Shown in pieces: positions 1 to 64,000 of a DNA stretch of 64,000 nt (positions are counted from its first letter, which is position 1; every line of letters begins with the position of its first letter). The DNA comes from Tubulanus polymorphus (Eukaryota; Nemertea; Palaeonemertea; Tubulaniformes; Tubulanidae): assembly GCF_964204645.1 (NCBI RefSeq), contig NC_134035.1, forward strand, positions 10,726,501-10,790,500. Reading direction: 5' to 3'. Made by a program: the position numbers and the translations under genes. The notes under the pieces were generated by a model that saw only the letters and a list, made by a program, of their open reading frames with translations, was not told where the DNA came from and did not search any database.

Positions 1-547
1 TTAAAGCCTGCACGGTTTTTGAATGCACGCCGATGTCGCTGCCCACGAGTAAATTAACGATAGAATCGGCCGCGTTGTTAAACGTCCTGAACTGAAATAC
101 CGGCGAAGAATATCGATCCACGACCACTTTGTAGAAGTATATCGCGCCGGGAAGCAGTTTAGTCAATTCACATCTGTAAACATACGGAATGAAATACCCG
201 GAATTGATCGAGTCTTCGATTTCTATCGTAACGGCTCGACATCTAGCTTCAAAACGCGCCGACTGCCTGCCGAACATAACGTATCCGCTACTGTCGATAC
301 GGCTCGTCCACATCACTACGACCTCGCTGTAATCAGAACCGGGTGAGATTCGGATTTGTTCCGGCCGCCCATCGACCAAACGTCGCAGAAGCTGTTTGCG
401 ATGTATCGCCGGCGCTAAATACCAGAGTAGAAACGTGCCGATTATAACGGCGATTATCACCAGTAACTTACGCGCGTACCTGCACGAGATGTAGTCATTG
501 TTTTTAGTGTCCTGCCCGTCGGAAGAGATGACTTGATGTGGTGGCAT
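1..547 (-). CDS. Purple acid phosphatase (ACP7-like), N-terminal part, runs off left edge
   Basis: The open frame starts at ATG 547-545 and stays open for 182 codons to the window edge, so the gene is partial. After a cytosolic-looking N-terminus, residues about 28-44 form one hydrophobic segment, predicting a type II membrane anchor. From residue about 62 the sequence follows the N-terminal fibronectin-like domain of animal iron/zinc purple acid phosphatases. Signs are PEQIRIS, a V.W strand, a V.FG turn, YVYRCELTKLLPG followed by Y.Y, and then FQFRTF. It ends in LLVGSDIGVHS, which sits where the first metal-binding GD.G motif of the metallophosphoesterase core begins (ACP7 has FGDLG). The catalytic core lies outside the window. 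The family hydrolyses phosphomonoesters at a dinuclear metal centre. Vertebrate ACP7 is predicted to have a cleaved signal peptide, so the anchor is a difference. No intron is seen in this part. The start context is duplicated upstream. Confidence 0.8.
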   Translation of the reverse strand, partial: MPPHQVISSDGQDTKNNDYISCRYARKLLVIIAVIIGTFLLWYLAPAIHRKQLLRRLVDGRPEQIRISPGSDYSEVVVMWTSRIDSSGYVMFGRQSARFEARCRAVTIEIEDSINSGYFIPYVYRCELTKLLPGAIYFYKVVVDRYSSPVFQFRTFNNAADSIVNLLVGSDIGVHSKTVQAL

Positions 548-687
548 CGTTTATACACTACTGTTTCCTATATGCACTGATATAGCGCCTGTTTCAGTCC
601 TAGTGAATATAGTTGATGTGGTGGCATCGTTTATACACTACTGTTTCCTATGCACTGATATAGCGCCTGTTTCAGTCCTAGTGTTTA
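531..687. repeat. 80-bp tandem duplication covering the phosphatase start codon
   Basis: A segment of about 75 bp at 535-607 recurs at 614-683 with a 2-base deletion and a few changes; the offset between the two start codons is 80 bp. Both copies carry the minus-strand context CGATGCCACCACATCAA. The upstream copy (ATG at 627-625) reads 19 codons, beginning MPPHQLYSLG, and stops at 570-568, just before the real start at 547. If transcription begins upstream, this is an upstream ORF with the same initiation context as the gene. Confidence 0.8.
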
Positions 688-2425
688 AAGTTGAATTGAT
701 CGATCAGTCTCGCCAGCCGCTGCGGGCGATTCATTCACAGATGTCGTCGCTTTTTACCGGGATAAACTAAAACATTTGTGTCAAGCAACATGCACGGTTA
801 TATGGCCTACATTCCATACTCAACAACGTGTTTCGGACCGTTGGGTTTGTTGGTTTGCTTCAGAGCTTTTGGATAATTATGTTTCTTTCCGCTTCTGTGA
901 TCCTGATTTCACGGTTTGAGTATTTCCGGGTTCAATGTACGTGCATTTCTGTTCAGTTGGGTTTGTGACTGCGTGGCGGTTTGGTCACTGCAGTGTTTCG
1001 TTACATAAAGGAGCGGAATAAATTGTAAGTTGGTTGGTTTCCTCTGTTTCCGTCCAATTTAATTGATTTTGATAATTACAACAATATTCTGTAAACCTTA
1101 ATGTTTGTAATTTGTATTGCAGTTAACGGTTATATTCTAATAAACCAGTAAAAATTGTCCGCGTATTCCGTCGTTGGTTTTTGGATTCTTCCTCGGACAC
1201 AACGTGCCAATTGCCATTCTATATATGCGGGTAAACACGGATTGTCTTCGCATGCAGTGACTGACTGCAGCGGTAGCTATATTTAGAAGTAACTGCGTTG
1301 TTTAACTACCGAATATGGAGCTTCTGTTTACTCAAGATAGCGCGCTATATATTGCAATGTAATCAATGATTATCAACTATCCAGAAATCAAACCGCTCCC
1401 TACTTCCCTATTGCAGTCTATGACCTCGTAAAATAAACATACAACATTTAGAGTTCATGAAATTGGAGGCCTATTTATATAAACTGTTTTTTTCTTATCA
1501 TCCTTCTTTTTGTAAGGGACAACACTGCTCGTCTGCGCTGAGCCATAAGCGGTAAGAAATCGTAAGAATATTATTGTCAGTTACTACGTAATGTAAACTT
1601 CCTTTACACTTTTGAATCATATTGCACTAAACTATCAAGAATTGAATTATTATGAATGATCACTGTCAATGACTATTTTGACTGTATTCAACATTATCCA
1701 TCGATAAAGATGAAAAATCATAAACGCTACTTGCGCTTTTAAGCACAGAACATTTCAAAAACATATTAATTTCCTAATCTTTACCTTAAGTTAATCATAT
1801 ATCAGCTGTAAAGCTTGTTCGTTTGTCGATAATGGAAGCACGAATTAGCAATAGGTATCTTTGAATTAATTCGTTTTCTATATATTTGATTATATTGGTT
1901 GATCGATGTTTTCTACGATATATTTCAAGAAGACTTATTGATTGGTATTGCTTTTGTTTCAATACATATCGGTCTAAATATGTGTCAAGGCATTGAAAGA
2001 CGTGCTTCGATACATCTTTGTAATCTCCAAGGCTGTCATCGAAGCCTGTTACGACAAGTCAAAGGCCTCTGTAAACTGCTATTCTTTTAATTTTCGAATT
2101 CAGATACATGTAATAGATCTGTAACGAGTTGATTCTATTCGTCGTAAATCCAATCGATATCGTGCAGGAAACCTATAGTTTAGGTTCTAACTTATTTTCT
2201 GCAACGCAACGTGATAAAAAAATTTATTGTTCCTCTGAAGATGAGGTTTAGTTTGACCTCGAAACTGCAAGGAAATAAACCGTTTCTACAAATCTAATGT
2301 GGGTTTTTATTCGTTAACTGTACTATATATTTATATCAGTTCGCTACAGACAGTTAACACTATTCTTCCCCGTCGCTAGGCTGATAAAGATTGCACTCAT
2401 CACTGCTAGAAAATTGATTTTTACT
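688..2425. other. Gene-poor stretch upstream of the phosphatase
   Basis: No gene recognised. The only short open frame (1899-2090) shows no domain. Around 2230-2275 is a motif of the form CTGAAGAT, GAGGT, 7-base loop, GACCTC, GAAAC. It resembles the hammerhead-like repeat motifs at 17.4, 23.4 and 48.4 kb. Confidence 0.5.
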
Positions 2426-2548
2426 CACGTTAGAGCAATGCAGCCAACAAAATTATAAATTTTGAGTTTAAAAAGTCGGCTTTTTGAACTCGAAATGTCG
2501 TCTTACTCAAAAGTCGTAAAGTCGATGTTGTTGGCCATATTGCTCTTC
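2426..2548. mobile_element. Foldback MITE-like element
   Basis: The ends are imperfect inverted repeats: AGAGCAATGCAGCCAACAA on the left, and on the right the reverse complement of AGAGCAATATGGCCAACAA. The interior (AAAAGTC / GACTTT) is also partly self-complementary. Length is about 120 bp with no coding capacity. This is the structure of a short non-autonomous foldback element; no target duplication was resolved. Confidence 0.55.
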
Positions 2549-3192
2549 CGTATAATAGCAGACTGATTGAAACGATAAGATTTTATCATGATACGTACGT
2601 CTAGTTTATTATCAAATAAAAAGTATTTAGAACTACAATGACGTGATCTATCTTATTAAAGAATATGGATTAATAAGTGTCTTTTGCATCCTACAGTTTT
2701 ATTTACAAATCATATAATGGTCGCTGATAACGGCCACAAACGCATTTCAAATTCGGAAGAAAATGCGGTTCAAAAGAAAATTTGAAAGAAAATTTTTCAG
2801 CACTCACATCTTCTATGTCCTGAAAACAACTTGAAGGATTCGAAAGCATTTTTCAGTTGTTTAGAGGGCCTGAAACTTGTATTCAGTGCGTCCTGAAAAC
2901 AGCTTTTTCAAGACCTTCTGAAATCAACTTCTAGGCCCTGAAAAGAACTTTAGTTGTCTTCAGCACCTCTGAAAACAATGGCCCAAACAAGACTTGTAAT
3001 CGTGCGCTTACTTGGAATGTCATTGTATCTTGGGGTTGTAATCACTAATAATTTCATTTCAGGTTAAAGTTGTTTCCTTGACTAACAAATTGTTTTGTGG
3101 ACCAGAAAATCTTATTACAACAACCAACATTATTCTTCAAATCAATTTGAGATTTTGTGGCCCAAATTAGCCACCATATCGACCGATAACGT

Positions 3193-6100
3193 TTAGTAGA
3201 TCAAAAACGATAAATCAAAAACTACAACGACAAATAAGAAAATTACGAACAACAGTCTTTCCAGAACGATATTAGCCGTATCGTAAAACGTGTCGTGCAA
3301 TGTACTGGTGGGTGTCGTGGTCGGTGAACTGCTGGAGATTTCGCGGTCTTCGCCCAACTGATCGTCATCGTCCGCGCCGTCCGGAGCTAAACGACGAACT
3401 CGAATATCTGCCGTATCACGCCTGACCAACAACAACTTCTCCAAACACTCGGTAACCTATTTCAAAAAAGTACTATGAAAAACAACAACTACCTACACAT
3501 TTATAGAGTTTATTGCGAATTAAAAGGCGGGCGTAGGTCGGCTTTACGACTGCAAGCTACTCGTAATCGACCGACGCACCCTCACGACCATTACGAACAC
3601 CAGCGATACCTTGTGCACTGCCATCATATTATACTTTCCGCGATGTTTGCGGCCGTCTTTCTGAGTCGCAACATATTCTCCTTTTGTAACTGAAGCCCAA
3701 CGCACCCGACGCACGGAAACACGGAAGAATTCTTTCCCGAAACAATGTTACCCGCGTTTCTCGTAGACGCACACGACTCCGGAAAACGCACGGAAACATT
3801 ATGTCTGTCTCCAGCTCCAGTGTTTCCCTGCGTCGTGTGCGTTGGGCTCGACAGCTGACGAACACGTCACAGTCGACCTACGCACCCGTATCGCGATGCA
3901 GCTTAGAAATAAAAAGAAGTTCATTACCTGCTGAAAAGATCTTGGCGGTGGCGATGTAAAGCTGATCCGCGCTGCCGATGACGTCAGGTGAGCAATCAAA
4001 TAAGCAATCACAGTCAGCAACATCGAAGATACATAGTAAACATCTAGAATTAAACATCATTTTATTTACTTGAAAACCACGAATGTAGACTATAAATTTT
4101 CTGACTGACACATCATCACTTTACGTCGTCACAATTAGTAGAAGATATGAATGAATTCGAAGTGTCCAAAAACATCTTCATGAAAAAAAATATATGTATA
4201 AAATCTTAGAGGTGTTCGTGGAGCCTCGTTCGCCTTGGCTTTCTACGTTGATCAATAAATGACACGATAAGCATAAACTCGATTTAGAAAAAGGTCTCAT
4301 ACGACAGTCCGATAATCACAGTCAAATCTAATTCAGCCTCGTAGTTAGGAGGATCGTTATGTCGATGATATAATGATGACTCATACTGCATTTAATATTT
4401 CCTTTGAAATGGTGTATTAATTAAGTTAATCAAGCAAGGGACTGCAGAGCTATTTGATATTCAATCAATACTTATGTTTTAAAAATGAGCGAAAATTATC
4501 GCAACAATGGGGACCTCGAGGGACCACCACAAAATGGCGCCTAGAAACTTTTTTATCAGTAAATTGGAAATACTACTTCGGACACACAGACCGGCTTCAA
4601 TGATGCGACAACTCATCCCATGACGTGGGAGTTGAGACTGCACTCACGTATAATCGGAGGTTCACCAGTCGCTGTTAGTTCTTTGTCCGCCCACCATCGA
4701 GTATCACGAGGAAACGACTTCATGCTCATCATAAACAGGAACAGGTAAATGAGTATCATTCCGACAACTGTAACATGAACAGGTAAATGAGTATCATTCC
4801 AACAACTGTAACAGGAACAGGTAAATGAGTAGCATTCCAACAACTGTAACATGAACAGGTAAATGAGTATCATTCCAACAACTGTAACAGGAACAGGTAA
4901 ATGAGTATCATTCCAACAACTGTAACAGGAACAGGTAAATGAGTATCATTCCAACATCTGTAACAGGAACAGGTAAATGAGTATCATTCCAACAACTGTA
5001 ACAGGAACAGGTAAATGAGTATCATTCCAACAACTGTAACAGGAACAGGTAAATGAGTATCATTCCAACAACTGTAACAGGAACAGGTAAATGAGTATCA
5101 TTCCAACAACTGTAACAGGAACAGGTAAATGAGTATCATTCCAACAACTGTAACAGGAACAGGTAAATGAGTATCATTCCAACAACTGTAACAGGAACAG
5201 GTAAATGAGTATCATTCCAACAACTGTAACAGGAACAGGTAAATGAGTATCATTCCAACAACTGTAACAGGAACAGGTAAATGAGTATCATTCCAACATC
5301 TGTAACAGGAACAGGTAAATGAGTATCATTCCAACAACTGTAACAGGAACAGGTAAATGAGTATCATTCCAACAACTGTAACAGGAACAGGTAAATGAGT
5401 ATCATTCCAACAACTGTAACAGGAACAGGTAAATGAGTATCATTCCAACAACTGTAACAGGAACAGGTAAATGAGTATCATTCCAACAACTGTAACAGGA
5501 ACAGGTAAATGAGTATCATTCCAACAACTGTAACATGAACAGGTAAATGAGTATCATTCCAACAACTGTAACAGGAACAGGTAAATGAGTATCATTCCAA
5601 CAACTGTAACAGGAACAGGTAAATGAGTATCATTCCAACAACTGTAACGAATCATACACAATCAACAATATCAATTATTCGCCATAGTCGAATTTTTCTT
5701 CTGGATGAATTTGAGCGTGTATGTGATTGTGTGATTGTAGCAAAGTGTGTTGAGGTGACCCTTTTTACAAGCATTTTGTTTCGATTATTATTATACGATC
5801 ATAACAGAATATTCAATCCATCGTCAACATCTGATATCTAAATAAATGCTAATGATCATTTTGATTTGTTATACGTGATGACAAACAACGATACGTTAAT
5901 TTCATAAGAATGTTGCATTTAATCGATTAAAATCGCTCCTTAATCTTCCAAAAATCTTAATATTAATGCCAGAATTAGGTCGCCTCTGACCCAAACTCAT
6001 CTCGGCGGTATCCTCCCTCGGCAGCCGTGGTTGATGCCATCAGGTTCGAATCCTTGCCGAGGAAGGATGTTCGGTGGGCGACAAACAAACTCTCGGGCAA

Positions 6101-6408
6101 GTGAGGATGATACCTGTTATGTGACGAGCTGCAACACCGCGGCCACGAAATAGAAAAAGCATCGGAATCATGAGATTCAGGCAGATCGCGGGCGCCACGA
6201 ATACAAGAACTCCTCGCAGAAGAGATCTGCGTACGGTGAACTGGTACACGATTGTCTCGGTCGTTTCACGGGTTTGCGTTGTTCGATTTCGCACCAGACG
6301 TTTGCCTTTTTCCAACAACCAGATGTCGGACGTTTTCTGAGGCAATTCTGGATACCGGGTGGCTATGATTCGCCAGGGTGACGCGTCCGACACGGCGTGT
6401 ACGTTGTA
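3193..6408 (-). CDS. Exons 8-11: pre-M1 region and M1-M4 of the channel
   Basis: Exons 6114-6408, 4648-4767, 3928-4043 and 3193-3456 cover residues 478-741. Loop C (about 503-528) has no vicinal Cys pair, so this is not an alpha-type nicotinic subunit. M1 follows TIVYQFTVRRSLLRG. M2 begins RHITVVGMILIY. Counting Ile574 as 1', position 9' is Ile582, 19' is Lys592, and there is no Glu at -1' (Arg, then His at 0'). That differs from the usual cation-channel pattern, so charge selectivity is open. M3 is VYYVSSMLLTVIAYLI. The M3-M4 loop is short (about 80 residues) with an acidic run at about 683-686 and a Ser/Thr stretch. M4 is the extreme C-terminus, ending at TAA 3195-3193. Confidence 0.85.
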
Positions 6409-9400
6409 CTGAATTAGAAAATAGAAGATTTTTTCACTCATTTAGATTCACAAACATATCAAAAATCTCTTCATCGGTAATTCAAAGCTTATCCGTTAAA
6501 ATCACTGTCAATCAGAGGCCTGAAATATGCGACTGTACAAAAAGTCGTTTCTAGAAATAGACAAAGTAAAAATGAGCGTATGTAATGCTTGTATATGTTG
6601 GCGTACTACTTTGGCATTTCGGGGACGTAGTTGGGATTGTGACGTTGATACCGATTTAGCTAACTTGGAAAAACCCAGGAAACTTTTAACTGAGAAAACT
6701 AGTTCATTTTGACTTAGCTAACTCTGAATAATCCTCAGAATTGAGGAAATATTTATTCCGAATTAAGAAACTTTGAATTTCGAAGATGAGTCACATTTAG
6801 AAATGATTCACTAGTTTTATTTCGAGTATCTAACTCTGTATAGACGTCAACGTTTCTTCTTACGAAAACGACCGATGCAGGACGCTTCCGTATAATCATT
6901 CGAAATAGTTCACAAACGATAGAAACCTATACCTTTTGTTTAACGAGGTTATCGTCGATCTCGACTGCTAGTTCACATTTGTGTACATCGAATGGAAATC
7001 GGTACTTGCTGATAGCGCAGTATATCGAATTCTGTAGCCAGTTGTTGAAACGAACGACGCCGGACCGATCTACATGCGCGTACGAGTTCCCATAGCCGTA
7101 CAGACTCGGTAGCCAGGAAAATCTATAACAAAGAAAAATGCAAAAGTATGATATGATATGATTAATTTTCAAGTAAGATTTCTACAAAAAAAATTAATGA
7201 ATAAGGAAATGCATTAAACGTGTATAATATTAAATGAGTTCCTGCTTTGAAGCAACATTTAGCTTATACAAGAAAGCAGCCCATGAAAGAGGACAAAATA
7301 TACACGAGATGGAAATAAACGAAAGAAAACCGACATAATACGGATATGATAACGACATACATGTACATAACAAATACACATACATCATACATATACATAC
7401 ATATACACATACAACCATACTTATACTTATAAATGTTTTTAAGTGATATTTCTTTATGATGCGTATTCACTATATATAGTAACTTGCATCCAATCCACGT
7501 GCAGTTGTAAATAGTCATGATTGGTTCATTTTTTATGTTTCCCCCAGTCGAAATACAGCTGAATCTGATTTTCTGGTTCGTATTTGAGGAGTCTTACTCA
7601 CCCGTGTACTATCTGAAATTTGGGTTTCCAGATTTTTCCGATGGACAGCGAAACGGAGTCGATGGAGCCATACTTTTTTGGGTCCCACGAGAGTCTCGAA
7701 TCTTTCCACACCTATTCGTACATGAAAATCGTACCCGCACGAATGAATATGCGTTTTAGATATTTCAGCAGAAATGAAATGAGATGATGTTTCATTTGCT
7801 TGAACTTACTATCTCTACTTGACCTCTAGGCCAGACTAGACTGTAAGCAGGATTCTGGAATTCAGTACAATTTTCATAAGACACTCATTTAATCATATTT
7901 ATCAGACTCTTATACTTTCAATTGAATCGCTCTTAATGTTTCGTTTTTGGTACGATACGTTAGGATATGATATCTGTTTTCTCCTATATCCAACTTAATA
8001 CAAAACAAAAAGTCTTAACAGAATCATGGAGGGGACCACAGAGGAGCCTGGAGGCTGTAATCTATGGGACATAGACCTCTGTGAGAACAAATAAAACAAT
8101 GACAAAAAGAAAAAACAAACTGACTTATGATAAATGAACAAATGAGTCAAGAGGTTGTGAAGTGAAAAATAAATAAAAGGAAAAGGTAGCACAAGACTGA
8201 ATTATTTCAATACTTTAATACATCGATGTACTATCAATTCAAATGGTAGCATAACGTATTATTTTTCAGAAGTAAGCATTATCATTTTTTTATACATAAG
8301 AAACTCGATAGCTGTTCTCGGTGAAATGCCTTACTTACCACTGCCGCTATGGCCGCAATATCGATGCCCATTTTGATAGTGATTTTCTTGCCGAGGGGTT
8401 TATTCGGTTTAACGCCGATAGCTGGTCGTATGTTGGTCTCGTAGTCTTTCATTAGATCCGTAATCAAACGATGTTTATCGTTGTAAAACTTTTTTTCTAA
8501 AGCACACAAGCGAAGAGTGCTAGAAGCATTTAGTACGTTCCAAAAAGAATAATGAAGCGCGTCGATTAGATCAATCCAACTTAAGATTATTTTCTAATAG
8601 GGTAGGTGTGAGGAAAATATGGGAGGGTAAGTTTTTTTTGTTTTGTTGGAACTGAACGGGGGTCTAGTAGCCCTCTCCGGAAAAAAATGATGCTCAGATA
8701 TGGTTTTGATTCCCGTTGATATAACGAAGGTCTAAATAAATGAACAAAATCTTATATATATATACTTGTATTAGATCGAGAAAGTTGTAAGAGGAAAACG
8801 TTTCTGTTTGATAATCTTTTAAAATAAAAAAAAACTATCGGAACTACGGTCCCGCATAGCTACAATACTACCCGAGTAACTTTCATGTACTTAAAAAATG
8901 TATGCGGAATTTTCTTACAACATTAAACATTTTCTGGAAGACCGTCTGTCATGGGGTGAAGATTATATAATTCTAAAAAGTAAATATAGCTGCAAAGCAG
9001 CAATAATGGGTTTTTACTGGATAGCAGCATCACAAATATGCATATCTTTGGAAATTAAAAATTGAAATGTAAAAGAATGTTTATCGTCGGGGATTCGAAC
9101 TTAATATGACTGATATAACTACGTCGTCAATGTAGTACATCACCTCAAATATATTGAACTTACAAATTACTTTCGATACGACAACGTGCGAACAAGCACT
9201 ATGAGACTTTAAAAAAAACGGTTACTTAAATTGACCATATATAATAATTAATATAAGATCAACGTCTGCAACAATTGGAAAGTCTTACGGGTTGCTGGGT
9301 TTGTTGTTGGTTCTGTTGTTTTCTGTGTAGGTGAAACTGTAGAACTTGGTTCCGTTGTAGTCTGTATAGACGGCGCTGACGTAGTTCTTGCCTTCGCGGC

Positions 9401-11451
9401 GACGTCTGGATAAAACAGTTTATGGTCTATTACCGAAACAACCGTCGAGCCGAGTGTCTATTGTTTTACTAAAGTTGAAATCGATTACACCTACCCGAAC
9501 ATAATGGTACGTTACAGTATTCCCAGCGTTTACCGGGATTCAGAGTATAACACCACGGTCCTTCAGGTTCATTATCCGGGTTCCTACAGTAATTCTCCGC
9601 TGTTGTCTTATCGTCCAGCTTCGAATATAACCTGTGTTTATGCGGTGTTTGTCTATCCCAGCGCTGACATTTCCAACCGCTTCGTGTTTCGCTCGTTTCG
9701 CCGCGATATTCAGCGCCTTTTTTACTGGTTTTACATTCACAGAACTCTATATCGCAGTACTCCCAGCGTTTACCGGGATTCAGAGTATAACACCACGGTC
9801 CGTCCGGTTCATTATCCGGGTTCCTGCAGTAATTCTCCGCTGTTGTCTTATCGACCAGCATCGAATATGCACTGTGATTATGCGGTGTTTGACTATCCCA
9901 GCGCTGACATTTCAAACCGCTTCGAGTCGTATTCGCTATGCCTTGATAATCGCGACCTGTCCGTGTAGTTTTACATTCAGGAGCCATCCCCGGACAGAAC
10001 CTTATATTACAGTACTCCCAGCGTGTATCGGGGTCCATCGTATAACACCAGGGTCCTAAAGGTTCATCATCAGGATTCCTGCAGTAATTGGAAGCTGTGC
10101 CCTGGTCGGAGAGCATATCGTAGCGGGTATGTTTATGAGGTGATTGAGAATTCCAGGCTTGACACTTTTTACCAGATTTTGTTTGGCCCAAACGTCCTCT
10201 GTATTCTTTACCGGTTGTGGTAGTTTTACAAGTTTCACCTGATTAAAGTAAATGTATTATCTCTATAATCTGATTCTTTGAACTGCGAAGCAGCGATCAT
10301 GGGTTTTCTGCCAATAATCGATCATTAAATTCTTCATTTTATTTTAGAAATAAATCGATGCGTAAACTATTTTATCGTTCTGGACACTGATAACAACTTT
10401 GACGTACAGTAATTGAACTGGCTAACACAACGAAAAATATTTCGAAAACTACGGTCGATCCAGAGTCTGACATTCTAAGACGTTTCCACGAAGCCATATC
10501 GCAGCGAAAACTGTCGATATGCTTTATGCTTTGATAAGAATGCTGACGAACAGTGACCTACCGGCTCTAATACAAAACAGTTTCTACTCATTCTGCCTTA
10601 ACTATTGACTATAAAATGATACTCGGGCTTTAATCCACATTCAAACCTCTTAGGAACAATATGTTCTTACGAGCAACGTTATACAACAAGAAACTTTCCA
10701 AGCCTATACATATCATTCAAAAGCCTTTAAAACCTATGCAAATGAATTTTAGACCCTCTGGGGGACGAACCGAGGAGTGAATCAAAATCAAGACACTCGG
10801 AATCTGTGGATATTGGGGTTAAAATCCTAGTAAATTCGGTAGATTTCCAAGAGCCATTGGCTTTAATTAACTTTTGGCGATTATCTGCTTCGAAAGGGGA
10901 CGGAAAATGATGATTATATTAGTCCGGAGAAAAGCAATAGGGTTTTTGTTAAAAGTATATAGCCCATTTTAAAGTGTCTATTCTAAGACAATATGTCAGT
11001 CACGATAGACTCTGAAGCCTGTATGCGAAAGAAAGGGAAAATACAAAAGATCGGTACCAAAATGAGTTCCGGGCTCGCTGTGGTTGCTGGGTTTCTTGCA
11101 ACGTTGATGGAATAGGAATCTGATTATATTGGTGTACGCTAAGCGCAAATCAATGACATAACTCCAAACATCGCCAATTCTAAACTGGCTTGAAGATGGG
11201 GTTGTGCGGCTCCAGTCGCTTCATATTGAAAGAAAGCAGGTTCACTTACTTGAAATTTAAGCCGAAAGCGGGGATTCAAAATTAACTATATTTTCCGTTT
11301 TCTTCGCATCCAGACGTTTTTAACCCCGCACAGAGCGCGTTGATGGCATCAAGTCTTTTCATCACAAACAACCTGTCAACTTACCTTCATCCTTGTCACA
11401 TAAAGCATTAGTCAACAGCAACGTAAATGTAAACAGACATTGCAAAATCAT
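3193..11451 (-). CDS. Kringle-domain Cys-loop ligand-gated ion channel subunit (complete, 11 exons)
   Basis: Exons in order of transcription: 11385-11451, 9495-10238, 9289-9405, 8339-8496, 7810-7854, 7602-7711, 6933-7122, 6114-6408, 4648-4767, 3928-4043, 3193-3456. Every junction is GT-AG and phase-matched, and the sum is 2226 nt: 741 codons plus TAA. The protein reads: signal peptide (1 to about 18); kringles at 26-104, 111-189 and 191-269; Thr/Ser/Pro stalk 271-309; extracellular ligand-binding domain about 310-540; M1 about 542-564; M2 about 574-594; M3 about 617-639; M4 about 720-741. It should be a plasma-membrane subunit of a pentameric channel with an added kringle ectodomain. The nearest channel relatives by exon layout are nicotinic, 5-HT3 and ZAC subunits. 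The agonist is unknown. The link between kringle and channel parts rests on intron phase, a single signal-peptide exon, and no alternative start or poly(A) signal between them. A transcript has not been seen. Confidence 0.82.
4736..5647. repeat. 38-bp minisatellite, about 24 copies, derived from the M2 exon boundary
   Basis: Near-identical 38-bp units (plus strand starting aacaggtaaatgagtatcat) run head to tail. Rare variants include aacatctg, aacatgaac and agcattcc. On the minus strand each unit reads as intron 3' end plus exon: pyrimidine-rich CATTTACCTGTTCCTGTTACAG-type acceptor, then TTGTTGGAATGATACTC, which encodes the start of M2. The unit at the low-coordinate edge is the real M2 exon start (acceptor AG at 4768-4769). 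The array therefore arose by amplifying the gene's own splice boundary into intron 8. Confidence 0.95.
5648..6002. other. Intron 8 remainder
   Basis: AT-rich intronic sequence between the minisatellite and the SINE piece. The open frame at 5623-5841 starts inside the repeat and shows no protein feature. Nothing else is seen. Confidence 0.5.
6003..6070 (+). mobile_element. tRNA-derived SINE fragment in intron 8
   Basis: Contains GCCATCAGGTTCGAATCC, with a pol III B box (GGTTCGAATCC), followed by TGCCGAGGAAGGATG. It shares this block with the two copies at 12.0 and 12.3 kb. It is only a short piece, in the intron just downstream (minus sense) of exon 8. Confidence 0.55.
6933..8496 (-). CDS. 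Exons 4-7: ligand-binding domain of the channel
   Basis: Exons 8339-8496, 7810-7854, 7602-7711 and 6933-7122 cover residues 310-477. The first has RLITDLMKDYETNIRP, the N-terminal helix signature of Cys-loop receptors. The second is a 45-nt micro-exon and the third is 110 nt, the same sizes and phases as exons 3 and 4 of vertebrate nicotinic and 5-HT3 genes. They give VWKDSRLSWDPKKYG (loop D Trp379) and IWKP. The last has the Cys-loop C449-C463, CAISKYRFPFDVHKC, with canonical 13-residue spacing and FPFD. Departures: loop A has His413 where nicotinic receptors have Tyr, and there is no loop B Trp after the Cys-loop. Canonical acetylcholine binding is therefore unlikely. Confidence 0.88.
7335..7432. 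repeat. (ACAT)-rich imperfect microsatellite
   Basis: Degenerate runs of ACATAC/ATAC lie within the intron between exons 6 and 7. The apparent frames across it are low-complexity artefacts. Confidence 0.5.
9289..9405 (-). CDS. Exon 3: Thr/Ser/Pro-rich stalk
   Basis: A 117-nt exon, phase 1 to phase 1, lies between acceptor TTTTATCCAG and donor CCC|GTAAGA. It encodes residues 271-309, rich in Thr, Ser and Pro, with TTTEPSS and TTEPTTNP. This is the composition of a mucin-like O-glycosylated spacer. Its phase-1 donor matches the phase-1 acceptor of the first channel exon, which corresponds to the ancestral exon 1/exon 2 boundary of nicotinic receptor genes. Confidence 0.75.
9495..10238 (-). CDS. 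Exon 2: three kringle domains
   Basis: One 744-nt exon (phase 1 at both ends) encodes three kringles of 79 residues, each with the six canonical cysteines: 26/48/75/87/99/104, 111/133/160/172/184/189 and 191/213/240/252/264/269. All carry NYCRNPD, GPWCYT and RWEYC. The plasminogen-type lysine-binding positions look kept: an acidic pair (PDDE in K1, PDNE in K2 and K3), Trp in GPWC, and Arg-Trp before the fifth Cys. Ligand binding is therefore plausible but inferred. K2 and K3 abut with one residue between them and are almost identical at DNA level, indicating recent duplication; K1 is more diverged. Possible N-glycosylation sites are at N125 and N143. No protease domain follows. Confidence 0.93.
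10239..11384 (-). other. Intron 1 of the kringle channel gene
   Basis: It runs from donor GTAAGT at 11384 to acceptor TTTAATCAG ending at 10239. It contains no other exon I can support. Confidence 0.6.
11385..11451 (-). CDS. Exon 1: signal peptide of the kringle channel
   Basis: ATG at 11451-11449 opens 22 codons beginning MILQCLFTFTLLLTNALCDK, a classic signal peptide with a hydrophobic core at residues 2-13 and likely cleavage near residue 18. The donor GAAG|GTAAGT leaves phase 1. This matches the phase-1 acceptor at 10239-10240, joining as Gly23. No other signal-peptide exon ending in phase 1 was found between here and the channel exons. Confidence 0.75.
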
Positions 11452-11659
11452 CTTCTTTTGTATGGACGTTTTTTTTAGAAAATCTCCTCGCGAACGCTCG
11501 ACGCCTACTCGTCCAGCGCGATCAGCCACACTTCTACAGTTTGCCGAGTATACGATTTTCTATGTCACAATCTATTAAGTGTATTACGGAAACAATATTC
11601 TATTGTTTGCGCTGGAATTTTATCATCCACTTTGAAACTGTGTAGGCCAAAGGGATCAG

Positions 11660-11675
11660 ACATCTATATATAGTA
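11660..11675 (-). promoter_or_regulatory. Possible TATA box of the kringle channel gene
   Basis: Minus-strand TACTATATATAGATG lies about 214 nt upstream of the start codon, consistent with a 5' UTR of about 180 nt. There is no other support; AT-rich sequence gives such matches by chance. Confidence 0.2.
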
Positions 11676-12020
11676 AATAAGCAGCGTATATTCGAAATAA
11701 AAATCTCGCCCGATCGAGACATTAATGATTCTGAAGTTTTATAGTCTTATGTCAGGAAATATTTTTTTTCTAGAATTAGAAAGTATTCATATATACAGCA
11801 ATCTTCATCACCGTACCCGAGTCAGTGTATACACAAGTGATAAGGATGTAGCCCGTACAGAAAGTAAAACTAATGCGGTTGTTAGCGTTGATTGACTTCA
11901 CGGTAGTAAAAGAGAAACGATGATCTTCGATAAGTCGGTAATTCGTATTCCTCGTTGGCGTCTTTGATTCGGTATCGGATACCGAATACTACACAGTACG
12001 TACAGCGTAGGTGTTAACAT

Positions 12021-12131
12021 ACGTCAACTCGTCCTCCCTCTGCAGGGACTCGAACCTGATGGCATCGCTACACTCAGCCACGGCACGAACCCCTGCATCA
12101 GTAGACCGGGTGCGCAGGTACATGCGCAGCT
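12021..12131 (-). mobile_element. tRNA-derived SINE copy A
   Basis: Read on the minus strand it gives TGCGCATGTACCTGCGCAC, then GGGGTTCGTGCCGTGGCTGA (A-box-like), then GCGATGCCATCAGGTTCGAG (B box GGTTCGAGTCC at 12046-12056) and CCCTGCAGAGGGAGGA. It matches copy B at 12271-12378 in opposite orientation. Confidence 0.65.
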
Positions 12132-12270
12132 TTCCGAACGAAAACTGGCGGCACCAATCAGATTGCTCGTTGTATAATCGTTGAGGCAAATTTCAAGGAA
12201 GAACTATAAATGGGAAAACCCGGGCTAAAATAAAACGGGATTTCTGATTGGCTAAAAATCGCATCATCTG

Positions 12271-12378
12271 AACTGCGCGTGTATCTGCGCACACGGTCGA
12301 TTATGGCAGGGTTTCGTGCCGTGGCAATCTCGATGCCATCAGGTTCGAATCCCTGCCGGGGGAGGATGACGTCAACTA
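12271..12378 (+). mobile_element. tRNA-derived SINE copy B
   Basis: Plus-strand counterpart of copy A: TGCGCGTGTATCTGCGCAC, GGGTTTCGTGCCGTGGCAA, GATGCCATCAGGTTCGAATC, CCTGCCGGGGGAGGATGACG. About 140 bp separates the two copies, so a transcript across both could fold into a hairpin with arms of about 100 bp. Confidence 0.65.
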
Positions 12379-12692
12379 CGCTACACTGACTGGAGCATTT
12401 CCCGAATCAAAACAACAACAACAAATAAAAAAAAAAACAAAATGGACAACGCGCGCATTTTCTTTCGTATTAAAATCGTTTTATTCGTTTCAAAAATATC
12501 TTCCATCAGAATTCCGGCGCAAAAACATAAAACGAAACCCGAAACAAAAAATTTGCCTGATTATTTCCTTCTCTCCTGGCGCCTTTGAAATATTGTCTTT
12601 TTTCGCGAATGGAATACGTGATAATCGAATAATAATCGGCGTTACTCGGCGTAAATTCTCTGAGGGTGAATCGGCAGAAACGAACGTTCGGC

Positions 12693-12708
12693 GGGGGGGG
12701 GGGGGGGG
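12693..12708 (+). repeat. Run of 16 G
   Basis: An uninterrupted homopolymer of G. Its length may vary through slippage, or be an assembly artefact. A second G run of about 10 lies near 29465. Confidence 0.9.
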
Positions 12709-12957
12709 TATTAACGATATTAGCTACAGTTGAGGAGATAGACACAAAAACAGTTCATGGTTACTAAATCCGTTTTAATAAATTGAATGCGGTTTCGGAA
12801 TAAAACTAGGTTGCTATAGCTGTGATTATACATCATAGACATATTCGATCATATTTTGCACATTCAATTTCAATATTATGCAGAGAACCCGTACTTTTAT
12901 TGATAATTGCGTATAATCTAGCATAATTGAGATCGAATCCACGGTAAGGTAGCTCAT

Positions 12958-13140
12958 TTTGTGGCCGATTCGGGCCGTGTTAAAGAAAAAAAAGTGACAC
13001 CTCTACCGATTAGTAACACAAAAAAAATTTCTCTTCGACGCGGCTTACGTGGCGATAGGATAGATTTTCGTGTTAAGAATTGGTGGGGATCGAGTCTCGT
13101 ATTCCTTGTTTCAATACGGCCCGAATCGGCGGCCATTTTG
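12958..13140 (+). repeat. Dispersed repeat with GGCCGATTCGGGCC-type ends
   Basis: It begins TGGCCGATTCGGGCCGTGT and ends with the near reverse complement ACGGCCCGAATCGGCGGCCA. The right half (TTGGTGGGGATCGAGTCTCG through the end) has a counterpart at 29045-29095. It is probably a non-autonomous inverted-repeat element. The two open frames across it (one per strand) are by-products of its symmetry. Confidence 0.5.
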
Positions 13141-14110
13141 CGTACGCGGCTGGCGAACTTTTTTACTAATGATACGAAGCGATGAAGATGGCCGCCGTAT
13201 CGTCTATTCATCAGCACCCTTTTGTTGTCGTCGTGGTTTACGAGGTTGATGATAAAACCTCGAGGGAAATCACCGGACACCACTAGATGATTCGATAGCG
13301 TCGCCGCGGCCGCCGCTCATGTCTCACCGTGTATACCTGCGGGTTTATATCGTTTTTTGCCGCTAGTCAACAAATCGCTAATCCCCTCGCTCAATTTATG
13401 ATCGGTTGAACGCGCGCTAGGACTAATCATCGGAATGATTAGGATAGCTTTATCGTTGGAGAATATTTATGGGCGCTAACGGTATCCAAAACCTATTGTT
13501 GTTCTCGTCATTATTGGCGTATCGTATATGAGTGAAGATATTGTTGATGAACCTCGGTGACTTTCGTTTTCCGCAATGATCCAGCATTTACAAAAAACCG
13601 TTCTCAGTAGAAGTAAACAAGATGATGGCGTTTGTCTCGATGAAGGTGCGGCCGATCGCAATAAAAACGCAATAAAAACGTGTTAAGTGCCAGTGGGAAG
13701 AAAGTATAATCAAAATAACCGGAATGAATATTGGGTGCATCGGAAAATGGGGCTTTGTTGATACTTTATTCAAATAAGAAGCTTCGAAATGCTGATGAAC
13801 AGAATGATAAAATACGTTTGATAGTCCAAGCTCCACAGAGCAGCTAGAAGCCGGCATTGTCGGTTGTATCCCAATGACGACGTCACTGAATTAGTAACTA
13901 TCCCGCCGCGAATCCCGTCAGCCGGAACGTCCGTATTTAACGATGACGTCATCGCGACGCGTGTGGCAGTATCGATGACGTCACCAACGACGGACACGCC
14001 CAGAGGAAGGGCGGAGGTGATAAGCGGTCTGTTCAGGGTAAATTGTATTGTTTTTCCGACTCGCCGCGCGCGAGTAGACACAGTCGAAACGTGATCAGAT
14101 CCCCGCGACG
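13141..14110. other. CpG-containing stretch with several CRE-like sites
   Basis: No protein recognised; antiparallel open frames at 13770-14114 (minus) and 13864-14094 (plus) share no family signature. The palindrome TGACGTCA occurs at about 13943, with TGACGTCA-like cores near 13877 and 13976. The stretch is rich in CG dinucleotides (CGCCGCGGCCGCCG near 13305). It could be a promoter or CpG-rich control region, but no attached gene is identified. Confidence 0.35.
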
Positions 14111-14425
14111 ACATTTACTCGCTATGGCCGGTCCGAACGTCGCGCACCAGTCACAAGCTACCAGATATCTCTCCAACAGTTTGTGGTTTAATCTGGAAAA
14201 TAAATTTCGACGCTTCGTTATTGTGTGTTACTTTTTTAACTGTCGACCTGATAATGCAATTAATACAAATGAAAACAGATAGTACTCAGTAGGTTATATG
14301 ATTTCATTTGGAATTATTGTTATTACTGTTATTGTATAAAAAGTTACAGAGCGCCATATTCCTAAAGTGCAAAATAAAATTCGGCAATACGACATAATCA
14401 ACAGAGCAATTACGTAAAATGTTTT

Positions 14426-14532
14426 CTATAAAGTCTCCAATGACGACTTATAAGCATTTAACGAGCTTGCCTACTTTATGTCGATAGGCAGCGCGTTCCA
14501 CAGAAGAGGTGCCGATCGTGCCACGAGTTTTC
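14426..14532 (-). pseudogene. LINE reverse-transcriptase C-terminus, dead fragment
   Basis: Minus-strand translation reads KLVARSAPLLWNALPIDIK, stop, ASSLNAYKSSLETL, stop. The RSAPLLWNALP block followed by L..YKS.L.T is the typical C-terminal tail of CR1/L2-type non-LTR retrotransposon polymerases. Two in-frame stops make it inactive. Downstream (toward 14330) is a short ATAATAACA tail, as expected at such 3' ends. Confidence 0.65.
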
Positions 14533-15051
14533 GCTACTTGTGCACTTAAAGTATATAATGTACATGTATGTATCTATAACTTTGATACCTCAAAAAACTA
14601 ACAATAAGGGCAGTGCTAAAAGCAAATGTTGTACAGGAAAATTTGATGTTTTGAATACTCCTCGGCCGCAAGTTGTTAACATCTATTGAAGCGGAGCTTG
14701 GAGATTTCTATGTTTCTTTATCCTGTAATTTCAATTGTTCCATTTTCTAAACTGATCAGTCCCCCACCTGACTCCAGTGGGTGTGATTTAGTTTGTTACG
14801 GAGCTTTCTACAACCGGCCGCTCAGCTTTTACGGCAAATAATCTTAAGATTTGAAAAAAAAATATAGCTTCATCGGGCAAATGAAAAAATGCACCCGATG
14901 ATGTTACTACGGGTTAGTAGCGAAGGCTCGTAGTTTCAAATAGAATCGGTTTTACCTATATACACAGTACGACCCGTTTTCACGTGTATTGATTTGATAT
15001 CACGGTAACAGTAAAACACGGCTTTCCTCTATACGACTCATCAGTTACATG

Positions 15052-15215
15052 TTTAATTATCATTATCATTATCATCATTATTGTTATTGTTATTGATATT
15101 TACTATTATCTATTATTATTTCATGTTATTATTTATCATTATTATTAATTTTATTGTTACAACTCGTTGCTACTATCATTACCATTATCATTATCATTAT
15201 CATCCTTTAGTGTAA
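15052..15215 (+). repeat. Imperfect (ATT/ATC)n low-complexity tract
   Basis: Interspersed TCATTATCATTATCATC and TTATTGTTATTG runs. It could be an expanded tail of an old retroelement; nothing coding is present. Confidence 0.6.
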
Positions 15216-15723
15216 TTATCAGTTTATGTGCTTCTATTAATTTTTGATCACCGTCAATGTCACTGTCATTTCAATAACAATTGTAATTGCTTGTAATGTC
15301 CTCTGGACCTTAGCATGTATTTATTTTGTATATACCATTGAGTTGTTTAATAAGATTAATTTGTACTTCAAAGTAACATGTTTGATATATTGTTAATTAA
15401 TGCCATTTTGCCTTACGGGCATGGGAACCTAACCAGGACATTACCCATATCTTCTCTATCATTGTATAATGGTGTAATCTCGCCAATTTGTTCGTTTTCT
15501 CGATAAGGTCAAACGATCTTGAAGAAGTTTTTAGAAAGGTTTCAAATTGGAATTTATATCTTCTTTATAATTTCTTGATCTCACAGTCGGTAGTTCTATT
15601 GTAGACAACGTGCCTCGATTTCCATCTTGCAATTGCCTATACTTATCTTTGTAGTAGGATGTAAAATGTCTACAATTATTTCATTTTCTGTTTATTTCTC
15701 GTTATAACCAAACGTTTACTTAC

Positions 15724-15818
15724 TCTCCAATGTCAACGGTTGTTCTCGACTGGCCGTCCTCGATCATTATTAAGAGTAAGCCCAGCGTTATTATGCCTAC
15801 GATTGTCAAGGTTTTCAT
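15724..15818 (-). CDS. Signal-peptide exon of an unidentified secreted protein
   Basis: ATG at 15818-15816 gives 31 codons beginning MKTLTIVGIITLGLLLIM and continuing IEDGQSRTTVDIG. The exon ends at donor GGAGA|GTAAGT (phase 2). Lys plus a long aliphatic core and a polar region make a convincing signal peptide with cleavage near residue 22-25. TTTTATTTCTAG directly precedes the ATG and could be an acceptor, so this may be a second exon with the start codon at its edge. Downstream exons should lie at lower coordinates with phase-2 acceptors, but I could not identify one. It could also be a leftover 5' exon of a broken gene. Confidence 0.5.
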
Positions 15819-16025
15819 CTAGAAATAAAAGAAAAACACACATGAACAAGAATGAGACGACATAGCGACAGTTTTAACGATTCAGTCGAAATGGAGAAAA
15901 CAGAATGATCATAGATTTAGTTATGCTACAATACGATGTAATGATAAATTGTTTTTTTTTCTAATGCTATGATGTAACGAATTTCAACGCGTCGATATGA
16001 TGACGAATATGATGATGGACGATAA

Positions 16026-16496
16026 TTGCTCCATGAAACCAGCAATATTCACTACAAACCTGAATTCCATCCCTTTTCTGGATCTGGTTCATGTTTGATA
16101 TCGGTAGAACTAATTAAAACCTACTCGAATTCAACGACTGGTTTGCGTGTACAAGTTGCCGAACGAACAAAACCACTTCATGTAAGCATTTTCAAAAAAA
16201 AGAGTGTTCGCAATACAGATCCGCTATCGGCGCAACCCTTCACTGAAAGTGCGTTCGAGGTGACAAGCTTGTCGCCGAATACCGTCGTAAAACTAGGTTC
16301 AATAAAATTAGATTTTAGAATCTCGTCATTTTGCGCAATAGCTCTTAGAAAAATACGCCGCACTTTGAAAATCGTATTACCTATTTCACTATCAGCCATC
16401 GAGGCGACATCAAAAGCATCCAAAAATCTACAGAAAAAATGGATTTTCGGTTTAGGGTTTGACCGGCGTACAAAACACGTGCACCGATCGAATTAA
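16026..16496 (+). other. Longest non-repeat open frame outside known genes; coding status unclear
   Basis: A 156-codon frame (plus) overlaps an antiparallel 81-codon frame at 16178-16423. The minus frame has a good acceptor before it (CATTTTTTCTGTAG) and reads LDAFDVASMADSEIG and VRRIFLRAIAQNDEILKSNF. Neither matches a family I recognise. Either could be an exon, a decayed gene or chance. Confidence 0.2.
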
Positions 16497-17362
16497 CCGA
16501 GTTTGAGTTCATAAAAATCGTGGTGTAATTCGAATTCTCGGTATAGAATTCATATATGACGCGTATGAAATATTGACGGATTTGTAGAGGCACTTTTCAC
16601 ACCCGTCTGACGCGAAACTCAAGTACCTTTCAATATAACACATTAATCCGACGAGTAGCTCAATTTTTTCCCACTGGAGTGGATGATAAAGCCTTACTCA
16701 GCATTCAAAATGTTCAAACAAAAAATTTTCAAAGTTTTTAAACTATTCGAAGTAATAAAACGTTATAATCAACATCGTCTAAATCGATACGTCGAGTTCC
16801 GACCGATCAAAAAATAGGCCAAATAAAAGACTAAGTCGACCTTCCTTTTTACCATGACGCAACTTGTTAACGCGAAAGAAAAAAAAAGAAATTGGAAAAA
16901 GTATACACACATTATCGACGGGAAATGCCCGCACAAAGCGGCCTGTGAGGTCTATACTCGTGTATGTAATTACCGCGGGAGTGGACTTTTTGTTGCGAAA
17001 TGATACTCGAAGGACCCGAAACACGACACCAGGCTTTTTATCATGCTTGTCGTGCGCAAAATCTGGTCAGATTCTGACCAGTCTTTTGATGAACGAGGAA
17101 TATACGGTTGCGGTACGCCGACATAACCGACATCGTCGCCTATATACGGGTATAAATATTCATTCTTTGTGCAAGGCTTCAAAAAGAAACCCACCGTACC
17201 GTATCAAATCGACTGTATGTTGTATGTAGAAAATGCTGGGAAATCATGAATTTATACATATATCTTTTTCACTGTCATAAGAACTGCTCGAGTTGCTCAA
17301 GTCAATCTTTGAATTCGTACTTATATTTTTTCATAGATCTTAGGAAGAGAGTTCAAATATCC

Positions 17363-17586
17363 GAATAACCATAGAAGCGATAACATTAAAAACCTCATTT
17401 TCTAATGAGTAAATACAGTTTATTCACACGAACGTTTTCGGGATCATATCCCCTCATCAGGTGAAATACAAGTGAAATACAAGTGAATTTGAAAAATAAC
17501 GATGATCCCGAAAACGTTCGTGTGAATAAACTGTATTTACTCATTAGAAAATGAGGTTTTTAATGTTATCGCTTCTATGGTTATTC
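17363..17586. repeat. Inverted repeat, 85-bp arms, 54-bp spacer
   Basis: The left arm 17363-17447 (GAATAACCATAGAAGCGATA and onward) is the exact reverse complement of 17502-17586. Read on the minus strand, the junction of spacer and left arm contains CACCTGATGAGGGGATATGA followed by TCCCGAAAACG. That is, CTGATGA, a short stem and GAAA, the order of the hammerhead ribozyme core. Such motifs occur in Penelope-like and other retroelement ends. Near-perfect arm identity means recent origin or gene conversion. Confidence 0.85.
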
Positions 17587-17870
17587 CTATATTTTTTCAA
17601 TACAGATGATTACACGAAACACGGCCAAAAACACAACTCACAAACGATCGAAATTGAGTGTCAGATTATAATATTGATATAGAGTTAGACTATATTGTCT
17701 TTTCTCAGTGCAAGTAATTCGAATGCCTCCCAAGTTCTAAATTGACCAGATAAACTGATAATCCCATGTTTGACTATATCTAGTTACACAGTACAGCATG
17801 AGTACTGAATCGTGTGAGGTTGCTTGTTTTCGTTCTTAACTTACCAGGCGCCGGGGAGAGACTCAATTTA

Positions 17871-18028
17871 GAGAGGGAGAGAGGGAGAGAGGGAGAGAGG
17901 GAGAGAGGGAGAGAGGGAGAGAGGGAGAGAGGGAGAGAGGGAGAGAGGGAGAGAGGGAGAGAGGGAGAGAGGGAGAGGGAGAGGGAGAGGGAGAGGGAGA
18001 GGGAGAGGGAGAGGGAGAGGGAGAGAAA
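17871..18028 (+). repeat. (GGGAGAGA)n then (GGGAGA)n microsatellite
   Basis: Eight-base units change to six-base units at about 17970. It is purine-only on the plus strand, with triplex or GAGA-factor potential. Just left of it, minus-strand CGCCTG|GTAAGT resembles a splice donor, but no exon is supported. The Arg-Glu-Gly frame across it is an artefact. Confidence 0.9.
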
Positions 18029-18524
18029 GTTGGTGTAATTATATGACTGATATGATCATATTAATCTTCACATTTAACAAGTATATATATATACATATAC
18101 ATGGCACTGATTCTCAGACATCTCAGTCGTGTCGGTTCATCGTTATCTCATACGCCGTCGACGCTAATCTAATCCGACGATTCAGTCGGAGCGCAGTCGG
18201 AGCGACCGAGTGTTTCGGCAGCTTTCTTCTACAGTTTGAAAAATAACGAGACAACTGACGTCACATAGTGACAAGCCCCGAATCGCGCCAGTACAAAAAA
18301 GCCGAGCTTTAACGGAGACACCATCGAAACGATTAGAGAAAGTGTCCTTAAACTGGGTGATGCGTATTTACAAATAAATCATGACAGTACATGTCATTTT
18401 CTATGAAGATGAAATACTTGTTGTAATGCTAGTTCTTCATCTGGAACAAACAGACTGAGATAACTGATACCTGGTGCTTAGCTCGATAAAGATCATCTTT
18501 TGTGTTCATCTGTTGATACAGTTA

Positions 18525-18720
18525 ATTACGGAAGCGTCCCGGGGACAATATTTACGAGAAATGAGAATTTCATTTTTAGTTGAGATATATCTCAACATAA
18601 AATCATTTACGATTAATGAATAGTTTTGCCGATTTTATGTTGAGTTATTATCTCAACATAAATTCATTTACGATTAATAAAAAGCTTTGCTGATTTTATG
18701 TCGACTAATTTCATAATAAA
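18525..18720 (+). repeat. Element starting GGAAGCGTCCCGGGGA with internal direct repeat
   Basis: After TACGGAAGCGTCCCGGGGA come two copies of about 60 bp, each with TCTCAACATAAA, TCATTTACGATTAAT and GATTTTATGT. The same terminal 19 bases occur inverted at 38989-39007, and a shorter form near 6875-6890. This points to a dispersed transposon family with a conserved end. Confidence 0.5.
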
Positions 18721-18921
18721 ATTGTTCCTTTGAATATTATGAGAATTATACATCAATATCATACTCGTACTATCATTCTACTAAAATAACCCGCTAAATA
18801 CAGATTTAATTCGTGAACATTATAAAGATAATAAATTAAGAAACCCATATTATAAGTATTTATTTGCTCTCAAGAATATTCAATATGACTGGTAATAAAA
18901 CCTATAGAAAGTTCATTTAAT

Positions 18922-19118
18922 AGACCGGTATTAACTTATCTTAACCTGGACCCGGTTCCACAGTGAGTTATAGTTAACTCCCAGTTAAATTAAGCTCATT
19001 TTCAATGTTTCAACTCCAAGTCAAAACCTAATTGTGGACAAACTCAAGTGAGTTAACGGCTAGGTTAAAGTTAGTACTACAGCCTAACCGGCTCCGAGCC
19101 GTTGAAATTGGACCAGAT
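18922..19118. mobile_element. Decayed foldback MITE (GGACCCGGTTCCACAG family)
   Basis: The left part reads TGGACCCGGTTCCACAGTGA, then GTTAACTCCCAGTTAA and TTTTCAATG, as in the copies at 43.8, 44.6 and 55.7 kb. The right part is diverged. Short GTTAACT-type palindromes fill the interior. Confidence 0.45.
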
Positions 19119-22100
19119 ATTTTCTGATAAGAACTGACATTTCTACGTACATCGAATAATCTCCTGCTTATTTCGAAAAGACGATTTAATACTTCGGAAG
19201 TAACAGAATCAAGCGTAGATCCAAACGCTTGTTTCGAAAACTGTTAATACGATCTTACTTCGGAAGCAACAGAACCAAACGCGCGCACGATTTCATTTTG
19301 AATTAACGCCAATGAAATAATCGTTGTTATCAATCAATATTTCATCATTGCGTATACCGCATCTCAGGGGAGAATAACAGCGGTGTATACGCTCTTTATT
19401 AACGGCTAATATATGAAAACGAATCTAGTCTGTAAACTTCCAGCTTCCAGTTTCCAGCGCCTTCGGCAATTACAATTTTCAAATGTGTCATCGCAACGAC
19501 CTAATCACGAGCGAACTATTTCGGCAGACGTGTCGACGGCAGAACCTGTAGGATCGGTACCCGTAATTCGGTTCACGTGTCGCTTGTCGTGTGAAATTAG
19601 GTTCCGGTTATGTGACTATGAATTACGCGACGGACGACGCCTGCGAGAAATTCCGTATTAAGCATTCGATTTTGAAATTCAAATTAACGACTGCCCAGAA
19701 GGCAATTGCGTTGATATCCTCACCTGTTATGACTGTCGATAATATCTTTAGTTAACATTACGGTTTTTCGCTGAAGTGTGCTTCTAGTATCGTTAGCGAA
19801 GCCTCCGTTTAACGAGTATGTTCTCATCTTCGATGCATAAGGACACGCCGCTCTGAGCTGTGGTACTAAAGCATAATTACCTGCGCTTCCCCCCTAAACG
19901 TCAACGAATTCCAGAATGATATTCTATACACTTCGAGTTTACGTAAAAAAAATGCAATTCGCAGACGAAACAGATACTCGACTTCTGATCGAGACGCGAT
20001 TTAGATTTTTAGTTCACTTTATTTTTCGTTCGCGTATCGTTTTCCAGACGGGGCTTGTCGTCACTGATTTTCCGACCGAGCGACCGACGGCGTATTGCAA
20101 TATAGAAATAGGAGATCTTCCGTACGGCGAATTCTATGAATTCTATTCATTTTTAAAACAGCGTTCACCGTTCGTTTCTGACTCGAAAAATCCGTATAAT
20201 TAATCCGCGGGCAGCCTCACAACAGGAACAAATTCTGACCGCATGAATTTGCAGTCCCGCTCGCTGGCCGATTACTCAATCTTAAAAAAGGCAACGTTTC
20301 CTATAGCGCTTCTTTGCTAAGGCCCCGCTCATGCGCTGGATGCAACGTAGACACGAAACGGGAAACACAAGCAAAACTGTTTTTACCTTTCTCGCGATTT
20401 TGTTTATCGCTACGAAACAAGAAACATCGTTAACGGAAACAATGTTGGAAATAGTGTTTCTTGTTTCGGAGAAACGAACTAATTTGCGAAATAAGGTGAA
20501 ATAAGTTAAAGTAGGTTTATTCATTTTAGAGAGTTCAATGGTGAACTAAGCGTGCACTGACACAAAATCCATTCATTGTTGAAAAGCTTGTAGAAATTGC
20601 TAGAAAGCGGTAATAACGTCACCGAGACACACAAAGATGTTATTTCTAAGGTTTTTCATCGAACATTGAGAAATTGTAACCACCTTAGGACATTCTACCC
20701 ATATCCGGTCGTGTATTGCCATATTTGATGACTATAGGTGCCGTGGCTTGAGGAGAGTAGCATGACGAGCATCCTGACCACCGTCGAATCGATGCTAGTC
20801 TCGGTTTGTGCTTAAGCCGCACGCACACGACAGCAGATTTTTGTGTGTTTTTGTCTCATATGGTGCGCGTCAGTGCATTGGTCTCTTTTCTTGTTCCGAG
20901 CGAGAAAAATTAAGTTTCTTGTTCCGTGCCTCGGTGTAACTGACATCAGATTAGCGCGCCTGATTTTTATTATATACAGACCGCTCTGAAGACCTGTAAG
21001 CACGAGGCAGTGGATGTGCGCAGTGAGGCATAGCGCCAGCATATTGTGATCGAGACGCCAGACCTGGTAAAGACGCATCAAGTATTAACCAACATGATTG
21101 AATTTATCGCTTAGCGATATGAGGCTGGTTTGATAGTGATAACCGTTGTCATAATCTGATAGGGTACATTTACCCGGGGTATTCTCGCTACCTTTAGTCT
21201 ACATGAAAGAAAATGTTAATACACACGACAGGTTTGATGTGGTGGTTACGCGGTTAAATGGAAGGACGCACGAACACGTCGGATACGTACGCTGAAGTCG
21301 ATCGAGATATTATAATCGGCGTGTTTTATGATTACAAAATCGCAACACGAGAGTCTAACATTGACCAGGGAATTGATTACAATTTCCGAAGGGCTTCTTC
21401 CTTATCGGCGCAAACACGCAATTACAAGAAAACTGATTCATATTAAATGTTGTGTATACGAGACGAAATTATCAGGATGCAGAACTGGAGTTCCGAGTCC
21501 GTTCGTGTTTACGATGGTTATACTGGGAAATTCGAGCGCGCGCCGCTCGGTCCATACTGCCGCTCTGGGATGGGCAAAAATCGACTCCAATCATCAGTAG
21601 ATGACATGAACACAATGCCGATAGATCGTGTAGGACCACTTTTCGAAGCGAGCAGCCTGCAGCGCACTATCCCTGGCTAATAGCGCGCAAATTGTCCGCC
21701 GCACAAAAGCCTCCGGCAAACCTGAACTGGACGAGGTAGCGTCACAAAAAGCGGGACAAAAATAACCGCAAGTATATACTTCATAAATTATGCAGTATAT
21801 AAAATATGATATGACATGCATAGAACTAACGTTACTGAGAGCTGCCCAAAATGAGTTCAATTGTCCGTTCAAACCCTGCTCATATTTCAGCATAATGGAC
21901 ATCATCTCTGAGCTGATAAATCTTCTCGACCGTAAAGAACCACCCATCGCTTTTGCGCATATTAAAACGATGACGGCCACGCGTGGGCTATCGTTTTTCT
22001 TTTTTTAACGACAAGAGCAAGTTTGAAAATGGCGAGCGTAATAGATACGACTTTTCTTCTCGATAAAAATCTATATTCGGTGAAAAACTTTCTTCGTGAA

Positions 22101-22648
22101 AAAGAGAAGAATCAGTGATAAAGTATATACAACAGTCGAGAACAGTTATTCTTTCTGGTAGATGAATTCACGACTTGTCCATCGTGAATTCCCGGAGCAA
22201 TTCACATGTTGTTAAAAAGGTTCGACCGCGGACAGCCGTTACGCGACTGGTGTATTATACGCTGTCGTTTCCGAGCGCGGTGTTTTTAACCGCTCGACAC
22301 ATGTCGCGAAGCATTACCCGCCGACCGTTATACAGCTCACCGACTTAACCATAACGACTAACGCCGAGATCCGGTCAAACGACAGTTTCCGCGCTCATTC
22401 ACAGCTAGTTTTATTACTAGCGTCGAGAAACACGATTCGTGTTCATTTTGTGCGGAATTCGTCGCTATTTAGTCGCATGCAACCGACTAATGGCCTCCTG
22501 CGATGTCATACGATTCGCTAATCACCGCACCCTCGTCGAACTAAACGTACGTATATTCTGTCGACGCTGTAAACGTAAAGACGAATTGTATTTCGAAAGT
22601 TTACTTGATTTCATTAAAACTACGAGACTTCGCTACTAATATGATTTG
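19119..22648. other. Gene-poor stretch
   Basis: Only short frames without recognisable domains (for example 21594-21980 minus and 21790-22008 plus, which overlap each other). No splice-flanked exon, RNA gene or element is supported. Confidence 0.4.
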
Positions 22649-22723
22649 AAAGTTTAACAATATGTTTCCATGCCTACATACCATACTTCAGTTGGTAGGC
22701 ATGGAGACATATTGTTAAACTTT
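22649..22723. repeat. 29-bp-arm hairpin
   Basis: AAGTTTAACAATATGTTTCC and ATGCCTAC at 22649-22677 pair with 22695-22723 across a 17-base loop with one mismatch. Size and pairing are those of a small foldback element or a microRNA-like precursor. No flanking expression signal is visible. Confidence 0.8.
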
Positions 22724-23419
22724 GAAAACATGGAGTCTCTTTTCTCTCATGTACCCCTTTCAATAAAGACTTTTTGGATATCCTTCAATACAGTTTAAAG
22801 TGGATTAAAAAACAATGTTTAAGGTCAGCTGCCAGTGCATTCTGGTCCTACTAAGACCTTTATCAGGTATGTACTACCAAAAATGAGCGAGCTAGGCCAC
22901 CCGGAATGCGCTCAAGTCAGGTTGAAATAGACATTAGTATACAGTAGCTGAGTCGCTCGTTTACCTGATAAAGCGACTAGCGAAAGCTTCTCTTTCTAAT
23001 AAAATCAAGTTTACCTTCAAAGCTCTATTTGTCTCAAAACGTTTACAACATCGACAGAATACATATGAGCTGCGCGTATTTTTCAAAGTAAAATTTTTCT
23101 TTTAAATATTTAGTTTCGACACCATTTACACCATTTACATTTTCTAAGCCTTTCCGGGACGACCAACAGGTCAGATATAATGATTATCACTACCGATGCT
23201 ATTTTGATAAAAACTGTTACAAAATCAATACCAGAATAAACAGATGTAAACACAATTAGGATCTTACCTTTAACATAATAATGATATCCATTCGTAAAAT
23301 AAAACGTTAATGATTCAAGAATTCAGGAATTTTTAAGACCCGCTTTAAAACGAAAAATCATTTAATACGTTTACATCTATACGTTGCATATAAAATTGTA
23401 GTTTTAATCATTTGATTCA

Positions 23420-23530
23420 CTATTTCATCTGATGAGGGGATATCCACACACCCGATGAGGGGGGATAGGATCCCGAAACATTTATTGAATTTACATCTTT
23501 ATCGAACTCATTCTAAAATCCGGGTGCTAT
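23420..23530 (+). repeat. Hammerhead-like repeat fragment
   Basis: TCTGATGAGGGGATATCC, then a second CGATGAGGGGGGATAGGATC and CCGAAACATTTATTGAATTT. It is related to the element at 17363-17586, with an apparent internal insertion or duplication. Confidence 0.45.
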
Positions 23531-23879
23531 AATCGGACGCTACGTGTGTTTTAGCCGTGCCTTTCATCCAGAATTTTCAGTTTTCCAAGAATTTCTGCAA
23601 AAAAGTGAGAACTTTCCGAGTGCGGAAGAAAACAAATCGACGCATTTGAATGGAATTTCTCAATTGAAACGACAGGTACTCATAAAACTAAAATCCATTA
23701 GCCCTTTTCTTAAACATTTCCCGTTTGAATGTTGTCTTTTTTTATTTCACATTTCATTTGTTTGTTTCCACTGATTTTTTTTATCGATGCATTAAGCATT
23801 TGAAAATTCCCTCAGCGCGCACGAAGCGCTACTTAAGTTTGAGAGAGGTTAAAATGTTTCCTTTAACGCCGACTAAATG

Positions 23880-25855
23880 ACTGACATTACGCGCCCTGAC
23901 CGGGGACCGAACCCGGTTTTCGTAAAGAGAAATTAACCACAAACATCAAAGGTGAGTGTGTGATAGCACATTTCCCATCAACTGCCATCAATAAGCTTCC
24001 ACTAATTCTAGGAGTCAACAATCATTATGGTTGTCGGGGACAGAATATATATTCAGAATGGAACAGGCCCTATTCCCGACCACCTTGGTTGACTCGAAAA
24101 GGTGCGTAGGACATTAAAGAGTTAAGCGTGCTAACACGTAGACCAATAAACTAAGCCTTATACTTTGCCAGTGGTTATACAGCTTGTCGGGCGTAAGACA
24201 GCCCTCTAAACAAATTAACCTCAAAACTGTGGAGCTCGGTCTGGAGGATGGCGCAAAGACCAGTGAAATCATAATTCATATCGCTTGATAAAAACTAACC
24301 TTAACTAAACTACGTAAATTAAACTCCTATTTTGGAAAGAGTAAAACCTAAATGAATTCGCTGAGCGTGGCTGAACCCATAGAAAGTTACTGAACGGTAA
24401 CTGCGCTTAGAAAGGATACAGTTGAAACCGATTAGAGGGATAATGCTGATGTAAAATATCACTTAATCAACAGCGAATGGTTGTCGGAAATGCGCATCAC
24501 GGCTCATTTCATTTCAGCCACCGTTTCGTTGACTGATTTCGCCGCACTGGATCGTGGCCGCGAATGAGCGCAGGCGTTCATTTCATCGGTCGCGAATTCA
24601 TCATAATTTACGTCGTTGACAGGTCGGTCAAATTGTCGTGGCAGCAAGCGGTGCTACGATTATTTACTTACAAAGTAATTTGCCTTGCGTATTGCGAATA
24701 GAAGAACAGAAACCTTTTAGCACGGAACCCTCAACGCTACTGCGGTAATCGAGGATTCCAGTCGTGGCAAGCGAGGATCCGCCAGGTTCGCTAGTAGATA
24801 TTCGATCTTCCTAATAGACGATCAGTTTGGGACGGACTCTTTCTTTAGACTTGCGTAAACGTGGAAGCCGGAAATTATGGATATGTTCTAAAACTTTAGT
24901 AGGGAAGTTAATCAGGGGAACGAAGTCGTCATTCTAGGATTTAAAACTTTGTTTAACATTCCGGTCCCATGTAAATAATAGTAATAAACTTTTGTATTTG
25001 TCTTCGATGTAACATATTTGTACAGTTGTTGCTTTTTTCTCCGTCAAACATTGTTTATTTCATATTTTATGTTATGATTTATAATTGTAAATACTTCTTG
25101 ATGTCCCTATATATACCTCTCGTTCAGGTGGCGAGCGTGAATGAGTTTTGAAAAATTCCGTGCAAATATGAAACGTTTCGTTTCCGCGCGGTGCACAAAC
25201 GAAAATGAGCGCGCATAAACGCGCCGAAACGAAGGTTCTTTCCTGCGCGTTCAATGCATATGAAGTCGGTCCTGTGATGATGTATGAATAAAGAATGCGG
25301 GAGATTCGGTAAGATTATGTTTAAAGTTGATCGATAGTGAACTAGTTTTGACGACGACAAGAGTACTAGTCGCGACATCTGGCGCGATAGCCGGTTAATC
25401 GAAGCCAAAACGAATTTCGATCGATATTGTTGGAAGTATATTTTTCAATCGTACTTGCGACGACTGTGATCCCTCGTGAGAAAATGCGATACAATTTCCT
25501 TAAAACACATCTAAATATCAGTAATTAAGCTCTAACAAGCACTCCCCTTCCCCAGACACTACAAGGCCAGACGTTTGATTTTGAGTATATCGTTAGCGGT
25601 GTAAATTTTCTGCCATTTTTTCAACAAATGCGTTGAATAAATACATGAACTGCGCGTGTGAAATAGCGAGAATTGTTCATTCCGTCAAATCATCTTAAAA
25701 ATGTCGCAGATCCATATTGCGTTAACGTCTAGTTAAAGTGTTCTTGTTTATTTTTCAATGGTTTACCTCGTTGAGACCCTTGGTTCCTGTGAGACCGGGG
25801 GCCTCGGCGGGGTAGACCTTTCAAGCGTAACCCGCGTTATACCGTCAGCAGCCAG
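23880..25855. other. Gene-poor stretch with one tRNA-like B box
   Basis: At 23901-23912 the minus strand reads CCGGGTTCGGTCCCCGGTC, a B-box-like block without a foldable tRNA around it. Overlapping minus frames at 25072-25408 show no domain. Nothing else is seen. Confidence 0.35.
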
Positions 25856-25930
25856 CAGGACTCGAACCCACTTGATAACTGCGCACTGATAGCGAATGCG
25901 ATACCATTACGGCTTATCTTACGAGCTACT
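25845..25930 (-). mobile_element. tRNA-derived SINE or tRNA relic
   Basis: On the minus strand TAAGCCGTAATGGTATCGC (A-box-like) precedes GTGGGTTCGAGTCCTGCTGG (B box). Spacing resembles a tRNA, but no clean acceptor and anticodon stems can be drawn. It is more likely a SINE head or tRNA pseudogene than a working tRNA. Confidence 0.4.
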
Positions 25931-28739
25931 GATCATAGTGTGCATGTTCGGTCTTCCTCATAGTTATATATTCCGAGGACGCTGCGAATTTTATGCCATC
26001 GTAAACCATTGGCACCTGCTGACCGTTGGTACTTAACGCGTGTGTGATATGGTTATAGGAACTTTATATATAAGATATACATGTATATTATACACGTATA
26101 CTTGTGCCGAGGCATCGGTATACTGCTGCGGTCAAAAGAATGGCGAAGACCCTGAAAACTTGTCGAATTTGCCGTCAAGTGGTTGAAAGCCCGTCTTGCT
26201 GACCAAGCGATTATCCATATAAATCTCCAACCGATGGTCGCTATATAGCGGACAAGTCGGATGAAAGCAAAGAGGGCGATGTGCGCGGCGGGTTAACCGT
26301 ATGTCTCTCCCGTTAGATGTGAGTGCTTTAATGGGAAAATGTGATCTTTGATTCGTACCAGCGAACTGAGAATAGACTTGAAGAGGTCAGACGACAGCGA
26401 GCTCGGCGAGAAATACGTCGCAATTTTTTGCCCGAATCCTCGCGCAGACTATCTAATCGGTCACACTTCTCTTCATCTCGATTCGGTTCCTCTTCGACTA
26501 GAGGCTGAAAAGAAGTATGTCATTGCGTAGCATCTCGATAAAAAACCGCCGTCAAAATATCATTTTTGCGACGAGCAAAACTGCGAAGTTTACCTAAAAT
26601 GCGTGACGGTTTGTACCCGAGCAGAATGCGTGTTATTACGTAAATCGGCTATAGACTGTCTACGGTTATTAGGTAAATGATGATGCAACGAATCCTAGTT
26701 TTTGCATCGCCTGCAGACACCGCCGAATGTGTGCTACATATTAACGACATGTTTCTGTCATTCAATTCTCAGAATCTTGCTGTAATATCATATCAACCAG
26801 CAGCCTGTCTAGCTATACGTTGTTTGTCACCTCACGAATTTGCACACGGAACAGACCGCTTTGCTATTGCATGACTTTGCGGCTTTTTGATTGCTTTAGG
26901 CGTCGAGAAGTTTGGGGTCATTTTCGTGCAACGCAAAAGTTATTTAAGCGTGCTAATATCAGCTGCCAAATGAACTACAATGATAATGATAATTGATGAT
27001 GATCTATTTTTTCATATCGCACTCCTACAAATTGTAATCAGTACGACCTGATAAAATAGTTAACTAAAAAACACTTGGAATGAATAACAAAGATTAAGTT
27101 AAAATTGACAGGTGACTAAGATCAATTGTAGTTATAAATTTTCCCTAAAAAAGTAAGTTTTCTAATTCTTCTTAAAACATTGAACTGGTGGACTTTGTCT
27201 TATACTTAGGCTGTTGGTTCCACAAGACAGGTGCTATAAATATGATTATCCTGTCACCTTTGGACGTTTCAAACTTTGAGACTAGCGGTTTGGCTCGAAG
27301 TTTAGCGAGAGATAGCGAGAGAGAGAGAGAGTCTGTAGAAAACATGGACACATTCTGTTGTAAATAAGCTTCTTACGTTGTGTATTTCGTAATTTAATTA
27401 GAAATTCATATGCGAGGTATAAATCGATTACCGGTGGCCGTGAAAAACGACGACGCGCGTGTTCATCGTTGCAAACATTGCCGGCTTTGATGTCAACTCT
27501 GGCAAATTATTCATAATACCATCCGCAACTACGAAACTACCGGTTTCATTTACCAACAATCTCGTATACAGGTGCCGTCAAATTAATTGTAAAAAAGCGA
27601 TAGACTAGCGATTCTACATCAACGTGAAGCGTCGAACGAATTCACAGTGTTTGTCAGGACGCACCTACTTTGCCGACACGTGCTATATACGGGGCCATTA
27701 TATGAATAATTGAATCATCAGCATTTATCAGGGGTTTTCTGCTTTATTGAAAATGACAAGCGATAATAGCGACTTTATGGCCTGACGGATGTCCTACTGT
27801 ACCGCTAGCTTTTAATCGTGTATATATGCTGAAAATTGTTTTGCGGAAACAAAAGCGTTAAACGCCATGGATAAACAAAATAGATCTGACTGCTGTTTGA
27901 AGAGCCACAGTTCAAGAACGTGGTTGAATCGAATTTAAAGATCGAAATATACTGCAAAATGAATCTAGAATTATATCAAAGGAGCGTATGTCCTAGGTTC
28001 TTTTCGATTCTACAGCCAATCCGTGAAATCAAGACCATTTTCGAGATGAAAGACAATTTCGAACGAATCACAAATGGATGAGTACGGTGCAGGATTTAAG
28101 AAAAATGATTACACGCCGGCGCTTCGAATGGAAGCAAGGTGGTGCCACGAGCTGAGCTATACCCACGCTACTAGAAAGACCATGTCAACCGTCGCAAAAA
28201 TGCTGATGGGCGAATGTTCAATTGGCACGTCTCTCTAGTTTTTCGGTTTTTTCTTCTTGTGGCGATGTCTCAGAAGGAGACCGACGCCGCTACGTGAAGT
28301 ATGGCTATTTACGCGTTCATCGCGCAGTTCTCTTCTCTCGACCAAAGGCGCAATTTGCCTAATAAAACTATTCATCACGTCACGCCGCGGATTATTCAAT
28401 AAGCGCTATGAAAATCTCCTCGAACATTTTGTTCCGCGGGGACAGATCAATGTAACAGAATTTGGCGTGTCATCCTGAGATGTGTTCCGCTAATCGAGCG
28501 AATGAATGGGACGACTCTTTAACGCTGTTGTTGTCGTTTCGAATGAAAATACTCGGCATATCGACTCTATATGCCGGTCAGGTAATCTATCTGACCGTCT
28601 GGCCGCTTTCCAGTTTATGAAGAGGAACCGATTGTATACGGCTAGCCATTAATCAAAGACGGTACTCTTTAGCCAGGTCGTTCGCGTTGCGCACTCTGAA
28701 TATCGACGATGAGTATGTACGGTGGTTGATAGGGACAAA
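25931..28739. other. Gene-poor stretch
   Basis: No supported gene. There is a short (GA)n run at 27305-27330. Small open frames at 26348, 26677 and 28257 show no family features. Confidence 0.4.
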
Positions 28740-29100
28740 TTGAAAAAAAAAGATATGACACTCGAGCTCCACCATTTTTAAAACATTTTCACTTTTCGCT
28801 TTTAACGCTACGTTAAATCCGTACTTCGATTTTCGGTTTTAAAATCAAACCCCCTGTTTCGCTCCCGGTAGGTGTGGCGGGTTTTGTAGCGAGGGACACC
28901 AAATGAAAAAAAAGTCAAACGAAATCTACGAATCAAATTCATAACAGGGTCAATCCCTACTTTAAGATGAAAAAAAAGAGTTTTTCGTTTCAACAAAAGT
29001 TGGGTTTAACGCGGCGATAAAACGAAAATTGTTAACTGTAAAAAAATTGGTGGAGATGGAGTATCTCAACCAATGTGGCTCGAATCAGCCGCCATTGATA
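28740..29100. repeat. Dispersed repeat, composite copy
   Basis: Its left half (28815-28975) contains ACTTCGATTTTCGGTTTTAA, CAAACCCCCTGTTTCGCTCC, GGTAGGTGTGGCGGG and AACAGGGTCAATCCCTACTT. The same order occurs at 47664-47790 and 57505-57655, and inverted at 31738-31832. Its right half (AATTGGTGGAGATGGAGTAT to CGAATCAGCCGCCATT) matches the element at 12958-13140. Confidence 0.7.
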
Positions 29101-31737
29101 AGTCCCGCACCCGAAATACTACCGCGTGCAACCTGTAGAGGGTTACTGCGCGGTCCAAATTAATCATCACCGAGACTGAAATGGCCGTTAAAACCACCGT
29201 GAGATGATGCGTTATGAACCCGCGGCTGTACCGCGTTGGTATCCGGTATAAAGCGATGATACGCCGCGTTGTGATCTTCCTCTAAAACCCCATAATCCAC
29301 ACGAGTCGCTTCCTTTCAGTTTTCGCTTTCAAAGACGCACTATCCTATATTAATATCGCATTTCCTAACGAGGATATCAGCTAACTTAAAATCGCCACAA
29401 TACAAAATACAACGCTTTCACGAATGTTCCAGTGTTCTTTAACGACGAAGCATCCATTGACCTGAGGGGGGGGGGCGAAACTGCGATCGCTATGACTATT
29501 ACAGCCATTGATGAACGAATGACTGGTTCGTGTTGTGACTGACGATCATAAAGAAAAATGTTTAACTTTAAGAATGAAAAAGTCCGAACTATTTCCTTGA
29601 GCTAGTAGTTTTCCAACGTTTCAACTATATTCAAACAGCCCTTTTCAGGAATAAGGTATTCACAATTGAATGAAACTAACTACTAGCTTGAAGAATCATT
29701 TCGAAATGGGATTTTCTATACCGCGTTCGTTCCTTGGCTTCGACGTCTCAAACGCGATGTGTGCGCGGTCCATTCATACGAAAAATCACCACCATCGCTT
29801 CAGACTACTAATTGAATCGACGTCATCGGCGTTCGGACAAACACTGTAAAGGTCTCGAGGGCGATAAGTGGCTCAATTCGTCAGAACGCAGAGAGACGTT
29901 CATCAGCGGTGTTATTGTTTCCCGTCGGAAGACTAATGAACGTAAACACGATCCCCCCGAAAAAACGCGACGACAAATTAGACGAATTCGGGGATTAACT
30001 CGTAAGACGCCGAATCGATAAAATTCACGATCATCTACGTCTTATAGAGATCTTAAGCCCTTCCTTGTCCGAGGGAAAACGTAAATAACACGCCAAGACG
30101 CGCTACACGTTCGCGGACCTATCACGCGATATTGGCGCCGATCTGGTGTTTATAATTCGCGTTTGGTAACCATGGGCTCGGCTTATAAGACTGTATGGAC
30201 ACCGAACCTATCATACAAAAAAAAGATATTAGGAAGATACACGATAGATAAACATCTTCTTCTGAGATAACCGGAGACCGTATCAACGCGGGCTTATTCA
30301 CGTCATTCATCCGAATCGCGATTGTTAATGTACATTTACACGAGATCATCTCGTAAACGAATAGCCGATCGACCTGCGGGGGAACAAGATTTCGCGTCGG
30401 CGTATCGCCCATTACGGCAATCCGAGGTCGTCTGTTTGTTTCTCTGGCGCGGTAATAATCCTGCTATAATAAGAGATACTGTTACTTATTTACGAGTTTA
30501 CGCGGATTTCGTATAGGTTTGACTGCGGTAATGTCATGTCGCAGTAATGCATTCGCACATGTAGATATATGTCCAAATTGGTACGAATGCTTTGTAAATC
30601 AAAACTGACTTCGTGCACGAAATAGTTACACAAAGATGCATTAGGCAAGATAAGAAAGCCGCGTGAAAGATGGTATAAACGATTTTCAATGGGACTTCGT
30701 CTAATAATAGCCTTTTTATCGTATCGAGATGAAAAGAATATGTTCTCGTTTAAACCGATTTCACTTGTGATCCTCTGCAACAAAGATATCGACGTTGATT
30801 GAACCGCAGGGCTTTTCTGCGACCGATTACCTTCATGTTACTGTTAATACGTAAACACAAGGGAAAATACCGCTTCATTTTGAGCGGAGATGCGCATCTT
30901 CCAGATTATAGGCTTACGTGTGTGTGTAAGATCAATCTAAACTTATTTCTCCAAGGTGGACTGAATGTCAAATTCAAAAGTAGGGTATAACAACAAGTCA
31001 TTGACTGGGGAGCTTGACTTAATAAGGTGTCAACACTGAAGATCGAACGCACACCGGATACGTTATAAGATTGCCGTCTTATACTCCTGCCCTTTCCGAT
31101 AAACGCGGTAATTCAGTTTGACACGTTTAACCCGATTACAGAAACGCGGTCGCATTCGTTTGTCCGCTGTAGTTACGCAATCTCCGCTCGGGCAGAGCCT
31201 ATCGAAATATAGTTATTATCTACAAGACGATGATTAGATTATGGTCTGTATCGAAGAGCGTCGAGTTGCCTGGTTGTTGAATTGGGATAATCAGGTTGAA
31301 GCGGTACATGCACTTAATGATAAATTAATTACTGGTGAATCGCGCCACGGGCGTTGATTAAATGATCTTTCGTAAGATTGAAGCGAGATCACTGAGATCA
31401 AATTCAGCTACGTCATCAACACATCTTGAAGATTGGACGTTAAATGATATCCATACGCGATAATGATCAGGATTATATGAAGTTGAAATTTGATGTTATT
31501 TACCTTCTATCAATTTGACCTCACGATCTGTGCAAAGTGCAAAGTACAACGGGCTCAGATGTCATGAAAAAGTTTAAAGCTGAAACGGTTAAGATTGAAG
31601 TGTTACATTCGTTGAAAGCATGTCGGAACCACAAGCTATACCTTTGATAATCTAGAACTTCTATATATGCTTTTGATCTTTAAATAGTGAATCCGCCCTG
31701 TTATTTATTTGATTGATCGATTAATTCTGCTTTGATT
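29101..31737. other. Gene-poor stretch
   Basis: No supported gene. The motif at 29577-29625 (GTCCGAACTATTTCCTTGAG, then CCAACGTTTCAAC) has a relative at 34310-34360 (GTCTGAAAATGTTACCTCGA, then CGATGTTTCGAC), so both probably belong to one old repeat. Confidence 0.35.
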
Positions 31738-31832
31738 TGAATTTTGTGTCCCTTTCGCAACCCCCATGCCTGCCGCAAGAACGAAACACGGGGTTTGATT
31801 TTGAAATCGGAAATCGAAGTACAGATATAGTT
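31738..31832 (-). repeat. Dispersed repeat, inverted copy
   Basis: Reverse complement of the block found at 28815-28975, 47664-47790 and 57505-57655: CTTCGATTTCCGATTTCAAA, then ATCAAACCCCGTGTTTCG. Confidence 0.6.
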
Positions 31833-32627
31833 GTGTGATCGGTGGTCGTTTCTACAGAATTTTTGATTAAATCGATGTATATGATTGGAAATTTCGGTTT
31901 CAGTTCAGTGAAACAATCTTACAACCAGCTTGAACCGGCAAGCGACTGGTTGGGGTTAACTTTGTTGGCTGCCTAATTTGATACATCAAGATTTGGTAAT
32001 AGCATTACTATTATATAAGTTTGATGATCATTTCGTCCATTTTTATATTATGGTCGTGCTCGCTGCTTATATACTGCGCAAGCTAAATCTCAGAGTCGAG
32101 ATTTCATCGCATTTAGTTCAATTTGTCGAAGCGTGGCTCGACGCCTTAAAACTACAACCGGTCGACTTCGTGCGAGTACGTTTTTCGTCCCCGCGTGTTG
32201 AGATCGACTAGCCTCAGGCCGGGATACAGCTTTGCAAATTCACCGTCATTCCCTTGTGTCAATTTACATCTATCAAAGCCAACACGGCTTCGACGTGTCG
32301 TTTGTTGTGCGCGAGTTCGTTTCGACTGATCTTCACCAGAAGATATGATTTTCGGAAGATTTTGGATGAATTAACGCGTGAACCTGATCTGACAGGTGAT
32401 AGAAGCGGCTGCATCGAAATTCGATGAATTTAGACGCTTGACCACGAAGACAAAGGGATGATCTTGCTACCGCCGTGTTTTTGAACCGTCGCAAACCAAT
32501 GCGAGCTAATTTCTTTCAACTTCTCGCGATTAACCCGTCAAGGGAAAAGCGTGCTTGTCACTTTTTTTTCTGAGTAACCCTGAAAAATACCCGTTCTTCA
32601 TAAACTCTTATTGATGTTGAAGCACGA

Positions 32628-32700
32628 GTGAAAATTATCGCAACAATGGGGATCTCGAGGAACCGCCGCAAAATGGTGCCTAGAAACTGTTCCAGAAAAA
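32628..32700 (+). repeat. Dispersed repeat shared with 4484-4555
   Basis: GAAAATTATCGCAACAATGG, GATCTCGAGG and AAAATGGTGCCTAGAAACT recur at 4484-4555 with few changes. The 4.5-kb copy lies inside the kringle channel gene, just past the M2 exon. Confidence 0.65.
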
Positions 32701-33591
32701 AACTTCATCTTTTACCAATACTTTTGTTTCAGATCTAAGGACTTAAGTCCTTGTCAAGAATAACAACTATCCATTAACGAGGTTTTTATAAGTAAAATAT
32801 CAAGCGACGTCTCTGTGGAGATAGATCCACAGATAGATAGACTCGCAGAAATGCAGGTGGATGAAACATTAGTTCACGCAAACCGACAACACATCTTTTC
32901 AGTAGTACTTACCGAGAGAACAATAAACGACGCGTTAGTACTTAGTGATTTCATATAATCGGAGGTTCATGCACCGGGCATGGCGTACACTGATTTTTGC
33001 TAGTGCGATTCAAGACACACGGGTCTTATCTTTGATGTAAGGTGTTGCATTATACAATGACCTTCAACTTTGTTTCATCATAATTCAAGTTTACCATTTT
33101 GATAATCGACCATTCCCGCGCTCGAGGGACTTTTGCGAACGAGTCTATAAAGCCAACGGAATCTCATCTATATTGTTTAAGGTTTGCTTTGGAAGAATGG
33201 AAAAGAAGAAGCAGCCACTGGCGGACGTTGCCTTTCCGGGCCCAGGGGAGTCGAGCTCAGTTTGTACTGGTATATTCTATTTGTTGGAAGAACGGGGTCC
33301 GATGTCGAGTCTTTGTGTCGGTTGCTTCACCGAAAATCAAAAGCTTTTTATAGAAAAGGAAAGACGATATATCGTAAATCAGTCGTCAACGACATTCATT
33401 GGCAAGTTATCGTAGATATCATCTATCCGATATTTGCCGTAAGAGATACATTTCATCTAATTGTGGAATTCACCAGTTCGCCTTAGTGTGTTCGCATAAC
33501 CACCTGAGGGTCGCAATTCAATGGAGTAATAAATGTACGCTAACAAGTAAGACACTTCTTTCGAATGTAAACTGATACGTAGATGAGGTAT

Positions 33592-33951
33592 GAGGGAGGG
33601 AGGGAGGGATAGAGGGAGAGAGGGAGAGAGGGAGAGAGGGAGAGAGGGAGAGAGGGAGAGAGGGAGAGAGGGAGAGAGGGAGAGAGGGAGAGAGGGAGAG
33701 AGAGGGAGAGGGGGAGAGGGGGAGAGGGGGAGAGAGGGAGAGAGGGAGAGAGGGAGAGAGGGAGAGAGGGGGAGAGGGAGAGAGGGAGAGAGGGAGAGAG
33801 GGAGAGAGGGAGAGAGGGAGAGAGGGAGAGAGGGAGAGAGGGAGAGAGGGAGAGAGGGAGAGAGGGAGAGAGGGAGAGAGGGAGAGAGGGAGAGAGGGAG
33901 AGAGGGAGAGAGGGAGAGAGGGAGAGAGGGAGAGAGGGAGAGAGGGAGAGA
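33592..33951 (+). repeat. (GGGAGAGA)n microsatellite, about 360 bp
   Basis: Same unit as the array at 17871-18028 with a few GGGGAGAG variants. It is purine-only. The Arg-Glu-Gly frame is an artefact. Confidence 0.95.
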
Positions 33952-36300
33952 TTAGCCCTGTCTCGATGCGAGGACTCTAATTATTTAATGAGATGGACTT
34001 TATCTACTACATCTGTTATCTCCCTACCAGGTTATCTATGCGTCCTCAGCTATTATGGTTACTTTCAGATTGATGATCTGAACACATCTAGATACAGTTG
34101 GATACATCAGGTAAAGCGTATCGACTGTATCGATGCAGTTTCACTAACCGCTGATAAACATTTTGTAAATGAAACGGGCGCTATACAAACTAACAGATTT
34201 TTGATATTATCATTATTATCACTACATAAGGATCATTAGGAAACGGATACTTCCACATTTAAGATATATGTATGAAATAAAGATAACTCCACAATATTAG
34301 CGAAAAAAAGTCTGAAAATGTTACCTCGAGGTAGTAGTTTATTCGATGTTTCGACTTTATTCTAAAAGTCTAAGGACTACTGAGTAACGTAAAACAGAAA
34401 TTATGAAATATATATAATCTCCTCGTTATTACTGTGGGATCCTCTTTTAATTCGAAAAATTCCCTTTAAATGTATATCGTCACAGAGCGGTTTTACTGTC
34501 TTATTAATGGTAATATATGTATAAACATTTGATGAAATATGTAAGGTTGATTATTAAAACATTCGGTGATGATACAGAAATGGCCAGATACGAGAGCAAT
34601 AGATGCAGAATAAAATCTAATTTCCAATTTACAGGGGGATTTTGTCAAATCGCCTTTAAACAGATTGATGAGAGTTTTGTACAACGAATATGAATTGAAC
34701 AATCTACTGGGACTGAAGCGAAGACGTCATCGGTTGGTGGTGGGTGTATCTACACGCCGATAAACGCGCGGTGATGTAATCTGGTGGCTGAATTCAGTGA
34801 TAAACGCGTTTAAGCTTTAATTTCCTGTAACGTTAAAGCGATAACGATCGCGCGAACGGTTTTAAATTATAAATCATTCGATTCGATATCAACGCGTCCA
34901 ATCACATCCGGACGAAGCGGCGACGATAACGAACGCTATTTGCGCAACAAATCTGATTCCGTCGCCCTATACACTCCGGTCATGCCGTCACTATCACAAG
35001 CAACGTAATAGAGCCGAAATAGGTAGCCGTTCAAATAACCTAATAAGCATATGGTTATATGGGATGTTTATACCTGATGTGTATTAAGAGTGGTTGATCA
35101 TTTCGGCCTAATTCCCTTTTTCTTCATAGAAAAACACATTTTCGGCATCAGGGAAATTCATAGCAGTAAAATAAGTCCTTTAAAACGCCACCGTTGGGAC
35201 TGAAATAATGGCGTTATACCGAATTTGGCATTATATAGAATATATTTTCATTGAATTCGAGTAGGATTGAGCAAATTTGCGCTCCGAAAATGTTGGCGCT
35301 ACTGAGCAGCGGCCGGATGGCGTACCAACGGGCTTTGACTGTATTCAAATTCGAGTCAACTTCATCGATCCTCAATTCCATACATCATATAATTCATTGT
35401 CGATGGTATTAAGCGGTTTAAATTTGTTATCTACTTTTCAAGCCTCGATGAAAATTGAAGTTAGTTTTCAATTCGGAAATGGATTATTTTGTATCAGATC
35501 GCCTCTCGCCGACATCTAAAAGGACGCGGCGTATAACGCGTGCGTGGACCGCTGTCGGTGGTAACACTTCCAGAGCAAACAACAAATTACCACTGACTGC
35601 GTTAATATGATAAACGAAAGAAATGCCACTATACGCGCAAATGCGATTGTCAGGATCGACGGTAACCAGTTCTGTAAATATATCCACGACGAATAACGCG
35701 AACAGCGAGAGAGTCCGCGCTGGCGGGTTCATAATCAAATTATCTACACGCTCTTTGTCTCTCGTCCTTGCGCGGACTTTTTAGCTGAAACGTATAATAC
35801 GGCGTTGATAGGAACCTTGCCAGCGATGATGCCGCGGCTAGGTTTTTGCGGCCAATTAGCGTTGAAACTGCGACGCACGTTGTCTTCGAGGCGTCGACGA
35901 CGGATCGTGGTGTATTAGTCGCCGGTCCTTCCTCTCCGGCTGCTAACGGTATTTATTTCCCCTCATCGTCGGTCGCCCGTACATGATTGATTATCGCGTG
36001 TCGTCGTTCTTCGCGATCTCGTCGCGTCGAGAAAAAAAATCGCGGCGAAAAAAAAACCGAACGACAGGCTATCGGTTAATTTCCTGGCGAGATTTCGATC
36101 ACCTCCGGCAGAGAGGTGAAATATATACGCGTGGATGTCATCGGCCCCCACGCATACAATGGCTCCGCGTAGACTGATGTCGAAGGCGTCTTGGCGGTCA
36201 TTTTTAATGGAAAAATATCGATCTAAATATTGTTGATAGGACTGTAATTCTATATTCAATTCTATTTACAATAAGAAGTAGAAGGTTATAGTATTAGCGC
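33952..36300. other. Gene-poor stretch
   Basis: No supported gene. Several CG-containing patches at 34730-34990 and 35770-36180 show no exon with recognisable protein. Confidence 0.35.
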
Positions 36301-36315
36301 GACATACTCTCTGAT

Positions 36316-36786
36316 GTGGAGAATATATCGCGCATCGAATACAAAATTCTCCTGTTAACTTTTAAAATTTTGCATGACCAAGTACCAGCCTATCTTTCGT
36401 CTGTTTTAACCACTCTTACACCTTCCAGACACACGCGCTCGACCGTGGCAACTAAATTATTTGAACCGAGATACCGCCAAGAATTTTATGGCTCTCGAGC
36501 TTTTGCGGTGGTAGCCCCCCGCCTTTGGAATGCTTTGCCACAGTCGATGCGCGATTTACCTCCCCTTAATAGTTTTACCTCGCAATTGAAAACGCACCTA
36601 TTTAATTAGCACTACAAATGATTTTACTTGAAGCAACCGTTTGAAATTAAATATCTATTTTATTGGGTAATATTTTATATATCTGTCAATTGTCTTATGT
36701 TTTTGTCAATTTGTAAAGTCTGTTGAGATATTTTATGTAACGGACTGTAAATAAATATTATTATTATTATTATTATTATTAATATT
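36316..36786 (+). mobile_element. 5'-truncated LINE (CR1/L2-like): RT C-terminus and (TTA)n tail
   Basis: The frame to TAG 36607-36609 carries RIEYKILLLTFKILHDQVPA, YLSSVLT, RAFAVVAPRLWNALPQSMRD and SFTSQLKTHLF. This is the standard C-terminal tail of CR1/L2-type reverse transcriptases. About 150 bp of 3' sequence then ends in TAAATAA plus (TTA)n at 36756-36784, the usual 3' end of such elements. Only about 97 codons remain, so it is a dead-on-arrival insertion. The reading frame is intact, so it is younger than the fragment at 14.4 kb. Confidence 0.8.
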
Positions 36787-36850
36787 GATGATTCGTTTAC
36801 AACCGACTATATACAGAATTAAAAAGATTAAAAGCGTATTCCATTTACCG

Positions 36851-36935
36851 AAATCAAAGGACACAACTCTCTCTAGATGCCATCATCAGATCTAACACAT
36901 GACGATAGTCTCTGGAGAGATTCTGAAGGGTCGTG
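36851..36935 (-). repeat. Hammerhead-like repeat relative
   Basis: On the minus strand AAGACACGACCC, ATCTGATGATGGCATC and GAGAGTTGTGTCCTT follow the order of the 48380-48535 element, but GAAAC is lost. The outer arms AAGACAC and GTGTC can pair. Confidence 0.4.
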
Positions 36936-39300
36936 TCTTCTGATAAGTGGAATTCGTTTTTAAAACTTTTAGTTTCTATATACAGGGTGGTCCAAAAATG
37001 CTTCCTACCTATCAGAAACTTAGTATGGTGTGTTTTAAACTTAAGAAGTAGTAGGGAATACGAAGAAAGATTCAAAATAAAATAGAGATCACATAGAAGA
37101 TAGCTTATAACCGTAAAAATTCAGAAAACCACGGAATCAATAAGATTTCAGAAGCTTATCTTATGTTTCGGCCATTGTTGAAGTCGACCGAGAGTCTTAC
37201 GATCAATGCGTTGGAAATATCACGACACAAAAAGCAAAAAGAGTCCGATAGATTTCCTTGAGATAAACTGATAGAAACTACAGCGCGAGAAAACTGTTCG
37301 GGTCGTCTTTCTTTATGTATTGTGGGATTTTATGTGTCATCGTTACAACACGGAACCCGGACACAGCGTTTCAAGTCGTCGCCTATATAGTCAGGTTTCG
37401 TTTATTGCATATGCTGCGTATATGTTGAAGATACAGAGTGGAACGCACAAGCGATTGCAAAAAAATCGACAGTCATTAGTCAAATCTACCTACACATTTC
37501 ATAAAGAAGAAATTAATTCAACGTGAACGTGCTCGAAAGTATATACTTCCTTATAAGCTGATGGTGTTATATTCATAGATTTAATCTATTCTAATCGGAA
37601 TGTAAAATGACCACGTCGCAATCAGTCTCTCACGCCGACTGTCTGTCCCTAGATTGACTCCGTCGTTCAGAAACCTACACCGAATGGATAATCCCAGGTT
37701 CCAAGATCTCCGAACGGATTGAACGCGGCGCGCTCGTGATTATACTCATTGTTATTTCGCGTATATGAATAATTGAAATGCGGATCGTATAGGTTTCAAA
37801 TAACCGCTATCAAACGGCCATATCTGTGTGACGTATGAATGAAATAAGCAGTTATACGTATTAATTCCCATGTTAGTCATTTTGCGTTCGGGTTACGCGA
37901 CCACATTTTGGTCTCCGGAGAATCGACTAGATCAACCACTCCCACTTTGGGCAATCGAAATCCGAGACCTACATCAAAGCAATCGTTCCATCGGACTTTC
38001 GCCGCAAACAAAACTAATATCTACAATTGTCGGTGATTGATGCGCAGCGTTGGCGGATGTCCAGGTATTTCAGCGCATTTCTTCTATATATATAGCCGTT
38101 CTTTAAGTAGTTTTAATACGCAGTTACGACCGCGGGCGAAATATTATCGGATACCAAGAACGCCGACTGTAATATTAACAATGAGAATGAATTTTACTGA
38201 ATGCCGTTGCATTGTTTATATACGATTGGTTAACCCCACCCTTCCATTAACCTTGTGTAACAGCTATCAAACGTTAATATTGCGCAATCGCGGTACCACG
38301 AAATACCGCGAGATTTGCATATTAACCAGCTGACCGCAAGGATTGTCCGTTGTCGAAATAGAATAGGTTTTCACGTTACGCCCGCGTGATAAGTCATTCG
38401 GTAACGGCGTCTTAATGGCTTACGATTTACCGAGCGTCTATGCAAACTTTCGATTACGGAAGATGAATTGTTAATCGACAAAACAAATCCGAATCGTCAC
38501 CTGGAGTTCCGAGGCGATATGATTTCATCGCCAATTGCCGAGCAAACGCAGATTTAGTTAGGGCTAACGCCTGTCTGGCATCTTCGAAACTGTTAATCCC
38601 GAAACATTAGGGACTTTTCTATTGTAATTTGTTTTTTAATATCCGTTGCTTGTCAGCGTTCTGTGTCTCACGGCTCGGACGTACAAACGCTCATTTCATC
38701 GTCGGATCTACAACAACTACTGCTAAAGATTGATCGTCGCTATAATCGGTGAATCTAGCTTTATTCACGAATCGACTCGCATTAGAAAATTACATGATAA
38801 TAATTCGTGATTCATGTCTTTCGACACCTGAAAATCATGTACAATCAGATAAAAAATTATTTAATTCCGTGAAAAAAGCCGGAATTAAATCAACGCCGGT
38901 TGAAAAAACGTAACATTTAATAAGAAATCGAATTTTTATTTGATTTTATGATTTTTCAATCAGCAAGAAAATAGAAAAATTAATTATATCCCCGGGACGC
39001 TTCCGTAGGTTTCAGATAATCTTCTAGTGACCTATACGTTGTATATTTAGTATTCCTTTTCGGGGTTTCAGTTTATACAAGCCTTGCTTTTTCTGAGACC
39101 CCAGATTTATATTACAACATTTTGTATCATCTTCATTATATCACGTTGTACACTTAATTGCAATTTATTTCTAGAATGAATAAATGAATAACCGTGTTCT
39201 TGAATTCCCAATATGCCGTTGACATACGGAAGAGTTATCACGTTTAGCTTAAAGGTATATCCGCTTGGGGCTGTTTTAAACGAACGAGCAAACGTTTTTT
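36936..39300. other. Gene-poor stretch
   Basis: No supported gene. TCCCCGGGACGCTTCCGTA at 38989-39007 is the inverted end of the element family described at 18525. Confidence 0.35.
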
Positions 39301-39303
39301 GTG

Positions 39304-39433
39304 GAACGAACGAACGAACGAACGAACGAACGAACGAACGAACGAACGAACGAACGAACGAACGAACGAACGAACGAACTAACGAACGAACGAACGAACG
39401 AACGAACGAACGAACGAACGAACGAACGAACGT
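39304..39433 (+). repeat. (GAAC)n microsatellite
   Basis: About 32 tetranucleotide units with one change (GAACTAAC) near 39379. The Asn-Glu-Arg-Thr frame across it is an artefact. Confidence 0.95.
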
Positions 39434-42400
39434 TACTTCAAAGCAAGTTAATTTTCATGTAGCATCGATACAATATCAATGCATACTCTGAAACTGTGTA
39501 CTACCCTCTTTAAGATACTTAGAAATTTCATACGGACATAAAATCGTATCACATCCGCGTCAAAAGACGCCTTTATTGTAAACAGGTGATTCGTGAATGC
39601 ACTGACCACTTTACATCCTTTAGTCGGTACTTTGCGTCCGTTTAACGACCGCGGAAATTAACCGGATAATTCTGACAACGACTCTCCCCGGGAAACTGAG
39701 TGATCATTTCGGCTGAAGATGTTACGCCTCTGTTGCCTTCCCTCGACACATAAACGGTAACTTATGAATACTAATGTCTTCATGCTTTGGTTTGTTGATA
39801 ATCTCACCAGACATCCAGAGATTATCACGTCTGATTACTCGCTAAATTGTTCGTACAAAAATCACTTATTCTGCAGCTGTAGCCCGACGAATCGCTATTC
39901 TAATATTCGCAGACAAAACAATTACGGTACTTCGCCGAGAACCTTAGTCTATGACGTTACCACAGACTTAAGTTTTGGCGTACGAGCCTAGCGTATACTA
40001 ACACATGTAACTCCGCCCACCGGCAGGACTGGTTGAACAAAAGACCGTTTTTGATTTTTTTCTTTATTTTGAAACTTGTTACTTAACTAGCCATGATACT
40101 CGAATTCATCAGTACCCGAGGCTATTTCGAGTGTAGCGAAGAACGAATACACGTCACGAGCTAAAAGCGGAGACAGGCGCGGCGAACCGTTTGGTTACGG
40201 CGGTACATTAAGAAAAAAACGGCCGATATTTTTTTCTCGGTTACGTCAAAACCTGACAACCGACAGTAAGCAAATGGTCGACGCGTCGAGCGCCGAGTCA
40301 ATATCGTAGCGTCGTTTCGCTTTCAGTGTCAACTTCAACTGCAGCTTATAACTGAGTGCCGAAGCGGCGAATCGTCTGATTTTTTAACCGGCTTTCATCC
40401 CAACTCTCCAACTCTCTAACTCCCTCTCTCTCTTTCTTCGAAGTCTATACATCTTTCGAAAAAACCTCGTTAACGATTCCGATTGAACGTCGCTGGTAAA
40501 TAATTAACTCGGGTATCGTTTTATCTTTGACTATACCTCCTCTTCGACGAACTATTTGCCAGCTCATTCGAGGACACGATACGACTACGAGATCCGCTGC
40601 TTGTATATATATCCATTCAGCCCGTTCGTATTGTCGTCCGGAGTTGCTCGCTGATTTCAATCTTTTTCATCGAACGCGTTTGAAGATTATTCCTTTTTTG
40701 TTACCCTTCGATTTTGCGATGAAGTCACCACACGAAAATAGCGAATCATTGCATGAGTATATTAAGATACGAAACGATAAGTTACGAATGATCAGATTTC
40801 CAATCAAGATTCGGTGGAAAGCAAACCGTAACTTCTTGAATAAGTACTAATCTTACTCGGTGTTCTAAATCTTGAAAAAGTCTAGCAGTTTATCGGCGAA
40901 GATTACTGATATGATATATGAATGAGACTTTAAAAAGTCTAAACGATTTTTCTTTTTTTTGTCGAAGGAAATTCGACTAAATTCTGTCGAATGTAAGATA
41001 ATCTGTCTACACGATTGAAAGAGACAGGCGTCGTTTCTATCAATAATTCAGTAAGTTTACTCCGCTTGCCTCAGATCACTCGGGATTGCTGAGTTGGTGC
41101 AGGGGTCGGTCGTTATCACGGCGAATTAAGTAAAAAAATTGTGTAATATCGAACTGTGTCTATTTTGTATTTTCGATTTTCATTTTCTTTCATTCGCATC
41201 ATAACGGAGATCATTTCCGGAAATTACGATCGGATTATTTCAATTTTGTCTGGCTACAAAGGCGACTGTAATGTATTGGGAATAGATATCTTAGATGACT
41301 ACAACATTTGTTTCCATAAAACAAGTAACTGTTTATAACTCAATTGAAAAAACCGACGATTATGAAGAAATTCTTTAAGAAGGTGATTTTTACTTTAAAT
41401 TCTATGAGAATCATATTCAAAATAAGTGTCTTCTAGCCCGAGGACGCTACGGTAAAGTACTGTATAGGCTATAGGCTTATACGATAACTATCGTTTTTTA
41501 ATGAGTCAAATGCCGAATCTGATGCGTCATATTCGACAACTAACTTTCTATCAAACATCGCTGAAAGCGTTTTCGCTGCCTGCTTTATACAACGATTCCA
41601 TCTGTAATTTAATGCGCTTTTATCGATTCGCTAAATGCTTGATTAAGTGATAAATAATAAATTAAGTCGCCATTAGCTTCAGTCGAATGTAATAATTGTA
41701 GCGATACACACGGGTAATTACCACAGCGAGGTCTAGTAATCATTTCCAAACAGAGGAATTGTTTATACGCGCATCTTAATGTTGATAACTAGTTGAAAGG
41801 TATACGTATCTCGCGGGTGGCCTATCCGAAGAAGGCCTCCCATCCTCATAATACGAATACCTCGAAACCTCCCCTATTGAATACACGCATACGTGACGAT
41901 CTTTTCACTTTAAATCCATTTGAATGATAATATTTTCGAATATTCCAAATTTTTTGGTAATAAGTAGGCTTTTGCACATTAATATTCAAATGCACATTCA
42001 GCGGTTTAAGTTCGAGCCCCACAGAGTCGGTCGTGTACTTCATAAAACTAATCTAAGAAATGTGGCCGTGAATCTTTTTTAACTCCCCGGCAACTCTCAA
42101 TTCAATGAATATACCTATGCGCTATTCAAATGTAACAGTAGAATCCGCAGCAATGAAATATTAATGATCGGATTTCTGTCCACGTTTTGCAGAGCAGGCA
42201 TTGAAAAAGGACCAGAAATCTAAAACCCGGACAAGAGGATAAGCTCTCTTTCCGGCATACATAGCCGACAATTCGAACTTAAAAAGTCACAAAACTGTGG
42301 CGTTCTAAATATAATCTAGACTCTTCCAACTGCTTTCTCGGAAAACGAAACAATACGTAATTATCAAGTTCCGCGGGCCCGGATCCAAGTATGGCTCATG

Positions 42401-43764
42401 TGGCCATATTCGAAACGCACTAGTAACAGTGACGCAATTTTTCATGGGGGAAATTTGACTTTTTAGTGAAATGCGTAACAAAAATTAAAACGTTCCGAAT
42501 GTCAAATTTCACTTGCAATTAGGGGACTAGCAAGTGTTGAGTTGTTAGTAGATTCTGCTGGTTTCCCGTACGATCAAATATCGAATTTTGTAAACAAAAT
42601 GCTTTGTAGAAAATAAAGTATAGCATATAGTAACGTAAAATTTAAATTTTCACGATTAAGGAATTTCCATCAAAATGTAATAGACGATGCTGAAAAATTT
42701 ATGAATAAGAACATCGACTTCTGGGGTTACATTTTGTTATCGAATGTTTGCGTCGCTGGAGTTCAATTTTTCCGATAATAATCGGCGACCGGCAATCGCG
42801 TGAAATATGAGTCGAATTTTGATATCCTGTTTACGCATTTTGGACATCGAATGACTGCATTTTCGAGTAAATCAGTGATTTTAGAGCGCAGCGCGCGGAG
42901 TGTGTTGATGCAGTTGATATCAGCACTCGGAGTGACTAACCCCTCTCGCCTGCTGGTATAAATTCAGTCACTTGAATTGGTCCAAGATATCTTTGCTGAG
43001 CCCAGCTCTAAAGAATCCACTGCTAAAATCAATCGGTGGTATTGAGTCCATTGGTGTTTTCAAGAAAATACTTTCATTCTTAATTGAACTTGTAATGGAA
43101 CTTGCGTCAATCGAATGCTTCAATTCTTTATAATCTCATAGAGTCAGGATATATTATAGAATCATCTGTTGAAATAGGACTCCCGTAGATTTTACGTTCC
43201 TGCGGAAGTCTTACAAGGCGCTCTTGATCCGTCCCTATTAACTATTAATGGATAAAGACAATCATTTTGAGAGAAAAAAAAACATTTTCGTTGATAACTC
43301 AGAATATTTAGATGAATAATGCATGCACTACGAAACATAGTCGTTTTACTGCGGAAAGGATGAATTTCGTATCTATCACCAGTAAAAAAAAACGTCCTCG
43401 TATAGTTTTCCCTGCTTAGAGACATTTAAATCTCTAGAAAAGTATCGAATTTTGTCGAGAATTTTAAAACTAACGGACCTATAAATCGCCAGGTCGATTG
43501 CACGTTGAAGACCGATGAATATTGCAAGATGCCCGTATACGTGGTCGTCACGATTAGCGATTAACCGTTGCACCTGCTTGTTTAGAGTTCAGTCAGCGGA
43601 TTTACATCGCGGTTTTAAATCAACGATTTTCTGCGCTGGAGAAGTGACATCACTTGCGTTTTGATCGACGAGAACAAGATTATGGAGTAAACTTACTTCG
43701 TAATTTCTGAGCTTCCCGAATTCTAGAAACTTACGCCATCCTCCCCAATTATAGTCGTTTATAT
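39434..43764. other. Gene-poor stretch
   Basis: No supported gene. A TC-rich tract at 40410-40438 and scattered AT-rich segments only. Confidence 0.35.
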
Positions 43765-43871
43765 CCGGAGTCCAGTTCCACAGTTCCGAGTTAAGATTTT
43801 AACTCATCGAAAATGAACTTACTTAAACTCAGAGTTAACTCTAACTCAGAATATTGTGGAACCGGGTCCGG
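43765..43871. mobile_element. Foldback MITE, GGA(C/T)CCAGTTCCACAG family
   Basis: CCGGAGTCCAGTTCCACAG at the left and ATATTGTGGAACCGGGTCCG at the right are inverted repeats. GAGTTAAGATTTTAACTC-type palindromes fill the interior. Confidence 0.7.
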
Positions 43872-43984
43872 TTGTTCTTGGACCAATACATATCCTGTGG
43901 GGATTAAGAAATCTTTGGAAGATATTTTTTTTGGAATTCTGATGATTACACACTTCCGACACGCTCACAGAGGCTCGGAATAGT

Positions 43985-44015
43985 TCGGGTTCGAATCCCC
44001 GCGAGACCCGCGTAC
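43985..44015 (+). other. Isolated B-box-like block
   Basis: TTCGGGTTCGAATCCCCGCG matches a pol III B box with pairing flanks, like a tRNA T arm. No D or anticodon arm precedes it at the right spacing. It is probably a SINE remnant. Confidence 0.3.
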
Positions 44016-44593
44016 ATAGAAAATATCGTAAACCGCATTGAATTCGATCGATCATACGCGGTAGTTTTCCGCACAACTGAAATTTGCCGAACGACGCGAT
44101 TCTAGAAAAAAAATTGCTACGTATAATGTGAAAACGTGCCTTATCTCGTTTTCCATTGTGTTATCAATCAAAAATAAAGCGCAAATATGCGGCAATTTTC
44201 GAATCTCGAACGGTCTGAACGGCGGATGTACAGCGCGACTGCAGTTTCAGTATATCCGGAATGCGACTGACGGCTTTATGTTTATACCTTAAGATAATCG
44301 AATTGATCTGATTTCATTACGATTTATTTTTCGTATATGAAATTTTCACAGAATTAATGAATATAATGATTTAGTTTAATATAAGATGAAGGACTGCTTT
44401 GAGGTAACAGTATGAGCCTAAGTAAGCAACCCTTAGGAAATAAAGAAAATGGATATAAGGAGAATCGAATAGGAAAGGAATAAACGATATAATACGGTTT
44501 CATAATACAAAAAAAACGTATAACCTCAAACTGACATGAAATCTATGAAAATCGCCCGAAAAATCGTATTCATTTGATTAGTACAAATTTTTT

Positions 44594-44711
44594 TGGACCC
44601 AGTTCTATACAGTGTTGTGAGTTAGAGTTAACTCTGAGTTTTAAAGTGAGCTAATTTTCAATGAGTTAACTCGGAGTTGAATCTTAACTCGGAACTGTGG
44701 AACTGGATCCG
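44594..44711. mobile_element. Foldback MITE, same family
   Basis: TGGACCCAGTTCTATACAG at the left and GGAACTGTGGAACTGGATCC at the right, with GAGTTAACTCTGAGTT and GAGTTAACTCGGAGTT inside. Confidence 0.75.
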
Positions 44712-45638
44712 GGGCAGTTGAGACATGATTGAAACATCTTTTAAGCCCGACTACGTCTTAGGATATTCAAATCCGCAATTTTACAGGATATCTATGAGTA
44801 ACAATGAGTAGAGCGCAACTAGTTTCAAATCGCGTTGGAGCGTGAACGCACCAGAGAGAGAGAGAGAATGAGCAGTTTTTAATTATTTTTCGGCGACGAC
44901 ATCGAAAAGGAAACGGACCGACACGATTCTCTCGCGTCGCGTAAATTAACCGAATGTATACCGTTACTTTTTGAAACGAAACGATCGAGCCTCAAGGTGA
45001 AAGGCTTGTTTCAATTATCGGCGCGATTGTGTACTCTACTGAAAGAAATTTGCCAATTAACCCTAGCGTAGAGCGCGTCGACGAATCGTCAAATACTCAG
45101 ACGGTTAATGTCACCGGAGAAATCAAATAAAGGTTACGGCGCCAGCGTAAACGAAAAAAGGTTAACAACAAAAGCGCTACGATTTGAAGTCTTTGGACTT
45201 AGATTGCTTTGCAGCGACGGTGATATCATAGTGAATGATACCACGCGACGGCGGATCGGTGGGGGAGAAAGACTCGAGATCAGCCACATCTCATCTCTCG
45301 GAGGAGGAAGGGCAACAAGGCGTATGTTACCCGTCAACGATCAACAGTAAACGGAACGTATACGCGCCGGTATATAGTCGATCATCGGTTAGATAGCCGC
45401 GGTCTAAATTACACGGCAATCGTCAATCAAGACAAACCGAGGCTTTATTCCGGGATGTTACTGATCGAGGCTCTACGCGATTATTGCCGACCAAAACACG
45501 GCTATGATAGACAGTGTCGATAGCGAAAGCGAAAGAAAAAGAAGAGCTATTTTACCAGCAAGAACTAATATCATCGTACCTACCTACTTCGATCGGCTCA
45601 CAAAGAATCTTTTTGTTCCTTTACTCATTTGAGGCTAT
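44712..45638. other. No supported gene
   Basis: Antiparallel open frames at 45108-45350 (plus) and 45134-45337 (minus) share no family signature. A short (GA)n run lies at 44854-44868. Confidence 0.3.
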
Positions 45639-45748
45639 GGGGCCCGTTTTATAGACTGGTATTAACCTTAACCCGTGGGTTAACTTGACTGAAAATCAAT
45701 TGAGTTAGCCCCAGGTTAAAGTTGATACCAGTCTTTAAAACCGGCCCG
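45639..45748. mobile_element. Foldback MITE, GGCCCGTTTTATAGACTGGT family
   Basis: GGGCCCGTTTTATAGACTGG opens the element, and GATACCAGTCTTTAAAACCG plus GCCC closes it as an inverted repeat. Interior GGTTAACTTGACTG and TTGAGTTAGCCCC. It is a different family from the 44.6-kb copies but of the same build. Confidence 0.7.
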
Positions 45749-47663
45749 TTTTTATGTTTCGTGCAGTCTATGGAATTCTTTTCCGCAGTCGTTAAGGCAA
45801 TGACCTTCATTGTTTTAAATCCGAAGTTGAAACCTATCTTTTAAATTGGCTTACTCTTAAACTATCTTTGCTGATTGCGTGGTTTGTTTCATAATGCCTT
45901 TCCTTATCGATGTGTCGACGTATATTGCGGACATTTCATCGTTCTACGCCATTATATAGGCGAATAAATCATTACTATCAAAAGTGAAAAAAGAAACATC
46001 GGAAAAGGCAAGAAAGGCAAAGAAAAAAAAGGCAAGAGTGAGAATGGTTTCGACATCAAGAGGGACATAGCCTGTTTCAGTTCCCTATACTAAAGATTTA
46101 CGAAAGGCCTTTCCACTAAGACACTTATCTCTACGAAGATTAAAAGTAACGCCTGATAATTTACCGAAAATGCTATACCAGCATAATCTCGGATGAGCTT
46201 TTTTCAGAACGGGAAAGATAATGGCACCGAGTATAGACTCAGACAGGAACATTGAGATATTATATGGATGTATCTTGCAGGGCGTTAGTACGGGGTTATT
46301 TTCACTCGAGTTTTCGAGCTTTCCGCGTATACATAAACATCGAAAACAATAAATAAGTTTCGAACCCGCGCGCGTTCGAAGAACTTCTCGGTTATAATTC
46401 AAAAGAAATACGTGTAAACGGGTTGCACGATCGATTTCTCAAATACTTTAACGGCTCGTTGATGTTACCGTTGTCTGATTTCCATTAATGCTAACAAATA
46501 AAGGTGTATTAAACATATTTCATGTACGTGAACGCCTTCCTAGAAGTCTAATCCCAAAAAAATGTTGATGAAATTCCGTATTTACTTCACTTTCATCCAT
46601 AGCGTTGGTTCGGATAGTTTTGTCGGTCGCATCGGCGAATTCGTAATTACGAGGAATGAAGCCACCTCGATACTGTCGGCGAGAATGCTGGTATTGATTA
46701 TGCCGGTATTTATTTTCACTTTGCGGCTCAATATATTGCCGTCCCATGCGGCGACTGGTGTCGCCAGCAAAAACAATAGGTATTCTTCAATTTCCGCCTG
46801 GGGTTAATTCGTCACCGGAATTATTATAGATCGATTCGGAAGCTGAATTTCATTGTAAAAGCTTAGATCGACAGGGAGACGCGAGGATGGGGGTTCGATT
46901 TGGATCGGCCACCAGTGATTTACGACATTCATATTCTATTGAACATGCGTTAAGCCGATGTGTAGGGGAAGCTTAACCTGAAGCCGGATGCGCTAAGCCG
47001 TCCAACAGAAACAGTTTCCGTGTATTCTTTTTTTTAATTTTCACTGTAGCGCTTAGTCGAGGCAATGAAGTCGAGAAAAACACTTTTTTGTCAAAAAGTC
47101 AAAATTGAGCCTCGATAGTAAAATAATTAACAAAACGAATGCAACAGTCTCATAATCACCCTTTTGACGCCTATGATTTTCATTTTGCCTTCAAGCCAAT
47201 TCTGACATTTAGGCTCTTAATCCGTAACTCCTACGTAATTACGACGTCATTCAGTAAGCGGATATCATACGTTGGCGTACGGGCTATAATTCAGAACTTA
47301 TCGTATATACTTTGGTAAACAAGACGGTTATAAATACTCTAATTTTTGAAGATATCAATTCAATACCGATGAATTAGTAATGAATAAATGGAACATGGAT
47401 GAAAAAGCGATCAAGATCGGATGAAATCCTAACTCATCTGTCGAACGAAACATTTCACCTGCCTTTTACTGGTGAATGCTACATTAATCCGTCGACTTCT
47501 ACTACGTGATCAATAGATAATGATTTGATCTGCTGGGTAGAATGAGTCAATCAGCCCGATGCGTTCGATAAAAAACCATCATTTCCATCTTATCGTCGCG
47601 TCTCGTTGAGTTTAGAAGCCTCAGATAGCGTCTCTTTATCCCGAAATCATCAGCCAGCAAAGT
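45749..47663. other. Gene-poor stretch
   Basis: Three overlapping frames at 46520-46807 on both strands compete. None has a recognisable domain. Confidence 0.3.
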
Positions 47664-47790
47664 CAAACACCCTGTTCCGCTCGCGGCAGGTGTGGCGGGC
47701 TTGTAAGGAAGGCCAACTCAAAACAAATCAAACGAAATCAACCGATCAAATAAATAACAGGGTCAATCACGATTTTAAGATGTAAAAAAG
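47664..47790 (+). repeat. Dispersed repeat copy
   Basis: CACCCTGTTCCGCTCGCGGC, AGGTGTGGCGGGC, CAAACGAAATCAACC and AACAGGGTCAATCACGATTT, as at 28815-28975. Confidence 0.65.
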
Positions 47791-48379
47791 AAATAATTTA
47801 TTCAATCTTTCGTAATTTCAAACTGAAGTCTAAAAATGTCTTCCTTCGTCAATTATGAAGTTGTGGAGTAACGTCACGGGCTCAAAATAGGGTGGTTATC
47901 CTATTTCAATTAGATTTGAAATGCCACTTTGACATTTATCTAGTTTTCACGTTTGTGTCGTAATGGTTTTCGAATTACCGAAGTTTCTAAACAGAAATGA
48001 ACGGCAAATGCGAGTCAAATGCAATAATGTTGATAACAATATCAAGAGGCAATAACATATAGAATGTAACAATAAGCTTTCATATCAAATCTCTGCTTAA
48101 CGCACCGATGACTTCGGGGGGAATCTTGGCGTTTATATATGTATATGTATATGATTGCGCGGCTGTTCGAGTTTCGGGTTACTCTCTCTCTCTCCCTTTC
48201 AATATCCTATCAATTTTTGCGCTTTCACAGATATCAGACGCCTCAACACGGTGTGTTATAAATTATCATCTATCTCAACCGATCGTTGTTTTTTCCTGTA
48301 TAGATAGATGTACGTGTATAAATACATTTATACTTGAACTAGTAGAATGACCACGCTGAAACGTGGAGATAAAACCCAC

Positions 48380-48535
48380 TAAATAAAGATTAAAAAGTTT
48401 AAAAGATTCAAAAAATTACAAAGACACGATTTATGAGATTTATGACACCTGATGATGATCTCTAGTGTGAGATCGAAACGTCGTGTCTTTTAGATTTTTT
48501 GTATAAATTCTGAATTTTTAACTTTAAGTATGTAT
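48380..48535 (+). repeat. Hammerhead-like foldback repeat
   Basis: AAAGACACGA at about 48419-48428 pairs with TCGTGTCTTT at about 48480-48489. Between them lies ACCTGATGATGATCTCTAG with GAGATCGAAACG. This gives CTGATGA (with one extra T), a 6-bp stem GATCTC/GAGATC, then GAAAC. The order is that of a hammerhead core, but the extra base and an unclear stem I make activity doubtful. Confidence 0.5.
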
Positions 48536-48738
48536 ATAATGGGGTTTTCCTATCTTGATACAGTCGAGCTGATTCGACAGACTGCTCGACGCTTACACAG
48601 TACACTCCGCTCAAGTCAGATCTTTTGGGCCCGTAAAAATGTGTCCGACTTCAGCGATATCTGAGTTGGATGTTTCGTGTTTCTTGAATGGTGTTACGAA
48701 AAGTATTCCAACAAACACCCGAGTTGAACGGTTATCCG

Positions 48739-48803
48739 AGTTGATAGGATCCGACTCGGGCGGAGTCGACCGTTGATAGGATCCGACTCGGGCGGAGGCG
48801 ACC
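48739..48803 (+). repeat. 32-bp tandem duplication
   Basis: TTGATAGGATCCGACTCGGG followed by CGGAG(T/G)CGACCG occurs twice head to tail. Confidence 0.85.
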
Positions 48804-50095
48804 GTATCCTAAAAACCGAAGAACTTTGACACCGTAGATTTCTTCTCAAGAAATCTGTTTCATGATATGTACTTAGCATATGTCCTCGCTCGTCGCGAGA
48901 GCCTTATTATTTTGAACAAATTGCATAAGTTTAATGAATCGAATTAAAAACCTCACGAAGAATGAGGACATACGTAATGTACGTAACTCAACGCGGACCT
49001 AAGTGCAAAAAATTCGTCCCTCGGTATTTTCTCATTTCTTCCGAAGCTTTCCATATGTACATCTATTAAATATGAATGAAAACGAACGCGTTGCAGCGTA
49101 GAGAAAAATTTGATCAGCTTTAAAGTGGTGAATAGGGTCTCCAAACAGCGTCGAGTTACCGGCGAATTATTTTTCTTCGTATTGTTAGTGGCCTTTTTAT
49201 AAGGTATCAAATACGTAAATATCATGCGATAATTTTTCTTATATGAAGACACCTTCGCGCGTCACTCTTTTCATCGAATTCCTTCGATATTCGTTTTTTG
49301 CTCGAAGATCTTTGGAAAAAAAAACACATCCCAGTGATTCATATCCGTAGGTAGACAATCTGTATGAACTTTTTGAAAAAGAGAATTTCCAACAAAATAA
49401 ATGACAGAAAAGAATGCGATGTTGATAAGTATAGAAAAGGAGATTTCATCGTTGATTTATTTGGAAAAAAAATTGTGCGTAGATGAGACTTGGGAAAATT
49501 CTCCGACCTATTTTCAGCTATATTTACTTACAGCAAAGTACACAAACCCTTACTTAAAGTACGGTAATTATTTTCTAATCATGCTACAAAAAATTAGTCT
49601 ACGTTGATTGATGAAAAAAGTTACCAACCTTAGCTTCTTGCGAGTTCGTTTCCGTCAAAAGTCGGCGAGTTTTCGATTTCGCGATCTTCTCGTTGCGTTT
49701 GATTTTTCGATAGTTTATCCGTCGCACGCAAGCTTATACAACACGCTTTCGTCCTTGTGAATATCGTATTGAGAAAAGGTTGCTGCAACTGAGTTCCTCG
49801 GTTAAATATGGTTGTGTCGGACCCACGCTTTCCCACTGACGCGCAATCGGTGAACGAAGTGACAAGTATACGAATGTATTCGTACGTTGTCGGAGCGCGC
49901 CGCAGAATCTCTCGTCTGCAGGTATCGTGTGCGCCGCGCGCCGCCGCTTACCAGCTGCATCCTGGGAAAACTGTACATAGCCGTCAAGTGAAATCGTCTA
50001 CCTCGTCAAATCATCCTTTCCAGGCGCGGATTCAGACGGTAGAACCGCAGACAAATTTCTTGCCCTTTTTTCATTTTTTCATCCCAGAAGTAAAA

Positions 50096-50221
50096 ATGGC
50101 GCAAAGTAGTCGTCCGTATCAATCCCAAAAGGGCACATTCTTACACGACGAGGCAGATACTTTTAAGCAAAAGGCAGGGCATTCTTCAGGGCTGGGTTTC
50201 ATGGATGTGGAAGAAAGATAG
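50096..50221 (+). CDS. Candidate small terminal exon, unknown protein
   Basis: A strong acceptor (TTGCCCTTTTTTCATTTTTT then CATCCCAG ending at 50087) is followed by AAGTAAAA and ATG at 50096 in good context (AAAATGG). The 41 codons MAQSSRPYQS, QKGTFLHDEA, DTFKQKAGHS, SGLGFMDVEER end in TAG at 50219-50221. The frame also reads in from the acceptor (phase 2, Val-Lys before the Met), so it may continue an upstream exon. Hydrophilic, with no signal peptide or membrane segment. I do not recognise the family. A foldback element begins right after the stop. Confidence 0.35.
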   Translation: MAQSSRPYQSQKGTFLHDEADTFKQKAGHSSGLGFMDVEER

Positions 50222-50361
50222 TCCCTGGGATTATTTTGAAATTCATCAGTTATAACCATGGTTTCTCATTGTTACTATGATGGTTGTCACCTAGATTGAG
50301 GATAACTTGAGATAACCTATCCTAGGGATAACTTTGATACTCAGTCTATGAAACCGGGCCC
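50222..50361. mobile_element. Probable decayed foldback MITE
   Basis: The right end AGTCTATGAAACCGGGCCC and interior GGATAACTTGAGATAACC resemble the 45.6-kb family. The left end is weak. Confidence 0.4.
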
Positions 50362-52162
50362 AAGATTTCATCTTTGCTGCCTGGAAACCACATCTCAATG
50401 CAGTAAATTCTCTAGAAAAATTCATTTGAAGCTAGGACATTGCACCAAAAAGGAGTAAAATTTCAAAATTTCACTTGAAGGACCCCCGGACACCCCCTCG
50501 TTTATCGTGGATCAACAGACACCCTCGCTTCTCGTGAATTATATTCTTGTGTTGTGCTACCCTCAACAGTGGTGCCTGGATCCGTCCCTGCTTTCCTCAT
50601 TATACATCATTATCGACTATATACTTCTACTGTTGCAGTTTTATACCGATTCCTGCCAGACGCTCATTCGGGACCGCCTCAAAATTAATTTGTCATTGAA
50701 TTCAATTCATCATCACTGATAAAATACTCAACAAGTGGTTTACTATTTTGGACGCCCGATAGAAATAAAATATATGCATCACAATATTTACATTAGAAAA
50801 CAGTTTCGTCTTTCCATTGTTTACTCTTCAAATTACAAAATAATACCCAGTACCGTTATATATGTACCGGCGTGTTCGGAATCCAAACGTATCTCATGAT
50901 CGTCGCCATCTTTATTCAATATCAGTCGGTGGCAGCGACGAAAAATTACGAAGCTTTTAGCGTCGAACTGCGGCGGTTATTTCGCGATCAAAGTCTAAGC
51001 GAGTATTTCAGAAAAGCCGCAGCCGCATCGAGATAATTTCTCGCTAAGGCGCAGGCCGCCAACTTATACATCTCCGCTCGACGCGCGGAGTGAAAAAAAA
51101 AAAACAATCTCTAGAAATCGAATTCACGTCGTTTAGTTCGCATTCAAATTTATTCAAAGCTGCCGTTAAATCGTAGGCGTATATAAACGAACTCTTCGTC
51201 GTTCAACGGCGAGATCGGCGACATTTTACTATACCCGTAGTTTATTTCATCTATTATCGAGTCTACCACACCGGCGAAAGCAATTATTTTATTGCGCCAG
51301 CGCCGGGGTCCAACTGGTTTTAAACGGCAATTTTTCAAATTGCCGAACTGCGTCAGTTTTGATTCTGATTCACGAGAAAGACGACCATCGCGCTGTCGGC
51401 TGTTAAAACCGATTACCTGAAACTGTATATACGCGCGAGTGAGTGTATGTCCGTGTTTCTAGGACACTATTGAATGGGATTCTCACGCAGAAAGCCTCGT
51501 CGTTTCATGAATTATATATGGTGCAGTGCTTCATTGCATCTATAGCATGAGCATAATGCGCATACGCGTTGCATTTTCAAAATATAAAGCCCATCTGCAT
51601 ACGAGAGGAAAGATCTTTTTCAATCTAGTGAGGCCCGACGGAGCCGCTTTTTTATTTAAAAAAAAACTGGCTTTTTCAGTTATACGGAAGTGCAACCCCA
51701 ACGCTACAACGTTACAACGTTTGTCTAACCGAAAACCTCGCCTCCCCGACACTCTAGAATCTAATCGTGTAGATGCGCACTTTTCAAAATAATACAGGCC
51801 CCAAAAAACTGGTTCCGACGGAGCCGGCTTTTTAGTGCTTCCGTGTCGGTGGGCCTTTAGAAAATCCGTTGGATATTCGGTTCCGTCGGATATTCGTTTT
51901 AACGGTGACCGATTTCCATCGTGAAGCTGGACGTCAGGTACCGGGTATACACCCTTACAACTAAAATATCATAGCATCGAAAATTCATTGACGCACGGTC
52001 GAAATACGTATGCGGTCCCTGGTTTCGCATCGTCACTGCTCTCAATTTCTGCGACCGAAAATTATCGACGCACACGTTGGCTACCTGGATGAATCACCAC
52101 TATAGCGCCTAGAAACTGGAAACTATGTTAGTGTTGTTTCGGTAAAACATTAGTAAGAAACC
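50362..52162. other. Gene-poor stretch
   Basis: No supported gene. At 51635-51860 a block with GACGGAGCCGCTTTTTTA and GACGGAGCCGGCTTTTTAGT occurs twice near palindromic flanks, suggesting old repeat material. Confidence 0.35.
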
Positions 52163-52443
52163 CTAGGGCCAGTTGCATATTCATGGCTTAGATTCATAAA
52201 GACCGGTCTAAGACTAACTTAGTTCTATACCCGATCTAACAACTTTAGATATAAGACCACTTTTGGACTTAGTCACGACTGTGCAACTCGGCTAGGGGGC
52301 AGTTGCATATAGCCACGGCTTAGATTCAAGGCTTAGTCTATTAGACCATCTTAGTTGTATAGCCTTTCTAACAAGACCAGTCTTAAGATTTAAGTCGGAC
52401 TATCTATGGACTGAAATCATTACTATGCCTCTGCAGTTGCGTG
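52163..52443. mobile_element. Two adjacent foldback elements (GGGCCAGTTGCATAT family)
   Basis: The first (52163-52294) opens AGGGCCAGTTGCATATTCAT and closes CACGACTGTGCAACTCGGCT. The second begins at once with GGGGCAGTTGCATATAGCCA and is more diverged at its right end. CTTAGATT and GTCTAAGAC palindromes lie inside. Confidence 0.55.
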
Positions 52444-53424
52444 TCATCCTATATCTGTTAACTAACTCGTTGAAGTGGGAATCGGTTATTATGGGTTTTT
52501 CTGTGACAACGAATGATATTTGTTTCTATTCCGCGACTAATGCGGTTTTTAAGTCTATACGTTAGCGCGGAGATACTTACTCTTTTGCTAAGCCGCTCGA
52601 AGCGTCTTAAAAGCGTAACGGGGGTTTAACGATTTTCATATCCTGCGGCAGTTCCTGGAAAATTTCCAGACGCTCGCGACTACAGATTCGGCGTTACACG
52701 TTTCTGCGCTTTTAGCGACAGCGACGGATTTTCCCCTCGGCGATCCGACGAGTACAAAAAACTTACCTACACGCGTCTTAGTTCTTTGAATAGAACTTGG
52801 ATATGATATAGTGAAGAGTCAGGAAATTGAAGCTTTCTTTACAAATCGTCTTGTCGAACCGCTGTTTCATTCGCCAGACCAGGCGCTAAATACTTTCTGA
52901 ATGTTATGTTGCTTCGAACATGAAAGCTACCCTTATCTTGACCTCGCCTGGTTTTGACCCTTCGTGGCCGTATTTATTTGCGTGTAATCTTTTCTCACTC
53001 AAAGCTAAGAGCATTACGAGCAAAACTTTGACTTAAACAAGAAGTGCGAAAGTAATATTTGCATCCTCGTATCCAATAACTTTTGGTCGTTTCGGCAATT
53101 TTCCAGCTTTGACAATGCTGACTACCATTACGACGTCACATGTATGACCTCTGATTCGAGGACTGGCAGAAGCTTATTTGGTTTTGTGTATAAATTCGTT
53201 TTATGCCGTCACCGAATACATCCTCGCCACTTCGTAAAAGCAAACGCTGCCAGATTGCGGTATCGCTCTTGCGTAAACAGGATTTAGAAATGTGATCGAA
53301 AGCGCCGACCGCAGAGAAGAGAAGAGAACAGCAATCCTATTCGCGCCAAGGCTTTGTGCGGCACCGTATACGCGATGATAGGATTTGGAGGATGAGAAAT
53401 ACTATACCCATGAATGGATACGGA

Positions 53425-53818
<394 letters not shown>

Positions 53819-55456
53819 ATATTTTGGCGTCCCTAAAATCACCCAAAAATATTGGCACCCGACTAAAATGTTCTGCCGGAACTCGGTGAGTCACCTCACT
53901 ATAAACCGACGAGCACTTTGGAAAAAAAGAGATCGTTTATTCGAGATACTCGTACAAACTAGTGCGACTCCGAATTGTATCTCTATAGAGGTAATTCAAA
54001 ATTGATAAGACTTAAAGCAGATTTTATCATTTCGTAAATTGTTCATTCATTTTATGTCCATCGGCTTGAATTTTATTATCTTATTATCACCTTTGTAACG
54101 TTTTAATGTAATTTGATTCGTGAATAAAGAATAATAATAAAGAAAAATAATAATATTTGTTAAATAATGATTATTAACCAAAAGACACCCATATTTTCTG
54201 TGTCTTTTGGTTTTAATTTTTGATTAATAAACTTTGGCTCGTAATAAATTCTGCAAATTGTGTGGGTTTTAAACGTATCAAGTAATATGTTCGAATTGTT
54301 GTATATGGCTGCAAGAGTTTATAGGTTTGAAATCCTCTTATCCTTTTGCGTGCACGACTTTCAGCGAGTGAAGCCGTTTTCGCTTGTTTTCTGGTATTTT
54401 TTCGTGGTTCCATTAGCACATCCTTTCGCAGTTAATAAAACTTAAAAGGTGTTAAAGAGTGCGGCGCGTTGCGATGTGAAATTGATACATCTCCCAGGGC
54501 GATGTATGGCGATTAACAATTCTCCGAATAGTGGATTTTGGTGAATCGAGTAAAAATTTGATATTTTTCGTGGTTTTGACGTATGAATAATAATACGCAG
54601 TGAAATCTAATAGTGCGCTTTATGACGAATGTGTTCAGATGTGTTTAGATCGAATTTCGATGATTTGAATTTTGCAAAACATAATATTCCCCATTTATTC
54701 AAATATTGAAAGCTAAATAAGCCTGTAGGTAACAATCGCCCTGTTAAAACTACAAAGCTCGATTTTCTATCAAACAAATGCATAAAACCTAAATGAACAT
54801 ATATCATACTTAGTAACATCTAGGAATACATGCACATACTAGATTTTTAATTATTACTTTTAAACTATAATTCAGAGAGATTTTCGAAACTAAGATGTAA
54901 TTTTTAAAGCATGTTGCTTGCTTAGTCACAAAATAATGTTATTTTAAGTCATAGCTTGGTAGGAGACACAGATTTTCCAAGGCGAATATTGTTAAAAACA
55001 TCACGGAGTATTTGAAATTTTTGAAAACTATTAAAGTTTATAGAAGTTTTATTATACAAGAATATAGCAGTATTTTGTTGAGCTTTGCTGTGAAATCAAA
55101 TTTTGGGGGATTTTTACCGAGGTGAATTTTACCTGGGGGATTTATACCTAGGGGGATTATTACCTTTTACTATTATCTACATTATCAGTCACGACCCCGT
55201 ATGTTACGTAATAACACAAATCCGAAGACGAAATGATAGAATCGCGCATTATGATTTAAAAGAGAAAGGCATTCAACCTGTATTGGCTATGGAGAGCCGC
55301 TAGAAATACGTTTTTATTTCTTTCTGATAGATTCGTGGATAAACAGCGTCTCTGCGCCGTGTGCGAACAATCCAAAGTGTTGCGACCGACGCCTCTGGCT
55401 CGAGCGAAATGAGAAACTTTGAAATGCAGCTCGATGCAAAAATGTTTTTGAGCTCT
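53819..55456. other. Gene-poor stretch
   Basis: AT-rich. ACCAAAAGACAC and GTGTCTTTTGGT form a small hairpin at 54177-54212. AATAAAGAATAATAATAAAG at about 54124 resembles a retroelement 3' tail. No gene is supported. Confidence 0.35.
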
Positions 55457-55672
55457 AAACGGCAACATAACGTCTAGCCCGCGGAGTTGAATATGGTTAC
55501 TGGCACGTTATCAAAGGGTTGGCACTTTCGTAGTTCTACGGCGGTATCGCAGTCAACGGATCGCTTTTCACAGCCGCAGAACAAACTGTGTGCACGTGAA
55601 CTTGAAAATCAGGTCAATGCTTTTAAAGTAAACATAACGTCTTGCCCGCGGAGTTTAATATGGTTACTCTGA
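55457..55672 (+). repeat. Pair of about 45-bp direct repeats, 171 bp apart
   Basis: CATAACGTCTAGCCCGCGGA and GTTGAATATGGTTACT at about 55467-55501 recur at about 55632-55670 as CATAACGTCTTGCCCGCGGA and GTTTAATATGGTTACT. Confidence 0.7.
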
Positions 55673-55695
55673 TTCGCAGTTTTTTTTCACACCAG

Positions 55696-55801
55696 GCCCC
55701 AGTTCCACAGTTGTGAGTTAGAGTTAACTCTGAGTTAAAGTTAGTTCATTTTCAATGTTTTAACTCACAAATTTTAACTCACGACTGTGGAACTGGACCC
55801 A
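55696..55801. mobile_element. Foldback MITE, GGACCCAGTTCCACAG family
   Basis: GGCCCCAGTTCCACAGTTGT opens and ACGACTGTGGAACTGGACCC closes. GAGTTAACTCTGAGTTAA lies inside. It is the cleanest copy of the family in the window. Confidence 0.8.
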
Positions 55802-57185
55802 GCAGACCAAAATGCGTTTTGTTTTTTCTCCCCTAACCTCCATTTTACATGTAGCCTACAATTCATATTCTAACATTGTTTGAAGCCCACGCGCGTCTTG
55901 CTTATCTAATTACTAGATTGAAACTGACTTGATCTATTGAAGTGTAAAGCGAATGATGAAGATACATTGAATTTAGCGGATTTCTCGCTGTGTTTAGAAG
56001 AGTTCGCGAGGGGGTCATTGATTAAAAGCGTTTTGTTTCTATTACTGATTCGTGAGATTTTAAAATTCAGCGCCGCTTAGAAATATTCACCTCAGATAGA
56101 ATTAAATCTCGAGGCAAGCGCCTTCGCGATGAATGCCCGCGGCCACGTTGGCTTTTGAGCTATCTAATCCCTTAACAAATTACACCGTAAATTGATTATG
56201 TATTTATCTTAAAACATCTTTCATCTTGAAGTCGAGAAAAAGGCTCGCCTTAAGGTTTAAGGACTTTGATCAGCAATTCGTTTGATACCGAGAGATTTCA
56301 TCTTACTTATCCGCAAAGAATACTTTGTTTATATTTTTTCCAATCGCTCGGTATATACTTGGTCAGTAAAGAAAAAAATCCAACCGTCAAAAATTCATAT
56401 CTGTATAAGCAAACGAGGCACGTAGGCCTTTTTGAATATCATATCAAAGTGGTTGAATGTAAGCTTTCTTATATCAGTATCCAGGCGTAAATATATAAGT
56501 CGATATCAGCACGCGTCTGCCCGAAAAAAATCCATCACATTTCGCTCGCCAAAATAAAATCAACGAGATTGAAACGCCAAGGATGTAAGCGACGCAGCTC
56601 GCGGGTGCATAAAATAAGACCTTTAGATGTTTTAAGTCACAAAATAAGCGGCATCAACTTGAAAATCTCCGTATTGAGTGCCGGTGAGGATTTCAAAGCG
56701 TTCGTTCTCGCTGCGAAGATTAGCATTCTGCGTTTTCCGTCGCGGAATAAAAGACAATCCTATTCTGAAAATGTACGCGCGACTTGCCGAGGAAAAAACG
56801 AGTTTTCCTCACTTTTCCTGATGTTGATCGTCGAGCGAAATCGTCGCCGATTCCAGCCACGTATTCGCTCAGAATAATGTACAAAACGAAACGAACGTGT
56901 ATCCTATTACGATTCAAAGAATACTGTCAGCGCAAATGTTATCATTATCCGACATATCATCCTATAACGGTATCTAGAAATTGACGATGGCGCTCCATAA
57001 ATATTTGAATAAGTTGATGATATGAATCCAAATGGATAGAGTTAAGAATGATGTCGTCTTATTAAGATATATGGCAATCTGATATCATACTATGCACGTT
57101 CTACGAGCGTCACCAGGGGGATTTGGGGTTGCAACCGACCCCCTTTTTTAAATTTAGGATCCACTCATTTCATTAAAAAGGCCAC
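55802..57185. other. Gene-poor stretch
   Basis: Competing frames at 56569-56984 on both strands; no family features. Confidence 0.3.
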
Positions 57186-57270
57186 AATCTTCAAATGATT
57201 TTTTCATTGGGACTCGAACCTATAAGATCGACTAAGATGATTGGTAAACGCATCCGAGGCACCTGATATT
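57186..57270 (-). mobile_element. tRNA-like SINE fragment
   Basis: On the minus strand GGTGCCTCGGATGCGTTTAC precedes CTTATAGGTTCGAGTCCCAA (B box GGTTCGAGTCC). The spacing is tRNA-like but stems are incomplete. Confidence 0.35.
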
Positions 57271-57504
57271 CAAAATCTTCTAAGGGAGAGGGCGCCTCAA
57301 CCTGCTCTGGGATAGGCTGGCTCCGTTGGTGCCCGTGTTCTACGTATTGCCGATTTAGACTCCCCGCTAAAAAAAAGGACAAAATGATCTTCAACCTTGT
57401 AATATAATTATTTCCAAAATTTCGATGTATCAAATTAGGCTTCCAAGAAAATTAACCCCAATCAGTCGCTAAATTTGACCGTCGATCACACAACTATATC
57501 TGAA

Positions 57505-57655
57505 CTTCGATTTCTGATTTCAAAATCAAACCCCCTGGTTCGCTCCCGGCGGAGGAGTGGTGGCTTTGTGAGGGACACTCAATAAAAAAAAATCAAACGA
57601 AATTTACCTAGCAAATATATAACTAAGAGAGTCAATCCCTATTTTAAGACATCTC
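57505..57655 (+). repeat. Dispersed repeat copy
   Basis: AACTTCGATTTCTGATTTCA, AAACCCCCTGGTTCGCTCCC and GAGTCAATCCCTATTTTAAG, as at 28815-28975. A weaker relative with TGGTTCGTTGTTCCCGGTAG lies near 59219-59238. Confidence 0.65.
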
Positions 57656-60600
57656 TGGTTTGCCCATGTGCTTCTCTAACATGGCTTCCTACGTGTATGT
57701 ACATATATATCATATATAGGAAGCGAGATGGTTAATGGAAATTGAAGTCGATAATTAGGAAGTACGCCATGAAATCTAAAATACGAATTGCCGCTGGCAT
57801 GTAGGGTTTGACGAAAATGTTCATGATCACTTTAGGGGAGTGCGTGAATTTGCTCGAGAGGTTCTCCCGCGGGACGCGACTGCAGAGGGCAGGATTCGGC
57901 TCGGCGTCTTTAAAATCGTGTCGACGCCGCCGCGTTCCGCTCCCCGTAGAACCGGATAAATGAAGTATACGTCAAAAATCGTTTAACCTTTACGTCGAAA
58001 TAAAAGCTTGCCCGTTGATCCGCGTGGAGTTCTTTAAAACGATGTTTCGAGAACCGTTTTAGCCTACCTGGAATAATTGAAGCTTTCAGCTCGCGGATAT
58101 TATTCAGACCGGCAAGCGTCGTTCGTCGTAAATATCATCAGCAGAGCGTGAAAATATTTCTCATAGTTTTCACGATTTCCTAGGATTTGTCTAAAGTGAT
58201 TAAATTCGCGATTGAGAATGATAATTGTTCGTAGTTCCTGTGTATGTATGTAGCAAACAGAACAAGAATACTAACTTGAAAGTTAATTGACGCCTTGTGA
58301 AATAATCGCTTAAACTTATCGACAAAAAAATAATATAACATTAATTTTAAGGATCAATAAAGATATCTTGGATTTGAATAACGATAGTTCAATTGAATTG
58401 ATCGGCAACCAGTCTAGCCCCGATATATTGTTGACGTGGTGCGCATCCTCTCAAATATAACTATCAGATTTTATCGAAAATATAAGTTATGAGTTATGAG
58501 TACAATTACGAAATAACCGCGGTTGCAATTCACGATTGTAATTTTGATTTTGAAACGCCAATTTTGATGACGCAGTGCACGTCGAATCGACCCTGTATAG
58601 ACGTGTGTACTGTTTTAGTGACGTGAGAGATACGCTCTTCACGCGTGTATATAATCTGCATAATAAACATTACTTGCAATGGCGATCTGCGTGGAATCAG
58701 TGATCATATTCCAGTATAATTACCTCGTATATCCTGCCATAATCAAGAGGCAAAAATTATTTTCTTTTCATGAGCGTAGCAATCGACGATAATACAGGGT
58801 GTCCCATTAATTACTATACATAAAGAACTGCCTGTATCCTCCACATGTCTTAATGAAATGTTTCGATTTTCCACCAAATGATAGAATGTAACGGTACTTT
58901 TTGATTATTATCGTGGTTGGTATGGTAATTTGCTTAGTGTATATTGCGGCTACTCATTATTGAACCAGCCATTCGTGATTTAATTGAAACAATATTTTAC
59001 TGCGGATAAGATTAGATGAAATTCTATAATAGCTTTTTTAATCGGGCGAGTTACTTTGCTGGTGATATCAAAAGCATCTGTGATAAGTTGATGGTGTTAA
59101 ACGCGTAGATAAGTTTGTTAGGTGCGTCGCTACGACACACCGCATACGTAGAAGCGATCGTCGAAAAGATGGATGCGCCATTTTCCCGAAGCCGCGTGTA
59201 ACGGGTAAAGTAACCGCCTGGTTCGTTGTTCCCGGTAGGCGTGTCAAAACTAATAAATCGAATGAAATAAGAGGGACAGTTCAATACCAGAAAGATCCCC
59301 CTGGAAAATATAGCCTCCGTTAGAAAATCCATTTTAGCTATAGTATTTAGTATTGGCATAGAAGAGTTAACCAGTTCACGTCGAGTCCCAAACAAGTTTG
59401 TTTGTATTATGTAGGTATGTACGTGAAAGTGTGGAGATAATGGATATACGCCGTATAGAAAACCGATTCTGAAAAAGATAGGAAATATGTCGCCGAACTA
59501 CAAGAATACAATATCTGTGAAGCATCGGAATTTATGTTACTGAGGGTAGATGACCATCAACGGCGACGCACTATCGAGTCATCGTGTCTACTTCTGTGTT
59601 GAAGATGAGTCTGGTTTGCGGGGGTCTTATAGTAACATATATATCTCTCTGTCTCTCTCTGTGGATTAGGAGAAATGATATAGAGATCTTCGCTTAGGGA
59701 ATTAAACGAGTGATTCGAGGAGTTGATGCGTCGACTACGCAAAGAAACTCTTTTAGGAACAAGCTATTTGTGGTCGAAATCGCTAGAATCAGCCGAAAGC
59801 GAACATTTGTTTTGAATAACGACTTAAAAAATGTCGAAAGCATCAGATTCGGGATCTCCTATTACGAGTATATGAGATACTGTCTGGGAAAGGTTTAGAT
59901 TTAATTCTAAGCCTCAGTAATTGAAAAGACTGACGTTTACTTTTTTAATCGCGGGTATTGGATTTCGTATATACTCGTCTCACTGTATAATCATATAAGG
60001 CCATTCATTCTAGATGACTTTTAATCGGATTACAGAGATATTCTAACGGCTTTTGCAATGATTAAAAACCAGTTTGAAAAAGCGCAACCTAAATTAAGCC
60101 ACAAGTTTCGAGATATGAATCGGCAAACGTAGACCACAGTCCTGTCAATATGCACTATACAACCGGCATCTTTTTGAGTTTGAAATATATGCGACGTATG
60201 ACGCCATATGTTGTAGCTCCCGATTCGGTTGGGCGCTGATTTTTGAGATCGATGATATTCTATTGACAATGTAGAAACCTGTTATAGGAAGGAAATGCGT
60301 AACACATGTTTGGAATTCAAACTGCTGCCACAAGGCATATCATACACACACAAAAAAATGCGCTGGAAGCTGAATGGTTCTGTAAACGAAAGGGACGTAA
60401 CCTAAAAGCCACCGGGAAGTGAATTAATAAACAGTTTTCCATATATGAGACGAATTAGTAATACGTGGAAAAACCATACAAAAAAATCATTAAAACTCAA
60501 ATGATTATCGGATATAGAATAACAGTGTTCTCCGTTTCATCTACGTGACTGCTGGATCCCGCGTGTGAATGCAGCGATAGTTCGTGCGAAAAAAAAACTC

Positions 60601-61150
60601 CATTAGATATTTACAGTCGACACTATTTCTGGCATAAAAGCATCGTTTATTTCGTTAATTTCCAATGATCCCGCTCTTCGTGATACCGGACTATGTCAAC
60701 AGAACTATGCAGGTGTCGATGACAAAAAGCTCACTGCACCAATCGACGGCTGGGGTAAATACGACGAGTTCGTCAAAACGCACTGATGCCCATTGCTGTT
60801 ATCTATAGTTCAGAAGCTTTTAACGTTTTCCTCGCTTTAACGTAACTGGATAAATATACACTAGTTCAGAGCGTGAATGATATTTATAACTTGCTGGATA
60901 GTGTCTTAAGGAAGTCAGTATTCAGGCTTGTGGGTTAATGTTAAGCAAGCATTGTTCCCGACGCGCGCAGTCGAGGTAGGCCTATTCCAGTATTACGCAT
61001 GGCAAAGTAATAATCTGTTACAATAAACGGCTGTGTTTTTCATGGTAGGCCTATAAACGTTAAACGACCCACAACCACATGTCCACATTTAAAACCATCT
61101 GACTATTTTTATCGACAGCGATTGTTGACTTCGCGCAAACGAACATTACC
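57656..61150. other. Gene-poor stretch upstream of VHL
   Basis: The 114-codon minus frame at 59051-59395 overlaps repeat-like sequence and shows no family. No promoter motif for VHL can be singled out. Confidence 0.3.
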
Positions 61151-61244
61151 GATTCGTCATTTAACGTTTGAAGTATAAGGATTTCGAAGAGAAGGCCGTT
61201 TCGATGTCTTGATCCGAACCGTTCAATTTGACGAATCGATCGAT

Positions 61245-62313
61245 ATGTACATAGACGAGGGAAGCGATGTCGACGCCGACAGCCTTCCGAAATCGATGTA
61301 TTCGGACATGCCGACCGTAGTCAATTTCGCGAACACGTCCGAACGAACGGTCGACGTGGTTTGGCTGGATTTCAACGGACGCATGGTGTGGTACTACACG
61401 CTGGAGCCTACCGACTCGGTCGAGATGCAAACGTACGTGACACATCCGTGGGTGTTCATCGACAAGTATTCCGGCGCCAGGATGCGGGCGAATAGAAACA
61501 TGGTCTATCATCCTACACCAAACAACGGCAACGTGCCGACAGTATTGATTCACATTCCTGGTACGTAGGCCTATTAGAATACAAAAATTATACTTTTTGA
61601 AAATAATGTTAAAATTAAAAGAGATACAGTTGGAAAAGGTCTCCAAAAACCGTGCTTGGGATGAGTCATTAAAGGACGCAATTGTTGAGACAAATTTTTA
61701 TGTTTATTTCATGAAATTCACTATCAACCCCCAGATATAACGCCTCTCAAAAAGTGCTACCCTGCTTAGCACCTACGACTGAAGAGAAACCCACAATATC
61801 ACATTAATCAACTGTTATTGTTTTTTTCTCGCGTTTCGAGTGGAATCCTTCCAACAATCTCCAAAGTTACATGAATTTACATGTATAACAGTTATGGTTG
61901 TCACAAGAAAACAAAACAATTGTTTGAAATGATAGATATTCATCAAGACTGTAAATAGTCTCTAACTATGTTCAATCTGTATTCCTTCTTGAAACATATA
62001 CAAACTAACCTTCGATATAACACCATGTTCTCCTTTCCCGCCAAATTCCTAAATGAGCTATGTGGGCGGCACTTCGGAACTTGACCGTATTATGTTTACT
62101 TTCATATCTAAAAGCTAGTTATTGGCAAAAAGTTATTGGTCATCATTTTGTTATATTTCAGTGTACAAGTTAAAAGAACGGTGCTTACAGGTTGTCAGCA
62201 AGGCGCTGCACGAGCGAACAGACGCCGAAAAACTGGACATACCGACGACTCTCAAACACGACCTGCTCAACTACGCGCCTATTCAAATCGAAGCCCAAAT
62301 AAACATAGGCTAA
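61245..62313 (+). CDS. VHL: von Hippel-Lindau protein, pVHL (two exons)
   Basis: Exons 61245-61560 and 62162-62313 join as CCTG|GTACGT to TTTCAG|TGTAC, giving 155 residues. pVHL is the substrate receptor of the CRL2 (elongin B/C, cullin 2) ubiquitin ligase that destroys HIF-alpha after prolyl hydroxylation. The beta domain runs from TVVNFANTSERTVDVVWLDF to HPWVFIDKYSG. Hydroxyproline-pocket residues Tyr50, His67 and Trp69 match human Tyr98, His115 and Trp117. Ser111 is Thr63 and His110 is Gln62. The elongin C-binding helix is PVYKLKERCLQVV (105-117), with Leu109 and Cys113 matching human Leu158 and Cys162. The start is the first ATG after an in-frame TAA at 61176. The N-terminal acidic tail is short and the alpha domain ends about 20 residues earlier than human. 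Human intron 2 is kept at the same base; intron 1 is absent. Confidence 0.95.
61561..62161 (+). other. VHL intron
   Basis: A 601-bp phase-1 intron after the first base of Val106, the same codon and phase as intron 2 of human VHL (Val155). AT-rich; it holds no other feature. Confidence 0.9.
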
Positions 62314-62473
62314 GTCGAGCTTAATTAACATATGTGAACTGTTTATTTCTCAGAGCGCGCGGATTTTCTCGACTTTCCTTCAGATTCTTTCTTTAGATAA
62401 GTAAAAAATGTAAGAAGCTTTACCGAACCGGCTCGAAGCTGTTTTAGCGCTTCTCGCGCTAAGCTAGTACAGT

Positions 62474-62479
62474 ATTAAA
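62474..62479 (+). promoter_or_regulatory. Possible VHL poly(A) signal ATTAAA
   Basis: The ATTAAA variant lies about 160 nt after the stop codon. No canonical AATAAA comes earlier in the 3' flank. Confidence 0.35.
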
Positions 62480-62763
62480 CATCATATTACCTCCTATCAA
62501 TGTCTGTGTATAGGTATATATGCTGAATGTTCTGTTCGAGAAAACCCGATTACTTTTTCTTGTGTGGAGTCTGTATCTAGCATCATTTTATAGTGACAAT
62601 ATTGTATTTGATGCGATTATGGAGTATTACATATATACTGTGATTATGGGGTGATATATATGCTGTGATAATGGGGGTGGTATAGTGATATGGAAACCCC
62701 ATACCTTTGTTCTAACACGGCTTCATCGAGAGTTTCATAAGCCGCAATCACGCGAGTGTTTTT

Positions 62764-62966
62764 GGCCCGGGCCAAATTTGGCACCATCGAAAACGTCGGA
62801 CCAGGCCCGAACTAAATTTCAGCACGGGAAAATTTATTGCACGTGAATTTCCACTGGTCCCGGAAGTGACTCACTTTGTTTGGTATTGACTGAGTGGTTT
62901 GCGTGTGAACGCGTGCGCGGATCAAATTTGGCTCGAGCCTGATCCCTTGCCAATTTGGCCCGGGCC
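62764..62966. mobile_element. MITE with GGCCCGGGCC ends
   Basis: GGCCCGGGCCAAATTTGGCA at the left and TGCCAATTTGGCCCGGGCC at the right are inverted repeats of about 20 bp (one indel) around 160 bp of non-coding sequence. Each end is itself a palindrome. It lies just downstream of VHL. Confidence 0.7.
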
Positions 62967-63598
62967 AAATCGTCTCCGTTTGATCACGGCTATAATCTCT
63001 TCATACTGAAAAAGATTGTGTACTTACACGGTGCAAATTGCCTATCTTTTGTTTGTTTCATATATGAGAAATTTCTAGGCAGAGGCTGCGAAATCGAGCG
63101 GCTAAATGGCTACCGAGCTCTAAAGGAAACGACTGTATGTACTACCAATACAACTACGATTCCTACAATTCCTACTATCTACTTCGATATAGGAATGTGT
63201 ACCATGAAAACGGTAGGAACATTATTTTCCGTTAGTGTGGAAGGTTTCGCATTTCCGCCGTTTGCCATCTACGATATGCGATTATAGAAACAAATCACGA
63301 CGGAGTCATACTATTTCTTGGTGTAAGATTCATCAGGATTTTCATCGCAGATGATTTAAGCTTGCGTTAGAGATATTGGAATATCATTTTTCTAGTGTAA
63401 AGAGATACAATATTCAATATAGCGAGGCTATTTCAATTCATCGCTGGACATGAATATGAAACTACAGTCCGAACTAAAAGCGAGAAAAATAAATATATAT
63501 CTGAGATATAGCATGAACATGTAAAAGATATAGAGGAAAGTTGGTTAAGCGTGCGTGAGTCTTGCACTTTCCAATCGGTGTCGGGGACGACTGCTTAC

Positions 63599-63749
63599 CC
63601 GTGCGGCCACAAATTATAGGGTGATTTTTAACAGGAAAATGATGCGTAGATTCGTAACTGACCGATGTCTTCGTGTCGTTTCTACTTAAAAGGACAAATT
63701 CGACGGTGCCAAATCGATCGCTGCACATATGATTATACCTGCCCGCCAT
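63599..63749 (-). CDS. Weak candidate first coding exon
   Basis: ATG 63749-63747 opens 50 codons beginning MAGRYNHMCSDRFGTVEFVL and ending with donor CACGG|GTAAGC (phase 1). A second, weaker donor (GCAG|GTATAA) lies after the third codon. No family recognised, and continuation would be at lower coordinates where nothing supports it. Could be chance. Confidence 0.18.
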
Positions 63750-64000
63750 CTATCGGAAAAAGTCGAGTTGCGTCGTTTTTTCGATATTTTCCGATTTTTG
63801 CTTTGGTAATCGAGGGTAATAATAACAGATTATACGGATAAGCATTGCAATAGCATCTGTGTTATGGTCTTTCAATAATTTTAGTCATTAACATAAGGAT
63901 GTATTTCTCGTATCCTACTGAAAGGAACTAAACATTATTTTGTCATATGGGATTTGTTTGCGATGTATATACATGTTCTAACTGTGATAATGAAAATAAA

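Follow-up and report, generated by a model that had tools for sequence, protein, structure and literature searches.

A predicted nicotinic-like Cys-loop subunit gene with a triple-kringle and stalk cassette in Tubulanus polymorphus

Introduction

Animal Cys-loop receptors are gated by small molecules, and most have no extracellular part other than the ligand-binding domain (LBD). Octopus chemotactile receptors derive from nicotinic acetylcholine receptors (nAChRs). The kringle proteins plasminogen, HGF, ROR and MuSK carry protease-like or kinase domains, and the accessory domain of the pentameric channel DeCLIC is unrelated to kringles. In lophotrochozoans, the nAChR-like family has expanded and diverged, with 33 domain combinations and a few genes bearing extra domains (e.g., dynamin and GAIN, in molluscs); the main text of that study never uses the word kringle (Jiao et al. 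2019, PMC6896357). Associations of pentameric ligand-gated ion channels with other domains are described as known only at the genome level and in need of experiment (Jaiteh et al. 2016, PMC4795631).

We analysed a 64,000-nt stretch of the genome of the nemertean Tubulanus polymorphus (the window; C11:10726501-10790500, C numbers designating contigs), which holds a predicted gene in which three kringles precede a Cys-loop channel. Like the nAChR-like genes of Jiao et al. 2019 (PMC6896357), it would place extra domains on a diverged member of the nAChR family. Alpo4 of Alvinella pompejana (PDB 8bx5, PMC10338036; PDB match 6.4e-7) is also an orphan nACh-like Cys-loop receptor, but it retains the key aromatic residues that the window gene has lost. 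DeCLIC (PMC9897478) has an extra N-terminal domain, as the window gene does, and differs in being bacterial and calcium-modulated. Two octopus sensory or chemotactile receptors (PDB 8eis and 9e6b) match the LBD of the window gene at 4.9e-11 and 5.7e-11; compared by depositors' names alone, they carry no mention of a kringle. Chains of plasminogen, HGF and ROR are among the PDB matches and have kringle modules in common with the window gene; unlike plasminogen/HGF and ROR/MuSK, the window protein has no protease-like or kinase domain by Pfam.

Word searches of the open-access literature found no paper with both Cys-loop and kringle and none joining kringle domain, Cys-loop and ligand-gated ion channel, although unpublished or annotated-only examples may exist; the co-mentions of kringle and nicotinic receptor concern, in the passages retrieved, other matters such as the neuromuscular junction. 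An earlier, sequence-only reading of this DNA had said that it knew of no described family with this architecture. Within those searches this holds for the kringle-channel combination, but not for extra domains in general, which have been reported in nAChR-like genes (PMC6896357). If the interpretation given below is right, the locus would offer a natural test of protein anchoring or gating of Cys-loop channels, with three kringles and a dismantled transmitter site, and a case of exon shuffling in which the recipient phases, the cassette and a sibling cassette are all readable in one genome.

Results

Gene structure

The predicted gene has 11 exons on the minus strand, from 11451 to 3193, which splice in phase at GT-AG junctions into 741 codons plus a stop:

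11385..11451, minus strand: exon 1, start codon and putative signal peptide MILQCLFTFTLLLTNALC, ending in phase 1 (splice model)
9495..10238, minus strand: exon 2, three kringle domains, 744 nt, phase 1-1 (Pfam PF00051, PDB, C9 sibling)
9406..9494, minus strand: intron 2, alignable with the C9 sibling (shuffle-tested alignment)
9289..9405, minus strand: exon 3, Thr/Ser/Pro stalk, 117 nt, phase 1-1 (model and alignment with the C9 stalk exon)
8339..8496, minus strand: exon 4, start of the LBD, 158 nt, equivalent to paralog exon 2 (model and paralogs)
7810..7854, minus strand: exon 5, LBD, 45 nt, loop D Trp replaced (model and paralogs)
7602..7711, minus strand: exon 6, LBD, 110 nt (model and paralogs)
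6933..7122, minus strand: exon 7, Cys-loop C-x13-C with FPFD (7019 to 6975), loop B Trp missing (model, alignment)
6114..6408, minus strand: exon 8, end of the LBD, TM1 and start of TM2, Ala rather than Glu/Asp at -1' (model, alignment)
4648..4767, minus strand: exon 9, most of TM2 and a TM2-TM3 loop lengthened by 11 residues, 120 nt (model, paralogs)
3928..4043, minus strand: exon 10, TM3, 116 nt (model, paralogs)
3193..3456, minus strand: exon 11, intracellular loop, TM4 and stop codon (model)
2605..2703, minus strand: two AATAAA hexamers 3' of the stop codon, first bases 2703 and 2610 (hexamer scan)

The exon order, coordinates, GT-AG junctions, phases (1,1,1,0,0,2,0,1,1,0) and length given by the sequence-only reading were all recovered when re-derived. 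The donor of exon 1 (AAG/GTAAGT) agrees with 9 of 9 consensus positions, and the putative signal peptide has a hydrophobic core. The gene lies inside one 14 Mb contig of a host assembly of 267.8 Mb in 77 contigs, in which a search for COX1 (PF00115) gave no match.

In each of the 8 channel exons, a codon model trained on six relatives from the host genome (2123 codons) ranked the true frame first; once joined, these exons contain 0 internal stops in that frame vs 28 and 14 in the others. Per codon, the channel averaged 0.16, and stop-free 50-codon intron windows (1159 kept from 20000 drawn) averaged -0.14 and reached 0.23; by itself the codon score is thus weak support, since some of these windows exceed the channel mean. 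All three frames of the stalk exon are free of stops, and one of the wrong ones outscores the true frame, so that support for this exon comes from the C9 sibling described below.

The same earlier reading had also described a channel part that lacks a signal-peptide exon of its own and a kringle part that lacks a stop, a poly(A) signal or another catalytic domain. In intron 3 (9288-8497) we looked for frames opening with ATG, 12-70 codons long and carrying a phase-1 GT donor of at least 5/9, and obtained one weak frame only. This sole candidate for a separate channel first exon, at 8930, has 13 residues, a donor of 5/9 and low hydrophobicity, and was rejected. No AATAAA or ATTAAA occurs in intron 3, and three such hexamers lie in intron 1. 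Reading past the donor of the stalk exon meets a stop within a few codons, at 9248.

Domain content of the predicted protein

Our Pfam analysis of the 741 residues revealed three kringles (E 2.2e-71 for the whole protein) and Neur_chan_LBD (PF02931; 4.7e-24, 85.5 bits against a cut-off of 26), the only families above their cut-offs, with no protease-like or kinase domain among them. Neur_chan_memb (PF02932) had no match in the search of the whole protein, nor in that of the transmembrane part alone, a query with one residue wrong; on the first 366 residues of the paralog C1a it reached only 0.0024, below its cut-off. The predicted protein has four hydrophobic segments, and TM1 to TM4 align with those of the paralogs C1a and C1b.

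The kringle stretch (residues 26-269) has 18 cysteines, six per module, and keeps the signatures GPWCYT and RWEYC; its best PDB match is plasminogen (7.3e-102), with HGF next. Lysine-binding kringles have an Asp-x-Asp centre with Trp/Tyr/Arg-Trp. The centre is Asp-x-Glu in 3 of 3 kringles here, which may, by sequence, resemble a weak lysine-binding kringle. The stalk is made up of Ser, Thr and Pro at 22 of its 40 residues. For the channel part, the best PDB match is an AChR gamma subunit (4bog, 5.3e-12), and the Cys-loop, C-x13-C at residues 449-463, is present as CAISKYRFPFDVHKC with the Y/FPxD motif, a marker of Cys-loop receptors (PMC4795631).

Kringle-less paralogs and the probable insertion point

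Searching the channel part against the host genome listed 22 matches. The best of these outside the window (72% over 25 residues, E 0.0011) is at about C1:6166324-6169468 (C1a), and the next (E 0.0039) is near C1:20.05 Mb (C1b). C1a reads as 444 stop-free residues, C1b likewise reads through, and neither has kringles. Identity of the window channel is 29.8% to C1a (382 columns) and 23.5% to C1b (391 columns).

In both paralogs exon 1, with a phase-1 end, is spliced straight to exon 2; the phases are 1,0,0,2,0,1,1,0, and the lengths from exon 2 onwards in C1a (C1b) are 158 (188), 45, 110, 187 (184), 274, 87 and 116 nt. Window exons 4 to 10, of 158, 45, 110, 190, 295, 120 and 116 nt, have the same phases. 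This agreement of 8 of 8 channel phases with two paralogs free of internal stops implies that the gene structure is not due to chance. Vertebrate nAChR genes also have exons of 45 and 110 nt. These exons and the phases are common to the window gene, C1a and C1b, a nicotinic-type feature.

The kringle exon and the stalk exon are the sole additions relative to the paralogs and, since paralog exon 1 joins exon 2 in phase 1, the 744-nt and 117-nt exons occupy the site of paralog intron 1. Exon 4 shares its phase-1 start with exon 2 of the two paralogs and therefore needs a phase-1 partner exon. The earlier proposal that kringles entered by phase-1 exon shuffling between exons 1 and 2 is borne out by the two kringle-less paralogs, the identical phases and the sibling cassette; exon shuffling is strongly supported as the best reading of these sequences.

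The sibling cassette and other copies

A sibling triple-kringle exon lies at C9:16323311-16324051 (81% amino-acid identity over 247 residues); a short intron and a stalk exon come after it, both matching those of the window gene. At the DNA level, the cassettes on C9 and C11 are 15 to 18% divergent. Across an alignment of 89 columns, intron 2 and its counterpart agree at 67%, which 0 of 300 shuffles equalled. Homology of the upstream flank is marginal: the adjoining 200 bases were equalled by 3 of 300 shuffles, and windows 20 and 40 bases farther out by 1 and 2 of 300; the downstream flank showed no homology with C9 (136, 200 and 144 of 300 shuffles as good). In the 28 kb around the C9 sibling, searches for LBD and transmembrane similarity gave only matches of E 3 or worse.

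Beyond the C9 cassette, the same strand has further Thr/Pro stretches together with a C8 domain (1.6e-9) and one that is TIL-like (0.00017, slightly under its own cut-off). In this unspliced reading, the cassette and the C8 and TIL-like domains look like one predicted mosaic gene, which we take to be of the mucin/VWF kind. Since the channel's two relatives lack kringles, the mosaic gene would be the likelier source of the cassette, and copying is likelier to have run from it to the channel gene.

C7 holds partial copies of the cassette at 6.62-6.66 Mb; they lie in both orientations, and two contain stops. There (C7:6620000-6659999) they adjoin AT-rich DNA with repeated ORFs, one of which was scanned and gave no Pfam family. 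Within intron 1 of the window gene, a stretch at about 10410-10313, some 75 bases before the kringle exon, resembles DNA at C1:13473762-13473847 (83% over 86), C5:4345693-4345790 (77%) and C3:25803468-25803524 (82%), and is probably a dispersed repeat.

Across the host genome we found at least 145 LBD, 83 transmembrane and 125 kringle matches, of which 122 kringle and 144 LBD of the matches listed are outside the window. No second kringle-channel gene was seen among them: the closest kringle-LBD pair listed is 48,448 bases apart (C5; the kringle match being under its cut-off) and the next 53,723 bases (C4). With no other kringle within 48 kb of an LBD among the matches listed, the architecture rests on one locus. 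The genome search for LBDs misses diverged exons, exon 6 alone of the window gene having been listed, and 150 of 162 candidates were scored. Beside 10 kringle loci on C4, C6, C7, C10 and C12, we detected no LBD, transmembrane, stalk or signal-peptide similarity at E up to 0.1. Clusters of closely similar kringle exons occur on C4 and C6.

Selection and timing

Between the C11 and C9 cassettes, kringle dN/dS was 0.109/0.422 (NG86), 0.111/0.366 (YN00) and 0.101/0.331 (LWL85), i.e., ratios of 0.26 to 0.30 across the three methods. Using the C7 remnants as outgroup (190 codons, with 14 differences left unassigned to either lineage), 25 replacement vs 15 silent changes fell on the window lineage (ratio 0.43) and 18 vs 13 on the C9 lineage. 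At transition biases of 1, 2 and 4, binomial p was 0.010, 0.034 and 0.085 for the window lineage and 0.006, 0.018 and 0.045 for the C9 lineage. These values give moderate support to kringles kept functional under purifying selection, although part of the selection on the window lineage may predate the fusion. The channel, at 29.8% identity to C1a, is too diverged for a selection test. Set against the much deeper divergence between channel and C1a, the cassette dS near 0.4 suggests that the cassette came in after the channel itself had duplicated, provided that gene conversion did not reset the clock.

Ligand site, pore and exon 9

In the alignment with C1a and C1b, the loop A Tyr, loop B Trp and loop D Trp of the ligand site are gone, three residues being deleted along with the loop B Trp, and loop C lacks the vicinal cysteines (CC) and aromatics that mark an agonist-binding (alpha) subunit. 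Because the residues of the acetylcholine site are lost, a classical site of this kind is unlikely in the predicted subunit. At the inner mouth of TM2, G-E-K of C1a and G-D-K of C1b are replaced by A-A-R, and at the outer end E-D of the paralogs is replaced by M-K; the pore rings Glu/Asp(-1') and Asp(20') of both paralogs thus correspond to Ala and Lys. Such a pore, if it conducts, may favour anions. The TM2-TM3 loop is 11 residues longer than in the paralogs, exon 9 having 120 nt vs 87 nt in both.

Exon 9 begins in the last unit of a tandem repeat:

4734..5648, minus strand: 38-bp minisatellite, 24 copies, 98% matching (repeat scan)

Every copy contains an AG acceptor and the first bases of exon 9. 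When the acceptors were tried one by one, 22 of 24 led to an in-frame stop; the open ones are that of the model (4767) and 4881, which adds 38 residues. Much of the message could therefore be lost, and full-length protein output may be low, these acceptors being the strongest argument for it. The repeat over the exon 9 acceptor, the loss of ligand-site residues and the C9 sibling cassette are additional to what the sequence-only reading had mentioned.

Discussion

We interpret the locus, with a probability of roughly 0.6, as a nicotinic-like Cys-loop subunit that gained a two-exon kringle-stalk cassette in its first intron and that would be tethered and would not bind agonist. A triple-kringle exon and a Thr/Ser/Pro stalk exon, both phase 1-1, would have landed in intron 1 of a channel gene, coming from a set of copies in the host genome whose intact sibling sits in the apparent C8/TIL-like mosaic gene. 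The subunit would join pentamers, probably hetero-pentamers, without binding a classical agonist, and by binding a protein outside the cell or in the matrix its stalk-borne kringles might anchor, cluster or modulate the channel. Anchoring or clustering of the subunit by such a protein appears the likeliest role. As both inserted exons are phase 1-1, skipping them would yield a kringle-less subunit in frame.

Several observations would also be consistent with a gene in decay, in which a segmental duplication put the cassette into a channel that was losing function and whose product is not a working channel. The lost ligand-site residues, the enlarged TM2-TM3 loop, the undetectable PF02932, the stops from most exon 9 acceptors and the degraded C7 copies, two of them shown with stops, all point this way. 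However, 741 stop-free codons, GT-AG at every junction, the retention of all 18 kringle cysteines, the top codon score of the true frame in every channel exon and an N/S for the kringles that falls short of the neutral expectation along the window lineage (p 0.010 to 0.085) make decay unlikely. We consider it improbable that two transcription units or isoforms are involved, namely a secreted kringle-stalk protein from exons 1-3 and a channel with another first exon. The neighbourhood of the C9 sibling, with C8 and TIL-like domains and no channel sequence in the 28 kb searched, and the short readthrough of the stalk exon to the stop at 9248 would fit it, but intron 3 offered one weak first-exon candidate and no AATAAA/ATTAAA in the 9288-8497 scan, and the phase-1 start of exon 4, as in paralog exon 2, demands a phase-1 partner.

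A bolder alternative is that the kringle partner rather than a small transmitter opens or closes the pore and that anions pass. The sequence-only reading had already raised both tethering to and gating through an extracellular protein partner, which are proposals. The absence of orthosteric residues, the exchange of the acidic pore rings for Ala and Lys, and an insertion point at the beginning of the LBD, from which strain might be passed to the subunit, would favour protein gating; the very hydrophobic TM2, which may not conduct alone, and a stalk of about 40 residues, which would fit tethering better than gating, count against it, and we regard it as a rather poor prospect. A similarly doubtful proposition is a protein-gated, anion-preferring channel with reversed pore charges, in which insertion of the intact two-exon cassette swapped the transmitter site for a triple-kringle sensor. 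It is very improbable that kringle DNA and a channel gene were brought together by an error of assembly. Such an error would fit a minisatellite that makes assembly difficult, the presence of a similar cassette on C9 and the resemblance of an intron 1 stretch (about 10410-10313) to DNA on C1, C3 and C5, but the two cassettes are 15 to 18% apart in DNA with different neighbours, and the whole gene is within one 14 Mb contig.

Other features of the window

Of the 33 listed ORFs of 110 residues or more, 10 gave no match in Pfam; three further listed ORFs gave a VHL domain, a sub-threshold transposase match and no match, respectively. At 33457-33980 and 53296-53936 lie long arrays of low complexity, of a purine-rich GAGG and a TA type, with several frames open. 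The minus strand at 1-547 resembles the start of a purple-acid-phosphatase-like gene (PF16656, 9.3e-13) with an N-terminal hydrophobic stretch, and the plus strand at 61179-61568 has a frame with a VHL beta domain (PF01847, 1e-15).
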